Source: K189A clade bacterium
Lineage (GTDB): Bacteria; Pseudomonadota; Gammaproteobacteria; Pseudomonadales; Azotimanducaceae
NCBI GenBank assembly: GCA_902565895.1
Contig: CACFGV010000010.1
Location: 1-60,636 of the forward strand
Length of the DNA: 60,636 bases
Direction: 5' to 3'
The translations under genes and the position numbers were made by a program. Positions 1 to 60,636 of the stretch are shown here, in pieces. Numbering within the stretch: the stretch's first letter is position 1; each line of letters opens with the position of its first letter. Under the pieces are notes generated by a model, which ran no database searches, was not told where the DNA came from, and was given only the letters and a program-made list of their open reading frames with translations.

Positions 1-1
1 T

Positions 2-160
2 ATGCGGGGCAATACACCCTATCTCATGGTCCGTGAAGGATTGCTGGCGCGCATCGAACGCAGCGTGTTCTATCGTTTAGTCGAGGCCGGCACAGAAGAA
101 CAAGGCGCCCTGTGTGTATACAGTCAGGGCGCGCGTTTTAACCTGGGCTCTTTAGCCTAG
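2..160 (+). CDS. C-terminal end of a DUF1285-family protein (partial)
   Basis: The first 159 bases read as an open frame running in from the left edge and ending with TAG. The last residues (LMVREGLLARIERSVFYRLV, then SQGARFNLGSL) resemble the C-terminus of DUF1285 proteins, small conserved gammaproteobacterial proteins of unknown function. The ETF-QO gene ends eight bases further on the opposite strand, so the two are convergent. Too little is present to judge start or length. Confidence 0.55.
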   Translation: MRGNTPYLMVREGLLARIERSVFYRLVEAGTEEQGALCVYSQGARFNLGSLA

Positions 161-168
161 CGACAACT

Positions 169-1833
169 CTACATATTTGGATAAGTGGGGCCGCCGGCTC
201 CCTCTGGTACCACCCAAGTAATGTTTTGTGCCGGATCTTTAATGTCACAGGTTTTGCAGTGCACGCAATTTTGCGCATTGATTTGAAAGCGGGGGCCATT
301 TGCCTCCTCGACGACTTCATACACGCCCGCAGGACAATAGCGTTGAGCTGGTTCTGCATATTCAGGCAAATTGTCACGAATGGGCAGATCTGGATCGGCA
401 AGGGTTAAGTGACAGGGCTGATCCTCCTCGTGATTGGTGCCTGATAGAAATACTGAAGACAACTTGTCAAATGACAGAACACCATCGGGCTTGGGGTAAT
501 CAATTACCTTGCACTGTGCGGCTGGTTTCAGTGATGCATAGTCCGGTGTCGGATCCGTCAGGGTCCATGGTTGGCGACCGACGAAAAATTGATCGACAAA
601 GGCGTGGGCTGATCCGCCCAAAATACCGAGCTTATGCAGTCCAGGTGCAACATTGCGCGAACGGTATAACTCTTCATACAACCAAGAGTTTTCAAACCGG
701 GTTTGATAGCTCGAAGCTTCTGTTTGACTGTGACCTGCTGCAAGTTCTTCGAATGCAGCTTCCGCGGCTAACATGCCGGACTTCATTGCGGTGTGGCTGC
801 CCTTAATCTTGAGCACATTAAGGAAGCCAGCGTCGTCTCCAGCAAGGAGGGCACCGGGAACTGTCAGAGCAGGCAAAGCTTGCAAGCCACCTTTGGTTAG
901 AGCCCTTGCGCCATAGGAAACACGCTCTCCACCTTCGAGTAAGTCGGCAATCAATGGGTGGTGTTTCCAGCGTTGCATCTCGTCGTAAGGGGAAAGATGC
1001 GGATTGTTGTAACTCAGATCAACAATCAAGCCTAAAGATATTTGGTTGTTCGGCAGATGGTAGAGAAAGGAACCACCGGTTGTCCCGCCAGGCAGATGGT
1101 TGAGTGGCCAACCGACAGTGTGCATGACTTTGCCAGGCTTATGTTTAGCCGGATTAATGGTCCAAAGCTCTTTCAGCCCTATGGCGTAATGTTGTGTTCC
1201 TGAATCGGCATCCAGGTCGAACTTTCTTATGAGTTGCTTACCGAGATGGCCGCGACAACCCTCAGCAAAAATAGTGTATTTGGCTAACAGCTCGTACCCG
1301 GGTGTAAAGGTGCCTTTCTGCTCGCCCTCGGCACTTATCCCCATATCACCGGTAGCAATACCCGTTACAGCGCCGTTGTCATCGAACAAAATCTCCGCAG
1401 CCGCAAAACCAGGAAATATATTGACGCCCATGGCTTCAGCTTGCTCACCCAACCAGCGACATAGGTTGCCAAGGCTGATCGCATGATTACCCTCGTTGTG
1501 CGAATCAGAGGGGACGAAATAACTGGGTACTTTGATGCGGTTGGTGTCATTTACCATGTAGTAAATGAGATCTTCTGTTACTGGATTGTCGAGGGGCGCC
1601 CCACGTTCTCGCCAGTCCGGAAACAGTTCGTTCAAAGCTGTAGGCTCAAAAATAGCACCACTCAAGATATGCCCGCCGATTTCTGCCGCTTTTTCCACTA
1701 GACAGACAGAGACTTCCTGACCACTGGTTTCACTCAACTGCATGATGCGACAGGCTGCCGCCAGACCCGCGGGGCCGCCGCCTACAATAACGACATCGAA
1801 TTCCATAGACTCGCGTTGTACTTGTTCGGACAT
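169..1833 (-). CDS. electron transfer flavoprotein-ubiquinone oxidoreductase (ETF-QO)
   Basis: A 554-residue protein of the usual bacterial ETF-QO length. It passes electrons from reduced ETF to the quinone pool at the inner membrane. The N-terminus has the FAD-binding GGGPAGLAAA motif near residues 18-27. The C-terminus has the iron-sulfur cysteines, CPAGVYE followed by CVHCKTCDIKDP, for one 4Fe-4S cluster. It is divergent from etfB-etfA, its direct electron donor, across a 380-bp intergenic region. Start is the ATG of MSEQVQRESMEF. Family assignment is strong; the acyl-CoA dehydrogenase at 45.1-46.3 kb could be one of the dehydrogenases feeding it. Confidence 0.95.
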   Translation of the reverse strand: MSEQVQRESMEFDVVIVGGGPAGLAAACRIMQLSETSGQEVSVCLVEKAAEIGGHILSGAIFEPTALNELFPDWRERGAPLDNPVTEDLIYYMVNDTNRIKVPSYFVPSDSHNEGNHAISLGNLCRWLGEQAEAMGVNIFPGFAAAEILFDDNGAVTGIATGDMGISAEGEQKGTFTPGYELLAKYTIFAEGCRGHLGKQLIRKFDLDADSGTQHYAIGLKELWTINPAKHKPGKVMHTVGWPLNHLPGGTTGGSFLYHLPNNQISLGLIVDLSYNNPHLSPYDEMQRWKHHPLIADLLEGGERVSYGARALTKGGLQALPALTVPGALLAGDDAGFLNVLKIKGSHTAMKSGMLAAEAAFEELAAGHSQTEASSYQTRFENSWLYEELYRSRNVAPGLHKLGILGGSAHAFVDQFFVGRQPWTLTDPTPDYASLKPAAQCKVIDYPKPDGVLSFDKLSSVFLSGTNHEEDQPCHLTLADPDLPIRDNLPEYAEPAQRYCPAGVYEVVEEANGPRFQINAQNCVHCKTCDIKDPAQNITWVVPEGAGGPTYPNM

Positions 1834-2213
1834 GACTCAACTTTCCTTGACTTTTTACTCTCGATTGCTTTCCACGGGTGGCCGACTAGGCCGTCGGACA
1901 TTCGCTTTAACCGGTCCTTGGCCGACCCACAACATTATATCGTTTTTTCACGTTACCTTGACCTAGAACTGCGTCCTGGTGACAATATGTCCTCAAAATC
2001 TCGGCACTTGACAATACGCCCGCTAGCGAAGGGTTGCGTTCGATTATTGGACAAGACGATTCTGCTGTGCACTCGAGAATTGAGGGTTAAATGCGACCCA
2101 AATAACCGCGTCGGGTTGGAGAGCCATCATACATCCGACAGCAACACTTAAACTCTGTGCTTTGTCCGCTACTGACGAAAAAAGCGGTGAGGACAATTGA
2201 GGATTTTTAATCA
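1834..2213. other. divergent intergenic region between ETF-QO and etfBA
   Basis: No convincing gene was found in these 380 bases; the short open frames overlap one another and match nothing recognised. The region should hold the promoters of both ETF transcription units. On the minus strand a perfect TATAAT lies about 100 bases before the ETF-QO start, listed separately. On the plus strand a GAGG lies about 13 bases before the etfB ATG, which is rather far for a ribosome binding site. Confidence 0.5.
1934..1939 (-). promoter_or_regulatory. putative -10 box of the ETF-QO gene
   Basis: The minus strand reads TATAAT here, about 100 bases upstream of the ETF-QO ATG. The -35 position has only a weak match (GGTCAA-like). 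This is a consensus match in the right place, not a proven promoter. Confidence 0.3.
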
Positions 2214-2966
2214 ATGAAAGTGATCGTACCTGTTAAACGAGTTGTAGATTACAACGTCAAAGTGCGAGTCAAGCCTGACAATACGGGCGTTGATTTGAAC
2301 AACGTTAAGATGTCAGTTAACCCCTTTTGCGAGATCGGCATTGAAGAAGCCGTTCGTATGAAAGAGGCTGGGGCGGCTGAAGAAGTAATCGCCGTAGCGG
2401 TGGGCAGCGGCGCCTGCCAAGAGCAACTGCGTACTTGCCTGGCCCTGGGAGCGGATCGTGCGATTTTGGTTGAAACAGAGCATGACGCGCAGCCTCTGGG
2501 TATTGCTAAGGCGCTGCAGGCCGTGCAGGAACGCGAGCAAGCCAGTGTTGTCATTTTCGGTAAACAAAGTATCGATGGGGATAACTGTCAAACAGGCCAA
2601 ATGTTTGCCGCACTCACTGGCATGTCCCAAGCGACTTTTGCCTCAGAAATTAAATTGGACGGTGACAAAGCTCAGGTCATTCGCGAGGTAGACGGCGGAC
2701 TGCAGACCATTGAAATTACTTTACCGGCCATGGTTACGACTGATCTACGGCTCAATGAGCCGCGATACGCATCATTGCCCAATATTATGAAGGCCAAAAA
2801 GAAACCTTTGGATGTTTTGAGCCCAGAAGAACTCGGCGTTGATCTAACCCCAACCGTCGAGGTACTTAGCGTTGAAGCACCAGCGGAGCGGCAGGCAGGC
2901 ATCAAGGTTGAGAGCGTCGAGCAGTTGGTCGATAAATTAAAGAATGAAGCAAAGGTGATCGCATGA
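2214..2966 (+). CDS. etfB: electron transfer flavoprotein beta subunit
   Basis: A 250-residue protein starting [20 protein letters not shown], the standard EtfB N-terminus, and of normal length. EtfB binds AMP and forms the soluble ETF heterodimer with EtfA; ETF accepts electrons from acyl-CoA and other dehydrogenases. The stop codon overlaps the etfA start in an ATGA arrangement, so the two are translationally coupled. The divergent neighbour is ETF-QO, which completes the pathway to ubiquinone. Confidence 0.95.
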
Positions 2967-3892
2967 GTATTTTAGTAGTTGCTGAACACGACAATACAGA
3001 AAACAAAAGCCAGACCCGCGTCGCCTTGGCTGCGGCTCAAGTAATCGGTGGAGACATTGATGTACTGGTTGCGGGTAGCGGCGTTGATGGCGTTGCTAGC
3101 CAGGTGGCGGCAATTCCGGGTGTAACCAAAGTGCTCGTTGCTGACAACGCAGCCTATGAAAATCAGCTGGCAGAAAATATGGCTGGTTTAATTACATCGA
3201 TAGCGACAGGCTACACCCATATATTGGCGCCCCATACCACCAGTGGTAAGAGTTACTTGCCGCGAGTAGCAGCAATGCTCGGTGTGGCACAGGTGTCTGA
3301 CATTATAAGTGTCGAAAGCCCAGACACCTTTAAGCGTCCGATCTATGCAGGTAATGCAATCGCTACAGTAAGAGCAAACGATGCTGTGAAAGTTGTGTCG
3401 GTGCGTGGAACAGCCTACGACCCGGTAGCCGCAGAGGGCGGCAGTGCGACGATCGAAGCAGTTGCCGAAGTAGTCGACGCGGGGGTTTCTACGTTTATTT
3501 CAGAAGAAATTGCTCAGTCTGAACGCCCTGAATTGACCGCTGCTGGGGTAATCATTTCTGGCGGCCGCGGAATGCAAAGCGGCGACAACTTCACTCTGCT
3601 GGAAGGAATCGCTGATAAGTTGGGCGCCGCAATCGGTGCCTCTCGCGCCGCAGTAGACGCGGGATTCGTACCCAACGACATGCAGGTAGGGCAGACAGGT
3701 AAGATCGTTGCTCCTGAGCTGTACATTGCAGTAGGTATATCCGGTGCAATTCAGCACCTCGCAGGTATGAAAGACAGCAAGGTGATCGTCGCGATCAATA
3801 AAGATGAGGACGCGCCGATATTCCAGGTCGCAGATTATGGTCTCGTGGCCGATCTATTCTCTGCATTGCCAGAACTCGAAGGTCTGATCTAA
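2963..3892 (+). CDS. etfA: electron transfer flavoprotein alpha subunit
   Basis: A 309-residue protein, normal for EtfA. The C-terminal FAD-binding domain is intact, with [36 protein letters not shown] and [12 protein letters not shown] in the expected order, ending in [20 protein letters not shown]. It overlaps etfB by four bases. It is convergent with pyrB, and a stem-loop spans the junction. Confidence 0.95.
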
Positions 3893-3904
3893 GCGTGTCT
3901 GCCG

Positions 3905-3943
3905 TTCACCGTCTCAAGCGCCTCTGGCTATTGAGGCGGTGAA
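3905..3943. terminator. stem-loop between the convergent etfA and pyrB ends
   Basis: An inverted repeat pairs TTCACCGTCTCAA with TTGAGGCGGTGAA around a 13-base loop. The stem is about 13 bp with one G-U pair. It sits just after the etfA stop and runs over the last bases of pyrB, so it could terminate both genes. No long T run follows on the plus strand, which lowers confidence. Confidence 0.4.
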
Positions 3944-4959
3944 TCAGGCAATCTCTTTGAAGTAAACCAGGTCACCGGTTGCGCATGGTTGTCTACCTCA
4001 TCGACCACATCTAGGACCAAGGCAAAGAGCGCCATGCGTACAAGCATGCCGTTGTCGGTTTGACGGAAAATAGCCAAGTTCGGGTTTTGGTTCAGATCAT
4101 CATCCAGTTCTTGTGCCTGCTCGCGGGAATCCCTTGGCAGTGGATGCATAATCACTGTATTCGGCGCACAGTTTTGCGTATAGATCGTTTGGTTTAGGCG
4201 AAACAACCCTTTGTATCTGTCCGCATCCTCAGGGCTAGGAAAGCGTTCCTCCTGAGTGCGCGTCACATAGATGATGTCCACATCGCTTATCCCCTTGGCC
4301 ATATCGATGAAGGTTTCAACCTGATGGCCGTCAGCAACCAGTTTCTTTTCGATCTCCTCTGGGATGCTGAGTTCCGGTGGCGCAATTAAGTGCAATTTCA
4401 CTTGATCATAAAGACACAGTAACTTGCACAGCGAATGTACTGCGCGTCCGTAACGTAGGTCGCCGACTAACGCGATGGTCATACCGTCTAATGTTCTGGC
4501 TTGGGCGGCCATTTCTGTGCGCATCGTATATAAATCAAGCAACGCTTGACTGGGATGCTCATTAGGACCGTCACCGCCGTTTATCACTGGCACACGACTG
4601 GCTTCAGCAAACTCAGCAACGCTGCCTGATTCCGGATGACGCATAACAATAATATCGCTGTATCCAGACAGCACTCGAGCTGTATCGTAAAGGGATTCTC
4701 CCTTGGTTAGGGAGGAAGCTTTGACCTCGCTGGTTTCTCGGACTTCTCCCCCCAACAGATTAAACGCTGAACCAAAAGACACGCGGGTTCGAGTGCTGGG
4801 CTCAAAAAACATATTTGAAAGAATCGCGCCCTGTAATACTCGGGTGATGCGCTGGCGGTTTGCGTAAGGGCGCATGCGATCAGCAACAGCGAAAACACGA
4901 TCGGCGGCCTCGCGATCGAATTGGTCAACAGAGATGATATGGCTACCAACAAAATCCAC
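3928..4959 (-). CDS. pyrB: aspartate carbamoyltransferase catalytic subunit
   Basis: A 343-residue enzyme of de novo pyrimidine synthesis that joins carbamoyl phosphate and aspartate. The carbamoyl-phosphate motif FEPSTRTRVSF, GGDGPNEHPSQALLDLYT and the late HPLPRD motif are all present. It is somewhat longer than the roughly 310-residue E. coli chain, with an extra C-terminal tail after VLDVVDEVDN. No pyrI regulatory gene is adjacent. Ornithine carbamoyltransferase is the nearest alternative, but the residues seen fit the aspartate enzyme better. Confidence 0.88.
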   Translation of the reverse strand: MDFVGSHIISVDQFDREAADRVFAVADRMRPYANRQRITRVLQGAILSNMFFEPSTRTRVSFGSAFNLLGGEVRETSEVKASSLTKGESLYDTARVLSGYSDIIVMRHPESGSVAEFAEASRVPVINGGDGPNEHPSQALLDLYTMRTEMAAQARTLDGMTIALVGDLRYGRAVHSLCKLLCLYDQVKLHLIAPPELSIPEEIEKKLVADGHQVETFIDMAKGISDVDIIYVTRTQEERFPSPEDADRYKGLFRLNQTIYTQNCAPNTVIMHPLPRDSREQAQELDDDLNQNPNLAIFRQTDNGMLVRMALFALVLDVVDEVDNHAQPVTWFTSKRLPDSPPQ

Positions 4960-5128
4960 GGTGTAGGCTCCACTGCAAGATCGCCGATGATACTATGAAT
5001 GTTGCAATTAGGTGTGCAACACCGACAACAATTCGGTTGTAAACTGCGCCAGTAAGTATCAAATGTTTCGTCAAGAGAAAGCGAAACCTTGAGTTCTTAA
5101 TAATCAATTTGCATTAACAGGAATCGCT

Positions 5129-6703
5129 ATGAGCGAAACAACTCTGATTAAAGATAATACGGGACAACCAACCCAGCCAGGGTCAGTACCTTCGTTAAAT
5201 CTTCAGAGTGGCAACCCTCAAGAGCCTGTGGCTGAAAATAGAAGCGCATTGCCTTTTGCTTTTGCTCGGCGTTTTGGTGTGCTTTTGACGGGTGGTCAGA
5301 CGCCTTCGGGCAGCCTAGACGCAGTATGCAAAGAAACCCTGCCGCTCAGTGTGCACGCGGAAGTACGCCGGTTTGCAAAGCGATCGGTCAAAACACGGCG
5401 TGTTACAGAAAGTGAGTTCGACGAGCTACTGGCTAATGTCTATTCGCGAGACGCGAACCAAGCTCGACAGATGGTTGAAGACATGGGCGACGAGATGGAC
5501 TTGGCCAGCTTGGCTGACGCACTACCAACAACCGAAGACCTACTGGACCAACAAGACGATGCTCCCATCGTGCGACTCATAAACGCCTTGTTGGCTGAAG
5601 CGATACGTGAAAACGCCTCAGATGTTCATGTCGAAACGTTCGAGCAAGAACTGGTTGTGCGATTTCGCGTAGACGGCGTGTTACGCGAAGCCGTGAGACC
5701 CAAACGCCAGCTAGCACCGCTATTGGTGTCTCGAATCAAAGTCATGGCAAAACTGGATATAGCGGAAAAGCGAATCCCTCAGGATGGGCGTATCTCATTA
5801 CGCATAGGTGGGCGCGAGGTGGACGTGCGGGTCAGTACTATGCCCTCAAACGCTGGGGAGCGCGTGGTTATGCGATTGCTGGACAAGCAAGCTGGACGTT
5901 TGCAGCTGGGGCGGTTGGGCTTGGAACAACATACCCTTAAACAGTTGCAGGGCATCGTGCACAAACCTCACGGCATATTTCTCGTAACTGGGCCCACGGG
6001 CTCAGGGAAGACAACAACACTTTACGGTTCCCTCGCAGAACTTAAAAGCGATGTTGTAAACATACTGACCGTTGAGGACCCCATTGAATACAGTCTACCC
6101 GGTATTGGCCAAACCCAGGTCAATAACAAGGCTGACATGACCTTTGCCCGAGGTCTTAGAGCCATACTGCGGCAGGACCCAGATGTAGTGATGGTAGGTG
6201 AGATTCGCGACTTAGAGACGGCTGAAATAGCTGTTCAGGCGAGCCTTACCGGGCATTTAGTTCTATCCACATTGCACACGAATACTGCTGTCGGCGCAGT
6301 CACTCGCCTTATGGATATGGGGGTTGAGCCCTTCTTATTGAGTTCTAGTTTAGTTGGCGTTTTGGCCCAACGCTTAGTGCGAACGCTGTGCCCACATTGT
6401 CGAGAATCCAGGCCTGCTTCCACCGCCGAATTAGCGTTCTTGCAAGAATCAAAAGCAGTGATTTATGACGCTGTAGGCTGTGAGGCATGTTCTCACACAG
6501 GATATCGGGGTCGGACCGGTATTTATGAAATGCTAGAAGTAGACGACAACATTCGGCAGTTAATTCATGACCGTGCCAGTGAACAAGAACTTACGCGACA
6601 TGCGCGTGAACGTTCACCGAGTATTCGTGAGGATGGCAAAAGTAAGGTGTTGTCCGGTGTTACTACGGTTAACGAAGTGATGCGGGTGAGTTTGGGTGAC
6701 TAG
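5129..6703 (+). CDS. gspE: type II secretion system ATPase GspE
   Basis: A 524-residue cytoplasmic ATPase that powers pseudopilus assembly for type II secretion. The Walker [10 protein letters not shown] lies near residues 288-297, followed by the Asp box TVEDPIEY and the His box LSTLHTN. A C-terminal zinc-type tetracysteine (CPHC near 420 and CEAC near 450) is typical of GspE and separates it from PilT. The ATG follows an AGGA ribosome binding site. It is the first gene of the gspE-M operon. Confidence 0.95.
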
Positions 6704-6744
6704 CGTTACCGCAAAAGCCGGTCGCAAAAATAAATGGTCTTGAA

Positions 6745-7956
6745 GTGGCCGCATTCGAGTACACAGCGCTAAATCAAAAAGGCCGTCAACAGCGTGGCGT
6801 TTTAGAAGCTGACAGTGCGCGCCACGCACGGCAACTGCTGCGTGAAAAAGATCTCTTCCCCACCAAGGTGGAAAGTTCCGGCGCGGAACCATCAAGTAAA
6901 GGCGGGGCATTTAGTTTTACCTCAGGTCTATCCTCTTTTGAGCGTGTGTTGTTCATTCGCCAACTCGCTACCCTTGTAGGATCGAGCATGCCGATTGAAG
7001 AAGCGCTTAAAGCAGTGGCGGAGCAGACTGAAAAGCAACGGGTGGCAACGCTCATCATGGCTGTGCGCAGCAAGGTTCTTGAAGGCTATACCTTGGCCGC
7101 CAGTTTGCGGGAGCAGCCAAAGAGCTTTAATGCGCTGTTTTGTTCCACGGTCGCGGCAGGAGAGCAATCAGGTTATTTAAGTAAAGTACTGGAGAATTTG
7201 GCGGACTACATCGAGCGCCAATATGAAGCCACGAGCAGTGTTAAGAGCGCATTGTTCTACCCAGCCACAGTTTTGCTATTGGCTTTCTTTATTGTTGGCG
7301 CGCTCATGGTTTATGTCGTTCCTGATATGGTGAACGTCATTATTGACTCGGGCCAACAACTACCCTGGTTTACTCTGGTGTTGATTGATCTCAGCGACTT
7401 TTTGAGCGCATTTTGGTGGCTATTGTTGGCAGCACTCGCGGCTTTAATAGTTTTCGCTCGATGGCTTTTGAATAGACCAAGGCCAAGGTTAATTTGGGAT
7501 AGATTTAAATTCCGCATACCACTGGTTAGCCGAGTAACGCGTAATTCCAATGCGGCGAGTTACACGAATACGTTGTCGATATTGACCCGCTCAGGTGTGC
7601 CGTTAGTGGATGCCATGGCAATTGCAGGGGACGTTATTGGTAATACCTGGTTGAAACAGGGGTTAATGAAAGCTACGCAAACGGTGAGCGAAGGTGTTGC
7701 GCTGAAAACAAGTCTTGATGAGATTGGACAATTCCCACCGATGGTCTTGCATATGATTGCCGCAGGTGAGCAAAGCGGCGAACTTGACGAAATGTTAGGC
7801 AGGGTCGCCGTATTTCAGCAACGCGAGGTTGAGCGGGTGCTAGGTGCCGTCTTAAAGCTAATTGAACCAGCGATGTTGTTAGTAATGGGTGGTATTGTTC
7901 TGTTCATTGTTATGGCCGTGATGCTGCCGATGTTAAGCATGAACCAAATGGTCTAG
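6745..7956 (+). CDS. gspF: type II secretion inner-membrane platform protein GspF
   Basis: A 403-residue polytopic protein with two tandem T2SF domains. Membrane segments lie near residues 172-195, 220-243 and 375-398. The protein anchors GspE, L and M at the inner membrane. The start is a GTG reading VAAFEYTALNQKGRQQ, which matches the conserved GspF N-terminus; the nearby upstream ATG is out of frame. It lies 41 bases after gspE and is normal in length. Confidence 0.95.
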   Translation: MAAFEYTALNQKGRQQRGVLEADSARHARQLLREKDLFPTKVESSGAEPSSKGGAFSFTSGLSSFERVLFIRQLATLVGSSMPIEEALKAVAEQTEKQRVATLIMAVRSKVLEGYTLAASLREQPKSFNALFCSTVAAGEQSGYLSKVLENLADYIERQYEATSSVKSALFYPATVLLLAFFIVGALMVYVVPDMVNVIIDSGQQLPWFTLVLIDLSDFLSAFWWLLLAALAALIVFARWLLNRPRPRLIWDRFKFRIPLVSRVTRNSNAASYTNTLSILTRSGVPLVDAMAIAGDVIGNTWLKQGLMKATQTVSEGVALKTSLDEIGQFPPMVLHMIAAGEQSGELDEMLGRVAVFQQREVERVLGAVLKLIEPAMLLVMGGIVLFIVMAVMLPMLSMNQMV

Positions 7957-8046
7957 GTAGCCGTAGTGATTATCGCTCTTCATCGGGTGGCCTATGGGGC
8001 CTGTAAAAATCTTAAAGGAATTCCTTATGCAAAAGAGGTTAGGGAT

Positions 8047-8484
8047 ATGAGGAAGCAGTACTTGCGTCCAATAAATATATTGGGCTTTACGTTGATTGAA
8101 ATTCTCGTCGTTATCGTAATTTTGGGCATTCTTGGTGCTGTGGTTGTTCCCCAGTTGTTGTCACGCCCAGATACAGCGAGGGTTCAGGCAGCTCAAACTG
8201 ATCTGCGCACGTTATCGGCGGCGTTGGATGTATATCGTTTAGATAATTTCAACTACCCATCCTCAGAACAGGGCTTAGAAGCGCTGGTACAAAAGCCTGC
8301 TGGTTTTCCTGAACCGAAAAACTGGAATCCCGATGGTTACATCAAAAAACTGCCAACTGACCCGTGGGGCTCGCCTTATATTTATGAACGTTTCGACGGT
8401 CAAATTAGTCTTTACAGCCTCGGAGCTGACGGAGCGGAAGGCGGAGAGGGCATCGCTGCAGACATCAAACTTCGAGACCTGTAA
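8047..8484 (+). CDS. gspG: major pseudopilin GspG
   Basis: From the ATG of MRKQYLRPINILG the protein has 145 residues, normal for GspG. The prepilin peptidase site is Gly13-Phe14 followed by FTLIEILVVIVILGILGAVV. The calcium-binding pseudopilin body follows, with YPSSEQGLEALVQKP and DPWGSPYIYE. The frame stays open upstream to 7966, but the ATG at 8047 is preceded by an AGAGG and gives a sensible leader, so I chose it. GspG is the main subunit of the periplasmic pseudopilus. Confidence 0.93.
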   Translation: MRKQYLRPINILGFTLIEILVVIVILGILGAVVVPQLLSRPDTARVQAAQTDLRTLSAALDVYRLDNFNYPSSEQGLEALVQKPAGFPEPKNWNPDGYIKKLPTDPWGSPYIYERFDGQISLYSLGADGAEGGEGIAADIKLRDL

Positions 8485-8528
8485 AGCCACAAAGCGTAGA
8501 AGTGCATCTGTAACGACACTAATCTGAT

Positions 8529-9029
8529 ATGCGGGCTCAAGGCTTCACGTTAATCGAGCTTCTCGTCGTTGTTGCTATTGTTGCGGTGCTGGCGGGACTA
8601 GTCGGCACTTCTTTTGTCGGGAGCGGACATAATCAGGCTATGGAGGGCTTTGCCTACCGAATGGCTCAGAGGATGGAGTTGGCTCGTGATCGGGCATTGC
8701 AGCGAAATCGCGAATGGGGTCTCTATATCAATGAAAGCGAGTATCAATTCGCAGAATTCAATGAGCTGACCCAGACCTGGGAGCCTTTTACCCAACGACC
8801 TTTTCATACTGAATCCTATGCTATGAATGTGCAGATGACCGTCCAGGTTGACGAGTATCAAGGTCAAGTGGATGCCGACGAAGATTCTTTACCGGAAATT
8901 GTCTTGTTCTCTAGCGGTGAAGTGAGCCCGTTCGAGTTGACCATAAAGCATATCACACAGCCCAGTTTAGTTTGGATCTTAGAAAGCGACGGTTTTACCC
9001 GCATTAAAGCCCAACGCGAGGATCTTTAA
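8529..9029 (+). CDS. gspH: minor pseudopilin GspH
   Basis: A 166-residue protein with a five-residue prepilin leader (MRAQG) before FTLIELLVVVAIVAVLAGLV. Size and place between gspG and gspI identify it as GspH, part of the pseudopilus tip. The body has the GspH-like start of MAQRMELARDRALQRNREW. It ends three bases before gspI. Confidence 0.9.
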   Translation: MRAQGFTLIELLVVVAIVAVLAGLVGTSFVGSGHNQAMEGFAYRMAQRMELARDRALQRNREWGLYINESEYQFAEFNELTQTWEPFTQRPFHTESYAMNVQMTVQVDEYQGQVDADEDSLPEIVLFSSGEVSPFELTIKHITQPSLVWILESDGFTRIKAQREDL

Positions 9030-9032
9030 TCA

Positions 9033-9410
9033 ATGCGTGGTTTCACCTTAATTGAAATGCTGTTGGCCATCGTAATCATTGGCGTCGTGGGGACCACGGT
9101 AGCCACGGCAACCGCTGGTGTGGCTAATCAGATGTATGCTTTGGAGCGGCGAACCGTTGCGAATTGGGTAGCGTCGAATCAACTGACACGGCTTCATCTG
9201 GCACAAGAGCAGCAACTTGGTCAGCCTATCGGTAAAGGCAAGAAGACCTTGCGTTTCTATATGGGTAATCGCCAATGGCTAGTCGAACAGCAGATCAGTG
9301 AAACAGAGACTCCCTGGTTGAGCCGAGTCGAGATAGATGTCTACGAACTACAAGACGGCGAACGAGTAGGGCCGCTGGATCATACAACGGCTTTTATTGG
9401 ACGATATTGA
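9033..9410 (+). CDS. gspI: minor pseudopilin GspI
   Basis: A 125-residue protein with a very short leader, MRG, before FTLIEMLLAIVIIGVVGTTV. The segment WVASNQLTRLHLAQ resembles the conserved WxAxNQL region of GspI. GspI nucleates the pseudopilus tip complex with GspJ and GspK. Its stop nearly touches the gspJ ATG, indicating coupled translation. Confidence 0.9.
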   Translation: MRGFTLIEMLLAIVIIGVVGTTVATATAGVANQMYALERRTVANWVASNQLTRLHLAQEQQLGQPIGKGKKTLRFYMGNRQWLVEQQISETETPWLSRVEIDVYELQDGERVGPLDHTTAFIGRY

Positions 9411-9411
9411 G

Positions 9412-10032
9412 ATGCTAGGTGTGAACACTGAACGTGGTTTTACCCTGATTGAAATTCTCGTTGCCCTGTTGGTTTTCTCGGTAGTTGCATTGATCAGTGC
9501 GCGACTGCTCTCACAAAGTATCGATAATCAAGCTAACTTGCAGGACAGAGGACAACGCCTAGCTGAAATTCACCGTGCCATGCGTGTTGTTCAAAGAGAC
9601 CTATTGCAATTGAGTCGGCGCAAAGTAAGAAACGAAAGAGGGGATGCTTTGCCGGCGTTGGTCATTAGCAATGAGGGCGTGATTGAATTCACGCGGGTTG
9701 GTTGGCGTAACCCGTTAGGGCAACCACGCTCGGAAGTTCAGAGGGTAGGGTACCGCTGGCAGGACGAGGCTTTGTTGCGGGGCTATTGGTTAACCCTTGA
9801 CCGCGGCTACGACGACGAACCCGCGTATCAAACGTTGTTAGAGAACGTTCGGGATGTTAAGTTTTTTGCAGTAGATCAGCTGAATAACGAGCATAAATAT
9901 TGGCCACTTGATCTTGATGGCACTGATGCAGCGCCGCAAAACGAAGAACTGTATCTAACGGCGATAGTCGTTCGTCTAGATATTGCCCCCTTCGGTGTAG
10001 TAGAGCGTATCTGGCGGGTACCCCGTGTCTAA
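9412..10032 (+). CDS. gspJ: minor pseudopilin GspJ
   Basis: From the ATG of MLGVNTERG the protein has 206 residues. The leader is nine residues and is cleaved before FTLIEILVALLVFSVVALIS. The frame is open five codons further up to a TTG, but the ATG two bases after the gspI stop is more likely; a GTG at 9421 is also possible. The MRVVQRDLLQLSRRKVR segment is typical of GspJ. GspK overlaps its end by eight bases. Confidence 0.9.
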   Translation: MLGVNTERGFTLIEILVALLVFSVVALISARLLSQSIDNQANLQDRGQRLAEIHRAMRVVQRDLLQLSRRKVRNERGDALPALVISNEGVIEFTRVGWRNPLGQPRSEVQRVGYRWQDEALLRGYWLTLDRGYDDEPAYQTLLENVRDVKFFAVDQLNNEHKYWPLDLDGTDAAPQNEELYLTAIVVRLDIAPFGVVERIWRVPRV

Positions 10033-11017
10033 ACTGATGCCAGTAGATCGACTTGACAACCAAAAGGGCGTCGCTCTTATCAGCGTATTATTGGTTGTTG
10101 CAGTGCTTGTTGCGATCACCACGCGTTTGCTTAGCGGCCACAATCTTGTTGTTCATCACCATAGTGCCTCATTCGAGCAGAACCAAGCGCTGCAATACGC
10201 GTACGGCGCAGAGACGTTTGCCCGACAGGTTTTATTCGAAGATCATTCCACCTCTGGCCCAGGAGTCGATCACCTAGGTGAGTCCTGGGCGCGTCAAGTT
10301 TTACCTTTTGAGCTGGATGACATCGGCTATATGGAAGCGCAAATAACCGACCTGAACGGATGTTTTAATCTGAATTCTCTAGCAGCGACGGATGACGTCG
10401 TTCAGAAGCGCTCATTAAAAAGGCTCAAACGCATGCTGCGTGAATTACAAATCAACGAAGCATTCGCAGATAACGTTCGAGACTGGGTAGACGCTGACGA
10501 TCGAGTGAATGGTTTTGGTGCTGAGGACACCACTTATCTTGGTAAGTTTCCTCCTCATAGAGCGGCAAATACGACTATTTCCCATGAGTCTGAACTTTTC
10601 CTCTTAGATATTGCAGAACCAGAACAGGTAAGGCGGTTATTACCATATGTTTGTCTGCTGCCTTTTACCGACAACAATATAAACGTTAATACCGCGAATG
10701 CTTTGACCTTAGCCACGTTAGATGACGGTATTGGCCTGGGGAGTGCGGAAGCGATCACCATGACAGATAGGGCGTTCCAAAGCGTTGAAGAGTTTGTCGC
10801 CGCACATCCTGAGTTTGCGGCAGTAGCCGAGGACTTGACGGTCAGAAGTGAACACTTTGCTATGCATGCCCAGGCGGTGGTAGGGGGTGCATCAGTAACC
10901 CTATATTCGCATCTTTCACGAAATTTATCGGATGGACGAATAACAGTGTTGCAACGAGATTTTGCTAAACTCTTCCGCTCTTCATTGAGCATCGAATCCT
11001 CTCAGGACAATCAATAA
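10025..11017 (+). CDS. gspK: minor pseudopilin GspK
   Basis: A 330-residue protein. After a 15-residue leader the sequence reads KG then VALISVLLVVAVLVAI. Position 5 of the mature N-terminus is not Glu, as is typical of GspK. The large body with NLNSLAA and VNVNTA-like (NINVNTANALTLA) segments fits the GspK alpha-domain insert. GspK caps the pseudopilus. The GTG start lies inside gspJ; an in-frame ATG at 10037 is an alternative. Confidence 0.92.
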   Translation: MSKLMPVDRLDNQKGVALISVLLVVAVLVAITTRLLSGHNLVVHHHSASFEQNQALQYAYGAETFARQVLFEDHSTSGPGVDHLGESWARQVLPFELDDIGYMEAQITDLNGCFNLNSLAATDDVVQKRSLKRLKRMLRELQINEAFADNVRDWVDADDRVNGFGAEDTTYLGKFPPHRAANTTISHESELFLLDIAEPEQVRRLLPYVCLLPFTDNNINVNTANALTLATLDDGIGLGSAEAITMTDRAFQSVEEFVAAHPEFAAVAEDLTVRSEHFAMHAQAVVGGASVTLYSHLSRNLSDGRITVLQRDFAKLFRSSLSIESSQDNQ

Positions 11018-12273
11018 TGTCGCGACTTATTATTCGGATTCTAGAACGCAACGAAACACCAACGGATGATGTTGGCACCGCGCTTGATTGGGTTGATCAC
11101 ACTTTGCAATGGGCATGGATTCGTAGTGACCAAAGTTTCGTGCAGGGGGAAACTACTGCCAGCGCTTTATTCACCCAGCTAGCGCCGCTGATCGAAGCCG
11201 AGTCGGACATAAATTCGATTACCGTCGTCATACCGAGCGAGCAAGTGTTGATGCTTTCTTGCAGTGTGCCCGGCCGCAATAGTGGCCAGATTCGTCAAGC
11301 GCTGCCTTATGCCCTTGAAGAGCATGTGGCTACTGATATTGAAACGATGCATATAGCTGTCGGCCCAATAAAGAGCGGCCAACCGATTGATTGTGCATTG
11401 ATAGAAAATGAGCAAATTGGTTTATGGAAGTCTTGGCTGGCTAACTACGAGATCGATGCCGACGTGTTAGTTTCACAAGCGCAATTAGCAAGCTCAGAGA
11501 CAAATGACTGCGCAATTTTTATCAATGGGCATCAGGCGACGATTGTGAATAATCAAACCAGTGCCACAATTGAACGAGACGACTTAGTGGCCATGCTAGA
11601 GCCGCTTGAGATAGACAACATTTTCATTATTGGCTCTGCGCTCACCGATCTTGAACGCAGTCAGATTAATACAGATATAAATATCACCGAACAGTTAGAC
11701 GGGACTATGTATCTGGTCGAGAGGCTCACGAAAGATAACCCGATAAACTTATTTCAAGGCGAGTACGCAGTAGAAAACAGTAAGGGCAGCGTACAAAAAC
11801 AGATCACAAAAATGGTCAAGCTCGCGGGATTATGGCTAGTGGTCTATCTAGGAGGGTTGGCGATGCAGGGTGGTTGGCTATCTTATCAAGCTGATCAACT
11901 GGCACAGGCAAACAGAGAAAGTTATGCCGAACTGTTTCCGCAAGACTCCGTGCCCATAACCGCGGCACAACTTCGACGTCGATTCGAGGGCAAGTTAAGA
12001 AGCCAAGGACGACAGGATAGTGTGGCGCCCATGAACTTTGTCCAGTTGCTTAGCGATACTGCGCCAATATTCGGTACCAAAGGCAGCCTTCAGTCACTGT
12101 CCTATCTACAAGACAGAAAGGAAATGATCTTTGAAATGGAACTGAAAGGCTACAATCACGTAGACCAGATTCAGACCGAACTTAAAGGCCGGGGTGTCGA
12201 TATAGAAGTGATCAGCGCGAGATCAATTGACGGCGGCATCAGTGCACGACTGCGAGCGAAGTACATAAAATGA
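11017..12273 (+). CDS. gspL: type II secretion protein GspL
   Basis: A 418-residue bitopic protein with an N-terminal actin-like cytoplasmic domain (RQALPYALEEHVATDIE is recognisable), one membrane segment near residues 270-288 (LAGLWLVVYLGGLAMQGG) and a periplasmic ferredoxin-like domain. It links GspE to the membrane platform. The start overlaps the gspK stop (TAATG) and the end overlaps gspM (ATGA). Confidence 0.9.
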   Translation: MSRLIIRILERNETPTDDVGTALDWVDHTLQWAWIRSDQSFVQGETTASALFTQLAPLIEAESDINSITVVIPSEQVLMLSCSVPGRNSGQIRQALPYALEEHVATDIETMHIAVGPIKSGQPIDCALIENEQIGLWKSWLANYEIDADVLVSQAQLASSETNDCAIFINGHQATIVNNQTSATIERDDLVAMLEPLEIDNIFIIGSALTDLERSQINTDINITEQLDGTMYLVERLTKDNPINLFQGEYAVENSKGSVQKQITKMVKLAGLWLVVYLGGLAMQGGWLSYQADQLAQANRESYAELFPQDSVPITAAQLRRRFEGKLRSQGRQDSVAPMNFVQLLSDTAPIFGTKGSLQSLSYLQDRKEMIFEMELKGYNHVDQIQTELKGRGVDIEVISARSIDGGISARLRAKYIK

Positions 12274-12788
12274 GCACCGCACAAAGTCTTACAGCTCGAT
12301 TACAGCAAGGCAGTATAGGCCAATGGTATGTAACGAAATCACCAACAGATCAACTGATCATAAAGATATTAGTCGCACTCATTGCAGGGACTATCACTTA
12401 TACAGCAGTGTGGAAACCGGTTAGCTACTATAACCAAGACCAACAAGCGCGCTACGTTACTGAATTAACGTTATATGAGTGGATCATCTTGAACCAAGCG
12501 ACGCTGAGCCTACGCGCAACACAACCAATTAGTAGCAATAACTCATTGGCATTAATATCCAGCACTACTACCGCCGCCAACCAAAACCAAATAAAGTTAG
12601 AGCGTCTCCAACCAACCACCGACGGAGGCGTTAGCGTCTCCTTACAAGAGCAGCAATTTGACCAAGTCCTAAAGTGGCTATCTTCGCTAGAGAACAGACA
12701 GGGGCTCATCCTTGAACGATTGTCAATTGATCGCAGCGATAAGAGCAGCAAAGTAAGCGGGCAAGTCAAGTTGCTTAAACCTGAATAG
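12270..12788 (+). CDS. gspM: type II secretion protein GspM
   Basis: A 172-residue protein with one membrane segment near residues 29-48 (LIIKILVALIAGTITYTAVW) and a small periplasmic domain. It is the last gene of the operon, overlaps gspL by four bases and is convergent with the DUF2061 gene. Sequence conservation of GspM is low, so the call leans on position, size and topology. No gspN, gspC or gspD follows. Confidence 0.88.
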   Translation: MSTAQSLTARLQQGSIGQWYVTKSPTDQLIIKILVALIAGTITYTAVWKPVSYYNQDQQARYVTELTLYEWIILNQATLSLRATQPISSNNSLALISSTTTAANQNQIKLERLQPTTDGGVSVSLQEQQFDQVLKWLSSLENRQGLILERLSIDRSDKSSKVSGQVKLLKPE

Positions 12789-12835
12789 GTTGTTTAACCC
12801 AATTACTATTGATCGTATAGCGCTATGGTTGGCAG

Positions 12836-13051
12836 CTACCGGATCATTTGCCAAGCGCGCTCGTGGAAGTAGTAAATTGCGAATTTCAAGAAAAATTCAA
12901 TGCCGCCAATAAGAATCGCCGTATCGATTTCCCCAGTGATGGAGAAAGCAATGCATGCGGTCGTAAGTGTTGCGGTTATTCTCCAGGTAAACGCTTTAGC
13001 AAGGCTGCGAGTTTTCGAATTAGGCTGCCTGACCAATCCTAAGATACCCAC
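12836..13051 (-). CDS. DUF2061 small membrane protein
   Basis: A 71-residue protein with the DUF2061 pattern KAFTWRITATLTTACIAF, then two hydrophobic stretches and FFLKFAIYYFHERAW. The function of DUF2061 is not established; it often sits beside or is fused to sulfate-assimilation genes. The GTG start overlaps the cysNC stop by one base (TAGTG), so it is the last gene of the cysD-cysNC operon. That placement suggests a role tied to sulfate activation, but this is inference. Confidence 0.8.
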   Translation of the reverse strand: MGILGLVRQPNSKTRSLAKAFTWRITATLTTACIAFSITGEIDTAILIGGIEFFLKFAIYYFHERAWQMIR

Positions 13052-14973
13052 TAGCGATCAATTCCGCTCTTAATTAAATCGACCAGCTTATCGGCCGCTT
13101 CAGTAATACTAAGTTCGTCGGTTTTTAGAATCAGTTCAGGACTCTCTGGTACCTCATAGTCGCTATCTATCCCAGTAAAGTTTGGTAATTCGCCACTCCT
13201 CGCTTTTTTATAAAGTCCTTTTGGATCCCTGGTTTCGGCGACATCTAACGAAGCATCAATAAACACCTCCATAAAGTCGCCCTGGTCAAACAGGCCTCTA
13301 GCCATGTCCCTTTCAGCCCTGAATGGCGAAATAAAAGAGGTCAAAACAATTACTCCAGCATCCAAGAACAGTTTGGCTACTTCGGCTATGCGTCTGATAT
13401 TTTCGACTCGGTCGGCAACGGTAAAGCCAAGATCCTTAGTTAGGCCATGCCTGACATTATCTCCATCTAGGATGTAGGTGCGGAACCCTTGGGCATGCAA
13501 TACAGTCTCAGCCGCATTCGCAATGGTCGATTTGCCTGCCCCAGATAAACCAGTGAGCCAAATCACTTTGCCTTTGTGGCCTGCCAATTTTTCCCGAGAT
13601 TCCCTATCTACCGACAGGCTCTGCTTGTGAATGTTAGAGGCGCGCCGGAGCTCATAGCGGATCATTCCAGCAGCCACGGTAGCGTTGGAGTAGCGATCTA
13701 CGAGAACGAAAGCGCCCAGGCTCGGGCATTCGTCATAAGGCTCGAATGGGAGTTTTTTGTCGAGGCGAATCTGCACTCTAGCAATTTCGTTTAGTTCCAG
13801 GCTTTTTCCTGAGAAATACTCTAACGAATTAATATCGTACTTATATTTTATCTCTGAAAGCGTAGCGTTAGCTGCGTTTGAAGCCAGTTGAAAGTGGTAA
13901 TTCCTTCCCACGTACCCCTCGTCTGCATCCATCCAAACCAACTCGGCTTCAAATTGATCGGAAACCCCGCAAGGTTGCTCAATGGACGAAATCAAGTCAC
14001 CTCGGGACAGGTCAATCTCTTTATCAAGAGTTAGGGTCACAGCTTGGTCGGTAAGTGCTTTATCGAGTTTGTCTTCAAACAGCACAATTTCTTCTATTTT
14101 TGCGGTCTGACCGGACGGTAGTGCAATAACTTCATCGCCTTGCTGTATCTCGCCAGCGATCACGGTGCCGGAGAATCCTCGAAAGTTGGACGTTGGTCTA
14201 TTCACCCACTGCACAGGGAAGCGAAAGGGGTGATCGTGTAAACTTTGCCGTACCTCAACGGTCTCGAGAAAGCCCAATAAAGTTGGCCCCTGATACCAAG
14301 TGGTATTTCGCGATCGCTCGATCACGTTGTCTCCCTTCAGAGCCGAGAGAGGAATTGCGGTAACGGATTTAAATTGCAGCTGTGATTGCAGCGGCTCATA
14401 GGCCGCACAGATTTCGTCAAATACCTGATTTGAATAATCGACCAAGTCCATCTTATTTACTGCCAGAACCACATGCTGTGTCCCAAGCAGCGAAGTGATA
14501 AAGGAGTGACGCCTGGTCTGGGTCAATATTCCTTGGCTTGCATCGACTAAAATAATCGCAACATCCGCAGTAGACGCACCGGTCACCATATTCCGCGTGT
14601 ATTGCTCGTGTCCCGGCGTGTCTGCAACTATGAACTTTCGTCGATCAGTATTGAAAAAGCGGTAGGCGACGTCGATTGTAATCCCCTGCTCACGCTCAGC
14701 GGCAAGACCATCCACGAGCAGCGCAAAATCGATGTCTCCACCCTGTGTGCCGACTTTTTTGGAATCACTTTGCAGAGACGTTACTTGATCTTCAAAAATG
14801 AGTTGGGCTTCAAAAAGCATACGTCCTATGAGTGTGCTTTTGCCGTCATCTACAGAGCCGCAAGTAATGAACCTCAGTAGATCCAGTTGAGCTTGATTGT
14901 CAATATAAGCGTCTACCCGCGCTTGAACGTCTTTATTGGGAGCGTTTGTTTGAGAAATGTCGGAGCTTTTCAC
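13051..14973 (-). CDS. cysNC: bifunctional sulfate adenylyltransferase subunit 1 / adenylylsulfate kinase (CysNC)
   Basis: A 640-residue fusion. The N-terminal part is a GTPase of the EF-Tu type (GSVDDGKST near residues 39-48, [16 protein letters not shown]) that drives APS formation by CysD. The C-terminal part from about residue 465 is APS kinase (GLSGAGKST, then DGDNVRHGL and [10 protein letters not shown]), which makes PAPS. The GTG start overlaps the cysD stop by one base. PAPS is the sulfate donor for the sulfotransferase at 22.9-23.8 kb, and many CysNC systems serve polymer sulfation rather than assimilation. Confidence 0.95.
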
Positions 14974-16517
14974 TAGAAATAACCCTCCTGTTTCTTTTTC
15001 TCCATAGAGGAGCCGCCGTCACTATCTATAGCTCGGCCCTCGCGCTCGCTGGTTCGACTTTGCAGCAGCTCCAATACTATTTGCGACAGATCATTAGCAG
15101 TGGATTCAACAGCCCCGGTTAACGGATAACAACCCAACGTTCGAAAACGAACCATGGGTGTTTCAATGGTCTCATCAGGTAGCAGCTGCATTCTGTCGTC
15201 ATCAACCATAATGAGCATGCCGTTTCGGCGCACAATTGGACGCTCAGCCGCGAAGTACAATTGAACAATTGGAATGTTCTCGCGATAGATGTACTGCCAG
15301 ATATCAAGCTCAGTCCAATTGGATAAAGGGAAAACCCGAACACTTTCGTCTTGGTTCTTTCGGCAGTTATAAATGTTCCAAATTTCCGGGCGCTGGTTTT
15401 TCGGATCCCAACGATGGCTGCTGCTTCTGAAGGAAAAAATTCGTTCTTTAGCGCGACTTTTTTCTTCATCGCGCCTAGCACCGCCAAAGGCCACATCAAA
15501 TTTGTGCGCATCCAGGGCCTGTTTTAGGCCTTGGGTCTTCATTATGTCCGTGTGCAGGGCACTTCCATGATCGAAAGGATTAATGTTTTTCTCAACACCC
15601 TCTGGATTTATATGTACGATTAGATCCATACCAGACTCTTCGGCCATCATGTCACGGAATTCGTACATGGCCTTAAATTTCCATCGGGTATCCACGTGCA
15701 TGAGCGGGAAGGGCGGAGGGCTAGGATAAAATGCCTTTCGCGCAAGATGCAGCATCACGGAAGAATCCTTGCCCACTGAATAAAGCATTACTGGATTATC
15801 CGCGTGGGCCATCACTTCGCGAATAATATGTATGCTCTCAGCTTCTAATCGATCGAGGTGAGTAAGACCGCCAGAATTTTTGGACGCTGTGTTACGTATC
15901 GGTATGTCCGGGTTATGCATTTTTTTCAAAGGTTCCGAAAAGTGAGAGGTTGCGATGTGAATTCGTGACTTAGCTGGTTTTTCAGGGATCAGATTTTGCT
16001 GCGCTCTGTATAATTCAACCAAGGGGCCGGAGGGGAATATTGAGCACAGTGATTCCGGGCACAATTGCTCAAAAGCCCAGTTGATTGTTTCCAAGTTGTC
16101 GCTTTGCAAAAGCATCCACTTCTTTGCGCCGCGACCATCTTGGACAACTAAGGCGTGGTCGGGCTGGACTGGCTCGGGGGAACTTACGCCACAAGCATCA
16201 TCACCCAAAACCTGAGGCTCGCCATCAATTGCATGTATGCTGGCAAAATAAACTTTCCTTCTTTTACGCCGAGCGTCGGATAACAGAGAAGAAAACACCA
16301 TCTGAACGCTTGAACGGCCATAACCATCAAACTGTTCAGCGCTATCACTAAACGTTTCTAGCCAGCTCAGGCCGTCTAAAAATCTCTCAAAAGAACGTTT
16401 ACTGAGCTGGATCTCTTTGCTTTTTAGGGCTTCAGCTACACCTGCTAGATCCCAAACGGTGCAGGGGGACTGCCGCATAAATTCAATCAGAAGTTGGCTG
16501 TACGGTTCGTTCGGCAT
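14973..16517 (-). CDS. cysD: sulfate adenylyltransferase subunit 2 (CysD) with a long N-terminal extension
   Basis: From the ATG of [10 protein letters not shown] the protein has 514 residues, while CysD is normally about 300. The canonical CysD starts near residue 218 ([18 protein letters not shown]), with the PP-loop SVGKDS near 247 and [16 protein letters not shown] and the C-terminal [12 protein letters not shown] all intact. Residues 1 to about 215 match no domain I recognise. They are continuous in frame with no stop, and I see no good ribosome binding site before the internal Met at 15920, so the extension is probably translated. A TTG at 16529 is an alternative start. It is the first gene of the cysD-cysNC-DUF2061 operon. 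Confidence 0.88.
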
Positions 16518-16832
16518 TGTCGGTCGCAATGTGCAAAAATTTCTTGATCGTGTGCAGTTTATTTCGTTTTAAGTTCTATGCGCAATTAATTTGCATTATT
16601 TTTCGTATTGCGACTAATTGATTTAATTTGCATCGATGCTCACATACGCGACCTCACGCGCATATTCCAAGCTCTACATTCAAAACACTCGCCGCTTTAT
16701 GTGAGATTAATAAAGCTTGAATCAGTGCGAAGTTTTTATTTTACATAATATAGATTATACGACAAATTAGTATTCATACGTTGCTGCGGGCCTTTGCCGT
16801 ATAGGCTGACCATCGAGCGCCGCCGCGCCTAA
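16518..16832. other. AT-rich upstream region of the cysD operon
   Basis: This stretch of about 315 bases is AT-rich and has no gene-like frame. It should carry the promoter of the minus-strand cysD operon. I see no clear operator. It adjoins the decayed higA on the far side. Confidence 0.4.
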
Positions 16833-17200
16833 TCACCGAAGCTCGTGCATGAAAAAATTGATTAAATGCTCAGCAGCAATAACTGATTCCTCGCGCAACG
16901 GCTATATCATTCTCAGTCAAAGAGACCGTTTGCGCGTGAAATTCGATTAAAACGGTTAATTTTACCGACCGCAGGCTCGAGAGTTTTTACGATGCCCGTA
17001 CGGTCTATCTCAAACTTGATGGCTTCAAAAGGATCAGGGAACTCCATTGAAAAATGCCTTTTTTCACAGGCTTGAATCAGGGTAAACATTACGTCGAGTT
17101 TTTCACCGTCTTACGTGTCAGGCTCGACCATCATCAGACTTTAAATCTCTTTTAACGTTGCTTGCTAGTCGGCATCCGCGCCGCCGGGTTTAATGGCCAT
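16833..17200 (-). pseudogene. higA: decayed HigA-type antitoxin gene
   Basis: Read on the minus strand from the ATG at 17200, the frame gives MAIKPGGADAD, stop, QATLKEI, stop, SLMMVEPDT, stop, then KLDVMFTLIQACEKRHF and FPDPFEAIKFEIDRTGI. After a frameshift it continues with RKRSL, stop, LRMI, stop and a tail LREE..AAEHLINF. Order and content match HigA antitoxins (an N-terminal dimer region, then PDPIEAIKFRM and a C-terminal HTH ending KRPLSLRMIR). At least three early in-frame stops, a frameshift and more stops late show it is dead. It lies two bases after the higB remnant, as in live higBA pairs. Confidence 0.72.
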
Positions 17201-17202
17201 AG

Positions 17203-17345
17203 TCAAACCTTCGGCAGCTCAATGGCCTGTACACCAATTTTGTCGCATTACGAATAAGTGTCGATGAATCAGATTTAAATTAAGCGGTAGGTATAGTTGA
17301 TCCAAACAATCAATGCTTATTACCTAAAATTGTTAAGATGACAGG
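17203..17345 (-). pseudogene. higB: decayed HigB-type toxin gene (3' part)
   Basis: The minus strand reads NNFR, two stops, AL, then IVWINYTYRLI, stop, I, stop, FIDTYS, stop, CDKIGVQAIELPKV, stop. This follows the C-terminal pattern of HigB-type mRNA interferases (hydrophobic strand, then VRFIGTHxEYDKID). Only the C-terminal third is recognisable and it has several stops. It lies directly before the higA remnant. The 5' boundary is uncertain. Confidence 0.55.
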
Positions 17346-17594
17346 CCCGTATTTTAAGGCGTTCGGACATATTTTAAATTTTGAATTCTTAAATATAACG
17401 TGGATGTAGAAGTTTTATACGTGTAATCAAACCTGAAAAATCTTAACGCCATAAGAATTAGTTGTAATGCTGCGCGAAGGCGAAGCTTTTGCGTCTGCGA
17501 CATTAGCATTCTAGAACAAAACCCAAAAATATTGTATTTCGTAGTTAAGCTTATTAGTATCCTTCGGCTCTTACATATTAGATAGGTAGTCTCG

Positions 17595-17993
17595 ATGGAA
17601 TTAACCAATTTAGATACAAAACAACTTAAGCAGGTTATTTCGAAGGCGAGCGCAGCGCTTAACCGCCGACAAAAAGTAGAAAAAGCGATGATTGAAATTC
17701 AGCGCGTCGCAAAAAAGTATAGGTTGAGTAAGGATGAGCTTAAAACAGCCCTTGCCTCGGTCCAGTGTTATAAAACAGTTTCAAACAGTAAGCCTAAATC
17801 GAGTCGCGCAAAAGTTGAGCCCAAATACCAATCTCAAGACGGTTCAAATAAATGGACTGGTCGCGGTAAAACACCGAGTTGGGTAGTCGACATATGTCGG
17901 AGCAAAGGCTTGAGCGTTGAAGACTTTAAATCAGATTCGCGATTTCTTATCCAGAGTACCACGCCCAATCCAAGTAGGACGAATAAAGAATAA
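17595..17993 (+). CDS. H-NS family nucleoid-associated protein
   Basis: A 132-residue protein with an N-terminal helical oligomerisation region (residues 1-55) and a C-terminal DNA-binding motif KWTGRGKTPSWV near residues 86-97, the H-NS-type TWxGxGxxPxW loop that binds AT-rich DNA. Proteins of this kind silence horizontally acquired regions. It is intact, has no operon partner, and sits between a dead toxin-antitoxin pair and an integrase stub at the edge of the AT-rich polysaccharide locus. That suggests a silencer of the locus or island cargo; I cannot tell which. Confidence 0.85.
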   Translation: MELTNLDTKQLKQVISKASAALNRRQKVEKAMIEIQRVAKKYRLSKDELKTALASVQCYKTVSNSKPKSSRAKVEPKYQSQDGSNKWTGRGKTPSWVVDICRSKGLSVEDFKSDSRFLIQSTTPNPSRTNKE

Positions 17994-18307
17994 GTTCACT
18001 CAGATCCTCGGCTGGTTATTCCTAGGGTGTTGGCTGTTTCAAGAATGGAGACGTATTAACGCCCTCTTACACTCTCCAGTTCTCACCGCGGCGACCTGCA
18101 ACACTGTGGTACAGATCGCTATCCTTCTGCGTGAAGTCCTAAATGACACTGAGGTTATCACAGGAAAACGCATCTCAAGCAGGTTCACTCGGGGCGGTGA
18201 TACGATCCTTCTCAAACACTATTACCGATAAGTGTTCAAAGTCGCTCGAAAAACGAATCTACGCCGGAAACCGTAACGCTTGAGTCCGATTATTTCAAAG
18301 ACAGTAC
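17994..18307. other. non-coding remnant sequence between the H-NS gene and the integrase stub
   Basis: An open frame of 104 codons (17917-18231, plus) covers part of this stretch, but it begins inside the H-NS gene in another frame. Its only suggestive segment is GKRISSRFTRGGDTILLKHYYR near 18150-18230, which looks vaguely like the SHSLRVGGAT region of tyrosine recombinases. I read it as further decayed integrase DNA with low confidence. Confidence 0.3.
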
Positions 18308-18412
18308 GCCGTAATCGATTTAATGAAGACCGGCGCATCTTTGGGAAAAATCATGTTGCGAGGTGGTTGGCATTCCAATGGTAGTGCGATGAACTACCTA
18401 CGGTCGTGGTGA
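18308..18412 (+). pseudogene. C-terminal fragment of a tyrosine recombinase / integrase
   Basis: The plus strand reads AVIDLMKTGASLGKIMLRGG then WHSNGSAMNYLRSW and a stop. This is the C-terminal pattern of phage-type tyrosine recombinases: the helix before the catalytic GGW/H region, then the Tyr nucleophile (here in NYLRSW). No intact N-terminal or catalytic core precedes it in frame, so it is a fragment. It marks past mobile DNA at the left edge of the polysaccharide locus. Confidence 0.55.
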
Positions 18413-18428
18413 TCAAGGTTTCGAAGAA

Positions 18429-19364
18429 TTAAGTCTGCGACGCCAGCCAGTGTTCATAGGTTGACGCAATACCGGCTTCTAAGGAACGCACGTTATTCCA
18501 GCCTAGCTCGTGGAGCCGACTACTATCCATCAGCTTTCGCGGTGTTCCATCGGGCTTACTCGCGTCAAAGATTAACTTCGCGTCGTAACCCACAACCTTA
18601 GCTATGATCTCTGCAAGCCCCTTGATAGTGACCTCGCTGCTTGATCCAACATTAATATGCTCATACTCAGAATAGTTTTTAAGGAGAAAGATCAAAGCAT
18701 CTGCCAGGTCATCGCAGTGCAAGAACTCTCGCAAAGGTGACCCCGAACCCCATAGCACAACCTCTTGTGCGCCCGATACTTTCGCTTCGTGAAATTTCCG
18801 AAGCAATGCGGGCAAGACGTGTGAGGTCTCCAAATCATAGTTATCACCGGGACCGTAGAGATTGGTCGGCATTGCTGAAATCCAATCACGTCGGTGTTGC
18901 TTTCGGTACGCCTGACATAGTTTGATGCCAGCAATTTTCGCAATGGCATACCACTCATTCGTGGGCTCTAGGGCACCCGTCAGTAGGCTGCTCTCTCGAA
19001 TAGGCTGATCAGCAAATTTTGGATAAATACAGGACGAGCCAAGAAAGAGCAGACGCCCAACATCATTTTGGTGGGCTGCGGCTAAAATATTATTCTGGAT
19101 AACAAGGTTGTCCTGAAGGAAATCCACCGGCGCCACATTATTCGCGTGAATACCACCAACCTTGGCGGCTGCAAGGACTACGCAGTCGGGACAGTTATTA
19201 GCCATCCAAGCCTGCACCGCGGCATGGTCACAAAGGTCCACGACGTCGCGCCCCGCTACCAACACATCACAACCCTCTGACGCTAGACGGCGAGAAACGG
19301 CTCCACCCACCATTCCCAGGTGACCTGCAACCCAGATTTTTTTACCTTGCAACGAATAAACCAT
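18429..19364 (-). CDS. fcl: GDP-L-fucose synthase
   Basis: A 311-residue SDR-family epimerase/reductase, the normal length. It converts GDP-4-keto-6-deoxymannose to GDP-L-fucose. Motifs are GHLGMVGGA for NADP, FLGSSCIYPKFA, the catalytic YAIAK, and the C-terminal PDGTPRKLMDSSRLHELGW. The start lies two bases after the gmd stop, so the pair is co-transcribed. With manC and gmd it completes the GDP-fucose pathway in this locus. Confidence 0.96.
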   Translation of the reverse strand: MVYSLQGKKIWVAGHLGMVGGAVSRRLASEGCDVLVAGRDVVDLCDHAAVQAWMANNCPDCVVLAAAKVGGIHANNVAPVDFLQDNLVIQNNILAAAHQNDVGRLLFLGSSCIYPKFADQPIRESSLLTGALEPTNEWYAIAKIAGIKLCQAYRKQHRRDWISAMPTNLYGPGDNYDLETSHVLPALLRKFHEAKVSGAQEVVLWGSGSPLREFLHCDDLADALIFLLKNYSEYEHINVGSSSEVTIKGLAEIIAKVVGYDAKLIFDASKPDGTPRKLMDSSRLHELGWNNVRSLEAGIASTYEHWLASQT

Positions 19365-19366
19365 AG

Positions 19367-20488
19367 TTAGCCTTCAATTGAGACTGGCAGCTCTAGGCCA
19401 TGCTCTTTGAGTAATGCATTCCGCTGTGCGGCTTTGAGGTCCTCTTCAACCATCTCAGCGCACATCTCCTGAGCGCTAATCTCCGGCACCCAGCCTAACT
19501 CTGTCCTTGCTTTCGTGGGATCACCAAGCAATGTGTCTACCTCTGCGGGTCGGAAGTACCGCGGATTAATACGAATTACGACATCACCAACTGAGAGTGA
19601 AGGAGCTTTATCGCCTGAAATGGCAACAACACGTGCAATTTCGTCTACGCCAGCACCCTCAAACTCAAGCGACAAACCTAGTTCCGCTGCGGTCCACCGA
19701 ATGAATTCTCGTACCGAGTACTGCACGCCTGTCGCGATCACATAATCGTCGGGCTTATCTTGCTGGAGCATCATCCACTGCATACGCACATAATCTCTTG
19801 CGTGCCCCCAGTCGCGCAGTGAATCAATATTTCCCATATACAAACAAGGCTCAAGACCCATAGCGATGTTGCTCAGGCCACGAGTAATTTTGCGAGTAAC
19901 AAATGTCTCACCGCGACGCGGCGATTCGTGATTAAAAAGTATGCCATTACAAGCAAACATCCCATAAGCTTCGCGATAGTTCACGGTAATCCAATACGCA
20001 TATAATTTGGCGACAGCATAAGGGGAACGCGGGTAGAAAGGTGTGTCCTCTCTTTGAGGAATCTGCTGAACTAAACCATAAAGCTCAGAGGTCGACGCTT
20101 GGTAAAATCTGGTCTTTTCCTCCATGCCCAAGAAGCGAATCGCTTCCAACAAACGAAGCGTTCCCAGGGCATCTACGTCAGCTGTATATTCTGGGGATTC
20201 GAAGCTGACGGCGACATGACTTTGTGCCCCAAGGTTGTATACCTCGTCAGGCTGAATCTCGGATATGAGACGTGTCAGGTTTGACGAATCCGAAAGGTCG
20301 CCGTAATGAAGCTTGAAATGCACATTATCAATATTGGAATCTTCGTATATATGATCCACACGCCCAGTATTCAAGCTAGAAGTTCGACGCTTTACGCCAT
20401 GAACTAGATAGCCTTTTTCCAGCAATAATTCAGCTAAGTAAGAGCCGTCTTGTCCGGTGACTCCGGTTATAAGGGCGGTTTTTGACAT
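19367..20488 (-). CDS. gmd: GDP-mannose 4,6-dehydratase
   Basis: A 373-residue SDR enzyme, normal length, that makes GDP-4-keto-6-deoxymannose from GDP-mannose. It has [15 protein letters not shown] for [34 protein letters not shown], the YAVAK active site and [16 protein letters not shown]. It lies upstream of fcl in the same transcription unit. Substrate comes from manC at 38.2 kb. Confidence 0.97.
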
Positions 20489-20680
20489 ACACTAACAATC
20501 CTCAACTTAAACGATAACACTACTCTCACACTATTCAGAGACACGATGTAACGCATTGACTGGCGTGTTAACAATACAGATATTTCAATAAATTTTTGTC
20601 ACTGCCCCGCTCACCTTTAAGAAAAAGACTGGAGCGCTACAATAAAGCGAGTTTGGTAACTAACAGGCTAATGTTCAGCC

Positions 20681-21319
20681 CTAATCCAAGACATTTCTAA
20701 AAGAAGCAATGTCATTATCTAACTCGGTCATATCAATTTCAGCCTTTGTAGGCACGATAAACATACATTGGCGACCAAGCGTCTTTACGGGCCTTACGTA
20801 TTTCTCCACAAAATGATAATGAGGGCGATTGGTGTAGTCATCAAAAATAATCTTTGTACCTTTCTCGGCATACTTGAGGCTAGTGAGGAAACAACAGACT
20901 CTAAATCTGCCGTCAACCAGGACAAGTTCTGGAGTACTCTCTTGTTTCCAAACATATTCCGTGTAGTCAGGAAACAAATCGCTCTTATCGTAACTCAGAG
21001 GCCGACCCCATCCACCAACTTCACCCAACTGTGAATGATGAATATCTAACCTACCGCCGCCGCCCCGATTGGCTTTTCTTATCATCTTGATCCATTCGCT
21101 TGACGTATCAACCGAAATCACACTCGCTGCTGTATTGTTAAGAACCCAAGTAGTTGATTTTCCGCAACCATACTCGGCATACACTTCAACCCTCTGAACC
21201 TCGTCCTTGAACAAAGCATCGTCACCGTCAAACAACTGATCAGGAGACTCATGACGCATTCTTCTAAATGCAATAATGAAAATGGGCGGCACGCAAGCTT
21301 TTAAAAATTTGATGAGCAT
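20681..21319 (-). CDS. putative SAM-dependent methyltransferase-like protein
   Basis: A 212-residue protein with a class I methyltransferase look: VYAEYGCGKST as a motif I-like loop, SVISVDTSSEW as the acidic second strand, then LVLVDGRFRVCC and IIFDDYTNRPHYHFVE. Such proteins are common in polysaccharide clusters. The GCGKS loop could also be mistaken for a P-loop, but the surrounding strands fit a Rossmann methyltransferase better. The ATG has a GGAG upstream. Substrate unknown; it stands alone between two non-coding stretches. Confidence 0.5.
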   Translation of the reverse strand: MLIKFLKACVPPIFIIAFRRMRHESPDQLFDGDDALFKDEVQRVEVYAEYGCGKSTTWVLNNTAASVISVDTSSEWIKMIRKANRGGGGRLDIHHSQLGEVGGWGRPLSYDKSDLFPDYTEYVWKQESTPELVLVDGRFRVCCFLTSLKYAEKGTKIIFDDYTNRPHYHFVEKYVRPVKTLGRQCMFIVPTKAEIDMTELDNDIASFRNVLD

Positions 21320-21689
21320 GGGCGTGAGAATCTCCTTATTTTAAGAGAATGCGGGAATAAAAAAATATTGTGATTGATGCAAGCGTTAGTTTTCACAGCG
21401 CTCAATTCTAACTCGTTCTTTTAAACTTCAGTCAGTCTCGTTTTCTTGATCTAACCTTCACTTCCGTATTGCTGGCGATGCGTTAACCTTCTGCTAACTT
21501 CGGCTCCGCCTACCGTTAAGGCTTCCATATCGTGTTTTGTCATCGTCTTACCTCACTGGTAATACATTGTTTTAATATTTCATGTGCCTCGTACGTTACT
21601 CAATGTAAAAACCTAGAAGGTTATTTTGCTCAAGTAAGTTAACGGCAGGGATTAATGGCACTCTTCTGTTTGCCTAACTGCGGCTACGG
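21320..21689. other. non-coding stretch of 370 bases inside the polysaccharide locus
   Basis: No gene of normal length is present. A 30-codon minus-strand frame starts near 21543 (MTKHDMEALTVGGAEVSRR), after a good GAGGTAAG, and ends early. It resembles nothing I can name and may be the start of a lost gene. Two GC-rich palindrome-like bits (near 21500 and 21680) stand out from the AT-rich surroundings but form no recognisable element. Confidence 0.3.
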
Positions 21690-22691
21690 CTAATCATTAC
21701 TACCCTTAGTCGGATCGCTAGAAGTCATAATGAACTCATGTCTGATGGTTTTTCGAAGAGCGCTGTCTAGGCTAAACGGAGCAACAAATCCGCTGTTATC
21801 AGTAAGGGAAGAGAATTGGGTTGTGGACATAAACTTTTTGACCCGAATGCTGCTTACCGGCAACGGTCTACGTAGCAAGAACGAGAAAGCATCAAAAAGG
21901 TATCCCAAAGCGACTCCGAGGACCGCGGGCAACCTCCAACCTGTACCAGATCGACCAAACAATTCCGACCTGATAATGTTAACCAGTTGATTCATAGTAA
22001 GGTCGGGTTTGTCAACGTAATTAAAAACATAAAGGCCTTCCTCGAACGTCAGACTATAACTTAGAAAACTTGCCACATTTTCGACATATGCCATTGATTT
22101 GACATTCTCACCGTCACCAAACATCAAAAATCTTTTCGTTGCAATTTGCTTTATCAAATTGTGTACATTTCCTCTATTTCCGGGCCCAAAAATGACTGTA
22201 GGCCTGACTATTGTTAGACTTCGTTTTTCGTCCCCTTCTGAAAACCAGGTTCTGAAAACATCTTCAGCTAAATATTTAGTCCTACCATACTCATTGAAAT
22301 AGTTTATATCACCGCTCTCCGAAGTATTAGGCGGCGCGAACCCATACACGGCTACGCTACTTGTGAATATGATGTGACGTATACCGAGTTCTTCGGCGAC
22401 CAAACATATGTTCTGAGCACCACCAACATTAACCTCAGCATATCGGCTTAGTGGCCTAACATCGTCTCTATGCTCTGCGGCTAACACAACTAAAACATCA
22501 GAAGCAACCATTCCTCGCAGCGACTTCACGTCTGTTACATCAACATGAAAGGTATGGGCACTCTTAGGGAATAAGTCGTAGGTATGAACCGTATGCCCTG
22601 CTTTCCGCAGCACGTCTACTAGACTCTGCCCTAAAAAGCCGTCACTTCCAATCACACCCACAACCTTCGAAGTAGACTTTAAGTTCGTCAT
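21690..22691 (-). CDS. NAD-dependent epimerase/dehydratase (extended SDR)
   Basis: A 333-residue extended SDR. The N-terminus has GVIGSDGFLGQSLV for NAD binding; the active site is FTSSVAVYG with YGRTKY. A hydrophobic segment near residues 258-280 (LPAVLGVALGYLFDAFSFLL) resembles that in epimerases acting on lipid-linked or nucleotide sugars. It probably modifies a sugar in the polymer, but the substrate cannot be read from sequence. It is flanked by non-coding gaps on both sides. Confidence 0.75.
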   Translation of the reverse strand: MTNLKSTSKVVGVIGSDGFLGQSLVDVLRKAGHTVHTYDLFPKSAHTFHVDVTDVKSLRGMVASDVLVVLAAEHRDDVRPLSRYAEVNVGGAQNICLVAEELGIRHIIFTSSVAVYGFAPPNTSESGDINYFNEYGRTKYLAEDVFRTWFSEGDEKRSLTIVRPTVIFGPGNRGNVHNLIKQIATKRFLMFGDGENVKSMAYVENVASFLSYSLTFEEGLYVFNYVDKPDLTMNQLVNIIRSELFGRSGTGWRLPAVLGVALGYLFDAFSFLLRRPLPVSSIRVKKFMSTTQFSSLTDNSGFVAPFSLDSALRKTIRHEFIMTSSDPTKGSND

Positions 22692-22904
22692 CCCCTCTGA
22701 CCCTGCTTACTGAAATTCTTTACTTTGTGAGACATTTACCTGCAGACGGGGTCTACTCGCGATCCCCTAGAAAACCGACTTGGCTCCGTAAAGTTATCTT
22801 CGCCTTGACACCAACACCGATAAGAATACCGGTTGGCGTGAACTTACACATAGAACAGTTGCCAAATCCTATTAACTGATGCTACGAGACAAACCGACTA
22901 TACT

Positions 22905-23783
22905 TCATATCTCAAATCCCCAATAAGAGAGAGTTCCCTCAAAGACTGCTGTCACCTCATTAGCCTCTTGCATCGTCATTTCCTTATGAAATTGCCCGCT
23001 TGCCCCCGAGCGGCGGTGAATATTAGTACCGTCTTTTGGTGCCACCCATGCATCACAGAATGCCTGTATCGCACTACGGCAATCGGTATTAATTGGCTGC
23101 ACACCGAATTTAACCACATTATTAAGTATTTGAGCGGAATCAGAGCGGAAATCGTCGTAGCTGATAAACATTACCTCGGCCCCAGACTCTCGGATATTCT
23201 TTAAATGAGCATACATCGGAATAATCCAGTCTTGTGAAGCTTCGAGCGAATACTCGGCAACACTGATAGAGCGTAAATGATTTCGACGCTTAACAACGAA
23301 ATCCGCCCAAAACTTGTGATCTGGCACCGAGCAATGGTCTCGGAACCAATAATATGCGCTCACGGCAACGTCTCTTGGATCACGCAAGAAGATCACGTGT
23401 CGAAAACTCAAAGGATCTAAATTATACGGATGCCGCAGAGGGCCATAAATAGCAGCAGGCTCCGAAAACAGAGTATTTCTCTGACTTGTCAGCACATCAT
23501 TTAGATCACCGATATTTGGAACGTTACCATATCGCGTAAGTTGAGTTTCATAATCAAAATAGCGGACTAAATTTTTAGCCCTCAAAAACTTGAATAACCT
23601 GCTAATCAGCGAACTAGCAGACTTATGTGTAGTCCAGATTAGTACCGGTTTAGGTTCTCGCCCTGCGTGGCCAACAATCGCCTTTTTAATAATTTTGTGC
23701 TCGGGCGCACTATAACGAATCCATAGTTTTTTTAGTTCAGAAACCATCACTAGGACACCCAAATTTCTGAATAAAAGCTTCAT
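22905..23783 (-). CDS. PAPS-dependent sulfotransferase
   Basis: From the ATG of MKLLFRNLGVLV the protein has 292 residues, normal for this fold. The 5'-phosphosulfate loop is LIWTTHKSASSLISRLF, and the 3'-phosphate motif is HVIFLRDPRDVAVSAYYWF. Both PAPS-binding elements are therefore present. It likely sulfates a sugar of the exported polymer, using PAPS made by the CysD-CysNC operon 7 kb away. The frame opens seven codons earlier at a TTG without a good ribosome binding site. Confidence 0.8.
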   Translation of the reverse strand: MKLLFRNLGVLVMVSELKKLWIRYSAPEHKIIKKAIVGHAGREPKPVLIWTTHKSASSLISRLFKFLRAKNLVRYFDYETQLTRYGNVPNIGDLNDVLTSQRNTLFSEPAAIYGPLRHPYNLDPLSFRHVIFLRDPRDVAVSAYYWFRDHCSVPDHKFWADFVVKRRNHLRSISVAEYSLEASQDWIIPMYAHLKNIRESGAEVMFISYDDFRSDSAQILNNVVKFGVQPINTDCRSAIQAFCDAWVAPKDGTNIHRRSGASGQFHKEMTMQEANEVTAVFEGTLSYWGFEI

Positions 23784-24088
23784 GAAATGTTTGAATTTTA
23801 CCAACTCTCAATCCCACTCATTAACACTTGTTTTGTATTCCCAAATCGCAATCGCCTGAACTAAGATAAATTCTTACCCCAAGAGTCATAAGAAATTCAT
23901 TTGTGATATACAAATCTTCACTAAACCGATGCTTATTATTTATCAAAAAAGAACATACTTTCGCCTCAGAAAATTCCAAGCCAATAAAAGCGCCTACCGA
24001 AACTTAATCGAGCCTTATAGTGAGTCGTCGTCATTTGATTTTTCGCGGACGCTATAATGACCAAAAAGCTATTTCATTTTTTTGCAGA

Positions 24089-25000
24089 CTACTTTAATGT
24101 TCTCAACCTCTCTATCGCATCTACGTACTTGGGAGTAATGTGTGTTATCGAAACTTCCTCAGATTTCTCGAAACACAACAACTCAAACCAATCGTCTCCG
24201 AGACCGGAAATTTTAAATCCTAATTTGTAAAGCCCAAACTCGATAAACTGCTTCTTGCTGATAACAACTTGCATATTACTAACGACAGCATCAACCAATG
24301 AATGTGGGATGCCCTCACCATAACCTGGCAACTGAACAAAGGTAGAAAAACACTTAAACAAGTCGTCTTGCGGGACGTATCCTTTGTAGTCTATCTGATC
24401 ACAGTCGATTACAGACTTATGGTGCAAATCAACCCCGACAATCTTAAATGAACCGGCTTTTCTCACAAAATCTTGCGTTAAAATATTATCCAAAGCAGGG
24501 CGACATAACTTTAACTTGTCAGCTCTGGTAACCGTTCCGAACCGATTCATCGCTGGATGCCACCGACAAACACCTCCCGACCCTGGAACCCAAGAGACCT
24601 CTTTCTTGGTATGCCTCCTGAAAAATCGATAATCTAAGTAGTTCTGAAAAATAACAATATTTTTTTGACGTCTTGATATTAAGAGTATAAGCGCCAGCCT
24701 GAATAATCGAAACCGGCGAAACCTTCCCAATCCATTGAAGAGTACCACCGTCGGAAAAAATCGGAAAACTAGAACTAGTATATTTGACTTGGCGTTAGAA
24801 GAGAACCCTAGAGACTTCCGACAAAGCAACCCACATACAAAGGGAATTGGTGTGTCTTGCCAGCCGACCGACTCGATAATAAGTTGAGGTGATAGGGAAT
24901 TCATTAAGTCGGAGCGATAGCGACTGTTGTAACTTGAGCGGTCGTTAAAGAAAAAGATTTTTTTTGGCAAATATTGCTTGTTCGTCACGACACGTACCAT
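24089..25000 (-). CDS. glycosyltransferase-like protein
   Basis: A 303-residue protein whose C-terminal half looks like a GT-B glycosyltransferase: VQLPGYGEGIPHSLVDAVVS resembles the nucleotide-sugar EGxPxSLxEA region of family 4. The N-terminal half is basic and hydrophobic and matches nothing specific. Its start overlaps the end of the upstream glycosyltransferase by 16 bases, so they are probably coupled. Donor and acceptor unknown. Confidence 0.55.
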   Translation of the reverse strand: MVRVVTNKQYLPKKIFFFNDRSSYNSRYRSDLMNSLSPQLIIESVGWQDTPIPFVCGLLCRKSLGFSSNAKSNILVLVFRFFPTVVLFNGLGRFRRFRLFRLALILLISRRQKNIVIFQNYLDYRFFRRHTKKEVSWVPGSGGVCRWHPAMNRFGTVTRADKLKLCRPALDNILTQDFVRKAGSFKIVGVDLHHKSVIDCDQIDYKGYVPQDDLFKCFSTFVQLPGYGEGIPHSLVDAVVSNMQVVISKKQFIEFGLYKLGFKISGLGDDWFELLCFEKSEEVSITHITPKYVDAIERLRTLK

Positions 25001-26055
25001 TTTTCGTAATCGCGGATCATTTTATTAACGTCCATCTTTGATGCGCTGATCGAGTCCGACCGTAGCTCAGCCAAGATTCTTGAGTCTGCCGCACGGAGAC
25101 CCTCAATCTCCCGAATCCAGGCGTCGAAATCATCGAGAGCAAGAGCCTTCGATATGGCCATATCCTCGACTAATTGAGAGGCGCCATCTACGTTTGATAC
25201 CAATGTAGGCAAGCCCGAAGAAACTTGTTCTATAATTACCAAACCAAAACCCTCCCATAACGATGGCACTAACGCGAAATCCGCCCTGTAAAGGTAAGGC
25301 TCGATATCCTCCTGAAACCCTTCAAATGATATTTTGTCGGATACACCGAGGTCGAGACTACGCCTCTCTAGTCGACTCTTCAGGGGGCCATCTCCGACGA
25401 AGTACAGTTTTTCAATACTTTGCCCGGATCTAGCAACCAACTCGACTGCGAAAGCGTGATTTTTTTGCGGTGTCAATGAGCCTACTACAATCCCTGACAG
25501 CCCCTGATTTGATCCAACCTGGTACCTACTCCGAGGTCTAAATGCGAAAGTTCGTGCGCCGTTCTCAACTACCTGAAGTTTCGTTGCCAAACCCAAACCC
25601 AACCATTCAGACAACGAGCTCTTTACAGCCTGGGAAATACAAGCTATCTGATGGTACTGTCGATAAATTGAACGCTCAACGAAGTTCATCAGGGGAATTA
25701 GTCGCCTGCGATTCCAAGTGTTATGTTCCGTAAACAATTTCTTTGTGCCACTTTTTACTGGCGCAAGAGCGCAAAGGTATAACGGGTGCGTGAGGTGCGC
25801 ATGTATTATATTGTAGCCTAAATAGCTATAGCGCCTAACCCAGAGTAATACTCGAATCATAGAAATTGGATTCCATAACCAACCAATATTCAGACATATC
25901 TCATTATCCTCCAGTTCTCGCCTTGCTGAATTTTTTAAGTAAAGAACTTTATAATGAAAATCCTTCGAGCCAAGAGCAGCGATTTTACGCACTATTAGCT
26001 CAGCACCACCGCCTCCGGTGTCTGTTATAACCAATAATACGGATGGCAACTTCAT
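24985..26055 (-). CDS. glycosyltransferase family 4
   Basis: From the ATG of MKLPSVLLVITDTGGGGAEL the protein has 356 residues. A GAGAGG lies just before this ATG; the open frame extends 16 codons upstream but that part is implausible. The N-terminal glycine-rich loop TGGGGAE, the central GIVVGSLTPQKNH and the C-terminal PSLWEGFGLVIIEQVSSGLP are classic GT4 marks. It transfers a sugar from a nucleotide donor to the growing repeat unit in the cytoplasm. It overlaps the polymerase gene by four bases. Confidence 0.87.
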   Translation of the reverse strand: MKLPSVLLVITDTGGGGAELIVRKIAALGSKDFHYKVLYLKNSARRELEDNEICLNIGWLWNPISMIRVLLWVRRYSYLGYNIIHAHLTHPLYLCALAPVKSGTKKLFTEHNTWNRRRLIPLMNFVERSIYRQYHQIACISQAVKSSLSEWLGLGLATKLQVVENGARTFAFRPRSRYQVGSNQGLSGIVVGSLTPQKNHAFAVELVARSGQSIEKLYFVGDGPLKSRLERRSLDLGVSDKISFEGFQEDIEPYLYRADFALVPSLWEGFGLVIIEQVSSGLPTLVSNVDGASQLVEDMAISKALALDDFDAWIREIEGLRAADSRILAELRSDSISASKMDVNKMIRDYEKWYVS

Positions 26056-27287
26056 CTGCAACCTCTCGTTGAGCGCGAATAATAAAAATAAAGACAAACC
26101 CACAATATAGGTACACCAAGTGCCGTCTCAAAAGCCCAATAACTAAATAAAAACGCGAAGCACATCAATTCGGGCAGGAACTTGAATTTGCCAGCAACTA
26201 CCATGACGAAAGCTCTAGTTGCCACAGCTAATAATGCACCGAAAAAAATAGCGGCCGTAAAAAACCCATATTTTAGAGAAAAGTTAATGTATGTGGAGTG
26301 CGGATCCTCTAATGTCCTCGCTGCACTAATATTACCGAACCAGTGGATTTCTTTATATGCAGCCTTCCATAGTTCTAGTCGTCCACTTGTGAGGTCATCA
26401 TTATCTAATTTTATCAGTGACTTCGCGAAGAATAATTCATATAACAAAGGTCCCGAAATTAATATAATTAGATACACTAAAATACTGGTAACTAAAGTAC
26501 TGGACACCCACCAACGTGCGACTGTGAAGTTTGTTGCCACCCTAGAAAGAATCCAAGCAGTAACTGCTAAAAATCCAACTCCAATTGAAATAAGAAGACA
26601 TCCGATAGAGGTTCTAGAGAAGGTTGTTGCTGCTATTGAAAACAAACTAATAGCACAGAAAATACCAAAGCCAGTATCTAGTTTCGATCTAAAGTTTCTA
26701 ACAGACGTTATGCAAGCTAACAGAGCACCAAATGCCACACATCGACCCAATGCATTAGGGTTGGTGAACACGCCCGAGTACTTGATCAATTTTGGTGGCT
26801 CTAAGGCCAAACTTAAGCAAAGTACGAGGACTGATGGCAATAACAACATGTAGCCCTCAGACCTATCATTAGTAGGTATGAATTTTGACAATAAAAATAT
26901 GGCTAGGGTGCTGACCGAGATACTCACGCCAACTACTATCGGTTCGATGTTGGTCTGCCAGACGGCACTCCATAGCATTGAACCAATGAAGAGTGGAAGC
27001 ATGAGAAAGGTCAAAGTATGGCTAGCTACGCGGCCTTTGTTCTGCACAAGAAAGCAACAAAACAACATTGCCATTGCGATCTCATACGCTCGGCCAATCT
27101 CGAAGCTGAACGCTCCAAACTGAAGCCAACACACCGTGATAGCTGCACAAAAGTAAACCTTATAGGTGTTTGTGAGGGTCAAACTGTCACCCGGGGCTAC
27201 TGCAGAATTTAGTCTTTTAGTCGGTTTAATTTTGCCTGCATAAACTGATGATCTGACAAAAAGTGCGACACTGCTGCATTGCGGCAC
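26052..27287 (-). CDS. Wzy/WaaL-like O-antigen polymerase or ligase
   Basis: A protein of up to 411 residues with about ten hydrophobic segments. SGVFTNPNALGRCVA, LTSGRLELWKAAY in a large loop, and DPHSTYINFSLKYGF are typical of the Wzy/WaaL family. It would polymerise or ligate repeat units in the periplasm. The ATG at 27287 lies 79 bases inside the preceding gene, so a later start (for example a TTG after residue 35) is quite possible. Wzz and a Wzx-like flippase in the same locus favour Wzy. Confidence 0.78.
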   Translation of the reverse strand: MPQCSSVALFVRSSVYAGKIKPTKRLNSAVAPGDSLTLTNTYKVYFCAAITVCWLQFGAFSFEIGRAYEIAMAMLFCCFLVQNKGRVASHTLTFLMLPLFIGSMLWSAVWQTNIEPIVVGVSISVSTLAIFLLSKFIPTNDRSEGYMLLLPSVLVLCLSLALEPPKLIKYSGVFTNPNALGRCVAFGALLACITSVRNFRSKLDTGFGIFCAISLFSIAATTFSRTSIGCLLISIGVGFLAVTAWILSRVATNFTVARWWVSSTLVTSILVYLIILISGPLLYELFFAKSLIKLDNDDLTSGRLELWKAAYKEIHWFGNISAARTLEDPHSTYINFSLKYGFFTAAIFFGALLAVATRAFVMVVAGKFKFLPELMCFAFLFSYWAFETALGVPILWVCLYFYYSRSTRGCR

Positions 27288-27994
27288 AATCTCAAAAACA
27301 TTGACATAGAAATTCGCAGACTAGCAAGTAGAGAATAATGGCGCCTTGCAATAGTAAATTCGTCCCTGCCTTGCTCCCAAGAAAACGCGAGGCTTTTTTG
27401 CGACGAAGCACCTCCCAAAAAAAACTTGGCTAAAGGCTGTTCTATTTTTAAAAAACGAACACCTAGAGAGGACAATCGGAGCACCAACTCGCGATCAGCG
27501 GCAATCCGGAACATCTCGTCGAAGCCTCCGTATTCATCATACAACACCTTCGGCACAAACATTGTCGGATGGGTTATCTTGTACGTACCAGTGCGTATTG
27601 ACTCTAATGTTAGGTCTCCCTCGGAAACAGCCTGGTCACCGCCATAGCATACCTGCATATCGCCATAAATCACCGATCGCCCATCACTTTTAAGATACAA
27701 TTCCTTCACGCTTCTTAATGTGCCCTTCAGATACTGGTCGTCAGAGTTAATGATACCAATAAGCTCACCACTCGCCCTGGAGATGCCTTTGTTCATTGCG
27801 TTGTAGATCCCTGAATCTCGCTCAGAAATCCAATCTGAAACAATCTCCGAAGATTTTATTATCTCCACCGTTCCATCCGAACTCGCGCCATCAACGACAA
27901 TATATTCAAACTCAATATCTTGGCTTTTAAGACTCTCAAACGTTCTAAGCAGGCTTGACTCAGAATTAAGCGTTACTGTAATTATAGAAATCAT
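27209..27994 (-). CDS. glycosyltransferase family 2
   Basis: A 261-residue GT-A enzyme. It has SIITVTLNSESSLLRTFESL, YIVVDGASSDGTVEII, and the metal-binding INSDDQYL. SGIYNAMNKGISRASGELIG is the pattern of the WcaA/WbbD-like subgroup. It overlaps the next glycosyltransferase gene by four bases. Sugar specificity unknown. Confidence 0.88.
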   Translation of the reverse strand: MISIITVTLNSESSLLRTFESLKSQDIEFEYIVVDGASSDGTVEIIKSSEIVSDWISERDSGIYNAMNKGISRASGELIGIINSDDQYLKGTLRSVKELYLKSDGRSVIYGDMQVCYGGDQAVSEGDLTLESIRTGTYKITHPTMFVPKVLYDEYGGFDEMFRIAADRELVLRLSSLGVRFLKIEQPLAKFFLGGASSQKSLAFSWEQGRDEFTIARRHYSLLASLRISMSMFLRLCRNAAVSHFLSDHQFMQAKLNRLKD

Positions 27995-28845
27995 TTATTT
28001 GCCATACGCAACTTGTCGTATAATCTTCGGCCGACGAGCAAGAGTATCGCTCTCTTCAAGAAATACCACATAGCTCTCCGCGTCACATGAATTATGTGAC
28101 GCAAGATCCATAATCGCGAAACAATGGGTTTGGGAAGATCTTGCATAAATAGTAGGCTAAGATCTTCGAGTAAAAAGCTCATAAACTGCGGCATACGGTG
28201 ATATGAATCAGAAATTTGAGGGCCAGAGTGAATAACATACGTACTCAATGTTTCATTTATGGTGACGATATTTCTAGACATCAATGCCGCTCTAAAAGCA
28301 AAAACCTTGTCTTGCTCCCGTTTTATAGTTGGATTCCATATCAATCCTCTTACAAACAAATCTCGAGATAGTAATGGTGCGGATGTATGTATACTTCCAC
28401 CAGAAGCTAGCAAGCTAATAACATCACCACTGTTATTCAATGTTGAGCTACTACCTTCCTCGACCCAATGAATCGCGACATTTGAAACCACCATATCGGC
28501 GTCATGTTGGCGTAAAACAGCATTTTTTTTACAAAAATTATTTGGCGAAAGCAGATCATCCGAGTCAACAAACTGAATATAGTCGCCTTTGCACTCAACT
28601 ATCCCTCTATTGCGAGCAGATTGAGCACCACCATTCTCTTTGTAAACATAAAGAATATTCGCTTGACGGTGGGTCCGTGCCAGTTCCTCCACTACCTCTC
28701 TGGTATCGTCAGTCGAGCCATCGTCAACTATAATTATCTCGAAGGCTTGAAACTCTTGTGCTACAACAGATTCTATCGTTTTTCTCAGCTCGTATGAGCG
28801 CTGAAATGTCGGTATTACGACAGAAATCTTTTTATCTAGCCTCAT
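27991..28845 (-). CDS. glycosyltransferase family 2
   Basis: A 284-residue GT-A enzyme with ISVVIPTFQRSYELRKTIES, IIIVDDGSTDDTREVVEE, NGGAQSARNRGI and the DxD-type FVDSDDLLS. The C-terminal part is basic and may sit on the membrane surface. It overlaps its neighbours by four bases on each side, so the two family 2 enzymes and the fucosyltransferase-like gene form one tight unit. Confidence 0.88.
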   Translation of the reverse strand: MRLDKKISVVIPTFQRSYELRKTIESVVAQEFQAFEIIIVDDGSTDDTREVVEELARTHRQANILYVYKENGGAQSARNRGIVECKGDYIQFVDSDDLLSPNNFCKKNAVLRQHDADMVVSNVAIHWVEEGSSSTLNNSGDVISLLASGGSIHTSAPLLSRDLFVRGLIWNPTIKREQDKVFAFRAALMSRNIVTINETLSTYVIHSGPQISDSYHRMPQFMSFLLEDLSLLFMQDLPKPIVSRLWILRHIIHVTRRAMWYFLKRAILLLVGRRLYDKLRMANK

Positions 28846-29765
28846 TCTTTCAGCATCACCACACGATCTGAATCGATCCCACCCAAAATGCGTGCGCTAT
28901 TAAGGACGTTAGAGTTCTTTCCAACAACCTGCTTACAGCTACTGAGTATCAATGCGTCCACTAAAACCTCCTTACCACACAAAAAAGCGTGATCGTCGCG
29001 AATCCTGGCGTCTTGATTAACGTGGATTGGCAGTTTACTACTAGACCTGTAGCAGTCTGTGAAGATTACGGTATCGCCATATACATCGACAAAATCCGAA
29101 ATGTTTTTCTCTTCATCAGCACACAGAAAAACTTTTTTTACCATACCCGTGTCGAGTGCCCGGTCGACATGAAATCGAAGTTCCGATAACGTAGCTTGTT
29201 GCCTTCCAACTTTATTCATGTCCGTTCCCCGCCAATGGACTCCGATTACTTCAGCGCCAATAACTTGCGAAGATAATAAGAAATCTGCTGCTTCTCTTGT
29301 AAACTCGGGCCTAGGACGCATATATTCATTCACAAGCCCCTCAAGATAACTCGTCTCCTCGATAAACCTGGTGTAAATCTGATGAGGGAATTTTTCATCT
29401 GAATAAATGATCTTTTTAGAGCTCTCAGAGAGAGCTTGAATACTCCAGTCACCCTCAAAATATTTATACCAGACATTATTTTTTTTACTGCGATCAGCAT
29501 GGTAAAGTGTCAATCGGGTTTCTTGGTCTACAACTGGAACCCACCCGTAGAAGTCGGCAATAGCAACATTCATTAGTACATGCATGAAATTTGAAAAGAA
29601 GCCGTGGCCTTGGCCCTCCCTGCGAATAATGTAGTATATCTCGCTATCATTACTTCGTTCTTTTGGTATAAGTTTGGTACCAAATGAAACGCCTAGTCTT
29701 ATTGTTTCATCTCGAAATAATCTGTTGAAAATAACGCTTTTCAATTTTTCGCGGACGTAATCCAT
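28842..29765 (-). CDS. putative fucosyltransferase-like protein
   Basis: A 307-residue protein. The N-terminal half has GHGFFSNFMHVLMNVAIADFYGW, a pattern seen in NodZ- and O-fucosyltransferase-like bacterial proteins. VIGVHWRGTDMNKVGRQ resembles the conserved HxRxGD/T donor loop of GDP-fucose transferases, and KEVLVDALILSSCKQVVGKNSN resembles their late motif. The locus makes GDP-fucose (gmd, fcl), which supports the call. I cannot name the linkage. A 244-base gap follows upstream of it. Confidence 0.55.
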   Translation of the reverse strand: MDYVREKLKSVIFNRLFRDETIRLGVSFGTKLIPKERSNDSEIYYIIRREGQGHGFFSNFMHVLMNVAIADFYGWVPVVDQETRLTLYHADRSKKNNVWYKYFEGDWSIQALSESSKKIIYSDEKFPHQIYTRFIEETSYLEGLVNEYMRPRPEFTREAADFLLSSQVIGAEVIGVHWRGTDMNKVGRQQATLSELRFHVDRALDTGMVKKVFLCADEEKNISDFVDVYGDTVIFTDCYRSSSKLPIHVNQDARIRDDHAFLCGKEVLVDALILSSCKQVVGKNSNVLNSARILGGIDSDRVVMLKE

Positions 29766-30009
29766 ATCAATATCAACCGTTATTTTTCGCGCGCATGCAA
29801 TCCGACAAAAAACTTTATTAATATAACGAAGAATTAGTTTTAGGCTGAATCGGTGTTATCATGTCTGAGAAAAATAAGGCCGCACAACTGCCTACTAAAC
29901 CGCAAAATCAATACATAACAACGAGCAAGCATGGCAAAATATTGCCTTTACCGAATAAAGGAATGCTATTAAGTACACTTCATAAACACCAAACTAAACC
30001 TTTTACAAA

Positions 30010-30879
30010 CTAGTTGCTCCAGTAAGCTTCTAACACGCCGTCTACAAGCGGTTTGTCCTTGTAATTGAATGCTAGTATATCCCAGTAAAAAATAGTTCTC
30101 TTTGCGTCGGAAAAATTTTGAATTGCGATGTATGCGAGCAAACCTTCGATCACCGTGAGATCTTGTGTCATACACAAAAACTGCCCCAGATTATCGAAGA
30201 CGGCGTAATGTGTATATCCGTTATCACGTAGCATTTCAAATGTATCGTGAAACCCTTCATATTGCGTCTTATCAGTGTATTGACATTCGAAAAATAAAAG
30301 CGGTGTGTGTGCGAGCACTTCTCCAACCGATTTAATGACGTCAAAATCAAACCCATCAACATCAGACTTTATAAGTCTTACTGTTTCGACAGCCTGAAAG
30401 CGCTCTAGCACAGAACTTAATTTAACCGAACGAAGGTCGCCACCATTCACAACAGAAGCAGTACTCGACGTCGACACCATTGAAACATTTTGCACATCTG
30501 CACCAATAATGCTTTTTTCAATCTCAATTTCAGCTTCTGGGAACGACCGCTTTATTAATGCAACGTTATTTTGTAATTGCGAGAAAAAGTATGAGTTTGC
30601 CTCTACAGAAATGTATTTTAATCTCGAATTACCACCTATCATACCAGCCAAAGTATCGCCAACATTCGCGCCAACATCGATTACGCAACCTCCAGGGCGG
30701 AAGGATTCGACCAACTTGGGCAAAAATCGATCGTAATAGGGTAAATCGGCCTGGTACGCTGGTAATTTATGTCCATAATCTAATAGAATGGTCACTCCGT
30801 TGATAGTATATTGCTTTTTGATGCCGATAAATCGTGCGCAAGCATTTCTTAATTTGGTAAAACGCCTTAAAATTTTCAT
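30010..30879 (-). CDS. FkbM-family methyltransferase
   Basis: From the ATG of MKILRRFTKLRNA the protein has 289 residues; an ATG five codons earlier is also open, but a GAGG sits at a suitable distance before this one. The FkbM pattern is clear: GGCVIDVGANVGDTLAGMI, YISVEANSYFFSQL, then LIKSDVDGFDFDVIKS and LLFFECQY. FkbM proteins O-methylate sugars or other metabolites. It probably methylates a polymer sugar; the position is unknown. Confidence 0.8.
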   Translation of the reverse strand: MKILRRFTKLRNACARFIGIKKQYTINGVTILLDYGHKLPAYQADLPYYDRFLPKLVESFRPGGCVIDVGANVGDTLAGMIGGNSRLKYISVEANSYFFSQLQNNVALIKRSFPEAEIEIEKSIIGADVQNVSMVSTSSTASVVNGGDLRSVKLSSVLERFQAVETVRLIKSDVDGFDFDVIKSVGEVLAHTPLLFFECQYTDKTQYEGFHDTFEMLRDNGYTHYAVFDNLGQFLCMTQDLTVIEGLLAYIAIQNFSDAKRTIFYWDILAFNYKDKPLVDGVLEAYWSN

Positions 30880-31007
30880 CACTGCGGGCCTCATTTATAT
30901 GGGCTTGTATACCAAGTTCACGCATAGTTACTCGGTATTTCAAAACACTATCGACACTATGCATCTAAACAATGACATTTTCCTATATCAACTGAAAACG
31001 CTTTCTC

Positions 31008-31871
31008 TCACTGAGTTCCTAAAATCTCTGATGCTGGCGATTGTGCACAACCGGCAATCAGCTCAACATCCCGGTTGTGTAATATGCTTTTGAGTTCCCC
31101 TAGAAAACGCCTTAGGCACTGCCCCGTGGGATGCGCTGCGCCTTGCTTCCTCCACCCCGGATCATAGACCGCTGGAACAGGCGGAGGTACTAACCCCTCA
31201 GCGCGAAAGGTTGGATCACTATCAAAAAAATACCCACCACCGAAATCGATGCCGTGGACAACGATTTTAGTGAAACCTTTATTAATCGCGAAAATAATAG
31301 CGGTCAAAACCGTCGAGCACGCCTGTCGAAAATATAAGTCGTCATACTGAATGAGTATATTCGAATAACGGCGATATGAGCTTATTGTGTTTAATTTATG
31401 TGGAACAATTAAATCTCTACCAAAAAATACTGGTAAATCCTCGTACGCGGTTGCCGCGTAGTCAATATCGTTTTTCTCCTGCCAAAGATTTTTGATAATT
31501 ATTGGGCAGCCGTGCCTAACAACAAACTTGTGTAGTGCCGATTTTTGAGCAGAAACGAGTCCACTCATAGCAGGCGATGCATTTTCTATAAAATATAGGT
31601 TGTATTTTACATCATTTAAGCATGAAAATCCGAAACCAATATCGTATGTATTGCCACCCACGTGCGAGGAAAGCATAGAATTTTTCACCGACCAACCAGA
31701 GCCCCAAACATTGCATTGAGTGTATTTTTTTGCATCCACTTTAATATCCCTAGGTCCAATTAAGTACTTACCATAAGAGCCAAGGCTTATTGCAACTTTT
31801 GAAAGACGCTTTCGGTACAGACGCATTTCGCGTTTTAAGCGGAACTCATCAAACAACGCAGGTAGGGACAT
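31008..31871 (-). CDS. unrecognised protein, possibly DUF115/sialyltransferase-like
   Basis: A 287-residue protein with no clear family match. Features seen are a basic N-terminus, NVWGSGWSVKNSMLSSH, YDIGFGFSCLNDVKYNLYFIENAS, and IIFAINKGFTKIVVHGIDFGGGYFFD. The last segment resembles the strand-and-loop in DUF115- or GT42-like proteins that bind CMP-sugars. The locus has a CMP-Kdo-synthetase homologue, so a transferase for a CMP-activated sugar is conceivable, but that is only inference. It ends five bases before the next gene. Confidence 0.4.
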   Translation of the reverse strand: MSLPALFDEFRLKREMRLYRKRLSKVAISLGSYGKYLIGPRDIKVDAKKYTQCNVWGSGWSVKNSMLSSHVGGNTYDIGFGFSCLNDVKYNLYFIENASPAMSGLVSAQKSALHKFVVRHGCPIIIKNLWQEKNDIDYAATAYEDLPVFFGRDLIVPHKLNTISSYRRYSNILIQYDDLYFRQACSTVLTAIIFAINKGFTKIVVHGIDFGGGYFFDSDPTFRAEGLVPPPVPAVYDPGWRKQGAAHPTGQCLRRFLGELKSILHNRDVELIAGCAQSPASEILGTQ

Positions 31872-31876
31872 TAATC

Positions 31877-32617
31877 TTACTCTTTGAGTATGAATTCATG
31901 GATCATTTCTCCACGCAATAGACCATACGTTATTACATCTTTTCCTTCCGCGACGTATGTTCGATTAAGTGAAAATCCTGTGTCTTCGCACATGAGCACG
32001 CAGAAGTCTGCACCGAAGTACCTGATATGGTCATATTGTCCGAAGTTCAATTCGTTCTCAGACGGATCAACGTCTGCAGGCTCATATGTTTTTTTCCAGC
32101 TCGCTATTTGTGGCACGCTACAGATTAGCACGCCCCCCGGTCGAAGGACGCGAGACAGTTCTCGTCTTGCAGCGGGAAAGTTAACATGCTCAAGCACATG
32201 GTTTACTACTATTACATCAAATGAATTGTCCGCTAAATCGATATTTTCGATATTCAAAGTCAGGTCAGCTGGGGCCATCAAGTCTGCCGTCGCGTAGCGA
32301 GACGAGAGAGGCTGTATTATTTTTTTTAGCTGCTTCTCGGCAGCAAAGTGGAGCACTTCCTTATTATTGATAAAAGACTCACTCCGCAGAATACTCAAAT
32401 AAAACAATCTATGCCGCTCTAATGAGTCGCATTTAGGGCACTGGGCATCGATTCTTGGCGGACGCCCGAACCACTCAAAATAACCCTCGTAACCGCATAA
32501 AGGGCAGCACCTTATCGATAGCGGTTTGATTGCTGCAGAAACTGAAAATAATTTCTTTATTCTACGGTGTACAGCGGCGGGCAAAATCGCTCTAGCAAAT
32601 TTCCGTATTAGCGTCAT
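31877..32617 (-). CDS. class I SAM-dependent methyltransferase with N-terminal zinc ribbon
   Basis: A 246-residue protein. Residues around 37-62 carry two CxxC pairs (CCPLCG and CPKCDSLERHR), a zinc-ribbon-like start common in this group. The methyltransferase part has YATADLM, SFDVIVVNHVLEHVNFP and the ELSRVLRPGGVLICSVP motif of Methyltransf_11. It likely methylates a saccharide in this locus. It lies 11 bases after the ABC exporter gene. Confidence 0.8.
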   Translation of the reverse strand: MTLIRKFARAILPAAVHRRIKKLFSVSAAIKPLSIRCCPLCGYEGYFEWFGRPPRIDAQCPKCDSLERHRLFYLSILRSESFINNKEVLHFAAEKQLKKIIQPLSSRYATADLMAPADLTLNIENIDLADNSFDVIVVNHVLEHVNFPAARRELSRVLRPGGVLICSVPQIASWKKTYEPADVDPSENELNFGQYDHIRYFGADFCVLMCEDTGFSLNRTYVAEGKDVITYGLLRGEMIHEFILKE

Positions 32618-32628
32618 GTCGTTTTTCT

Positions 32629-34443
32629 CTAAATCCGTTGGGCCTCAACATACTGCTTAAACGCAATGGAGTTGTTATATAGAGTGCGATAATCACCACT
32701 TTCAACAACAGCACCTCGCTCCATGTAAATAATGAAATCACAATCTTTTACTGTCTTTAGCCGATGGGCGATCGAAATGATTGCAATATTGCCTTTAAGC
32801 CGATTCATGACTTCCTGAATGGATTGCTCGGTCAGCGAGTCTAAGGCACTTGTGGCCTCGTCCATGATCAATATACTCGGACGCTTATAGAGCGCTCGCG
32901 CAATACCTATGCGTTGCCTTTCACCACCAGAGATTTTTACCCCGCTCTCACCAACTAAGGTATCGACACCGAGGGGGGATCTTTGTATGAGGCCATTAAG
33001 GACGGTGAGGTTAATCACCTCCTCTAGCTTTGTTTCGCAGATTCCGTCTCGTTCACAAAGTGCAATATTTTCTGCGATGGATGCGTCTATTAAAAAAATG
33101 TCCTGCGACACAAACCCAATTTGATCGTACCAGCTAGTGATATCTATATCTTGTATTTCAACGCCGTTTATCATAACGGACCCAGAGGTTGGCCTAAAAA
33201 ATCCGAGGACGACGTCTATGAAAGTTGACTTGCCAGCTCCAGACCCCCCCACCAGGCCAATATGCTGGCAGGACTGTAGCTGGACGCTTATGTCTTTTAA
33301 AACGAACTCATTGTCATCGGTGAAATCGATACCCAGGTCCGACCGCCTGAGCCACACCGCGTTGAGTCTAAGGTCCTTGAAAACACCCACCATCGCTTGT
33401 TTGCCAGCTGGTCGGTTATGTGTCTCGAGCACCTTTTCAGTATCATCTAATACAGCGTGAACGGCTGCAATATTGCCTTGAACTTTGACCATTGAATTGT
33501 AGGCCTGTTGCATAGCAGGCATCAACTTCAGCCCACCTACCCCAAATACCGCAAAGGTGGCAATCCACTTACCCGAATCATCGGGAGAAAACACCTGAGG
33601 CGCCATTAGCAAACCAAAAGCGACCAGAAGAAACACTAATGTTTCTATATAAAATTTTGGTGCTTGCCCGTAAATATTGTTTTTTGCGAGGCCGGTCGCC
33701 AACAATTCCCCTACACCCGAGAACCCTCTTATCGCTGGTTCAATTTGGTTCGCAATCCTCAGCTCCTTGATACCACGAAACACTTCGCTCATGGTCTTTA
33801 ATCGATACTCTGTTGCAGATGATATAAGCCTTCCATTTGCCTTTAGGCGGGACCTATAAAATATAAAGAACAAAATATAAGCCCCAACGAAAACTCCAAT
33901 TAGTGCGAAAGTCAGGAGCAAATCCGTAACCATCAAGCCAACAAGGATACCGACTGATAGACTAAGCTTTGCACTAGCTTGAACACAGGGTAAAAGTATA
34001 CCATTCGTTATCCGCGTAGATTCTGCTTGAATTTGCTTTATCAGGCCCGCGGAATTACGGCTCGAATGAAATGAAACAGATGCCTCAGAATAATTTTTGA
34101 ACAAACGATCACCGATATTCATCCCGCATCTAAACGCAAAATAAGATTGCGCCTTAATCGAGTATAGGCCGGCTGCGAAAGATGTGATCAACACAAAAGT
34201 TAAAATCAAAAAGAGCCCAAAAGGGTCGATAGGAAATGGCTCTATTAACGGCAACCAATAAATAATTAAGTTTTGCTCTACACCACTTAAAACGGAAAGC
34301 ATATACTCAGCGAATTTTCCTAGAAGCAGTAACGAGGAAACCTCAAGCACGGTTGACACTAGTATCGCCAAAAACAACAGCAAAAGACTCCCCCGTAAAT
34401 CTTTTGAGATAAGACCGAAGACATTTCGCAATGTGTTATACAT
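32629..34443 (-). CDS. ABC exporter with fused membrane and ATPase domains (MsbA/PglK-like)
   Basis: A 604-residue half-transporter with about six membrane segments in residues 1-330, then an ATPase domain. Walker A GGSGAGKST lies near 398-406, the signature LSGGERQRIGIARAL near 500 and Walker B ILIMDEATSALD near 525. PglK-type exporters flip lipid-linked oligosaccharides and MsbA flips lipid A; this one sits in a glycan locus, so a lipid-linked glycan is the likely cargo. It overlaps the HAD gene by eight bases. A separate Wzx-like flippase is also present. Confidence 0.85.
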   Translation of the reverse strand: MYNTLRNVFGLISKDLRGSLLLLFLAILVSTVLEVSSLLLLGKFAEYMLSVLSGVEQNLIIYWLPLIEPFPIDPFGLFLILTFVLITSFAAGLYSIKAQSYFAFRCGMNIGDRLFKNYSEASVSFHSSRNSAGLIKQIQAESTRITNGILLPCVQASAKLSLSVGILVGLMVTDLLLTFALIGVFVGAYILFFIFYRSRLKANGRLISSATEYRLKTMSEVFRGIKELRIANQIEPAIRGFSGVGELLATGLAKNNIYGQAPKFYIETLVFLLVAFGLLMAPQVFSPDDSGKWIATFAVFGVGGLKLMPAMQQAYNSMVKVQGNIAAVHAVLDDTEKVLETHNRPAGKQAMVGVFKDLRLNAVWLRRSDLGIDFTDDNEFVLKDISVQLQSCQHIGLVGGSGAGKSTFIDVVLGFFRPTSGSVMINGVEIQDIDITSWYDQIGFVSQDIFLIDASIAENIALCERDGICETKLEEVINLTVLNGLIQRSPLGVDTLVGESGVKISGGERQRIGIARALYKRPSILIMDEATSALDSLTEQSIQEVMNRLKGNIAIISIAHRLKTVKDCDFIIYMERGAVVESGDYRTLYNNSIAFKQYVEAQRI

Positions 34444-35068
34444 GCAGCAAATCCACCAGTTCTAGCAGGTTCGTCGCAGTGGCTTTAGGGTTAAGCACAA
34501 GTTCATTGATGTCGCTGTACTCACCACCCGAAAAGAAAACGAAATCAACACCTGAGTTAACCGCAAATTGAAAATCAGACAGCATGTCACCAACATATAG
34601 AGTCTCGCTGCTATCAATGTTTAAATTTTGATGTAATTTCATCATGGGGAGGGGGTTCGGCTTACCAACCGGAAAATCATCTCCGCAAATCAGTATATCC
34701 ACGTCTATACCAAATTTTGCAATCAAATGTTCAGCATTCCCTCTAGGCTTCGACGTTATAATTGAAATGGAAATACCGCATTTTCGAAGACTTGAAAAGA
34801 GTTCTTTCTGCCCATTGAACAAAACGATGTCATGTGCATTCTTATAAGTATAATCAAAATAGATCTTCTTGATATCTTCACAAGACTCTGTAAGTCCCAG
34901 CTTGCTCATTATCACATCAAATGGAACGCCGATATAAAGACGATAACTTTCAAAAGGGATTGTAAGAGAGAAAACCTGGCAAACATTTTCCCATGCTGCC
35001 CTCATTACAGGGAAACTGTTAATTAAAGTTCCATCCAAATCGAACGAGATATGTTTTGGTCGGCGCAT
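34436..35068 (-). CDS. HAD-family sugar phosphatase
   Basis: A 210-residue HAD hydrolase with cap domain. Motif I is SFDLDGTLINSF, motif II lies in IITSKPRGNAEHL, and motif IV is LYVGDMLSDFQFAV. It resembles phosphoglycolate-phosphatase-like (Gph) enzymes. Its place directly after a CMP-Kdo-synthetase homologue suggests it dephosphorylates the 3-deoxy-ulosonate 8- or 7-phosphate before activation. Start is MRRPKHISF, four bases after the cytidylyltransferase stop. Confidence 0.75.
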   Translation of the reverse strand: MRRPKHISFDLDGTLINSFPVMRAAWENVCQVFSLTIPFESYRLYIGVPFDVIMSKLGLTESCEDIKKIYFDYTYKNAHDIVLFNGQKELFSSLRKCGISISIITSKPRGNAEHLIAKFGIDVDILICGDDFPVGKPNPLPMMKLHQNLNIDSSETLYVGDMLSDFQFAVNSGVDFVFFSGGEYSDINELVLNPKATATNLLELVDLLHV

Positions 35069-35072
35069 CTTA

Positions 35073-35849
35073 TTAAATCTCTCCTGAGACCTTCATGTCT
35101 AGGTAAAGTGGGTCTCGCTCCATCATGCGACAAACCTTCTCATAATCTGCTTGTGTATCGACAGCTAGCGTCTCCCCTGAAACTTCAAAAGTTCCCACAG
35201 ACCAACCATGCTCAATTAAACGAAGCAGTTCTATACGCTCGGCAGCTTCTAACTCACCCACAGCCAAAGTAGCATAAGCGCTCAAACACCCGACCTCAAA
35301 CGCAATGACACTCAGATGTTTTTTAAGGTTTTTTTGTGTTCCACCGAAATATACTGGGCTATCAGCGCGTGTCATATATAAGACCTGACTCCCACTGACG
35401 ATTAGTTTCACCCTATTCTCATTGTCAAGCTCGTTCATTAGGATATGCGGAACCGTACAATCAAATTGATGTTTTCTGTGAAAAGAAATTACTTGATCTA
35501 TAAAGCTAGGATCAACCAATGGCTCGTCTCCTTGCACATCAATTATAAGGTCAGAGCTATCGAACTGTAGCCGCTCACAGGCATCGGCAATCCTCTCGGT
35601 TCCGTTTACACTATCCTGCCTAGTCAGACAAACTTCAATTCCGAATGCATTACATCTCCGGCAAATTTCAACGGAATCGGTGCATACAATCACACGTGAG
35701 GCCAGCACGCTACGCTGACATCTCAGCGCAACATGAACGATCATCGGGACGTTAGATATATTTAACAAAGCTTTCCCTGGAAGTCGTGAGCTCTCTAATC
35801 TCGCCGGGATCATGATTATTGATTTTTGGGAGGTAGTCATTGAGTTCAT
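35073..35849 (-). CDS. kdsB: 3-deoxy-manno-octulosonate cytidylyltransferase homologue
   Basis: A 258-residue nucleotidyltransferase with the KdsB patterns IMIPARLESSRLPGKALL, VCLTRQDSVNGTERIADA and DVQGDEPLVDPSFID. KdsB couples CTP to Kdo. Inside a polysaccharide locus this is likely a second, dedicated copy (KpsU type) or an enzyme for a related 3-deoxy-ulosonic acid. The neighbours fit that branch: a HAD phosphatase downstream and a class II DAHP synthase remnant upstream. It overlaps the upstream methyltransferase gene by four bases. Confidence 0.82.
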   Translation of the reverse strand: MNSMTTSQKSIIMIPARLESSRLPGKALLNISNVPMIVHVALRCQRSVLASRVIVCTDSVEICRRCNAFGIEVCLTRQDSVNGTERIADACERLQFDSSDLIIDVQGDEPLVDPSFIDQVISFHRKHQFDCTVPHILMNELDNENRVKLIVSGSQVLYMTRADSPVYFGGTQKNLKKHLSVIAFEVGCLSAYATLAVGELEAAERIELLRLIEHGWSVGTFEVSGETLAVDTQADYEKVCRMMERDPLYLDMKVSGEI

Positions 35850-36619
35850 GCGTTAGTTGTATCCATGCACTGTGGCAAAATTAAACCTACGTACTTTTGG
35901 TGGGCTTTGAATACCCGGTATTTAAAGTTATTTTTCGCGACTAAATCGGCGAAATGCATATTATCTTGGATATCATCATATATAATATAGCCGTTATTTT
36001 GAATTCTTCTTTCTATCAGCCGAAATGCAAATTCTCGACCACTATAACTTTTATCACTGTCATAATGGAAAATATCCAACATGACTTCATTTTTAACTAT
36101 ATATGGCAACGCAATTCGGTCCCCGCGAATATCCAAGCTCCAGCGGTGTTTAAGGCTTTCGTCAACTAATACACCAATATGCTTTAGAGGGTCATCTAGA
36201 CGTATATAGGGGAAGTCGCTTGAGAATAACTTTCCTGATTTATTCTTTTCTAATGCTGTAAGAATTGCTTGAGAAGACCATCCCGCAGCAACACCCGTTT
36301 CGAGTACAGTTTTTGCTTGAGTGAAACGCGTTAGGAAATAAAGCATTTCACAATTGGCTCGGCCACCCATCAGCTCCGCCTCAGAACCAAAGCTCCTTTG
36401 TGCAACTTTTTCTAGATCGCTGCATGTTTTCTTTGCTTCCCGCCATAAATCAGCAGACAGCGCATTAAAAAATGGATCCATTTCTTCACAAGCATTAGAT
36501 GCCCAAGCCAAAGCGTCTTGGGAGGTGTCACGCTCAAATTTTGCGAATATTTTCCGTATTACTACTACCCAGTTTTTATTCATAAAACTTGTACGAATGA
36601 TATTTAAAATAGTTCTCAT
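35846..36619 (-). CDS. class I SAM-dependent methyltransferase (Methyltransf_24-like)
   Basis: A 257-residue protein. TVLETGVAAGWSSQAILTAL is motif I; DIFHYDSDKSYSGREFAFRL and GGYIIYDDIQD-like (NGYIIYDDIQDNMHFADLV) match the Methyltransf_24/TylF-like group. An internal ATG at 36583 is an alternative start. It likely modifies a sugar of the repeat unit. It lies between the DAHP synthase remnant and kdsB in one transcription direction. Confidence 0.75.
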   Translation of the reverse strand: MRTILNIIRTSFMNKNWVVVIRKIFAKFERDTSQDALAWASNACEEMDPFFNALSADLWREAKKTCSDLEKVAQRSFGSEAELMGGRANCEMLYFLTRFTQAKTVLETGVAAGWSSQAILTALEKNKSGKLFSSDFPYIRLDDPLKHIGVLVDESLKHRWSLDIRGDRIALPYIVKNEVMLDIFHYDSDKSYSGREFAFRLIERRIQNNGYIIYDDIQDNMHFADLVAKNNFKYRVFKAHQKYVGLILPQCMDTTNA

Positions 36620-36637
36620 GAATTATTTTCTCAAATA

Positions 36638-36897
36638 TTAAGAATATTGTTTTGCTTTTTTATGAGCTCGCCAAGAAGCTAAGTTAAGAGTGAGCTCAAT
36701 TGTTTGGCTAGCTTTAGTCTTGGGTCACATTTTGTTAAGTACCTCTCACGGAGCGTTTCTTCCGTGACATTTGAAACCCCACTCATACACTCGGTAAAAT
36801 TTGATCCGGTCATTTCCAGGCGTATTCCGTCAGGAATTGTGCCTTCGCGCTCGTGAATCTCTATAAACTGCTGGAGTTTTGACAAAACGTCAACACC
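36638..36897 (-). pseudogene. C-terminal remnant of a class II DAHP synthase
   Basis: The minus strand reads VDVLSKLQQFIEIHEREGT, then PDGIRLEMTGSNFTECMSGV, NVTEETLRERY and KCDPRL. This is the C-terminal block of class II 3-deoxy-7-phosphoheptulonate synthases (HLEMTGxNVTECxGG, then LSxRYxxxCDPRLN). A one-base shift right after CDPRL restores the rest in another frame (QTIELTLNLASWRAHKKAKQ), so there is a frameshift too. About 350 residues of the N-terminus are missing, since the flippase gene occupies that space. A 96-codon open frame (36679-36969) covers most of it but starts inside the flippase gene. Confidence 0.72.
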
Positions 36898-36925
36898 AGC
36901 CACTCCTATCTCTCGAATAAATCTC

Positions 36926-38131
36926 CTAAGCACCGAAGACTTTTTTACTACGCTTGCAGTCCGGTACAACTGTTAACACTAAAGCAAATAATGAGGCGAT
37001 TAAAAAACTGTCAAGTACCGTCGAATCGTAGACGGGAAAAAAGTTATTAATCCCCAGTGAAAAAATGACGGTTAATATAATTTGCATTAATAAAAAGAAA
37101 ACGGCAGCTCTAAGGTTATCATGGGACTCATAAAATAAACGCGCAAGCGACGCTGAAAACGCCATGCAGCAGGCGATGCCCACTTCAATCACCGTAAAAA
37201 ACATGGGTGTTATCTCAACTGGACTCATCAACCTAAATACAAATAACAACCCACCAAATATTAAAAATAATAGGATGCACTTCAATGGGCTAAAATTAAA
37301 CTTCAATACTCGAAGATATGAGAACGAAACAATTTGAATCGCTACATAAGAAAAATTGATGCATCGCTGAATGAGATTACCTAAAGCTGCAGTTATTATT
37401 TCGCCTGGAAAGAAGGCCATGACAGTTATAATATTTTGCGATAAGTACGTAAGAGGGGCCAGTAAAATCAGCTCCTTTCGACATGAAATAATGGCCAAGA
37501 AGGCGCTATATCTTTTCACAAGATACGCGGGTTTTAGGTGATCACGAGAAACTACCTTAAAAAATAAGTTTCGCAGTAAAAAATAGGCTATCGCGATCTC
37601 AAATATGAAGGAGATTACCAAATAAAAGAAGAAATTATGGGCCTGCATCAAGGCAAAAACTAAGGCTACATTCAAGCTTAACGACTTAAAAGCGAGAGAA
37701 AAGATGCCGGATTTTTCATGGGCTAACAATACTATAGAAATTGAATTGCAAGTTATAATCAGACTGATTAAAGCTATTAGCAACAATACTTCTGTTAGAA
37801 AAAAAATCGATATGCAGAGGAGTGCTAAAGTCGACACCGCACAGTTAACTATACAGGTCACCATCCATACAGTTACCGCCCTTGCCCGATGCCTCGACGA
37901 TTTCGCGGAGTATCTCAACACTAAAAACGTGTCGGCTCCGCACCGCAACACTATGGACAACACTGACGAAATTACTAAAGCGCTAATGATCAATTTGCTT
38001 TGCGCAGGCTCCGCCTCTACCAGCAATAGTGCAAGAGCACCACTCAGCAAGATCGGTACGCCCCTTGCGCAACCGACAGACAGCGCTTTGAGCGCTTCAA
38101 ACTTGACGTCGTTTAATTGTACGCGGCTCAT
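36926..38131 (-). CDS. Wzx-like oligosaccharide flippase
   Basis: A 401-residue protein with about ten to twelve hydrophobic segments and few polar loops, the size and profile of Wzx/MATE-type polysaccharide flippases. No single motif is decisive, so the call rests on topology, basic loops and location in the locus. It would flip undecaprenyl-linked repeat units. It is the first gene of the block running to the ABC exporter. Its end meets the DAHP synthase remnant. Confidence 0.7.
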   Translation of the reverse strand: MSRVQLNDVKFEALKALSVGCARGVPILLSGALALLLVEAEPAQSKLIISALVISSVLSIVLRCGADTFLVLRYSAKSSRHRARAVTVWMVTCIVNCAVSTLALLCISIFFLTEVLLLIALISLIITCNSISIVLLAHEKSGIFSLAFKSLSLNVALVFALMQAHNFFFYLVISFIFEIAIAYFLLRNLFFKVVSRDHLKPAYLVKRYSAFLAIISCRKELILLAPLTYLSQNIITVMAFFPGEIITAALGNLIQRCINFSYVAIQIVSFSYLRVLKFNFSPLKCILLFLIFGGLLFVFRLMSPVEITPMFFTVIEVGIACCMAFSASLARLFYESHDNLRAAVFFLLMQIILTVIFSLGINNFFPVYDSTVLDSFLIASLFALVLTVVPDCKRSKKVFGA

Positions 38132-38229
38132 CTACTTATAAAGTTTTTCATCGAAACGATCCTGCGCACCGCCCCATTATGTCGGCAAACTTCTAATACC
38201 AAGTAACCCTTTTGGCTTTGTAGTCATAC

Positions 38230-39624
38230 CTACGCTCTGCCATATTTATCGGCAAGTCGAACAATATCGTCTTCGCCAAGGTAGGATCCGGACTGTATCT
38301 CAATAATTTCTAGCGGTACCTCGCCGGAATTTTCCAGAGAATGAACCACACCTTTTGGTATGTAGGTAGATTGATTTTCGTACAACAGAAATGTCTCAGG
38401 TCCATTTGTCACTCGCGCCGTACCCGCAACAACCACCCAATGCTCTGCTCGGTGATTATGCATTTGGAGGCTAAGTTTTGCTCCGGGCTTAACAGTAATT
38501 CTCTTCACCTGATAACCCGTGCCCTGATCGACGGAGTCATACTTACCCCAGGGCCGATATACCTCTCTGTGATGATCGGCCTCATAACGACCTGAGGCCT
38601 TTAACTTTGTTGCAACTACTTTCGCATCTTGCACTCTTTCTTTATTAGCAACTAGCACTACGTCCTTGGTCGAAATCACAACTACATCTTCGATACCAAT
38701 AAGCGCAACAAATTTATCGTCTGCCCTAACGAGGGACTTTTTGGTATCTAGCAGCATTACGTCGCCCGAGACAGCGTTACCATTGTCATCCTTTTCTGTG
38801 ACGTCCCATAACGAGGACCAAGTACCGATATCATTCCAGCCTGCGTCCATTGGCACCACTACAGAATCATTTGTTTTTTCCATGACCGCATAGTCAATAG
38901 AATCGTCGGGGCATAGTGCAAAGGCCTCGGCGTCTATCCGCATAAAATCGAGGTCTGCAGAGATTCCGGCTATCGCACGCTCACACGCAGCAAAAATATC
39001 AGGTCTGTGCGCCTTCAACTCAGCGAGGACGGTAGTCGCCTTAAATAAGAACATTCCACTATTCCAGTAGTAACTTCCCTCAGCAACATACTGAGCGGCT
39101 GTATCGGCGTCAGGCTTCTCTTTAAAAGAAGAAACTTCATAGGCGTCTGCTATCGACGCACTAGTCTCTATATACCCATAGCCTGTATATGGCTCAGTCG
39201 GCGAAATGCCGAACGTCACCAGCTTGCCAGCCTCTGCGAGCGGCACGGCCTTCATGATAGCCTCGGTAAATGCAGTTTGGTCGCCGATAACATGATCGGC
39301 CGCTAAAATTAATAGCAGGGGGTCATTTTCCCTTTCAGCGAGAGCCGCCAGTGCAATAGCTGGCGCGGTGTTGCGACCCACAGGCTCGAGAATGATTTTT
39401 CCAAGTGCGTCAATCTCACGCAACTGCTCAGCCACGAAAAATCGATGCTCCTCATTACAGATAGTGATTGATCCAGATGTAGGCAAATCAGCTAAGCGCT
39501 CAACAGTCTGCTGGAGCATGGTCTTATCACCCTTTAACGCCAAAAACTGCTTTGGATGGCCAGCTCTGGATAACGGCCACAATCGGGTGCCCGAGCCGCC
39601 GGCCATAATCACCGGTGTTATCAT
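38230..39624 (-). CDS. manC: mannose-1-phosphate guanylyltransferase / mannose-6-phosphate isomerase
   Basis: A 464-residue bifunctional enzyme, normal length for ManC/AlgA. The N-terminal nucleotidyltransferase has [14 protein letters not shown] and PKQFL; FKEKPD and [10 protein letters not shown] are typical. The C-terminal cupin isomerase domain has [12 protein letters not shown] and [15 protein letters not shown]. It supplies GDP-mannose to gmd and fcl. No separate phosphomannomutase gene (manB) is present in the window. Confidence 0.95.
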
Positions 39625-39744
39625 AAAACTCTCCTGCGCTCATCAATGCGGAACGCCATTGTTAATACCTTGTGGTGTGTATTTGGCCTAATCACGACCA
39701 AACAAATCTCGTGTAAATACTTTTTCAGCCGTGTCACTCAAGTC

Positions 39745-40831
39745 TTAATGTATTCGATTGGAAATAATGACATCCGAAAGGCCCTTAAACTCGTCCAAAG
39801 ACCTCAATGCTTTAGAGTTAAAGTATGTGTCGGCCGCATAAGTTGGCTCATAGATCACTACTTCGATGCCCTTCGCTTTGAGGCGCTTCATAATCCCTTG
39901 AATTGCATTGGCCCTGAAGTTATCGGATCCTTGCTTCATCACGAGCCGATAAATGCCAAGCACTCGTGGGCGCATCCCAATTATCGTATCGGCAATGAAA
40001 TCTTTTCTGGTCGAGTTTGATGATAAGGTGGCTTGGATCGAGTTTTGGGGCACACTTTTATAGTTAGCAAGGAGCTGATTGGTATCCTTGGGCAAGCAGT
40101 AACCACCACAAGCAAATGACGGGTTGTTGTAGCCGTCACCGATTCGATCATCTAAACAAACGCTATCGATAGTTTTCGCTGTATCCAATCCCGCGGCTAT
40201 GGCGTACGAGTCAAGCGCATTAAAGAACGAAACACGCATTGCAAGGTATGTATTAGCAAACAGCTTCATCGCCTCTGCCTCCGTGGACGGCATAAACAAC
40301 GTTTTCACATCTGTTTTTTCGGCCGCGTCCAGCAACAACTTCGCAAACCCGGCACCCGATTCCTCTAAGCAACCTATGATTATTCGGGACGGATGCAAGT
40401 TGTCGTTTAGCGCTTGGCCCCCTCGAAGAAATTCTGGCGAAAAGACAATCCTGTCGATGCTGTATACCCCTTGAAGCCCCTGAGTATGTCCCACGGGGAC
40501 CGTCGACTTGATGACCACCAGGGCGTCCCCGGCCAACAGCGTCGCCAGCATAACGACAGGTGTTGTAGTTGGTGGGAGCAGCTACGACCACAAAATCAGC
40601 ACCTAGGTACGCCTCGTCAACGTCTAACGTGGCGAACAAACTCTTCTCTCTGTTTCTTAGGAAAGCCTCGATGTCAGCAACAGCAACCGTCGACTCTCGG
40701 CCGTTCACCTGATCAATGCGCTCCGAATCTATATCGAGTACCGTAACCTCGTTGTGCTGAGCCAATAAAACGGGCAGAGACATACCCACGTAACCCGACC
40801 CAACGACCGCGACCTTTAATTTTACAGGCAC
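39745..40831 (-). pseudogene. ugd: UDP-glucose 6-dehydrogenase, disrupted by a deletion and frameshift
   Basis: Two overlapping frames together make one Ugd. The first (from 40831) has the NAD loop VVGSGYVGMSLPVLLAQ and reads properly to [11 protein letters not shown]. The second (ATG at 40551) continues with [34 protein letters not shown] and [20 protein letters not shown] to the normal end. At the join near 40552-40565 about a dozen residues expected in Ugd are missing and the frame changes. The C-terminal part keeps the catalytic Cys (GGYCLPKD). As it stands no full enzyme can be made unless the break is a sequencing error. Confidence 0.8.
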
Positions 40832-40876
40832 GGGTTACCACGTTACATATCCCCTGAGATTTGATAAGCGCCCTCA

Positions 40877-41254
40877 TCACAAGTTATCCCCTGTACCCGA
40901 CTTATCGGAACCCACCTCGCCCTTCAGGGACTCAATCTCTTGTCTCAACGCCTCGTACTCCCCGAGCTTTCGATCCAGAAACGCGGTCGCGAGCGACGCC
41001 TTTTCGACGACCCCTTGCGGGGTTAATACATACAAGTAAGCTCCCTTGTTGCCTGACTTACGAAAGCTATCGGCCTTCACAAAGCCCCGCTCAACTAGTG
41101 CTTTAAGGGCGGAGTTAACGCCGCCCAGCTGGGCAGCGAGTTGACGCTGGCTCAACTCTGGGTTGGCCTCAAGGGCACGCAGCACCCGGAGCCTGAGCTC
41201 GTCCCGAATTCTAGTATTTACGGCTAAATCGCTATTTTGAAATAAGTCGTTCAC
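40877..41254 (-). CDS. MarR-family EPS-associated transcriptional regulator, copy 1
   Basis: A 125-residue winged-helix protein of the EPS-associated MarR group: LRLRVLRALEANPELSQRQL, LKALVERGFVKADSFRKS, AYLYVLTPQGVVEKASLATAFL and a C-terminal coiled segment EYEALRQEIESL. Compared with copy 2 at 46.4 kb, four residues are missing in the turn of the HTH (QLG-GVN instead of ELGISLGGVN), so its DNA binding may be altered. A palindromic site lies 24 bases upstream. It is located between wzz and the ugd pseudogene in the same direction. Confidence 0.82.
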   Translation of the reverse strand: MNDLFQNSDLAVNTRIRDELRLRVLRALEANPELSQRQLAAQLGGVNSALKALVERGFVKADSFRKSGNKGAYLYVLTPQGVVEKASLATAFLDRKLGEYEALRQEIESLKGEVGSDKSGTGDNL

Positions 41255-41277
41255 ACCATCAACACTATCAAAAAACA

Positions 41278-41296
41278 GCGTTCAGCGTCTGAACGC
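41278..41296. promoter_or_regulatory. palindromic operator candidate upstream of EPS MarR copy 1
   Basis: The sequence GCGTTCAG-CGT-CTGAACGC is a perfect 8-bp inverted repeat with a 3-base centre. It lies 24 bases before the regulator start. The same CGTTCA-N5-TGAACG core occurs upstream of copy 2, which supports a shared operator. Confidence 0.6.
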
Positions 41297-41397
41297 GTTA
41301 TGGTTTATTAATGGATCAATTAAGAAAAGCCGCAAAGGTGACAGGGACCTCGCGCACCCGATCATGCTATTTCAAGCCAGGCGTCAAAAACCTTGAA

Positions 41398-42342
41398 TTA
41401 GGCCTCTGGCTCTGTTCGTGCATAATGTCGGATCAGGACAACGACTACGCCCAACATCCCACCCAAAAGCGTGCCCAACACACAGGTCAATGCGCGGCTG
41501 GGTTTACTTTTTTGTTCGGGCACAACCGCAGGATCGATAGTCTTAAAAACGTACTCGGGCCTCACTTCGGCCAACATCATGGTCTCGGTCTGTGACTGGA
41601 TGAGCTCAAAGAACATGGCCTGAAGGTCGGCCAATGACGTGTTAGCGGCTTGCTGCTTTAAGTACTCGATCGACTTCTCGGCCTCGCCCACGTCTTGAGC
41701 CCTTACGGCAGCATTCACATCCTCAACCAGCCAGTTGACCCACTGCGCGGCAACGATAGGTGACTGGTGTTCAATACTCACCAATACATATCCCGTTTGC
41801 TTGTCTTGTGACACACCCAGAATAGCGGAAAAAGCTTTGTGAGCTTGTTGGGCTGAGGGCTCGGGAGACTTAGGAGGCTCAATATCGCGGACCCATGTTT
41901 TAGATGCGGCGTCATAAGACTCTGGATCAAAAATGATTTTGCCCGACCCTATGTCCCATGTCTCAACGGCCATGAGCTCGGGGAGTATGTCGCGCCGCTC
42001 GACAAAGTCACCGATGAAAGCGCGCGACTTCATGAGCTGTATGCCAAGTTGTGCGCGGGATCCCTCTTCACTACCTGGGAGCGACACCCCTGCCAAACTA
42101 GCGAGGCCACCGTATTGTTGCATAAGACCTGATAGTCCACCGCCGGAACTTTCAGCAGGAGCAAGCAGCGCACTTGCGGTGTATATATTGGGCTGCGACA
42201 GCGCTACGATTACCGAGATGATGGCCGCAATGCCCGCGATGGCACTTATCATGATCTTCCCATCCCAAAGAATTGCAAATAGCTCTTTGAGATCGATCTC
42301 GTCGTTCATAACAATTTCGGTATTTTGGCTGACATCACTCAT
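41398..42342 (-). CDS. Wzz-family chain-length determinant
   Basis: A 314-residue inner-membrane protein. The first membrane segment is near residues 31-52 (MISAIAGIAAIISVIVAL), a periplasmic coiled region follows, and the second segment is near 285-305 (CVLGTLLGGMLGVVVVLI), preceded by a Pro-rich EQKSKPSRA. It lacks a cytoplasmic tyrosine kinase domain, so it is Wzz-like and not a full Wzc. It sets polymer length together with Wzy. It follows the SLBB export gene. Confidence 0.87.
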   Translation of the reverse strand: MSDVSQNTEIVMNDEIDLKELFAILWDGKIMISAIAGIAAIISVIVALSQPNIYTASALLAPAESSGGGLSGLMQQYGGLASLAGVSLPGSEEGSRAQLGIQLMKSRAFIGDFVERRDILPELMAVETWDIGSGKIIFDPESYDAASKTWVRDIEPPKSPEPSAQQAHKAFSAILGVSQDKQTGYVLVSIEHQSPIVAAQWVNWLVEDVNAAVRAQDVGEAEKSIEYLKQQAANTSLADLQAMFFELIQSQTETMMLAEVRPEYVFKTIDPAVVPEQKSKPSRALTCVLGTLLGGMLGVVVVLIRHYARTEPEA

Positions 42343-42478
42343 TGCTATTCTCGTTTAGATATTATGCGCAGGCACAATGCTTTCGATCAGCTCCATACGA
42401 TTAAATTGTCCGAAGAAGATTTCCAGCATTGATAGAGCGCCGCCGGCAAGCTCATTTTTGGGTTAATACTGCGTCCAA

Positions 42479-44998
42479 CTATTGCTTCGTAATACTCAGG
42501 AACGCGGCGATGCTTGTGAGGCTTTGAAATACCACACTCGTGATCGCATTCACTCGAGCCAATGGTGGGTCATAATCAAGATTTGTGGGTACAACAATCG
42601 CATCTCCTGCCTCAATGCTGTTCATCACGCCAGCGTCAAACCTTATTAGGTTTTTTAACGCGCTCGAACGATAAAAGCGTACTGAGCCATCTGCTTTGAG
42701 CAAATAAATATTTTTCTTAAGCGCGTAGTTCGTTGCTCCACCAGCAATTCCGAGGTATTCGTCTAAAGTCAAGCCCTCTTCGAATCTGAATGTTCCTGGT
42801 TCATAGACTTCCCCAACCACTGCGATCGTGTTAGTGAATTTCGGAACGAACAAAGTGTCACCATCATCTACTAGGGCATCGGCGGCTTCGTCTCCATCGA
42901 CAATGCCTCTTAGGTCGATAACAACTCTACCTAAAAGTTCCTCGTCAATGATATTCTCAATCGCGACGTCCGAACTGCCTTCCGTAAGTTCACCTGCAGA
43001 TTTCCGGCTTGCAACTTGGCGACTGACGCTTGCAGATATTTTCTTAAGTTGTTGAGTTTGCGATTCTCTCGCTGCGGCTGAGAAGTATTGAGCACCGCTT
43101 AAAAAAGCCTCGTTCGTGAACCCTCCTGCACGCTTAATTAGACTGGAGATGCTTTCCCCCTCGAAAACAGTGTAGGTTCCAGGAAAGACAAATTCGCCAC
43201 TAAGTTCAACGGTATCTTCAGTGGTCCAATTCGGAATGGTATTGATTCGAACCGTGTCTCGACCGACAACGTTAAACGCCGAGCCGTTTTCCTCCGCCAA
43301 GTTAACATTCAATATCTCTATTTCGGCCTCCTGAGCCTGGTTGAGAACGATTCTTCGAATCTCAACTCGTTCGAGATGGGCCGCGTCTGTATATCCCCCA
43401 GCCAAGGCAACAACACTAGCTATTGAGCCATCGCCAATGATCGGATAAGCGCCAGGCTCCCTAACAGCACCGGTAAGCATTACGATTTGCGCGCGTTTAC
43501 CAAACCGAGTTTGTCGTTCTAGTTGCTCGACAATCGGGTCGATCAAAGTTCTTCTGAGACTCCCTTCTAACAGCGTTTCATCTGCCGTGGGATTTGGCAA
43601 CACCACGATACGATCGAAAGGCCTAAGTTCAATATTATCTTTAGATGAAGGATTGAGAACCGCACTAGAAATAGAAAACGCCATAACCTCTATGTCGGTG
43701 ATCTGGTTCTTTCTCCGAACGATCAGAGAAAGATTGCGATCTGCAGTTCTCTTGAGGTCTGCTTCAAGATCATTAAAAACATCGCCAACTCTCAGGCCCT
43801 CCGACCAGCCGACGACACCCGAAAGCTCTGTTTCTCCTTGCACTAAAATAGGATTCGACGAGCGCACTGATTTGTTCGGAACAAACAGCGAATCGCCATC
43901 AACCAACAGCGTGTCAAGGCTTTCGAAAGAGGCTAGGTTCATATTTTTAATCACTGAGAGGGGCACGCCCGGCTCATAGCGCTGTAGCAAAGCCTGTCGT
44001 AGATTTGCCGTTGCGAGGGCTCCTCCAGCCATGCTTAAAAGATCCTGCAACGTGTTTTGTGACTTAAATTCGTAGATTGCTGGTCTGAGTACTGAACCAG
44101 ACACTGACGCCTGGGGACCGACAGGGGGTACAAACACAACATCACCACTCTGCAGACGGACGTCATCTGAGTTGTCACCGAACAGCAACAGGTCATAGAT
44201 GTCGAAAGACTCTACGGTTTCACCCTGTCTTTTGAGCTGAATGGAACGGAAAGACCCAACGTTGGATATCCCACCAGCGACATAAACCGCCTGTGAAAGC
44301 GTGGACAGTGCAGACACTGAGTAGTTGCCGGGTTTTTTCACCTCGCCAGCGATGAACACATTGATACTTCGCAGCGAGCCCATTGAAAGTATGGCCTCAG
44401 AACCGATCAACTGTTCGCTTACGCGTTTTTCGATGAGCGTTTTTGCTTCAGGAAACGATAGTCCGCTCAAGAACACTCGGCCTAACTTAGGCAATGTAAC
44501 AGATCCGTCTCGCTCAATGAGTAATGAAAATTCTCCTTGTTCCTTCCCAATGAGCATTGCTCGGAGTTCATCGCCAACACCTAAACGATACCCTTCTGGC
44601 ACCGGGATATTATCCACCGGTGCAAAGGTGCTCACTTCCGAGTCGAAAAGGTTTGAGCCAAACCGTTGCAGTTCCTCTTCAGCGCCCTCGGCAAGAGATT
44701 CTTCGCGAATATCTCCGTCGTCTATTTCGTCTAACGCTACCTGCTCTAACGGTTCGCCCGGAGCGCCTAACGCTGGTCGCTCACTGAAATCATCGTCACT
44801 TCCAGCAAAGCCAAGTATCTCATCAAGGTTAAAACCATATTGACTAGCCAACGCCCGCTGTTGAGGCGGAGACATCGACTTGAGCTGCGCCAGTACTTCT
44901 GGCGGAACAGATGGAACTGCCCCTTGCACCGAAGGCACAGTAGCTAAAAGCCCTATGGCCGCAACAAGCAAACTGGTAAGCATTCTTGTATGACGCAC
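42479..44998 (-). CDS. large SLBB-domain polysaccharide export protein
   Basis: An 839-residue exported protein with a signal peptide (residues 1 to about 26, ending SVQGA). A Wza-type export domain appears as IPVPEGYRLGVGDELRAMLIG with SLLIERDGSVTLPKLGRVFL. Several SLBB repeats follow, for example VFIAGEVKKPGNYSVSALST, VMLTGAVREPGAYPI, ELSGEFVFPGTYTVFEGES and AVVGEVYEPGTFRFEEGLTL. It is more than twice the length of E. coli Wza (about 380 residues) and shows no lipobox Cys. It likely forms or extends the outer-membrane/periplasmic export channel with Wzz. Confidence 0.87.
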   Translation of the reverse strand: MRHTRMLTSLLVAAIGLLATVPSVQGAVPSVPPEVLAQLKSMSPPQQRALASQYGFNLDEILGFAGSDDDFSERPALGAPGEPLEQVALDEIDDGDIREESLAEGAEEELQRFGSNLFDSEVSTFAPVDNIPVPEGYRLGVGDELRAMLIGKEQGEFSLLIERDGSVTLPKLGRVFLSGLSFPEAKTLIEKRVSEQLIGSEAILSMGSLRSINVFIAGEVKKPGNYSVSALSTLSQAVYVAGGISNVGSFRSIQLKRQGETVESFDIYDLLLFGDNSDDVRLQSGDVVFVPPVGPQASVSGSVLRPAIYEFKSQNTLQDLLSMAGGALATANLRQALLQRYEPGVPLSVIKNMNLASFESLDTLLVDGDSLFVPNKSVRSSNPILVQGETELSGVVGWSEGLRVGDVFNDLEADLKRTADRNLSLIVRRKNQITDIEVMAFSISSAVLNPSSKDNIELRPFDRIVVLPNPTADETLLEGSLRRTLIDPIVEQLERQTRFGKRAQIVMLTGAVREPGAYPIIGDGSIASVVALAGGYTDAAHLERVEIRRIVLNQAQEAEIEILNVNLAEENGSAFNVVGRDTVRINTIPNWTTEDTVELSGEFVFPGTYTVFEGESISSLIKRAGGFTNEAFLSGAQYFSAAARESQTQQLKKISASVSRQVASRKSAGELTEGSSDVAIENIIDEELLGRVVIDLRGIVDGDEAADALVDDGDTLFVPKFTNTIAVVGEVYEPGTFRFEEGLTLDEYLGIAGGATNYALKKNIYLLKADGSVRFYRSSALKNLIRFDAGVMNSIEAGDAIVVPTNLDYDPPLARVNAITSVVFQSLTSIAAFLSITKQ

Positions 44999-45062
44999 TA
45001 AAGACCCTTTTTAGGCTTGAAGTGGATACCCAAATCGTTTTCATTCATGGGAGTAAAGATGC

Positions 45063-46277
45063 TTACAGCCCCAGTACCAACTTCGACATTATGTTGCGCT
45101 GGATCTCATTAGAACCTGCGTAGATGCTCACTTTTCGCGTATTAAAGTATTCCTGAGCAGTACCGTTAGCGAAATCTGGGCCCACTGCCTGAAAATTATC
45201 GCCCGCGGCTGGGGTGGATTGATCCAAGGGTGCGGCGTAGTTGCCAGCGATATCCATAGCAAGCTCGGTTACCGCTTGTTGCAACTCCGTGCCACGAGTC
45301 TTCAGCATAGAGCTTTCTGGCCCTACGTTTTGTCCAGCAGCCAGCGCTCCTAGTATTCTAAGTTCCGTGTACTCCATCGCGGCAATTTGCACTTCGGTAT
45401 CGTTAAACTGGCGCCGAAATTCTGAGCTTTCAGAGTATGGTTGACCAGAGCCATCAACGCTTGCTTTCGCTGCTTCTCGTAGGTGGTTCATAGCACCCTT
45501 TAATGCGGGGGAATAGGCGTTGCCACGTTCGAACTCAAGAAGGTATTTTGCGCAGGTCCAGCCCTTGCCCTGCTCTCCAACCAGGTTCTCTTTCGGGACT
45601 TTTACGTCCTCGAAGTACACCATGTTAATTTCCTGGTAGCCCTCTGCTGGGGTATCTAATGTGACGATAGGTTTAACGCTGATCCCCGGCGTATTCATAT
45701 CGATCAAAATAAAGCTGATACCTAACTGGCGAATATCTTCATTGCTGGTTCTTACTAAACAAAACATCCAATCTGCGTATTGAGCCATAGTGGTCCAGGT
45801 TTTTACCCCGTTGACCACATAGTGATCGCCCATGTCTTCCGCTTTGGTTTTGAGCGACGCCAAATCCGACCCCGATCCTGGCTCTGAATAGCCCTGGCAG
45901 AACCAAATATCGGAATTTAAAATCTTGGGTAGGAAATTCGCTTTTTGATCGTCTGTGCCGAATTTCATAATGACCGGCGCCACCATGGTTATCCCAAAGG
46001 GAACAACGCCAGGAGCCCCTACACGAGCACGTTCGAGATCAAAAATATAGTTCTGAGTTGGTGTAAACGCTGCACCGCCATGTTCCTTCGGCCAATTTGT
46101 TGCCGCCCAACCTTTCTCGGCCAATCGTTTTTGCCAACTCACTAGGTCTTCTTTAGACAGTTTCCCTAGAGCACTGCGTGCCTGCTTGTCACGCATCTCC
46201 TGTGGCCAGGCTTGCGACAGCCAGTCTTGTACTTCTTGTTGAAAAGCTTGGTCTTGTTCGGAAAACGTTAAATCCAT
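45063..46277 (-). CDS. acyl-CoA dehydrogenase
   Basis: A 404-residue flavoenzyme with CQGYSEPGSGSDLASLKTKA and YVVNGVKTWTTMAQYADW, the FAD and substrate region of the family, and the C-terminal YFNTRKVSIYAGSNEIQRNI. Electrons would go to ETF, encoded at 2-4 kb. It sits between an EPS regulator and the SLBB export gene in the same direction, an unusual place for fatty-acid catabolism. Whether it acts on a lipid or acyl group of the polymer or is an unrelated insertion cannot be told. Confidence 0.88.
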   Translation of the reverse strand: MDLTFSEQDQAFQQEVQDWLSQAWPQEMRDKQARSALGKLSKEDLVSWQKRLAEKGWAATNWPKEHGGAAFTPTQNYIFDLERARVGAPGVVPFGITMVAPVIMKFGTDDQKANFLPKILNSDIWFCQGYSEPGSGSDLASLKTKAEDMGDHYVVNGVKTWTTMAQYADWMFCLVRTSNEDIRQLGISFILIDMNTPGISVKPIVTLDTPAEGYQEINMVYFEDVKVPKENLVGEQGKGWTCAKYLLEFERGNAYSPALKGAMNHLREAAKASVDGSGQPYSESSEFRRQFNDTEVQIAAMEYTELRILGALAAGQNVGPESSMLKTRGTELQQAVTELAMDIAGNYAAPLDQSTPAAGDNFQAVGPDFANGTAQEYFNTRKVSIYAGSNEIQRNIMSKLVLGL

Positions 46278-46398
46278 ATCAAAGATCTCTCAAATTTGTG
46301 TGTAACGGCCGGGATAGGTATCGTTGTCATCTGGAATGGCGAAAGTATAAAGATTCCAGTGCTGCTCTTGAAGTAGCCGACAGAAGAAAAGAGACCCT

Positions 46399-46749
46399 TT
46401 AGTCATTGATAGATATAGCTGCTTGGGGCTTGTCCGCCAGTTCAACTTCTAGTCGCGCAATCTCTTGCTGCAGAGCCCCGTATTCCCCACGTTTTTTCGC
46501 CAAAAAGCTTGCGGTGATATTTGTTTTTTCTCTGATGCCGCGTGGCGTGAGGAGGTAGAGGTAGCCTAGCTTATGGTCGGATTTGGCAAAGTTTCCCACC
46601 TTGATCCAGCCGATTTCCACCAAAGCTTTTAGGCAATAATTTACGCCGCCCAGGCTTATCCCCAATTCATAAGCTATTTGCCTCTGACTCATGGAAGGGT
46701 TCGACTCAATCAGCCGCAATATTTCTAAGCGTAACTCGTCGTTATCCAA
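46399..46749 (-). CDS. MarR-family EPS-associated transcriptional regulator, copy 2
   Basis: A 116-residue winged-helix protein, clearly the same family as copy 1: LRLEILRLIESNPSMSQRQI, ELGISLGGVNYCLKALVE, GYLYLLTPRGIREKTNITAS and a coiled C-terminus EYGALQQEIARLEVEL. The start is a TTG (MDNDELRLEI). Its upstream region contains an ops-like element at 46779-46790 and a palindrome at 46802-46818. It is probably the first gene of the long downstream polysaccharide operon and its regulator. Confidence 0.85.
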   Translation of the reverse strand: MDNDELRLEILRLIESNPSMSQRQIAYELGISLGGVNYCLKALVEIGWIKVGNFAKSDHKLGYLYLLTPRGIREKTNITASFLAKKRGEYGALQQEIARLEVELADKPQAAISIND

Positions 46750-46778
46750 ACTATTTGCGTCCTAGAAAAAGCTTCGGG

Positions 46779-46790
46779 CAGGCTACCGCA
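46779..46790 (-). promoter_or_regulatory. ops-like element (RfaH recruitment site) in the leader of EPS MarR copy 2
   Basis: The minus strand reads TGCGGTAGCCTG. The ops consensus of E. coli is GGCGGTAGNNTN, so it matches at GCGGTAG and the later T. It lies between the palindromic site and the TTG start of the regulator, in a transcribed leader position, and rfaH is the neighbouring gene. The match is by eye. Confidence 0.55.
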
Positions 46791-46801
46791 CGGAATTATT
46801 C

Positions 46802-46818
46802 CGTTCACGGCGTGAACG
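46802..46818. promoter_or_regulatory. palindromic operator candidate upstream of EPS MarR copy 2
   Basis: CGTTCACGGCGTGAACG is a 17-bp palindrome except for its central base. It lies 53 bases before the regulator start and shares the CGTTCA-N5-TGAACG core with the site at 41278-41296. A second, overlapping palindrome, CGGAATTATTCCG, lies at 46791-46803. Confidence 0.6.
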
Positions 46819-46900
46819 ATAACAAATTTTCATGATTGCCCCAAGGCAAATAGGGACCAACCCAAGAAAATGGCGCAAACGGAATAACGGAATTATGTGC

Positions 46901-47458
46901 CTAAGAGAGTTGTTGCCCGAGACTGTTTGTCGGGATCTTTACTTCATGCTCTTTATTCAAGAGCGTCACCAAAACTCTCGCTCTCTCCTTCCCATCTAAC
47001 GCAAGGAAAGTTGCTGTATGGCCATTGAAGCCTTGCTCCATAAGTTCGTACTTGCCTCCTGGCGTGAAATTTTGGTGAATCTCAAACTTCCCATGCAAAA
47101 CGTCTTCAGCTTCTTTGATCGATACCATAACTTGATTTGGCACCAATGCTGGCCGCGCTCCGCGTCGCAAAAATGCTATGCAGCCAATCGTGGAACGAAT
47201 AACTGAAAGGTCTTGATACTCCAGGTCTGCTTCAATAAACAGATAGCCGGGAAACATCGCCTTTGAGTTTGTTGTAACTCGACCCTGTTTTCGGTCTCGC
47301 TGCTGCGCCATCGGCAGATACACGGTAAATCCCTGCCGCGTTAAATTATCTCCAGCTATACTTTCCTGTTGAGTCTTGCACATCACGCACAACCAAGCTT
47401 TTCCCGATGGACAGTCTGCACTCTGCTCGTGATTTCTCTCGTTGTGTTGCGCTGACAT
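46901..47458 (-). CDS. rfaH: transcription antitermination factor RfaH/NusG paralogue
   Basis: From the ATG of MSAQHNERNHEQ the protein has 185 residues; the open frame extends 35 codons upstream into yjbH. KAWLCVMCKTQQESIAGDNL then FTVYLPMAQQRDR is the NusG N-terminal domain of the RfaH group, FPGYLFIEAD and IRSTIGCIAFLRRG follow, and a short KOW-like C-terminal region ends it. RfaH binds ops in paused RNA polymerase and prevents early termination in long polysaccharide operons. The ops-like site just downstream supports this role here. Confidence 0.87.
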   Translation of the reverse strand: MSAQHNERNHEQSADCPSGKAWLCVMCKTQQESIAGDNLTRQGFTVYLPMAQQRDRKQGRVTTNSKAMFPGYLFIEADLEYQDLSVIRSTIGCIAFLRRGARPALVPNQVMVSIKEAEDVLHGKFEIHQNFTPGGKYELMEQGFNGHTATFLALDGKERARVLVTLLNKEHEVKIPTNSLGQQLS

Positions 47459-47462
47459 ATCT

Positions 47463-49586
47463 CTAAGGAACCATTCGATGAGCATTCCTGGCGAGAGCGT
47501 CATAACGTACGTTGCGCCGCACGAACCACAATGACCCGCTAAAGTCCTCAAGACGACGACCACCGTCTCGCTCTAGCGGTCTGATGATGGCTGCATAGGA
47601 AGACTTCGAGTTTCCTGGAAAAATTCCATTAAATGGAATTTTGAAGTACAGGCCTTTATCGAAACTGCCTTCGCCAAAAAGGTCAGCCGGGAGGTCGGTT
47701 CGGGTAAAAAAACCGCCGATAGAAAATCCGTTATCAAAGGTACGGCGCGCTTCGAACGTCGCGCCTTTGTCTCTTGCCAAATACCGACCCGCATGGACCG
47801 CTATATCGACGTTATACCAGGGAGATGCGTAATATAAACTTACGAATCCCGTTACAGTCGAGTATTCCAGTAGCTCAAAGTTCTTTTCAAAACCGCGCTG
47901 TTGCAATCCATTCAACGTTGCGCCTATCGCCCACCTTCGAGCATGGGGCTCGTAGAGTATTTCTCCACCCATGCCGGCATACATGCCTTCCAAAATGCCC
48001 GCATAGGTCCGATAGTGAAATGATTTACTTAAGCTGTTCCTATACTCAAGGAAAAGCTGATCTATTCCTGATTCGCCCTCGGTTAAATAATAGTTCACAT
48101 CAGATCTAACTTTCTGTATCCGGGAATTTGAAACTCGATCTGTTGTGAAGTCGTTGTAGATATCCTGACCATATACACCCCATAAATTAAGGTGTGGAGC
48201 GATAGAAACCCGAGCAGACAGTTTGGCATAAAGTTGTTTCGCAAGCGGGGCATCCGGATCCATTAGCTGCATCCGGGTCGACAGATCGGCCCCAAAACTT
48301 ATGAAAGGATATCGATAATCAGTTTGGTTCGACGGCAATTCGATGTGAGAACTTGGCAGTATTTCTATTGCCTCTCTAGAATTCGGGTACGCTTTCCGAA
48401 GCGGTGCAGATTTACTGCGCTTTACAACCGTTTGAGGCTGTTGACGTCTATATCTTATGGTTGGCGCACGTTGATCTTGTTCTCGAAGCGCCACTTTTAC
48501 CGACTTTATTTTCCTGGAGAGATGCACTTCGGAAAGACTCAATGCTTTGTGCACTGCATCTGCCGTCAGGGCGTAGCCCGCGTTTTCAATCTCCAGAGTA
48601 ACTTCAGCCGTTTCACTATCAATGGCAGCTTTGTTTAGACGCAGGCCTGACCGTTCAGCGTCATATAGAAGCCTGTCGTACCAAGAACTTAAGTCGAGAT
48701 TCTCTGGTGCACCTGATAGAGATCGCGGTTCTGCTGAACTGTAGATCCCCCGGCTCCTTTTCTGTTTTGGTGTCGATTTTGTATCCAGCGTACTACTGAA
48801 TCGCAGCCCAAAAGAAGAGCCATGGAGCCAGGATGCAGCGATAGTCATGTTGCTCTGAGGCCGCCACTCCACTCCAAAATTCCACGGCGATGGTTTCTTA
48901 ATTGTTTTGAACCCAACTTCCCGGGCATAGTCGTCGCTATTGTATTCGGCAATAAGTTGCAGCGGCCATCGCCTCAAATGGTAACGGGCACCGCCGAACC
49001 AAGCTGCCGAGCCCCTAAAATAACTCTTGCTACGGGACTCACCTCCAAATTTACCCCCTGGTTCCCTGCGGCCTGGCCGAAGGTCAAATGCTTGATCTAC
49101 GATTCGCAGCGGATTCCTAAACGCATTTCTAGACGCAAGTCTTCCCCAGCCCATCCCAATACTTACATCAAATAAGCCCAATTCCTTTGAGGCGACCGCA
49201 TATTCCCCCTCCCAAACTCCTGTGCCCAAGATATCGCGAACACCAACCGCGACTTCCGGCATCCATACTCTTTCACGTATCAACCTAGCCTTGGCTTCAT
49301 AACTACGATCCCGGAGGCTGTCCGCGGAATAAGAATAATTCCGGGGATTAAAGATCGAGTAGCGAAAAGTTGCTTCAAGCCAAGGTGTTGCTTGATAAGA
49401 AATGTTGTATGTGTCGGCTACTTCTTCACGGCTGATGGTGGCTCTCAGCTCTCCATCAACTGCCATGCGGGCTGTGGGTACCTTGATCAGACCCAAGCTG
49501 CCGAAATCTGACGCCAAGCACGATTGGGAAAGGAACAGAAGCGCGCTGCCGCTAAACAAAATCGTGCGATGTAACGCTGGGCGCAT
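47463..49586 (-). CDS. YjbH-family exopolysaccharide outer-membrane protein
   Basis: A 707-residue exported protein with a signal peptide (LLFLSQSCLAS). The start of the mature part, DFGSLGLIKVPTARMAVDGE, and the later PWLEATFRYSIFNPRNY, GRYLARDKGATFEARRTFDNG and GIFPGNSKSSYAAIIRPLER are typical of the YjbH (DUF940) family. YjbH proteins are beta-barrel outer-membrane components of exopolysaccharide systems. E. coli YjbH is a lipoprotein; no proper lipobox is seen here. It is first in the minus-strand block, four bases before rfaH. Confidence 0.85.
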   Translation of the reverse strand: MRPALHRTILFSGSALLFLSQSCLASDFGSLGLIKVPTARMAVDGELRATISREEVADTYNISYQATPWLEATFRYSIFNPRNYSYSADSLRDRSYEAKARLIRERVWMPEVAVGVRDILGTGVWEGEYAVASKELGLFDVSIGMGWGRLASRNAFRNPLRIVDQAFDLRPGRREPGGKFGGESRSKSYFRGSAAWFGGARYHLRRWPLQLIAEYNSDDYAREVGFKTIKKPSPWNFGVEWRPQSNMTIAASWLHGSSFGLRFSSTLDTKSTPKQKRSRGIYSSAEPRSLSGAPENLDLSSWYDRLLYDAERSGLRLNKAAIDSETAEVTLEIENAGYALTADAVHKALSLSEVHLSRKIKSVKVALREQDQRAPTIRYRRQQPQTVVKRSKSAPLRKAYPNSREAIEILPSSHIELPSNQTDYRYPFISFGADLSTRMQLMDPDAPLAKQLYAKLSARVSIAPHLNLWGVYGQDIYNDFTTDRVSNSRIQKVRSDVNYYLTEGESGIDQLFLEYRNSLSKSFHYRTYAGILEGMYAGMGGEILYEPHARRWAIGATLNGLQQRGFEKNFELLEYSTVTGFVSLYYASPWYNVDIAVHAGRYLARDKGATFEARRTFDNGFSIGGFFTRTDLPADLFGEGSFDKGLYFKIPFNGIFPGNSKSSYAAIIRPLERDGGRRLEDFSGSLWFVRRNVRYDALARNAHRMVP

Positions 49587-49772
49587 GGATTATTCCTGAA
49601 TCATAAAAAAGAACGTTGGCAAGAACTACCTAGCTACATCGCCCAAACAGGGGGTTATTATGCATCGTGGCTTATGCATACCCAACAAGTTTCTTTTAGG
49701 GCATCTCTGCCATCGCACCCGGTTTTGAGCCACAATCGAAGATTAGTCACACTGTAGTACGAGGAGCCTCTT

Positions 49773-50657
49773 TTGATTTCGGATGTTGTTGATTACTTTC
49801 AGAGCCTTCAACAAAGCATTTGCGCCGAATTCGAGCGGGTAGATGGGCTGGCTGTATTTTCTGTAGAGGTCATTAAGCCACCTAACGGCGGCATGTCGCG
49901 CCCGCGTGTTCTTGCAGACGGCCAGCACATCGAGAAAGCCGCGGTCCAATTTACTCATTCGATTGGTGCCGCCCTGCCTCCCGCGGCAACCGAGCGGAAC
50001 CCGCATCTGGCTGGGCTACCGTTTCAGGCTACGGCTATTTCTCTAATCGTCCACCCTCAGAACCCTCATGTGCCTATTACCCACATGAACTTGCGCTTTT
50101 TCTTTGTCGAAGCGGAAGAACCGTTCTGGTACTTCGGCGGCGGATACGATTTAACGCCGTGCTATCCCGTAAAAGAGGATGCCATCGACTGGCATAAAAC
50201 CGCCAGAGATGCCGTAGGCGAACACTATCAGGCGTTCAAAGAAACTTGCGACGACTACTTCTACCTGCCTCACCGCAACGAAACCAGAGGCGTTGGCGGT
50301 ATTTTCTTCGACGACTGGAGCGAAGGTGGTTTTGAAGCGAGTTTCGACCTCGCGAAAGCCGTGGGCGATTCTTTTTTACCTGCTTACGTGCCCATCTTCC
50401 AACGACGCAAGGAACAAGCATTTACCGAAGCCCAGCGAGACTTCCAACTTTATCGCAGGGGACGCTATGCGGAATTTAATCTGGCCATTGATCGCGGTAC
50501 CAAATATGGCTTACAAAGCGGCCGCAGGGTCGAATCCGTCCTGGCTTCGCTGCCGCCCTTGGTGAAATGGATCTATAACTATAAAGCCGAGCCCGGCAGT
50601 CCTGAGGCCGAGTTACCAGACTATTATCTAAAACCCCAAAACTGGCTCACCGAATAG
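49773..50657 (+). CDS. hemF: oxygen-dependent coproporphyrinogen III oxidase
   Basis: A 294-residue haem-pathway enzyme that converts coproporphyrinogen III to protoporphyrinogen IX using oxygen. Motifs include ATAISLIVHPQNPHVPITHM, WYFGGGYDLTPCYP, CDDYFYLPHRNETRGVGGIF, FQLYRRGRYAEFNL and GLQSGRRVESVLASLPP. The TTG start (LISDVVDYF) is preceded by GAGGAG. It lies just outside the polysaccharide locus. Length matches the family (about 300). Confidence 0.95.
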   Translation: MISDVVDYFQSLQQSICAEFERVDGLAVFSVEVIKPPNGGMSRPRVLADGQHIEKAAVQFTHSIGAALPPAATERNPHLAGLPFQATAISLIVHPQNPHVPITHMNLRFFFVEAEEPFWYFGGGYDLTPCYPVKEDAIDWHKTARDAVGEHYQAFKETCDDYFYLPHRNETRGVGGIFFDDWSEGGFEASFDLAKAVGDSFLPAYVPIFQRRKEQAFTEAQRDFQLYRRGRYAEFNLAIDRGTKYGLQSGRRVESVLASLPPLVKWIYNYKAEPGSPEAELPDYYLKPQNWLTE

Positions 50658-50660
50658 GAT

Positions 50661-50978
50661 CTATTCCACGAGCGTCAACTTATCGACTGTGGATTTTACA
50701 CCGCGAACTTCCGTGCTGAGGCGCAGCGCTTTTTCTCGAGCGTAGTCAGAGGGCACTCGCCCACTTAAGGTCACAACACCACGGTTGACCTTAACACCAA
50801 TTTGCGTGCCTTTGACCTCTGGATCATCTAACAGCTTCAATTTTACAGCGATTTTGATCTGGGCATCGTCCGTCACTTCGCCAGGCGTTCTCTTTGAACC
50901 GTCGACATAGGATTGACATCCCGCAAGTAGCATCATGAACAGGGTCAAAAGGCTTAATAAGGTCAGTTTTCTTCGCAT
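50661..50978 (-). CDS. BON-domain lipoprotein
   Basis: A 105-residue lipoprotein. The signal peptide ends in LLAGC, a good lipobox, then one BON domain follows (DAQIKIAVKLKLLDDPEV, GVVTLSGRV, VRGVKSTVDKL). BON proteins bind phospholipids and help outer-membrane stability, like OsmY and DolP. The ATG at 50978 follows AGGAGAG; a GTG one codon earlier is open. It is convergent with hemF, with three bases between the ends. Confidence 0.85.
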   Translation of the reverse strand: MRRKLTLLSLLTLFMMLLAGCQSYVDGSKRTPGEVTDDAQIKIAVKLKLLDDPEVKGTQIGVKVNRGVVTLSGRVPSDYAREKALRLSTEVRGVKSTVDKLTLVE

Positions 50979-51092
50979 CACAGGCTCTCCTAGCAGGCGA
51001 TTAAAATCATACTAAATTCCCCTCAGTGTCGCTGGCACCTTTAGCCAGCATGTCATAACATTGCCTCTTGCTTGAGGAAGCTAGAGGGAACA

Positions 51093-51506
51093 ATGCGCAG
51101 AGCTTTTGGCAGAGGTAGAGACGAAGACAGCGGCGAAGGACCAAACCTGACCCCTATGCTGGACGTCGTATTCATCATGTTGATCTTCTTCATCGTCACC
51201 GCGACTTTCGTTAAAGAGGTGGGTTTGGATGTGAACCAACCTGACGAAGACAAGCCCAAGACAGTTGATCCTGATAAAAAGAGCATCGTTGTTAAGATCT
51301 CTAACCGCGACCGCATCATTATCGCTAAACGGGATGTCGACCGACGTTCAGTTCGCGCCAACATAGAGCGGCTGCATGCAGAAAACCCAGAAGCGCCGGT
51401 TATCATTCAAGCACACCCAGAATCAACAACAGATGTGATGATTCACATTATGGACTCGGCAAGACAGGCTGGTGTTTACAACGTCTCTCTTGCTGCGCCG
51501 CCTTAA
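51093..51506 (+). CDS. exbD: biopolymer transport protein ExbD
   Basis: From the ATG of MRRAFGRGRDEDSGEG the protein has 137 residues. An AGAGGGA lies just before this ATG; the open frame goes seven codons further to a TTG. It has the ExbD pattern LTPMLDVVFIMLIFFIVTATF, including the functional membrane Asp, and a periplasmic domain. It works with ExbB and TonB to use proton motive force. No exbB or tonB is adjacent, so it is a solitary gene here. Confidence 0.9.
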   Translation: MRRAFGRGRDEDSGEGPNLTPMLDVVFIMLIFFIVTATFVKEVGLDVNQPDEDKPKTVDPDKKSIVVKISNRDRIIIAKRDVDRRSVRANIERLHAENPEAPVIIQAHPESTTDVMIHIMDSARQAGVYNVSLAAPP

Positions 51507-51528
51507 AACAGTACATCCATTTATCAAG

Positions 51529-51552
51529 AAGGCCGGTTCTCCGGCCTTTTTA
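51529..51552 (+). terminator. Rho-independent terminator after exbD
   Basis: AAGGCCGG, loop TTCT, CCGGCCTT then TTTA: an 8-bp GC-rich stem with a four-base loop and a T run. It lies about 20 bases after the exbD stop and before ltaE. Confidence 0.8.
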
Positions 51553-51570
51553 TTGCTTGCGGGAATCTAA

Positions 51571-52557
51571 ATGACCGACCTACGTAGCGACACTGTGACT
51601 CAACCAACCGAAGCAATGCGAGAAGCAATGCTTACGGCAAAGCTCGGTGATGACGTCTACGGAGAAGACCCTACGGTCAACGAACTCGAGGCCTTAGCCG
51701 CGTCGACGCTGGGCAAGGAAGCCGGCCTATTTGCCCCGTCTGGCACTCAATCTAATCTGCTGGCTTTGCTGACTCATTGTGGGCGTGGTGATGAATACCT
51801 GGTAGGAAACAATGCCCACACCTATCGCTATGAAGGTGGCGGCGCTGCAGTTTTAGGCGGAATTCAACCACAACCGATTACTATGAATCTCTCAGGTGAA
51901 TTAGATTTAGAAGAACTATGCGCGTCAATCAAGCCTGATGACTTCCATTTCGCGCGCAGTCGTCTGCTCTGCCTGGAAAACACTCACGGTGGCAGTGTTC
52001 TGTCAGCGCACTTCTGCAATCAGGTTCGTGACTTGTGCAACAAGTTTGACCTTTCGCTGCATCTCGACGGGGCGCGTTTGTTTAATGCTGCTGTTGCTCA
52101 AAAAAAGCATCCCAAGGTACTCGCAGAGGCGTTTGATACCGTATCAATTTGCTTATCAAAAGGACTTGGGGCCCCCGTGGGTTCAGTGCTCATTGGACCG
52201 CGGGAATTTATCAATCAGGCTCGCCGTTGGCGCAAAGTCGTCGGCGGCGGCATGCGCCAAGCCGGGATGTTGGCTGGCGCCGGCATCTATGCACTGCAAA
52301 ATCATGTCGAGCGCCTATCGGTAGATCACAAAAATGCACAAACGGTCTGTGCTGTTTTAGAACGCAAATTCGGAACAGACTCAGCACGTTGCGCCACCAA
52401 CATGATTCATCTGGATCTATCAGAGAAAATATACGCCTCCCTTTCTAAGACAATGTCTGCGTTGGGAGTAAAGGTTGGAAGACCGCGCTGGGTTTTCCAC
52501 TTAGATGTTTCTAGTCTCGACGTCGAGCGGATTTGCGGCGCAATCGATTCTTTTTAG
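51571..52557 (+). CDS. ltaE: low-specificity L-threonine aldolase
   Basis: A 328-residue PLP enzyme that cleaves L-threonine or L-allo-threonine to glycine and acetaldehyde. It starts MTDLRSDTVTQPTEAMREAM, the standard N-terminus, with DDVYGEDPTVNELE following. The PLP lysine is in SICLSKGLGAPVGSVL near residue 196, with LHLDGARLFNAAV before it. Length and motifs fit the family. It is convergent with the nucleoside transporter gene. Confidence 0.92.
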   Translation: MTDLRSDTVTQPTEAMREAMLTAKLGDDVYGEDPTVNELEALAASTLGKEAGLFAPSGTQSNLLALLTHCGRGDEYLVGNNAHTYRYEGGGAAVLGGIQPQPITMNLSGELDLEELCASIKPDDFHFARSRLLCLENTHGGSVLSAHFCNQVRDLCNKFDLSLHLDGARLFNAAVAQKKHPKVLAEAFDTVSICLSKGLGAPVGSVLIGPREFINQARRWRKVVGGGMRQAGMLAGAGIYALQNHVERLSVDHKNAQTVCAVLERKFGTDSARCATNMIHLDLSEKIYASLSKTMSALGVKVGRPRWVFHLDVSSLDVERICGAIDSF

Positions 52558-52565
52558 CCGACCAC

Positions 52566-53801
52566 TCAGAACTGGCTGACTAGACCCACCAAAGCAGCCG
52601 TGATCAGAGTAACTAAGGTGCCACTGACAATTGATCGCGGCGCAATCCTCAACACTTCATCTCTGCGTTCTGGCACCAAGACGGCAAGCCCACCTAACAA
52701 GATCCCCAAACTGCCAAAATTAGCAAAGCCACACAGGGCATAGACTAAAATTTGGCGGCTTGCAGGAGAGAAAAGTTCTGCCTGCTCAGCGAGTTGAATG
52801 TAGGCAATCAGTTCATTCAATGCCAGTTTGGTGCCCAGCAGTGTCCCTGCTCCAGCTGCCTCAGACCACGGCACACCGATCAACCATGCGACGGGCGCGA
52901 ACAACCAACCCAGTCCTCTTTCCAATGACATCGGTTCTGCAAAAACGGTAATCACGGACAGCAGCCCGTTGATCAACGCCACTAGACTGACCAAAACAAG
53001 CAACATCGCGCCAACATTTACCGCCAGCATAAGGCCATCTCGCGTGCCCCTGGTCAGAGCATCAATGCTAGAGATGTAACCCATTTCAATTTGTACATCG
53101 TCCGCTAATGGCTCGCTGCGCTCTGGAACCATCAACCGCGCAATGTATATTGCGCCCACAATATTAATCAGCGAAGCACTGATAAGATGCCCGACTATTC
53201 CTGGAATGACGCTTTGGAGAACGCTGGCATAGAGAACCAGTACCGACCCCGCCACAGTCGACATACCTAGGGTCATCACCGTGAAAAGCTCGCTACGTGA
53301 TAAGTGGGCTAGATACGCGCGAATCACCAGTGGCGTTTCAACCATGCCTAGAAACAAACTTCCAGCGCCCGATGTGCCAACGGCGCCACGTACCCCCATG
53401 GTTTTTCTGAGCAGCCAACCGATGCCTCGCACCACGTTGGGCAAGATCCGCCAATGCCACAACAACGCAACGATTACGCTGAATACAATCACCTGTGGCA
53501 ACACTCGAAAGGCGAATAGGTATGGTGCGTCGAGTCCTGAGTGTTCATAGGGCGAAGCGCCACCACCCAAATAACCGAAAAGAAATTCGGTACCAGCAGT
53601 AGTTGCTGCTTCGATCGCTGCTACAAACTGATTGATACCAAGAAGCGCATCTGAGACGTAGGAAATTTTAAGGAGCACGACAGCCAATACGGCTTGCAAC
53701 ACTAAACCCACAGCGACAAACCGCCACTCGACGCCTTGTCTACGCTCGCTTAAAGAATACGCAAGCAGCAAAAATATCAACACGCCTAAAATGCCTTGCA
53801 T
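52566..53801 (-). CDS. concentrative nucleoside transporter (NupC/CNT family)
   Basis: A protein of 411 residues from the ATG of MQGILGVLIFLLLAYSLSE. It has multiple membrane segments and the CNT pattern: GYLGGG, FRVLPQVIVFSVIVALLWHW, FLGMVETPLVIRAYL, SRSELFTVMTLGMSTVAGSV and CGFANFGSLGILLGGL. It imports nucleosides with H+ or Na+. The ATG follows GGAG and lies one base past the stop of the upstream gene; a TTG five codons earlier is open. Confidence 0.88.
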   Translation of the reverse strand: MQGILGVLIFLLLAYSLSERRQGVEWRFVAVGLVLQAVLAVVLLKISYVSDALLGINQFVAAIEAATTAGTEFLFGYLGGGASPYEHSGLDAPYLFAFRVLPQVIVFSVIVALLWHWRILPNVVRGIGWLLRKTMGVRGAVGTSGAGSLFLGMVETPLVIRAYLAHLSRSELFTVMTLGMSTVAGSVLVLYASVLQSVIPGIVGHLISASLINIVGAIYIARLMVPERSEPLADDVQIEMGYISSIDALTRGTRDGLMLAVNVGAMLLVLVSLVALINGLLSVITVFAEPMSLERGLGWLFAPVAWLIGVPWSEAAGAGTLLGTKLALNELIAYIQLAEQAELFSPASRQILVYALCGFANFGSLGILLGGLAVLVPERRDEVLRIAPRSIVSGTLVTLITAALVGLVSQF

Positions 53802-53802
53802 G

Positions 53803-54465
53803 CTACTCCAGAACAAAAATCGTCAATATATGGTCGAATGCACGGTGCCAGTAGCCGATTCCTGAGTCCAGTAACTTATTGGGGCCATGCTTGCCTAAGT
53901 AGATAATCCGAAATTGCTGGCGTGATAGATCCAGATGAATTTCCGCTTCGTGAAAACCGATGAATTTTCGCCCGCGAGGGAAAATTGCTTTATAACCTGC
54001 CTCTTTCGCCGAAAACATAACATCCGCACAAAAGCTAGGAGCTCGGCTAAGCCATGTTTGTTCGTTTTCGGTAAACACCGAAGGCCATATTTTTTCAGTC
54101 ACCCTGTTTGCACTTTCTATGTCCACGCCAATGCCCGCTAGTGATTTGCTCACCACAGCAACCGCAACGCTGCTGCTATGGCTGATGCTACCAACACAAC
54201 CGCTAGGCCAAATCGGTTCCTTACCAGCACGACCGACCGGAAATCGCGCGAGCGCTATAGCGTCTTGCGCAGCTCGAACACAACGACGACCGCTAGAAAA
54301 ACTCAATTTTCGCATCGCGCCCATAGCAGCATGCTCAGTCACCTCCTCATCGATCAAGTAACTTTCGTAATTCGCGACATCGCTCAGTGCTAGTGCGGTT
54401 CCCAAAAGTTCAGGCACATCGCCTACTAGAGGTTCTAGGGTTGGCCGCAGAGATAGCCACTGCAT
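53803..54465 (-). CDS. 4'-phosphopantetheinyl transferase (EntD/Sfp-like)
   Basis: From the ATG of MQWLSLRPTLEPLVG the protein has 220 residues. GIGVDIESANRV and MFSAKEAGYKAIFPR are the two conserved metal and CoA motifs; CVGSISHSS matches the EntD-like N-terminal motif. It transfers phosphopantetheine from CoA to carrier proteins. No carrier-protein gene or NRPS/PKS is in the window, so the target is unknown. A GTG seven codons earlier is open. Confidence 0.82.
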   Translation of the reverse strand: MQWLSLRPTLEPLVGDVPELLGTALALSDVANYESYLIDEEVTEHAAMGAMRKLSFSSGRRCVRAAQDAIALARFPVGRAGKEPIWPSGCVGSISHSSSVAVAVVSKSLAGIGVDIESANRVTEKIWPSVFTENEQTWLSRAPSFCADVMFSAKEAGYKAIFPRGRKFIGFHEAEIHLDLSRQQFRIIYLGKHGPNKLLDSGIGYWHRAFDHILTIFVLE

Positions 54466-54574
54466 AACAAATTCCGTGGGTCCCACTCAGAAATAATGCC
54501 TAAGACTAACTTAGAAAATGCCTAAGCGCTGGGCTAGACTCCACGCCCGGAGCTATCACTCAACAGGACACTTT

Positions 54575-55198
54575 GTGGCCAATGTCATTCTTTTAAACGG
54601 ATGTTCCAGCGCGGGTAAAACAACGCTTGCGTTGAAACTGCAGCAGCTACTGTCAGAGCCCTACCAACACGTTGCATTAGATCAGTTCCGGGATGGCATG
54701 CCCGGTCAGGTTAGAGGCTTTAATTCTCCTGCGGGCGACTCAGGAGCTCGAGGACTCAATGTAGTGCCTGAGTTTCGTGATGGAGACTGGGTAACTAAAA
54801 TTGAATTCGGTGACTACGGCGAGAAAGTTTTAGCAAGCATGCGCCGCACCATTGCCTCTCTATGTGACTCTGGATGCTCAGTAATCGTTGACGATCTTTT
54901 GTTTAAGCGATCTTACCTTGATGACTACATTGACGTCCTTGACGGCACCGACACCTGGTTTGTAGGCGTACGATGTAACTTGGAAGTCGTGCATGCCCGA
55001 GAGGCAAAGCGCCCGGGGCGGTTTCCCGGAACCGCCACATCCCACTTCGAACAGGTGCATCAGCACGGCGTTCCCTATGACTTAGAAGTGGACACCAGTC
55101 ACCAACACCCAAAAGATGTTGCCGAACAAATTGTTGCGCGACTAGCTACTCCGCCTGAAGCCTTTGCTCGGGAACGGCGAATGCGAAGTCAATTCTGA
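54575..55198 (+). CDS. chloramphenicol phosphotransferase-like P-loop kinase
   Basis: From the GTG of VANVILLNGCSSAGKTT the protein has 207 residues, and the P-loop GCSSAGKTT is at residues 9-17. An AGGA lies before this GTG. The frame extends 19 codons to an ATG at 54518 with no ribosome binding site. CPT-family features are present (LNGxSSAGKTTLA, VIVDDLLF, VGVRCNLEVVHAREAKRPGR). The native substrate is unknown, and CPT-like proteins often do not act on chloramphenicol. The 3' end overlaps the convergent gene by 53 bases. Confidence 0.75.
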   Translation: MANVILLNGCSSAGKTTLALKLQQLLSEPYQHVALDQFRDGMPGQVRGFNSPAGDSGARGLNVVPEFRDGDWVTKIEFGDYGEKVLASMRRTIASLCDSGCSVIVDDLLFKRSYLDDYIDVLDGTDTWFVGVRCNLEVVHAREAKRPGRFPGTATSHFEQVHQHGVPYDLEVDTSHQHPKDVAEQIVARLATPPEAFARERRMRSQF

Positions 55199-56174
55199 AT
55201 AAATCAGCTACCTCGGTGCCATTTTTTCGTTCACGAGAAACGTAGGCAATTGTTTCGGAATTGCTAACAAATGCGATGCCCTCCCGCTGACCCGCGAACG
55301 GTAGAGGGATTCTTGCGGGCTCCTTTGCAACATCTCGTACGTCGTATAGGTATGCATCTCGATAGGTGGTCACTAATAACTTATTTCCGCGTAAACTCAT
55401 TCCCGTCGGCATACCTTGGTAGGGCGCGGCCTTGCCGTATAATTTTTCGTGTTCGGGAACATTTCGTGGAAGCGGATACAGATTAGCCAATTTTTGCGCG
55501 ATCACCTGCTCACCTATTCCATCCATTAACGGCACACTATAAAGCTCGTTAGGAAATGTACGCTTACTTACTAGCAGTACCCGTTGCCGGTCTGCATCCA
55601 CTGCTACTGCTTCGCAATCTCTTGGTCCGTCGGGATAAGAGAATTCAACACGCCACTCCACAGGTAAAGGTTTCGTTTGCTCGCTATTCAGCTGAGGCTC
55701 CTTAACAACCACAAAAGAAACCGTTTCACGCCCAGCACGATTGTCACCGACATCAGCGATGAGTAAGTATTTTTTGTCCTCCAAAACAAAAGAGTCCATA
55801 GCCTCCCAATCCGTTGGGATTCCGGTATCCACCTGCCAGCGCCCAAGGGCTTCACCCGTTGTGCTCATTGCAAACACATTGGGTCCATCGCCGCTGTCGT
55901 TAATCGACCACAATAAGTTTTGTCGATAATTACTCGCAGCGAGTCCACTGGACTCGTTCAGACCCAGGTCCTGAATATCCCCAGACCAACGAACTTGCGA
56001 CCAGGCGACTTCGGTAGGTTCTAAAGTGTGTCGGTCGGTTGGCAGATCATACGCGCCCACTAGCCAAAGTGAACGGAATGTAAATTCATCCGAGCGCCAT
56101 CCCATTATTAATATTGATAAGCCAAGAATCGAGAAAGCCCCGACGATAGCTACCCACAAACGGCGACCCTTCAT
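55146..56174 (-). CDS. membrane-anchored beta-propeller-like protein of unknown function
   Basis: From the ATG of MKGRRLWVAIVGAF the protein has 342 residues. A signal anchor (VAIVGAFSILGLSILIMGW) is followed by an extracytoplasmic domain with repeats like ESSGLAASNYRQNLLWSIND, WEAMDSFVLEDKKYLLIAD, RDCEAVAVDADRQRVLLVSK and REGIAFVSNSETIAYVSRE. That pattern suggests a six-bladed propeller of the SdiA-regulated or YncE type. The open frame runs 33 codons upstream, overlapping the sirtuin gene. I do not recognise a specific function. Confidence 0.6.
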   Translation of the reverse strand: MKGRRLWVAIVGAFSILGLSILIMGWRSDEFTFRSLWLVGAYDLPTDRHTLEPTEVAWSQVRWSGDIQDLGLNESSGLAASNYRQNLLWSINDSGDGPNVFAMSTTGEALGRWQVDTGIPTDWEAMDSFVLEDKKYLLIADVGDNRAGRETVSFVVVKEPQLNSEQTKPLPVEWRVEFSYPDGPRDCEAVAVDADRQRVLLVSKRTFPNELYSVPLMDGIGEQVIAQKLANLYPLPRNVPEHEKLYGKAAPYQGMPTGMSLRGNKLLVTTYRDAYLYDVRDVAKEPARIPLPFAGQREGIAFVSNSETIAYVSRERKNGTEVADLFRIDFAFAVPEQRLQAE

Positions 56175-56266
56175 AACCACAAAACCCTTTAGTTTTGGTT
56201 CGCCAGTGTACTCGCTGAGAGCCAATAACATCATTACCATATCAACAAATGCTGCCGGAGCCGGAC

Positions 56267-57022
56267 ATGACAATCCAATCTATTGACGATTTTGTGCGCT
56301 TGATCGATCAATCTAATAACTTGGTGTTTTTCACGGGAGCGGGCATCAGCACAGAATCTGGTATCCCTGACTTTCGCAGCCCAGGAACCGGCCTCTGGAA
56401 TAAAATTAAACCCATCGAATTTTCCGATTTTGTTGCTTCAAAGGAAGTCCAAGCAGAATCTTGGCGCCGCAAGTTTAATGGCGACAACAGCATGGCGGAC
56501 GCAAAGCCCAATAAAGGTCACTTTGCGATCGTGGATCTAATAGCCGCCGGCAAATGCCAAGGCGTCATCACCCAGAATGTAGACAATTTGCATCAGGCTT
56601 CCGGCATCAGCGACGAATTGGTGGTCGAGCTACACGGCAATGCAAGCTACGCTTCTTGCTTAAACTGTCAGCAGCGTTACGAGCTGACCGAACTAAAACA
56701 GCAATACGAGCAGACTGGCAACGTGGCCCCTTGCCCACTCTGTGGAGGGTTGATCAAGACGGCCACCATATCCTTTGGCCAGTCTATGCCCGAAAAAGAA
56801 ATGCAACGAGCGGCGGAAATGACCGCCGCTTGCGACCTGATGATCGTACTCGGCTCCTCACTTACCGTTTATCCTGCGGCGGCTTTTCCCGAGCACGTAG
56901 CCCAACGCGGCGCATCCCTTGCAATAGTCAATCAGCAGCCTACAGGCTTAGACGCAATGGCCGACCTGGTTATACATGAGCCTATTGGCGAGACCTTATC
57001 AGCTGCACTAGAAAGACTATGA
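56267..57022 (+). CDS. cobB: NAD-dependent protein deacylase (sirtuin)
   Basis: From the ATG of MTIQSIDDFVRLIDQSNNL the protein has 251 residues; GGAG precedes it and an in-frame ATG 18 bases earlier has none. It has GAGISTESGIPDFRS near 24-38, TQNVDNLH near 103-110, the catalytic His in ELHGNAS near 123, and the zinc cysteines CLNC near 131-134 and CPLC near 156-159. It removes acetyl or acyl groups from lysines using NAD. It is divergent from the membrane-anchored gene. Confidence 0.93.
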   Translation: MTIQSIDDFVRLIDQSNNLVFFTGAGISTESGIPDFRSPGTGLWNKIKPIEFSDFVASKEVQAESWRRKFNGDNSMADAKPNKGHFAIVDLIAAGKCQGVITQNVDNLHQASGISDELVVELHGNASYASCLNCQQRYELTELKQQYEQTGNVAPCPLCGGLIKTATISFGQSMPEKEMQRAAEMTAACDLMIVLGSSLTVYPAAAFPEHVAQRGASLAIVNQQPTGLDAMADLVIHEPIGETLSAALERL

Positions 57023-57040
57023 AGACACCCCGCTAAGCCA

Positions 57041-58033
57041 ATGATTGCCAGAAGTCTTTCCAACCAAACCGTATCTCAGCGCCTGAACAAAAGCGCAGCG
57101 GGTTATCTCGCGCCGGGTTTACTTGAAAATTCAAGAGGTGAATTGAGCTACATGAGGCTCATTCGACTCATTAACGAGGGAGCTTTACCTGCGGATATCG
57201 CGTTACGCAGTGGCGCAGATTTTGTGATCAGCGATTATGGTGTTCTGGGCTTTGCTATGAAAAGCGCCGCGACTCTAGCTCAAGCGGTGCAGTTGGCTGC
57301 TAAGTATCATAAGACTGCAGGCCCCCAATTATCTGTCAGCTTTCGCGGCGAGGATCCTAATTTTCTGATCGTACTCAATAATCAACGCGGTCTTCCCGAA
57401 GATGCTTTCAGATTGGCTGTGGAGGAGCTTATCGCCACCTTTCCCCCAGTGCTGTTGGAACTCACCGGCCGCTCCATTGACCCGGCATACATAGACGTCT
57501 CTTTCGCAGACGCTGGCTACACCTCCAGCTATGCAGAAATTTTTGGTTGCGAACCCCGTTACACGCAAGAAGAAACTGTGGTGTGTTTGCCCTTGGAGGC
57601 TCTGCAGTGGCCGTTGTTGGCGGCAGACTCAAGCAACCTGTTGATGCTTGAGCAACGCTGCCAGGAGTTGCTGGCACTGATTAGCGAAACCGATTCCTTT
57701 ACCAGTAAGGTCACCGCGATTTTGTTGCAGCAACTGGCGGTCACCCATACCACCAAGGCCGCGGCCGTAGCCTTACAACTTAGTGAACGTACGCTACGCC
57801 GACGGCTGGCTGAGGAAAAAGTATGCTTTCAGGAACTCCTAACTGAGGTGCGGCAACGTCTGTCGAAGGACTATTTAAGCAGCACCAGCCTTTCAGCCCA
57901 AGAGATTGCCGAACTATTGGGTTTCACCGAGGCCTCAAACTTTCGTCGCGCATTTAAGTCGTGGAGTGGCCTGACCCCGGATGAATTCAGAGCTGCACCA
58001 GATCGGAGAGATCCTGAGCACTCATCATGGTAA
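57041..58033 (+). CDS. AraC-family transcriptional regulator
   Basis: A 330-residue regulator. The N-terminal 200 residues match the Arabinose_bd-type domain (FVISDYGVLGFAMKSAATLA, YHKTAGPQLSVSF). The C-terminus has the AraC HTH: VALQLSERTLRRRLAEEK and LSAQEIAELLGFTEASNFRR with FKSWSGLTPDEFR. It overlaps the following kinase gene by seven bases and probably regulates it or nearby catabolic genes. The effector is unknown. Confidence 0.9.
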   Translation: MIARSLSNQTVSQRLNKSAAGYLAPGLLENSRGELSYMRLIRLINEGALPADIALRSGADFVISDYGVLGFAMKSAATLAQAVQLAAKYHKTAGPQLSVSFRGEDPNFLIVLNNQRGLPEDAFRLAVEELIATFPPVLLELTGRSIDPAYIDVSFADAGYTSSYAEIFGCEPRYTQEETVVCLPLEALQWPLLAADSSNLLMLEQRCQELLALISETDSFTSKVTAILLQQLAVTHTTKAAAVALQLSERTLRRRLAEEKVCFQELLTEVRQRLSKDYLSSTSLSAQEIAELLGFTEASNFRRAFKSWSGLTPDEFRAAPDRRDPEHSSW

Positions 58034-58863
58034 CTCCCTCAGTTCCTGACAAACGACTTATCACCAAGCTGTTGCCCAATTGGCACCCAGCAGAAATAAG
58101 CGACTTTGAATTTTTGTCCGGTGGGTTTAGCAATCAGAACTTTTCTTTCCGTCGTTCTAAAGAGGGCAACACCGAAAAGTATGTATTACGCGTACCCAAA
58201 GGCAGCCAGCCTTATGTAGATCGGAACGTTGAAAAAAGCCTCTACCAACAGATGCCAAATCACGTCGGGGCTGATCTGATCGCGTTTGATACGGCTTCCG
58301 GCCAAATGATCACACGCTGGATCGAAGGCCCGATTCTCGCGGAAACATTCTTTGATGCTTTCCAGGAGTCCGATTTAATCAGTTATGTGCAAACGCTCCA
58401 TGACTCGATACCTCAAACAACCCGAACCTACGATGTTGCAGATCAGGCAAAACTGCTGGTCGGCAACGGTGATTTTTCTAATTTAGAGCCGCTGGACCCA
58501 AGATTACTTCAGCCTTGCCATAATGATCTTAACCCTTGGAATGTGATCGTAAGCGCGGACAATTGGAAGACACTTGACTGGGAGTTTGTCGGCTTAAACG
58601 ACCCGCTGTTCGACTTGGTCGCCTTGCATCAGGGACTGGAACTTGCGCAAGAAAATCTCTTTGCGATAGCCGAACAATTTCTCGGCCACCGCGAAGAAGA
58701 CCGAGTGTTGAGTAATCTCAAACGTTTCTGGTCTAGAGAACTGGCTTGGGCTGAATACCAACTGAGCGCAGGCAACAAACGCTCTGAAATCTTTCAACAA
58801 CGTACAACTTCTCAGGCTAAGTTAAAGGCCCTTCAAAGTTCGGCGAATTTGGATAACGGTTGA
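58027..58863 (+). CDS. APH-family kinase (thiamine/choline kinase-like)
   Basis: A 278-residue protein of the aminoglycoside phosphotransferase fold. It has FEFLSGGFSNQNFSFRR for ATP, the catalytic LQPCHNDLNPWNVIV and LDWEFVGLNDPLFDLVALH. These patterns fit the thiamine/choline kinase subgroup. It is convergent with a NadR-like kinase and PnuC and overlaps the former by 47 bases, which suggests a vitamin-salvage context. Substrate uncertain. Confidence 0.75.
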   Translation: MVTPSVPDKRLITKLLPNWHPAEISDFEFLSGGFSNQNFSFRRSKEGNTEKYVLRVPKGSQPYVDRNVEKSLYQQMPNHVGADLIAFDTASGQMITRWIEGPILAETFFDAFQESDLISYVQTLHDSIPQTTRTYDVADQAKLLVGNGDFSNLEPLDPRLLQPCHNDLNPWNVIVSADNWKTLDWEFVGLNDPLFDLVALHQGLELAQENLFAIAEQFLGHREEDRVLSNLKRFWSRELAWAEYQLSAGNKRSEIFQQRTTSQAKLKALQSSANLDNG

Positions 58864-59350
58864 GGTACAGCATCGCAGCCTCAAATCGCTCACGTCCTTC
58901 TCCACCGATTTCCATAAACGGCAACTTTCGAGCCGTTAAGTCGCTATGGTACAGAGCAAATATTCGCTCCCGATCTTTTGGGTTTTCCCTGAGCGCGTCA
59001 AACTCCCAGGGTAAATCCGGCCTGCATAACAAATAGAGTCGATCTACCTCTGCACACTGACGTGCGTAATGACTTTGCAGAGACTCTGGGAGCGGCCCAA
59101 ATTTTTCTTGCCACCAAATACACAATGTCTGCAAATCAGTGTCGAGTATCAACGGCTCATGATTGTGAGCGGTTTCCAATTCAAGCTGCTTACGGAAGAT
59201 AGCCAACAGATCGGAGGGTTGATAAACATAGCCGGCCTTTAGATAGAGTCTTGCTGGTTCCTGTAGATAGGCGACGCCATAGTGTTCAGCAAGTTCAGCC
59301 GCCAAGCTACTTTTACCGCAACACTCAGGGCCGGTCACGACAACTTTCAT
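58817..59350 (-). CDS. NadR-like P-loop kinase
   Basis: From the ATG of MKVVVTGPECCGKSS the protein has 177 residues, P-loop at residues 7-15. The frame is open 57 codons upstream, but that part lies in pnuC. The EPARLYL motif after the P-loop, LILDTDLQTLCIWWQEKFG and the LLCRPDLPWEFDALRENP segment match the ribosylnicotinamide-kinase-like domain of NadR. It overlaps pnuC by an ATGA and would phosphorylate the vitamin imported by PnuC. The 3' end overlaps the APH-like gene. Confidence 0.8.
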   Translation of the reverse strand: MKVVVTGPECCGKSSLAAELAEHYGVAYLQEPARLYLKAGYVYQPSDLLAIFRKQLELETAHNHEPLILDTDLQTLCIWWQEKFGPLPESLQSHYARQCAEVDRLYLLCRPDLPWEFDALRENPKDRERIFALYHSDLTARKLPFMEIGGEGRERFEAAMLYLNRYPNSPNFEGPLT

Positions 59351-59955
59351 GGCTCCTGCGCTATCAAATGCTTGCGCCACGCAAAATATCCAGCTACGGC
59401 CATACCGAGGTAGACCCCGTACAACCCTGCATACAGGAACAATCCTGAATCGGTGGTATACCCTTTGATGGTGTACAAGATCACTTGAGCAACATCTACA
59501 ACAAACCAAATATGCCAACATTCAAGATATTTTTTTGCCGTCATCCACATCGCAGCAAAGCTTGCCACGGTGGTGAAACTATCTGCATAGCTCAAATCTG
59601 CGTCGGTAAAGCGATCGAACCCCCAACCCAATAACAAACTGCCGACGAGCGCAATCCACCCCAATCGCCAAAACAGTTCAGTCGAGACACGCGCAACCAT
59701 AAGACGATCAGAACGACGCCTTTCTAAGCCCCCACGCATCCAGTAGTACCAACCGTAGGCATTCATAAATACGTAATACAAATTGAGCAAAGCGTCGGCA
59801 TAGAGATTTGCGCGAGTAACAACCACTGTGGTGATCAGTGCGTAGATAAGGCCAATCGGAAAATTTAGAACGTTTTCTCGGATCAACAGAAGTACACACA
59901 GTAAACCGCTCGCAACTCCTAATATCTCGAACCAGTTTTCAATAAGAAACAGCAT
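59347..59955 (-). CDS. pnuC: PnuC-family vitamin transporter
   Basis: A 202-residue membrane protein with about seven hydrophobic segments. The N-terminus has NWFEILGVASGLLCVLLLIRENV and NFPIGLIYALITTVVV; NAYGWYYWMRGG and DLSYADSFTTVASFAAMWM are typical of PnuC. PnuC imports nicotinamide riboside by facilitated diffusion and relatives (PnuT) import thiamine. The NadR-like kinase downstream favours nicotinamide riboside, the APH-like kinase nearby leaves thiamine open. No TPP riboswitch was seen upstream. Confidence 0.88.
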   Translation of the reverse strand: MLFLIENWFEILGVASGLLCVLLLIRENVLNFPIGLIYALITTVVVTRANLYADALLNLYYVFMNAYGWYYWMRGGLERRRSDRLMVARVSTELFWRLGWIALVGSLLLGWGFDRFTDADLSYADSFTTVASFAAMWMTAKKYLECWHIWFVVDVAQVILYTIKGYTTDSGLFLYAGLYGVYLGMAVAGYFAWRKHLIAQEP

Positions 59956-60167
59956 CGCTGGCCTTGTTATACAACTTAAGCCGACAAGGTTGCGGGGTTA
60001 GACCTCTGGTTGCAACTGCACTTGGCTGTCCGCCAACGACGCGGTAAAACTTTGCTAAGACTGTGGCTTTCGATACGGGCAATGAAGACATGGAAGCTTG
60101 CCCTGCCCGCTACAATCCAGAACACAAAAGCGGATAGAATACAGGCCCTTAACTGCGAGCAACTGCA

Positions 60168-60636
60168 TTGGCCAAACGTATAGCTATTGTAGAAGACGAT
60201 CCAGATCAGCGTGCAAACTACGCGGACGCCATTTCTAAAAAAGGCTACTCAGTGATTGCCTACGGCAGCAGAACAGAGGCACTTGCTGGTTTTGATGCGA
60301 CGTTTCCCGATCTGGTGATCTTAGACATTATCCTTGGCGAAGAAGTGGACGCCGGGTTCCAACTGTGTCGCGAACTACTGACTCGAGCACCCAGCCTGCC
60401 GGTTATTTTTCTTACCGAGCGCATTGATGAAATCGATAAGATTTCCGGTCTTCGTCTTGGGGCGTGGGACTATCTGCCCAAACCCATATCTCTAGACTAT
60501 CTAGCAGAACGTATATCCTCGCTTCTGCGAATTAACGAAGCGCGAGAGGAACCGGGGCGTCAGACGCAATCCAATGTCAAAAATATAGGTGATCTCGCAA
60601 TCGACCAAGACGCCCTGTTGGTATCATGGAAAGGTC
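60168..60636 (+). CDS. OmpR-type response regulator, possibly of the sortase-system (PdsR) kind (partial)
   Basis: The open frame starts at a TTG (LAKRIAIVEDDPDQR) and runs off the right edge after 156 codons. The receiver domain is complete: acidic pocket VEDD, phospho-Asp in LVILDIILG, Thr in VIFLTERI and Lys in YLPKPIS. A winged-helix effector begins after residue 140. The sequence resembles the proteobacterial dedicated sortase system regulator (AKRIAIVEDExxxRxNYADAL, GFxLCREL), which would predict a histidine kinase and sortase gene beyond the edge. No cognate kinase is visible here. Confidence 0.7.
   Translation, partial: MAKRIAIVEDDPDQRANYADAISKKGYSVIAYGSRTEALAGFDATFPDLVILDIILGEEVDAGFQLCRELLTRAPSLPVIFLTERIDEIDKISGLRLGAWDYLPKPISLDYLAERISSLLRINEAREEPGRQTQSNVKNIGDLAIDQDALLVSWKG

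What the first reader, a model, noticed from the sequence alone, without database searches (positions are those of the whole stretch)
15868..16517. CysD carries a ~215-residue N-terminal domain of unknown function
The catalytic CysD begins only at about residue 218; the 215 residues before it are in frame without stops, have normal protein composition and match no domain I know. CysD proteins are normally about 300 residues. Because this operon probably supplies PAPS for polymer sulfation, the extension could regulate sulfate activation or couple it to the polysaccharide machinery.
Basis: partly seen in the sequence, partly recalled or inferred. Interest (0 to 1): 0.8.

Follow-up and report, generated by a model that had tools for sequence, protein, structure and literature searches.

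The report
Sulfate-activating enzyme carrying its own regulator
A bacterial enzyme that activates sulfate carries an extra front domain shared by a whole branch of such enzymes, and the start of its gene is marked by a matched pair of short DNA signs at a fixed distance, which suggests that the enzyme may switch its own gene on or off.

Summary
In detail: cysD (14973-16529, minus) encodes about 217 residues before the catalytic domain, in frame and without stops. The extension is an undescribed protein family. I read 46 distinct genes with it; all belong to one well-supported CysD clade that crosses families and, with one long-branched member, a class boundary. CysNC follows wherever I could read downstream. 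Thirteen pairs show purifying selection (dN/dS 0.09-0.29). No family or fold match is convincing; AlphaFold2 of a homologue (pLDDT 92) shows the element order of a winged helix-turn-helix, then an alpha/beta domain.

The unexpected find is in the DNA: two inverted 14-bp elements (TGTCGYAANNTGCA ... TGCANNTTRCGACA), 79-83 bp apart (59 bp, about two helical turns less, in two genes), lie at the start of 40 of 46 extended genes and of 0 of 41 ordinary cysD genes. In three genomes they span the divergent cysQ/cysD spacer.

Best reading (0.6): the extension binds this pair and autoregulates sulfate activation, a PutA-like 'trigger enzyme'. Binding, signal and sign are inferred.

The parts
15861..16517 (-). 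N-terminal extension of CysD (219 residues from ATG 16517): element order like a winged helix-turn-helix, then an alpha/beta domain
   Evidence: conserved family; dN/dS 0.256 against the sister L002; AlphaFold2 of the window's domain pLDDT 73, of the homologue L014 pLDDT 92
14973..15860 (-). CysD catalytic domain (ATP sulfurylase small subunit) and stop codon
   Evidence: PF01507 191.8 bits; NF009214 525.7 bits against cut-off 413
13051..14973 (-). cysNC: CysN GTPase fused to APS kinase; its start meets the stop of cysD
   Evidence: NF004035 952.5 bits against cut-off 715
16602..16615 (-). Upstream element, site 1: AGTCGCAATACGAA, 9 of 12 consensus positions
16522..16535 (-). Downstream inverted element, site 2: TGCACATTGCGACC, 11 of 12 consensus positions; starts 80 bp from site 1; contains the TTG 16529 and ends 4 bases before ATG 16517
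   Evidence: (pair score 20 of 24; 0 of 200 shuffles of this leader as high)
18429..19364 (-). Epimerase-family gene next to gmd (context); GDP-fucose synthase is my reading
   Evidence: PF01370 206.7 bits
19367..20488 (-). GDP-mannose 4,6-dehydratase (context)
   Evidence: PF16363 502.3 bits
22905..23804 (-). Sulfotransferase, a likely PAPS consumer (context)
   Evidence: PF00685 33.6 bits against cut-off 22
41398..42342 (-). Wzz chain-length determinant (context)
   Evidence: PF02706 54.6 bits
42479..44998 (-). Polysaccharide export protein with SLBB domains (context)
   Evidence: PF02563 40.5 bits, PF10531 153.9 bits

Best explanation
This is a sulfate-activating enzyme with its own transcription-factor domain. 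SHOWN: the extension is a conserved domain fused to one clade of CysD, and most genes that have it carry, at their start, two inverted 14-bp elements at a fixed, apparently helically phased distance. INFERRED: the N-terminal half is a winged helix-turn-helix that binds the elements; a dimer or the CysD-CysNC complex bridges the two sites (a small loop of about 81 bp) and represses, less likely activates, the cysD-cysNC operon, and the divergent cysQ unit where that is next door; the alpha/beta half, or the state of the catalytic domain (APS, PAPS or PAP level), sets DNA binding. The cell would thus match PAPS supply to demand through the enzyme itself, as PutA does for proline use.
For: (1) The pair scores 18 or more of 24 at spacing 79-83 in 40 of 46 distinct extended genes (52 of 58 loci before taking off 12 duplicate loci), and in 0 of 41 ordinary cysD genes read (39, plus L126 and L131). 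With one zone of up to 1000 bp for all, ordinary genes reach at most 17 and 39 of 45 extended genes reach 18 or more (that script's filter left out one extended gene). Shuffled extended leaders reached at most 17. (2) Later test: six genes fetched without regard to the motif after it was fixed (L149, L150, L155, L156, L158, L159): five score 19-22 at 79-83, the sixth scores 20 at spacing 59. (3) Spacing 59 in two genera (L067, L155) against about 81 elsewhere, some two helical turns. (4) The pair follows the extension and not CysNC: ten ordinary CysD with a recognised CysNC behind them lack it; the sister with a broken extension (L005) has only a decayed pair, score 18 in the 1000-bp zone. (5) It persists, 82 bp apart, in another class (L061) among different neighbours. 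(6) In L062, L158 and L159 site 1 covers the start codon of the divergent cysQ (TIGR01331) and site 2 overlaps the cysD start (L062, L159) or begins 7 bases from it (L158), as I read the starts. (7) The model's element order H7-10, E19, H21-30, H37-46, E60, E66, H69-81 (two 3-residue helices left out) is that of a winged helix-turn-helix, with R38, E41, R42 and R83 invariant or nearly so. (8) One CysD clade, support 100/99. (9) dN/dS 0.093-0.286 in 13 of 13 pairs.
Against: No library recognises a DNA-binding domain: Pfam, NCBIfam and PHROGs give nothing consistent across the 16 or 29 members scanned (three of 29 members hit TPR_26, best E 0.00024; one hits CII-like phrog_191, E 0.092), and the listed Foldseek matches all lie below TM 0.5. 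Helix-turn-helix is read from the order of elements in a homologue's model; I had no coordinates. The motif was defined on many of the genes counted, and all extended genes share one origin, so counts are not independent. The arms pair and covary beyond shuffles, which an RNA stem would also give. No promoter could be placed between the sites (17 hexamers against 12.7 expected). Six of 46 extended genes lack the pair at 79-83: L067 and L155 have it at 59, L039 is cut by its contig end, L077 has a run of N, L064 and L065 are weak. The strict whole-genome pattern found the pair at only 18 of the 39 extended genes, not at the window's own. Nothing shows binding.
Confidence: 0.6

Rival explanations
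1. The extension is an allosteric or protein-contact domain (dimerisation, tether to CysNC, sulfotransferases or the polysaccharide machinery), and the paired elements are read by a separate regulator that happens to control this CysD clade.
For: The alpha/beta half with its invariant D104, R106 and W111 looks like a ligand or contact domain. In this window and in L061-L065 and L149 the gene lies among polysaccharide genes (partly named by eye).
Against: The elements follow the extension and not CysNC or a polysaccharide locus, stay in the same layout in another class, and are decayed where the extension is broken. A separate regulator would have to be present wherever the gene went; in the wide contexts read, cysNC is the only neighbour shared by all.
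Confidence: 0.22
2. The inverted elements are a long-range RNA hairpin in the leader of the mRNA (a riboswitch-like or protein-bound leader), perhaps bound by the extension as RNA.
For: The arms form standard pairs in 80.7% of cells against 76.5% in shuffles, with 34 double changes against 21.3.
Against: The arms, not the loop, are conserved in sequence; positions 9, 10 and 14 are often unpaired (13, 20 and 15 of 36 sequences); spacing is held at about 81 or at 59; in L062, L158 and L159 site 1 covers the start codon of a divergent gene, so it is unlikely to be in the cysD mRNA; Rfam has nothing over its threshold in window 12500-18500.
Confidence: 0.08
3. The extension is a domesticated transposase-like module (helix-turn-helix plus RNase H-like fold) whose terminal-repeat-like sites became operators.
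For: Foldseek: Mos1 mariner transposase E 1e-4 with the window's model (pLDDT 73); retroviral integrase and RNase H from E 7e-3 with the better model; two inverted 14-bp sites bound an element of about 95 bp.
Against: TM-scores in the listed rows are all below 0.5; the top Mos1 match vanished from the list with the better model; no acid of the first strand is invariant, where the first catalytic acid would be (recalled); no homologue in phage records or viral contigs, nor in plasmids with the extension of L061.
Confidence: 0.05
4. The extension is not made: translation starts at an internal codon and the upstream frame is a regulatory leader only.
For: No good ribosome site was seen by eye; the sister L002 lacks the ATG; G022 keeps CysD with a broken extension.
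Against: Purifying selection at protein level in 13 of 13 pairs, open frames of about 190-255 codons before the catalytic domain in 46 genes, and confident folding from the protein alignment.
Confidence: 0.03

Closest known systems
PutA-type trigger enzymes (E. coli PutA, BirA, NadR, PepA, PyrH; passages of PMC8249747 seen)
   Same: A metabolic enzyme that also acts as transcription factor; PutA binds only the spacer between its own gene and divergent putP, much as the pair here lies in the cysQ/cysD spacer of L062, L158 and L159
   Different: Different enzyme (ATP sulfurylase subunit) and a domain without a recognised family; DNA binding not shown here
Canonical CysD (TIGR02039, NF009214), including CysD-CysNC pairs of the NodPQ type (NodPQ recalled)
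   Same: Catalytic domain over curated cut-offs; followed by CysNC, as some ordinary CysD are
   Different: About 190-255 extra N-terminal codons and an inverted pair of leader elements, both absent from the 41 ordinary cysD genes compared
Second cysD, cysN and cysC copies in a sulfated-capsule cluster (Vibrio sp. KMM 8419; passages of PMC11641403 seen)
   Same: PAPS genes and sulfotransferases inside a polysaccharide locus, as in this window
   Different: The passages seen mention no extended CysD; extended CysD also occurs where I saw no polysaccharide genes
PAPS as an intracellular signal for exopolysaccharide genes in Vibrio vulnificus (passages of PMC6113621 seen)
   Same: Links PAPS production, cysD expression and a polysaccharide
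   Different: There cysD is raised by c-di-GMP and BrpT; the passages seen mention no regulatory domain in CysD

Membership tests
Canonical CysD (ATP sulfurylase small subunit) | Scores over curated CysD cut-offs | tested here: met
   NF009214 525.7 against 413, TIGR02039 497 against 396.6
Canonical CysD (ATP sulfurylase small subunit) | About 300 residues, starting at the catalytic domain | tested here: not met
   514-518 aa, CysD models start at residues 213-225
Trigger enzyme (enzyme that is also a transcription factor) | Intact enzyme model plus a separate extra domain | tested here: met
   full CysD model matched (1-294 of 294); extra domain of a homologue folds with pLDDT 92. Enzyme activity not tested
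Trigger enzyme (enzyme that is also a transcription factor) | The extra domain is a DNA-binding fold | tested here: inconclusive
   winged-helix order of elements; no convincing library or fold match
Trigger enzyme (enzyme that is also a transcription factor) | Operator-like sites at its own gene | tested here: met
   40 of 46 extended genes, 0 of 41 ordinary ones; this shows the sites, not that CysD binds them
Trigger enzyme (enzyme that is also a transcription factor) | DNA binding and expression depend on a pathway metabolite | not testable with these tools
   Needs protein, DNA and reporter assays
Tc1/mariner or other DDE transposase | Conserved catalytic acids of the RNase H fold (recalled: first acid in strand 1) | tested here: not met
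   no acid of strand 85-94 is invariant or nearly so; D104 follows strand 97-103
Known leader RNA (Rfam) | Match over the family threshold | tested here: not met
   one match in 6,001 bases, E 0.79, below its threshold and not in the leader

The most novel reading that the evidence does not exclude
A new DNA-binding domain family (winged helix plus an RNase H-like or otherwise unassigned alpha/beta sensor) has turned one clade of ATP sulfurylase into a PAPS- or APS-sensing autoregulator that bridges two inverted operators one small loop apart, and the whole device (domain plus operators) has spread between families and to another class as a unit, controlling both PAPS synthesis (cysD-cysNC) and, where divergent, PAP removal (cysQ).
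Probability: 0.3. Interest if true: 0.85.

Novelty: new variant of a known kind. Interest (0 to 1): 0.72.

Why it matters
Sulfate activation is costly, and PAPS has been proposed to act as a signal (passages of PMC6113621); in the bacteria I know of it is controlled by separate regulators (recalled: CysB). Here the enzyme itself appears to carry the regulator, with a compact, well-defined target of two inverted sites, so the claim can be settled with one purified protein and one 100-bp DNA. It would add sulfate activation to the short list of trigger enzymes, give a function to an undescribed protein family, and give a genomic marker (extension plus paired sites) for bacteria that tune sulfation through their ATP sulfurylase.

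Tried and rejected
Led nowhere: Pfam, NCBIfam, PHROG and PDB sequence profiles of the extension (the PDB profile hits to H. pylori HP0242 chimeras, E 0.0066 and 0.0017, and three members hitting TPR_26, best E 0.00024, were judged chance). Foldseek: weak RNase H-like matches only. Promoter between the sites: not significant. Wider regulon: in the whole-genome pattern search of 117 genomes 18 of 48 forward matches lie upstream of extended cysD; the other 30 are fewer than the 69 of the reversed control, so no further target is claimed.

Rejected: decay of the window's extension by codon evidence (dN/dS 0.256 lies inside the range 0.093-0.286 of 13 pairs); an unfused extension upstream of L146, an ordinary cysD next to the extended clade in the tree (the pair-like hit there, score 17, lies within a cysQ-like gene); a CysD-CysNC fusion in G058 (an open frame through a run of N).

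Dropped or out of line: the permutation count has one row (L062) out of register by one base; one search uses the right register. The tree left out 12 duplicate loci, dropped L038 and L042 (unread letters), missed L126 and L131 by its motif filter and was built before L155-L159; its bootstrap had not settled (0.964). In one search the zone searched was longer for extended genes (mostly 580 bases) than for ordinary ones (283-490), and L126 and L131 were missed; mend both. L093 is not counted among the later-test genes because its locus was fetched by a pattern match. dN/dS was counted over the whole open frame before the catalytic domain, a few codons before the start included. One extra extension match (G030, second contig, 89 aa at a contig edge) has no CysD beside it on its fragment.

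Literature: searches (78 and 104 for context) listed no title or abstract start on a CysD with a DNA-binding or other N-terminal extension; passages of three papers were seen, the other papers only as listings; subscription papers are mostly not in that library.

Full report
What is there. On the minus strand, cysD (14973-16529) and cysNC (13051-14973) meet at a stop/start. The cysD product is 518 aa from TTG 16529 or 514 aa from ATG 16517; the curated CysD models begin at residues 213 and 225, and nothing in Pfam or NCBIfam matches the part before.

It is a real protein family. A sister MAG record (NYVG01000025.1, L002) has a 76-78% identical extension. With the single sequence 17 of 58 relatives match; with a profile 39 of 117 do (the window's genome included), 30 in the genus and 9 in other genera of the family. 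In each of the 39 the match lies just before a CysD catalytic match; one extra 89-aa fragment sits at a contig edge. Beyond the family it is rare. Draws from the order, class and phylum gave 8 of 341, 3 of 369 and 3 of 398 genomes, of which 3, 2 and 2 were new; draws around three of these gave 3 of 150 (2 new), 1 of 150 and 1 of 63 (the known ones only). One (G853) is in another class. On plasmids, 354 records matched the full extended CysD of G853 but none over 80% of it, and its extension alone matched none; one extension (L014) matched no phage record; viral contigs gave no relative.

Selection. In 13 pairs of relatives dN/dS of the extension is 0.093-0.286, against 0.010-0.034 for the catalytic part; the window against its sister gives 0.256. 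The extension is thus selected as protein but changes much faster than the enzyme. In one sister of the window's lineage (G022) it is interrupted by a TAG and a TAA while CysD stays open; this is a MAG, and an assembly error cannot be excluded.

History. A tree of 81 catalytic domains puts the 41 extended CysD in it and the broken one in one clade (support 100/99; all of 200 bootstrap trees need one change; the bootstrap had not fully settled). The member from another class, L061, has a long branch, so its exact place is unsure. The fusion arose once as far as sampled and then moved between families. Wherever the downstream gene was read in full it is CysNC (18 of 18 such rows, about 631-639 aa with the kinase motif; L061, L149, L158 and L159 by length and CysN motif or start); ordinary cysD have CysN or CysNC.

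Fold. AlphaFold2 of the window's domain with 16 sequences: pLDDT 73. With 29 sequences and a better-kept member (L014) first: pLDDT 92, pTM 0.84. The second model is of a homologue, not of the window's own protein. Element order: helix 7-10, single-residue strand 19, helices 21-30 and 37-46, single-residue strands 60 and 66, helix 69-81, then strands 85-94, 97-103, 109-114, helix 119-130, strand 135-139, helix 143-154. The first part has the order of a winged helix-turn-helix, with R38, E41 and R42 in the second helix of the motif and a basic stretch ending at R83 among the most conserved residues. This is inference: I had no coordinates, and Foldseek's matches (Mos1 transposase, retroviral integrase, RNase H) are weak.

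The paired DNA elements. Upstream of extended cysD lie TGTCGYAANNTGCA and, inverted, TGCANNTTRCGACA. Unconstrained best pairs fall at 79-83 bp in 36 of 46 distinct genes and at 59 bp in 2. At 79-83, 40 of 46 extended genes score 18 or more of 24 (39 of 45 in the recount). None of 41 ordinary cysD genes does, with up to 1000 bp searched; their best is 17. The broken L005 reaches 18 in that zone with a decayed pair. Shuffled leaders reached at most 17. The motif was fixed; of six genes fetched afterwards without regard to it (L149, L150, L155, L156, L158, L159), five score 19-22 and the sixth scores 20 at 59 bp. The DNA between the sites is not conserved. The window's pair (16602-16615 and 16522-16535, 80 bp) scores 20; 0 of 200 shuffles of its leader reach that. 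Taking the first ATG of the frame, the start codon lies from inside site 2 to about 60 bases after its first base in most genes, while the inter-site distance hardly varies.

DNA or RNA? The arms pair better than shuffled arms (80.7% against 76.5% of cells; 34 double changes against 21.3), which a hairpin or two sites read by one evolving protein would both give. For DNA: the arms are conserved in sequence and the loop is not; two spacings differ by about two helical turns; and in three genomes (L062, L158, L159) the pair lies between divergent cysQ (TIGR01331) and cysD, with site 1 covering the cysQ start codon and site 2 overlapping the cysD start or beginning 7 bases from it, so site 1 is unlikely to be in the cysD mRNA. 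No promoter could be located.

Why the extension is the likely reader. The elements follow the extension and not CysNC or a polysaccharide locus: they are absent at ordinary cysD of the same family and order, also at ten with a recognised CysNC behind them, absent at the second, ordinary cysD of three genomes that have both (L066, L068, L079), and decayed where the extension is broken. They persist in another class among different neighbours. In a whole-genome pattern search of 117 genomes, 18 of 48 forward matches lay upstream of extended cysD (the strict pattern misses weaker pairs, the window's included) and the other 30 were fewer than the 69 of the reversed control, so no wider regulon is seen. 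The simplest account is that the domain which moves with the sites reads them.

Mechanism proposed. Extended CysD, alone or with CysNC, binds both sites and represses its own operon (and cysQ where divergent) when PAPS or APS is sufficient, releasing it when demand rises. Shown: domain, clade, selection, sites, spacing. Inferred: binding, bridging, sign, signal. The closest functional parallel is PutA, an enzyme that binds only the spacer between its own gene and a divergent transporter gene (passages of PMC8249747).

Physiology. But in eight genus members read in context (L069, L070, L071, L074, L075, L077, L078, L080) the gene lies downstream of gamma-glutamyltranspeptidase, with two genes between in three of them (two of the eight tested by Pfam, the rest by eye), and in 29 of 30 genus genomes with the extension no other full-length CysD was found, many of these genomes being incomplete. 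So the domain more likely regulates sulfate activation as such than one polymer.

Verdict. Confirmed observation; a new domain family and, with probability about 0.6, a new trigger enzyme of sulfate activation.

Noticed in passing
window 17595-17993 (+): H-NS-like protein (PF00816, 35.8 bits) encoded about 1 kb upstream of the operon on the other strand.
   Followed up: partly
L005 861-1493 (G022): Sister lineage of the window with the extension interrupted by a TAG and a TAA while the CysD catalytic frame stays open; the paired elements are decayed.
   Followed up: partly
L062 9141-10716, L158 7359-8917: cysQ (TIGR01331) and a TauE/SafE-like gene divergent from extended cysD-cysNC (TauE tested in L062 only); the cysQ start codon lies inside the upstream element.
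   Followed up: yes
L069, L070, L071, L074, L075, L077, L078, L080: In the genus, extended cysD-cysNC recurs downstream of gamma-glutamyltranspeptidase; no reason found.
   Followed up: no
window 20681-21319, 28842-29765, 31008-31871: Three proteins near or in the polysaccharide locus without any Pfam match at E 0.001.
   Followed up: no
L072 8804-8899 (G200): Variant pair TGTCTTTAAATGTA/TACATTTTAAGACA with both sites changed together and spacing 82 kept; possible co-evolution with the domain.
   Followed up: no
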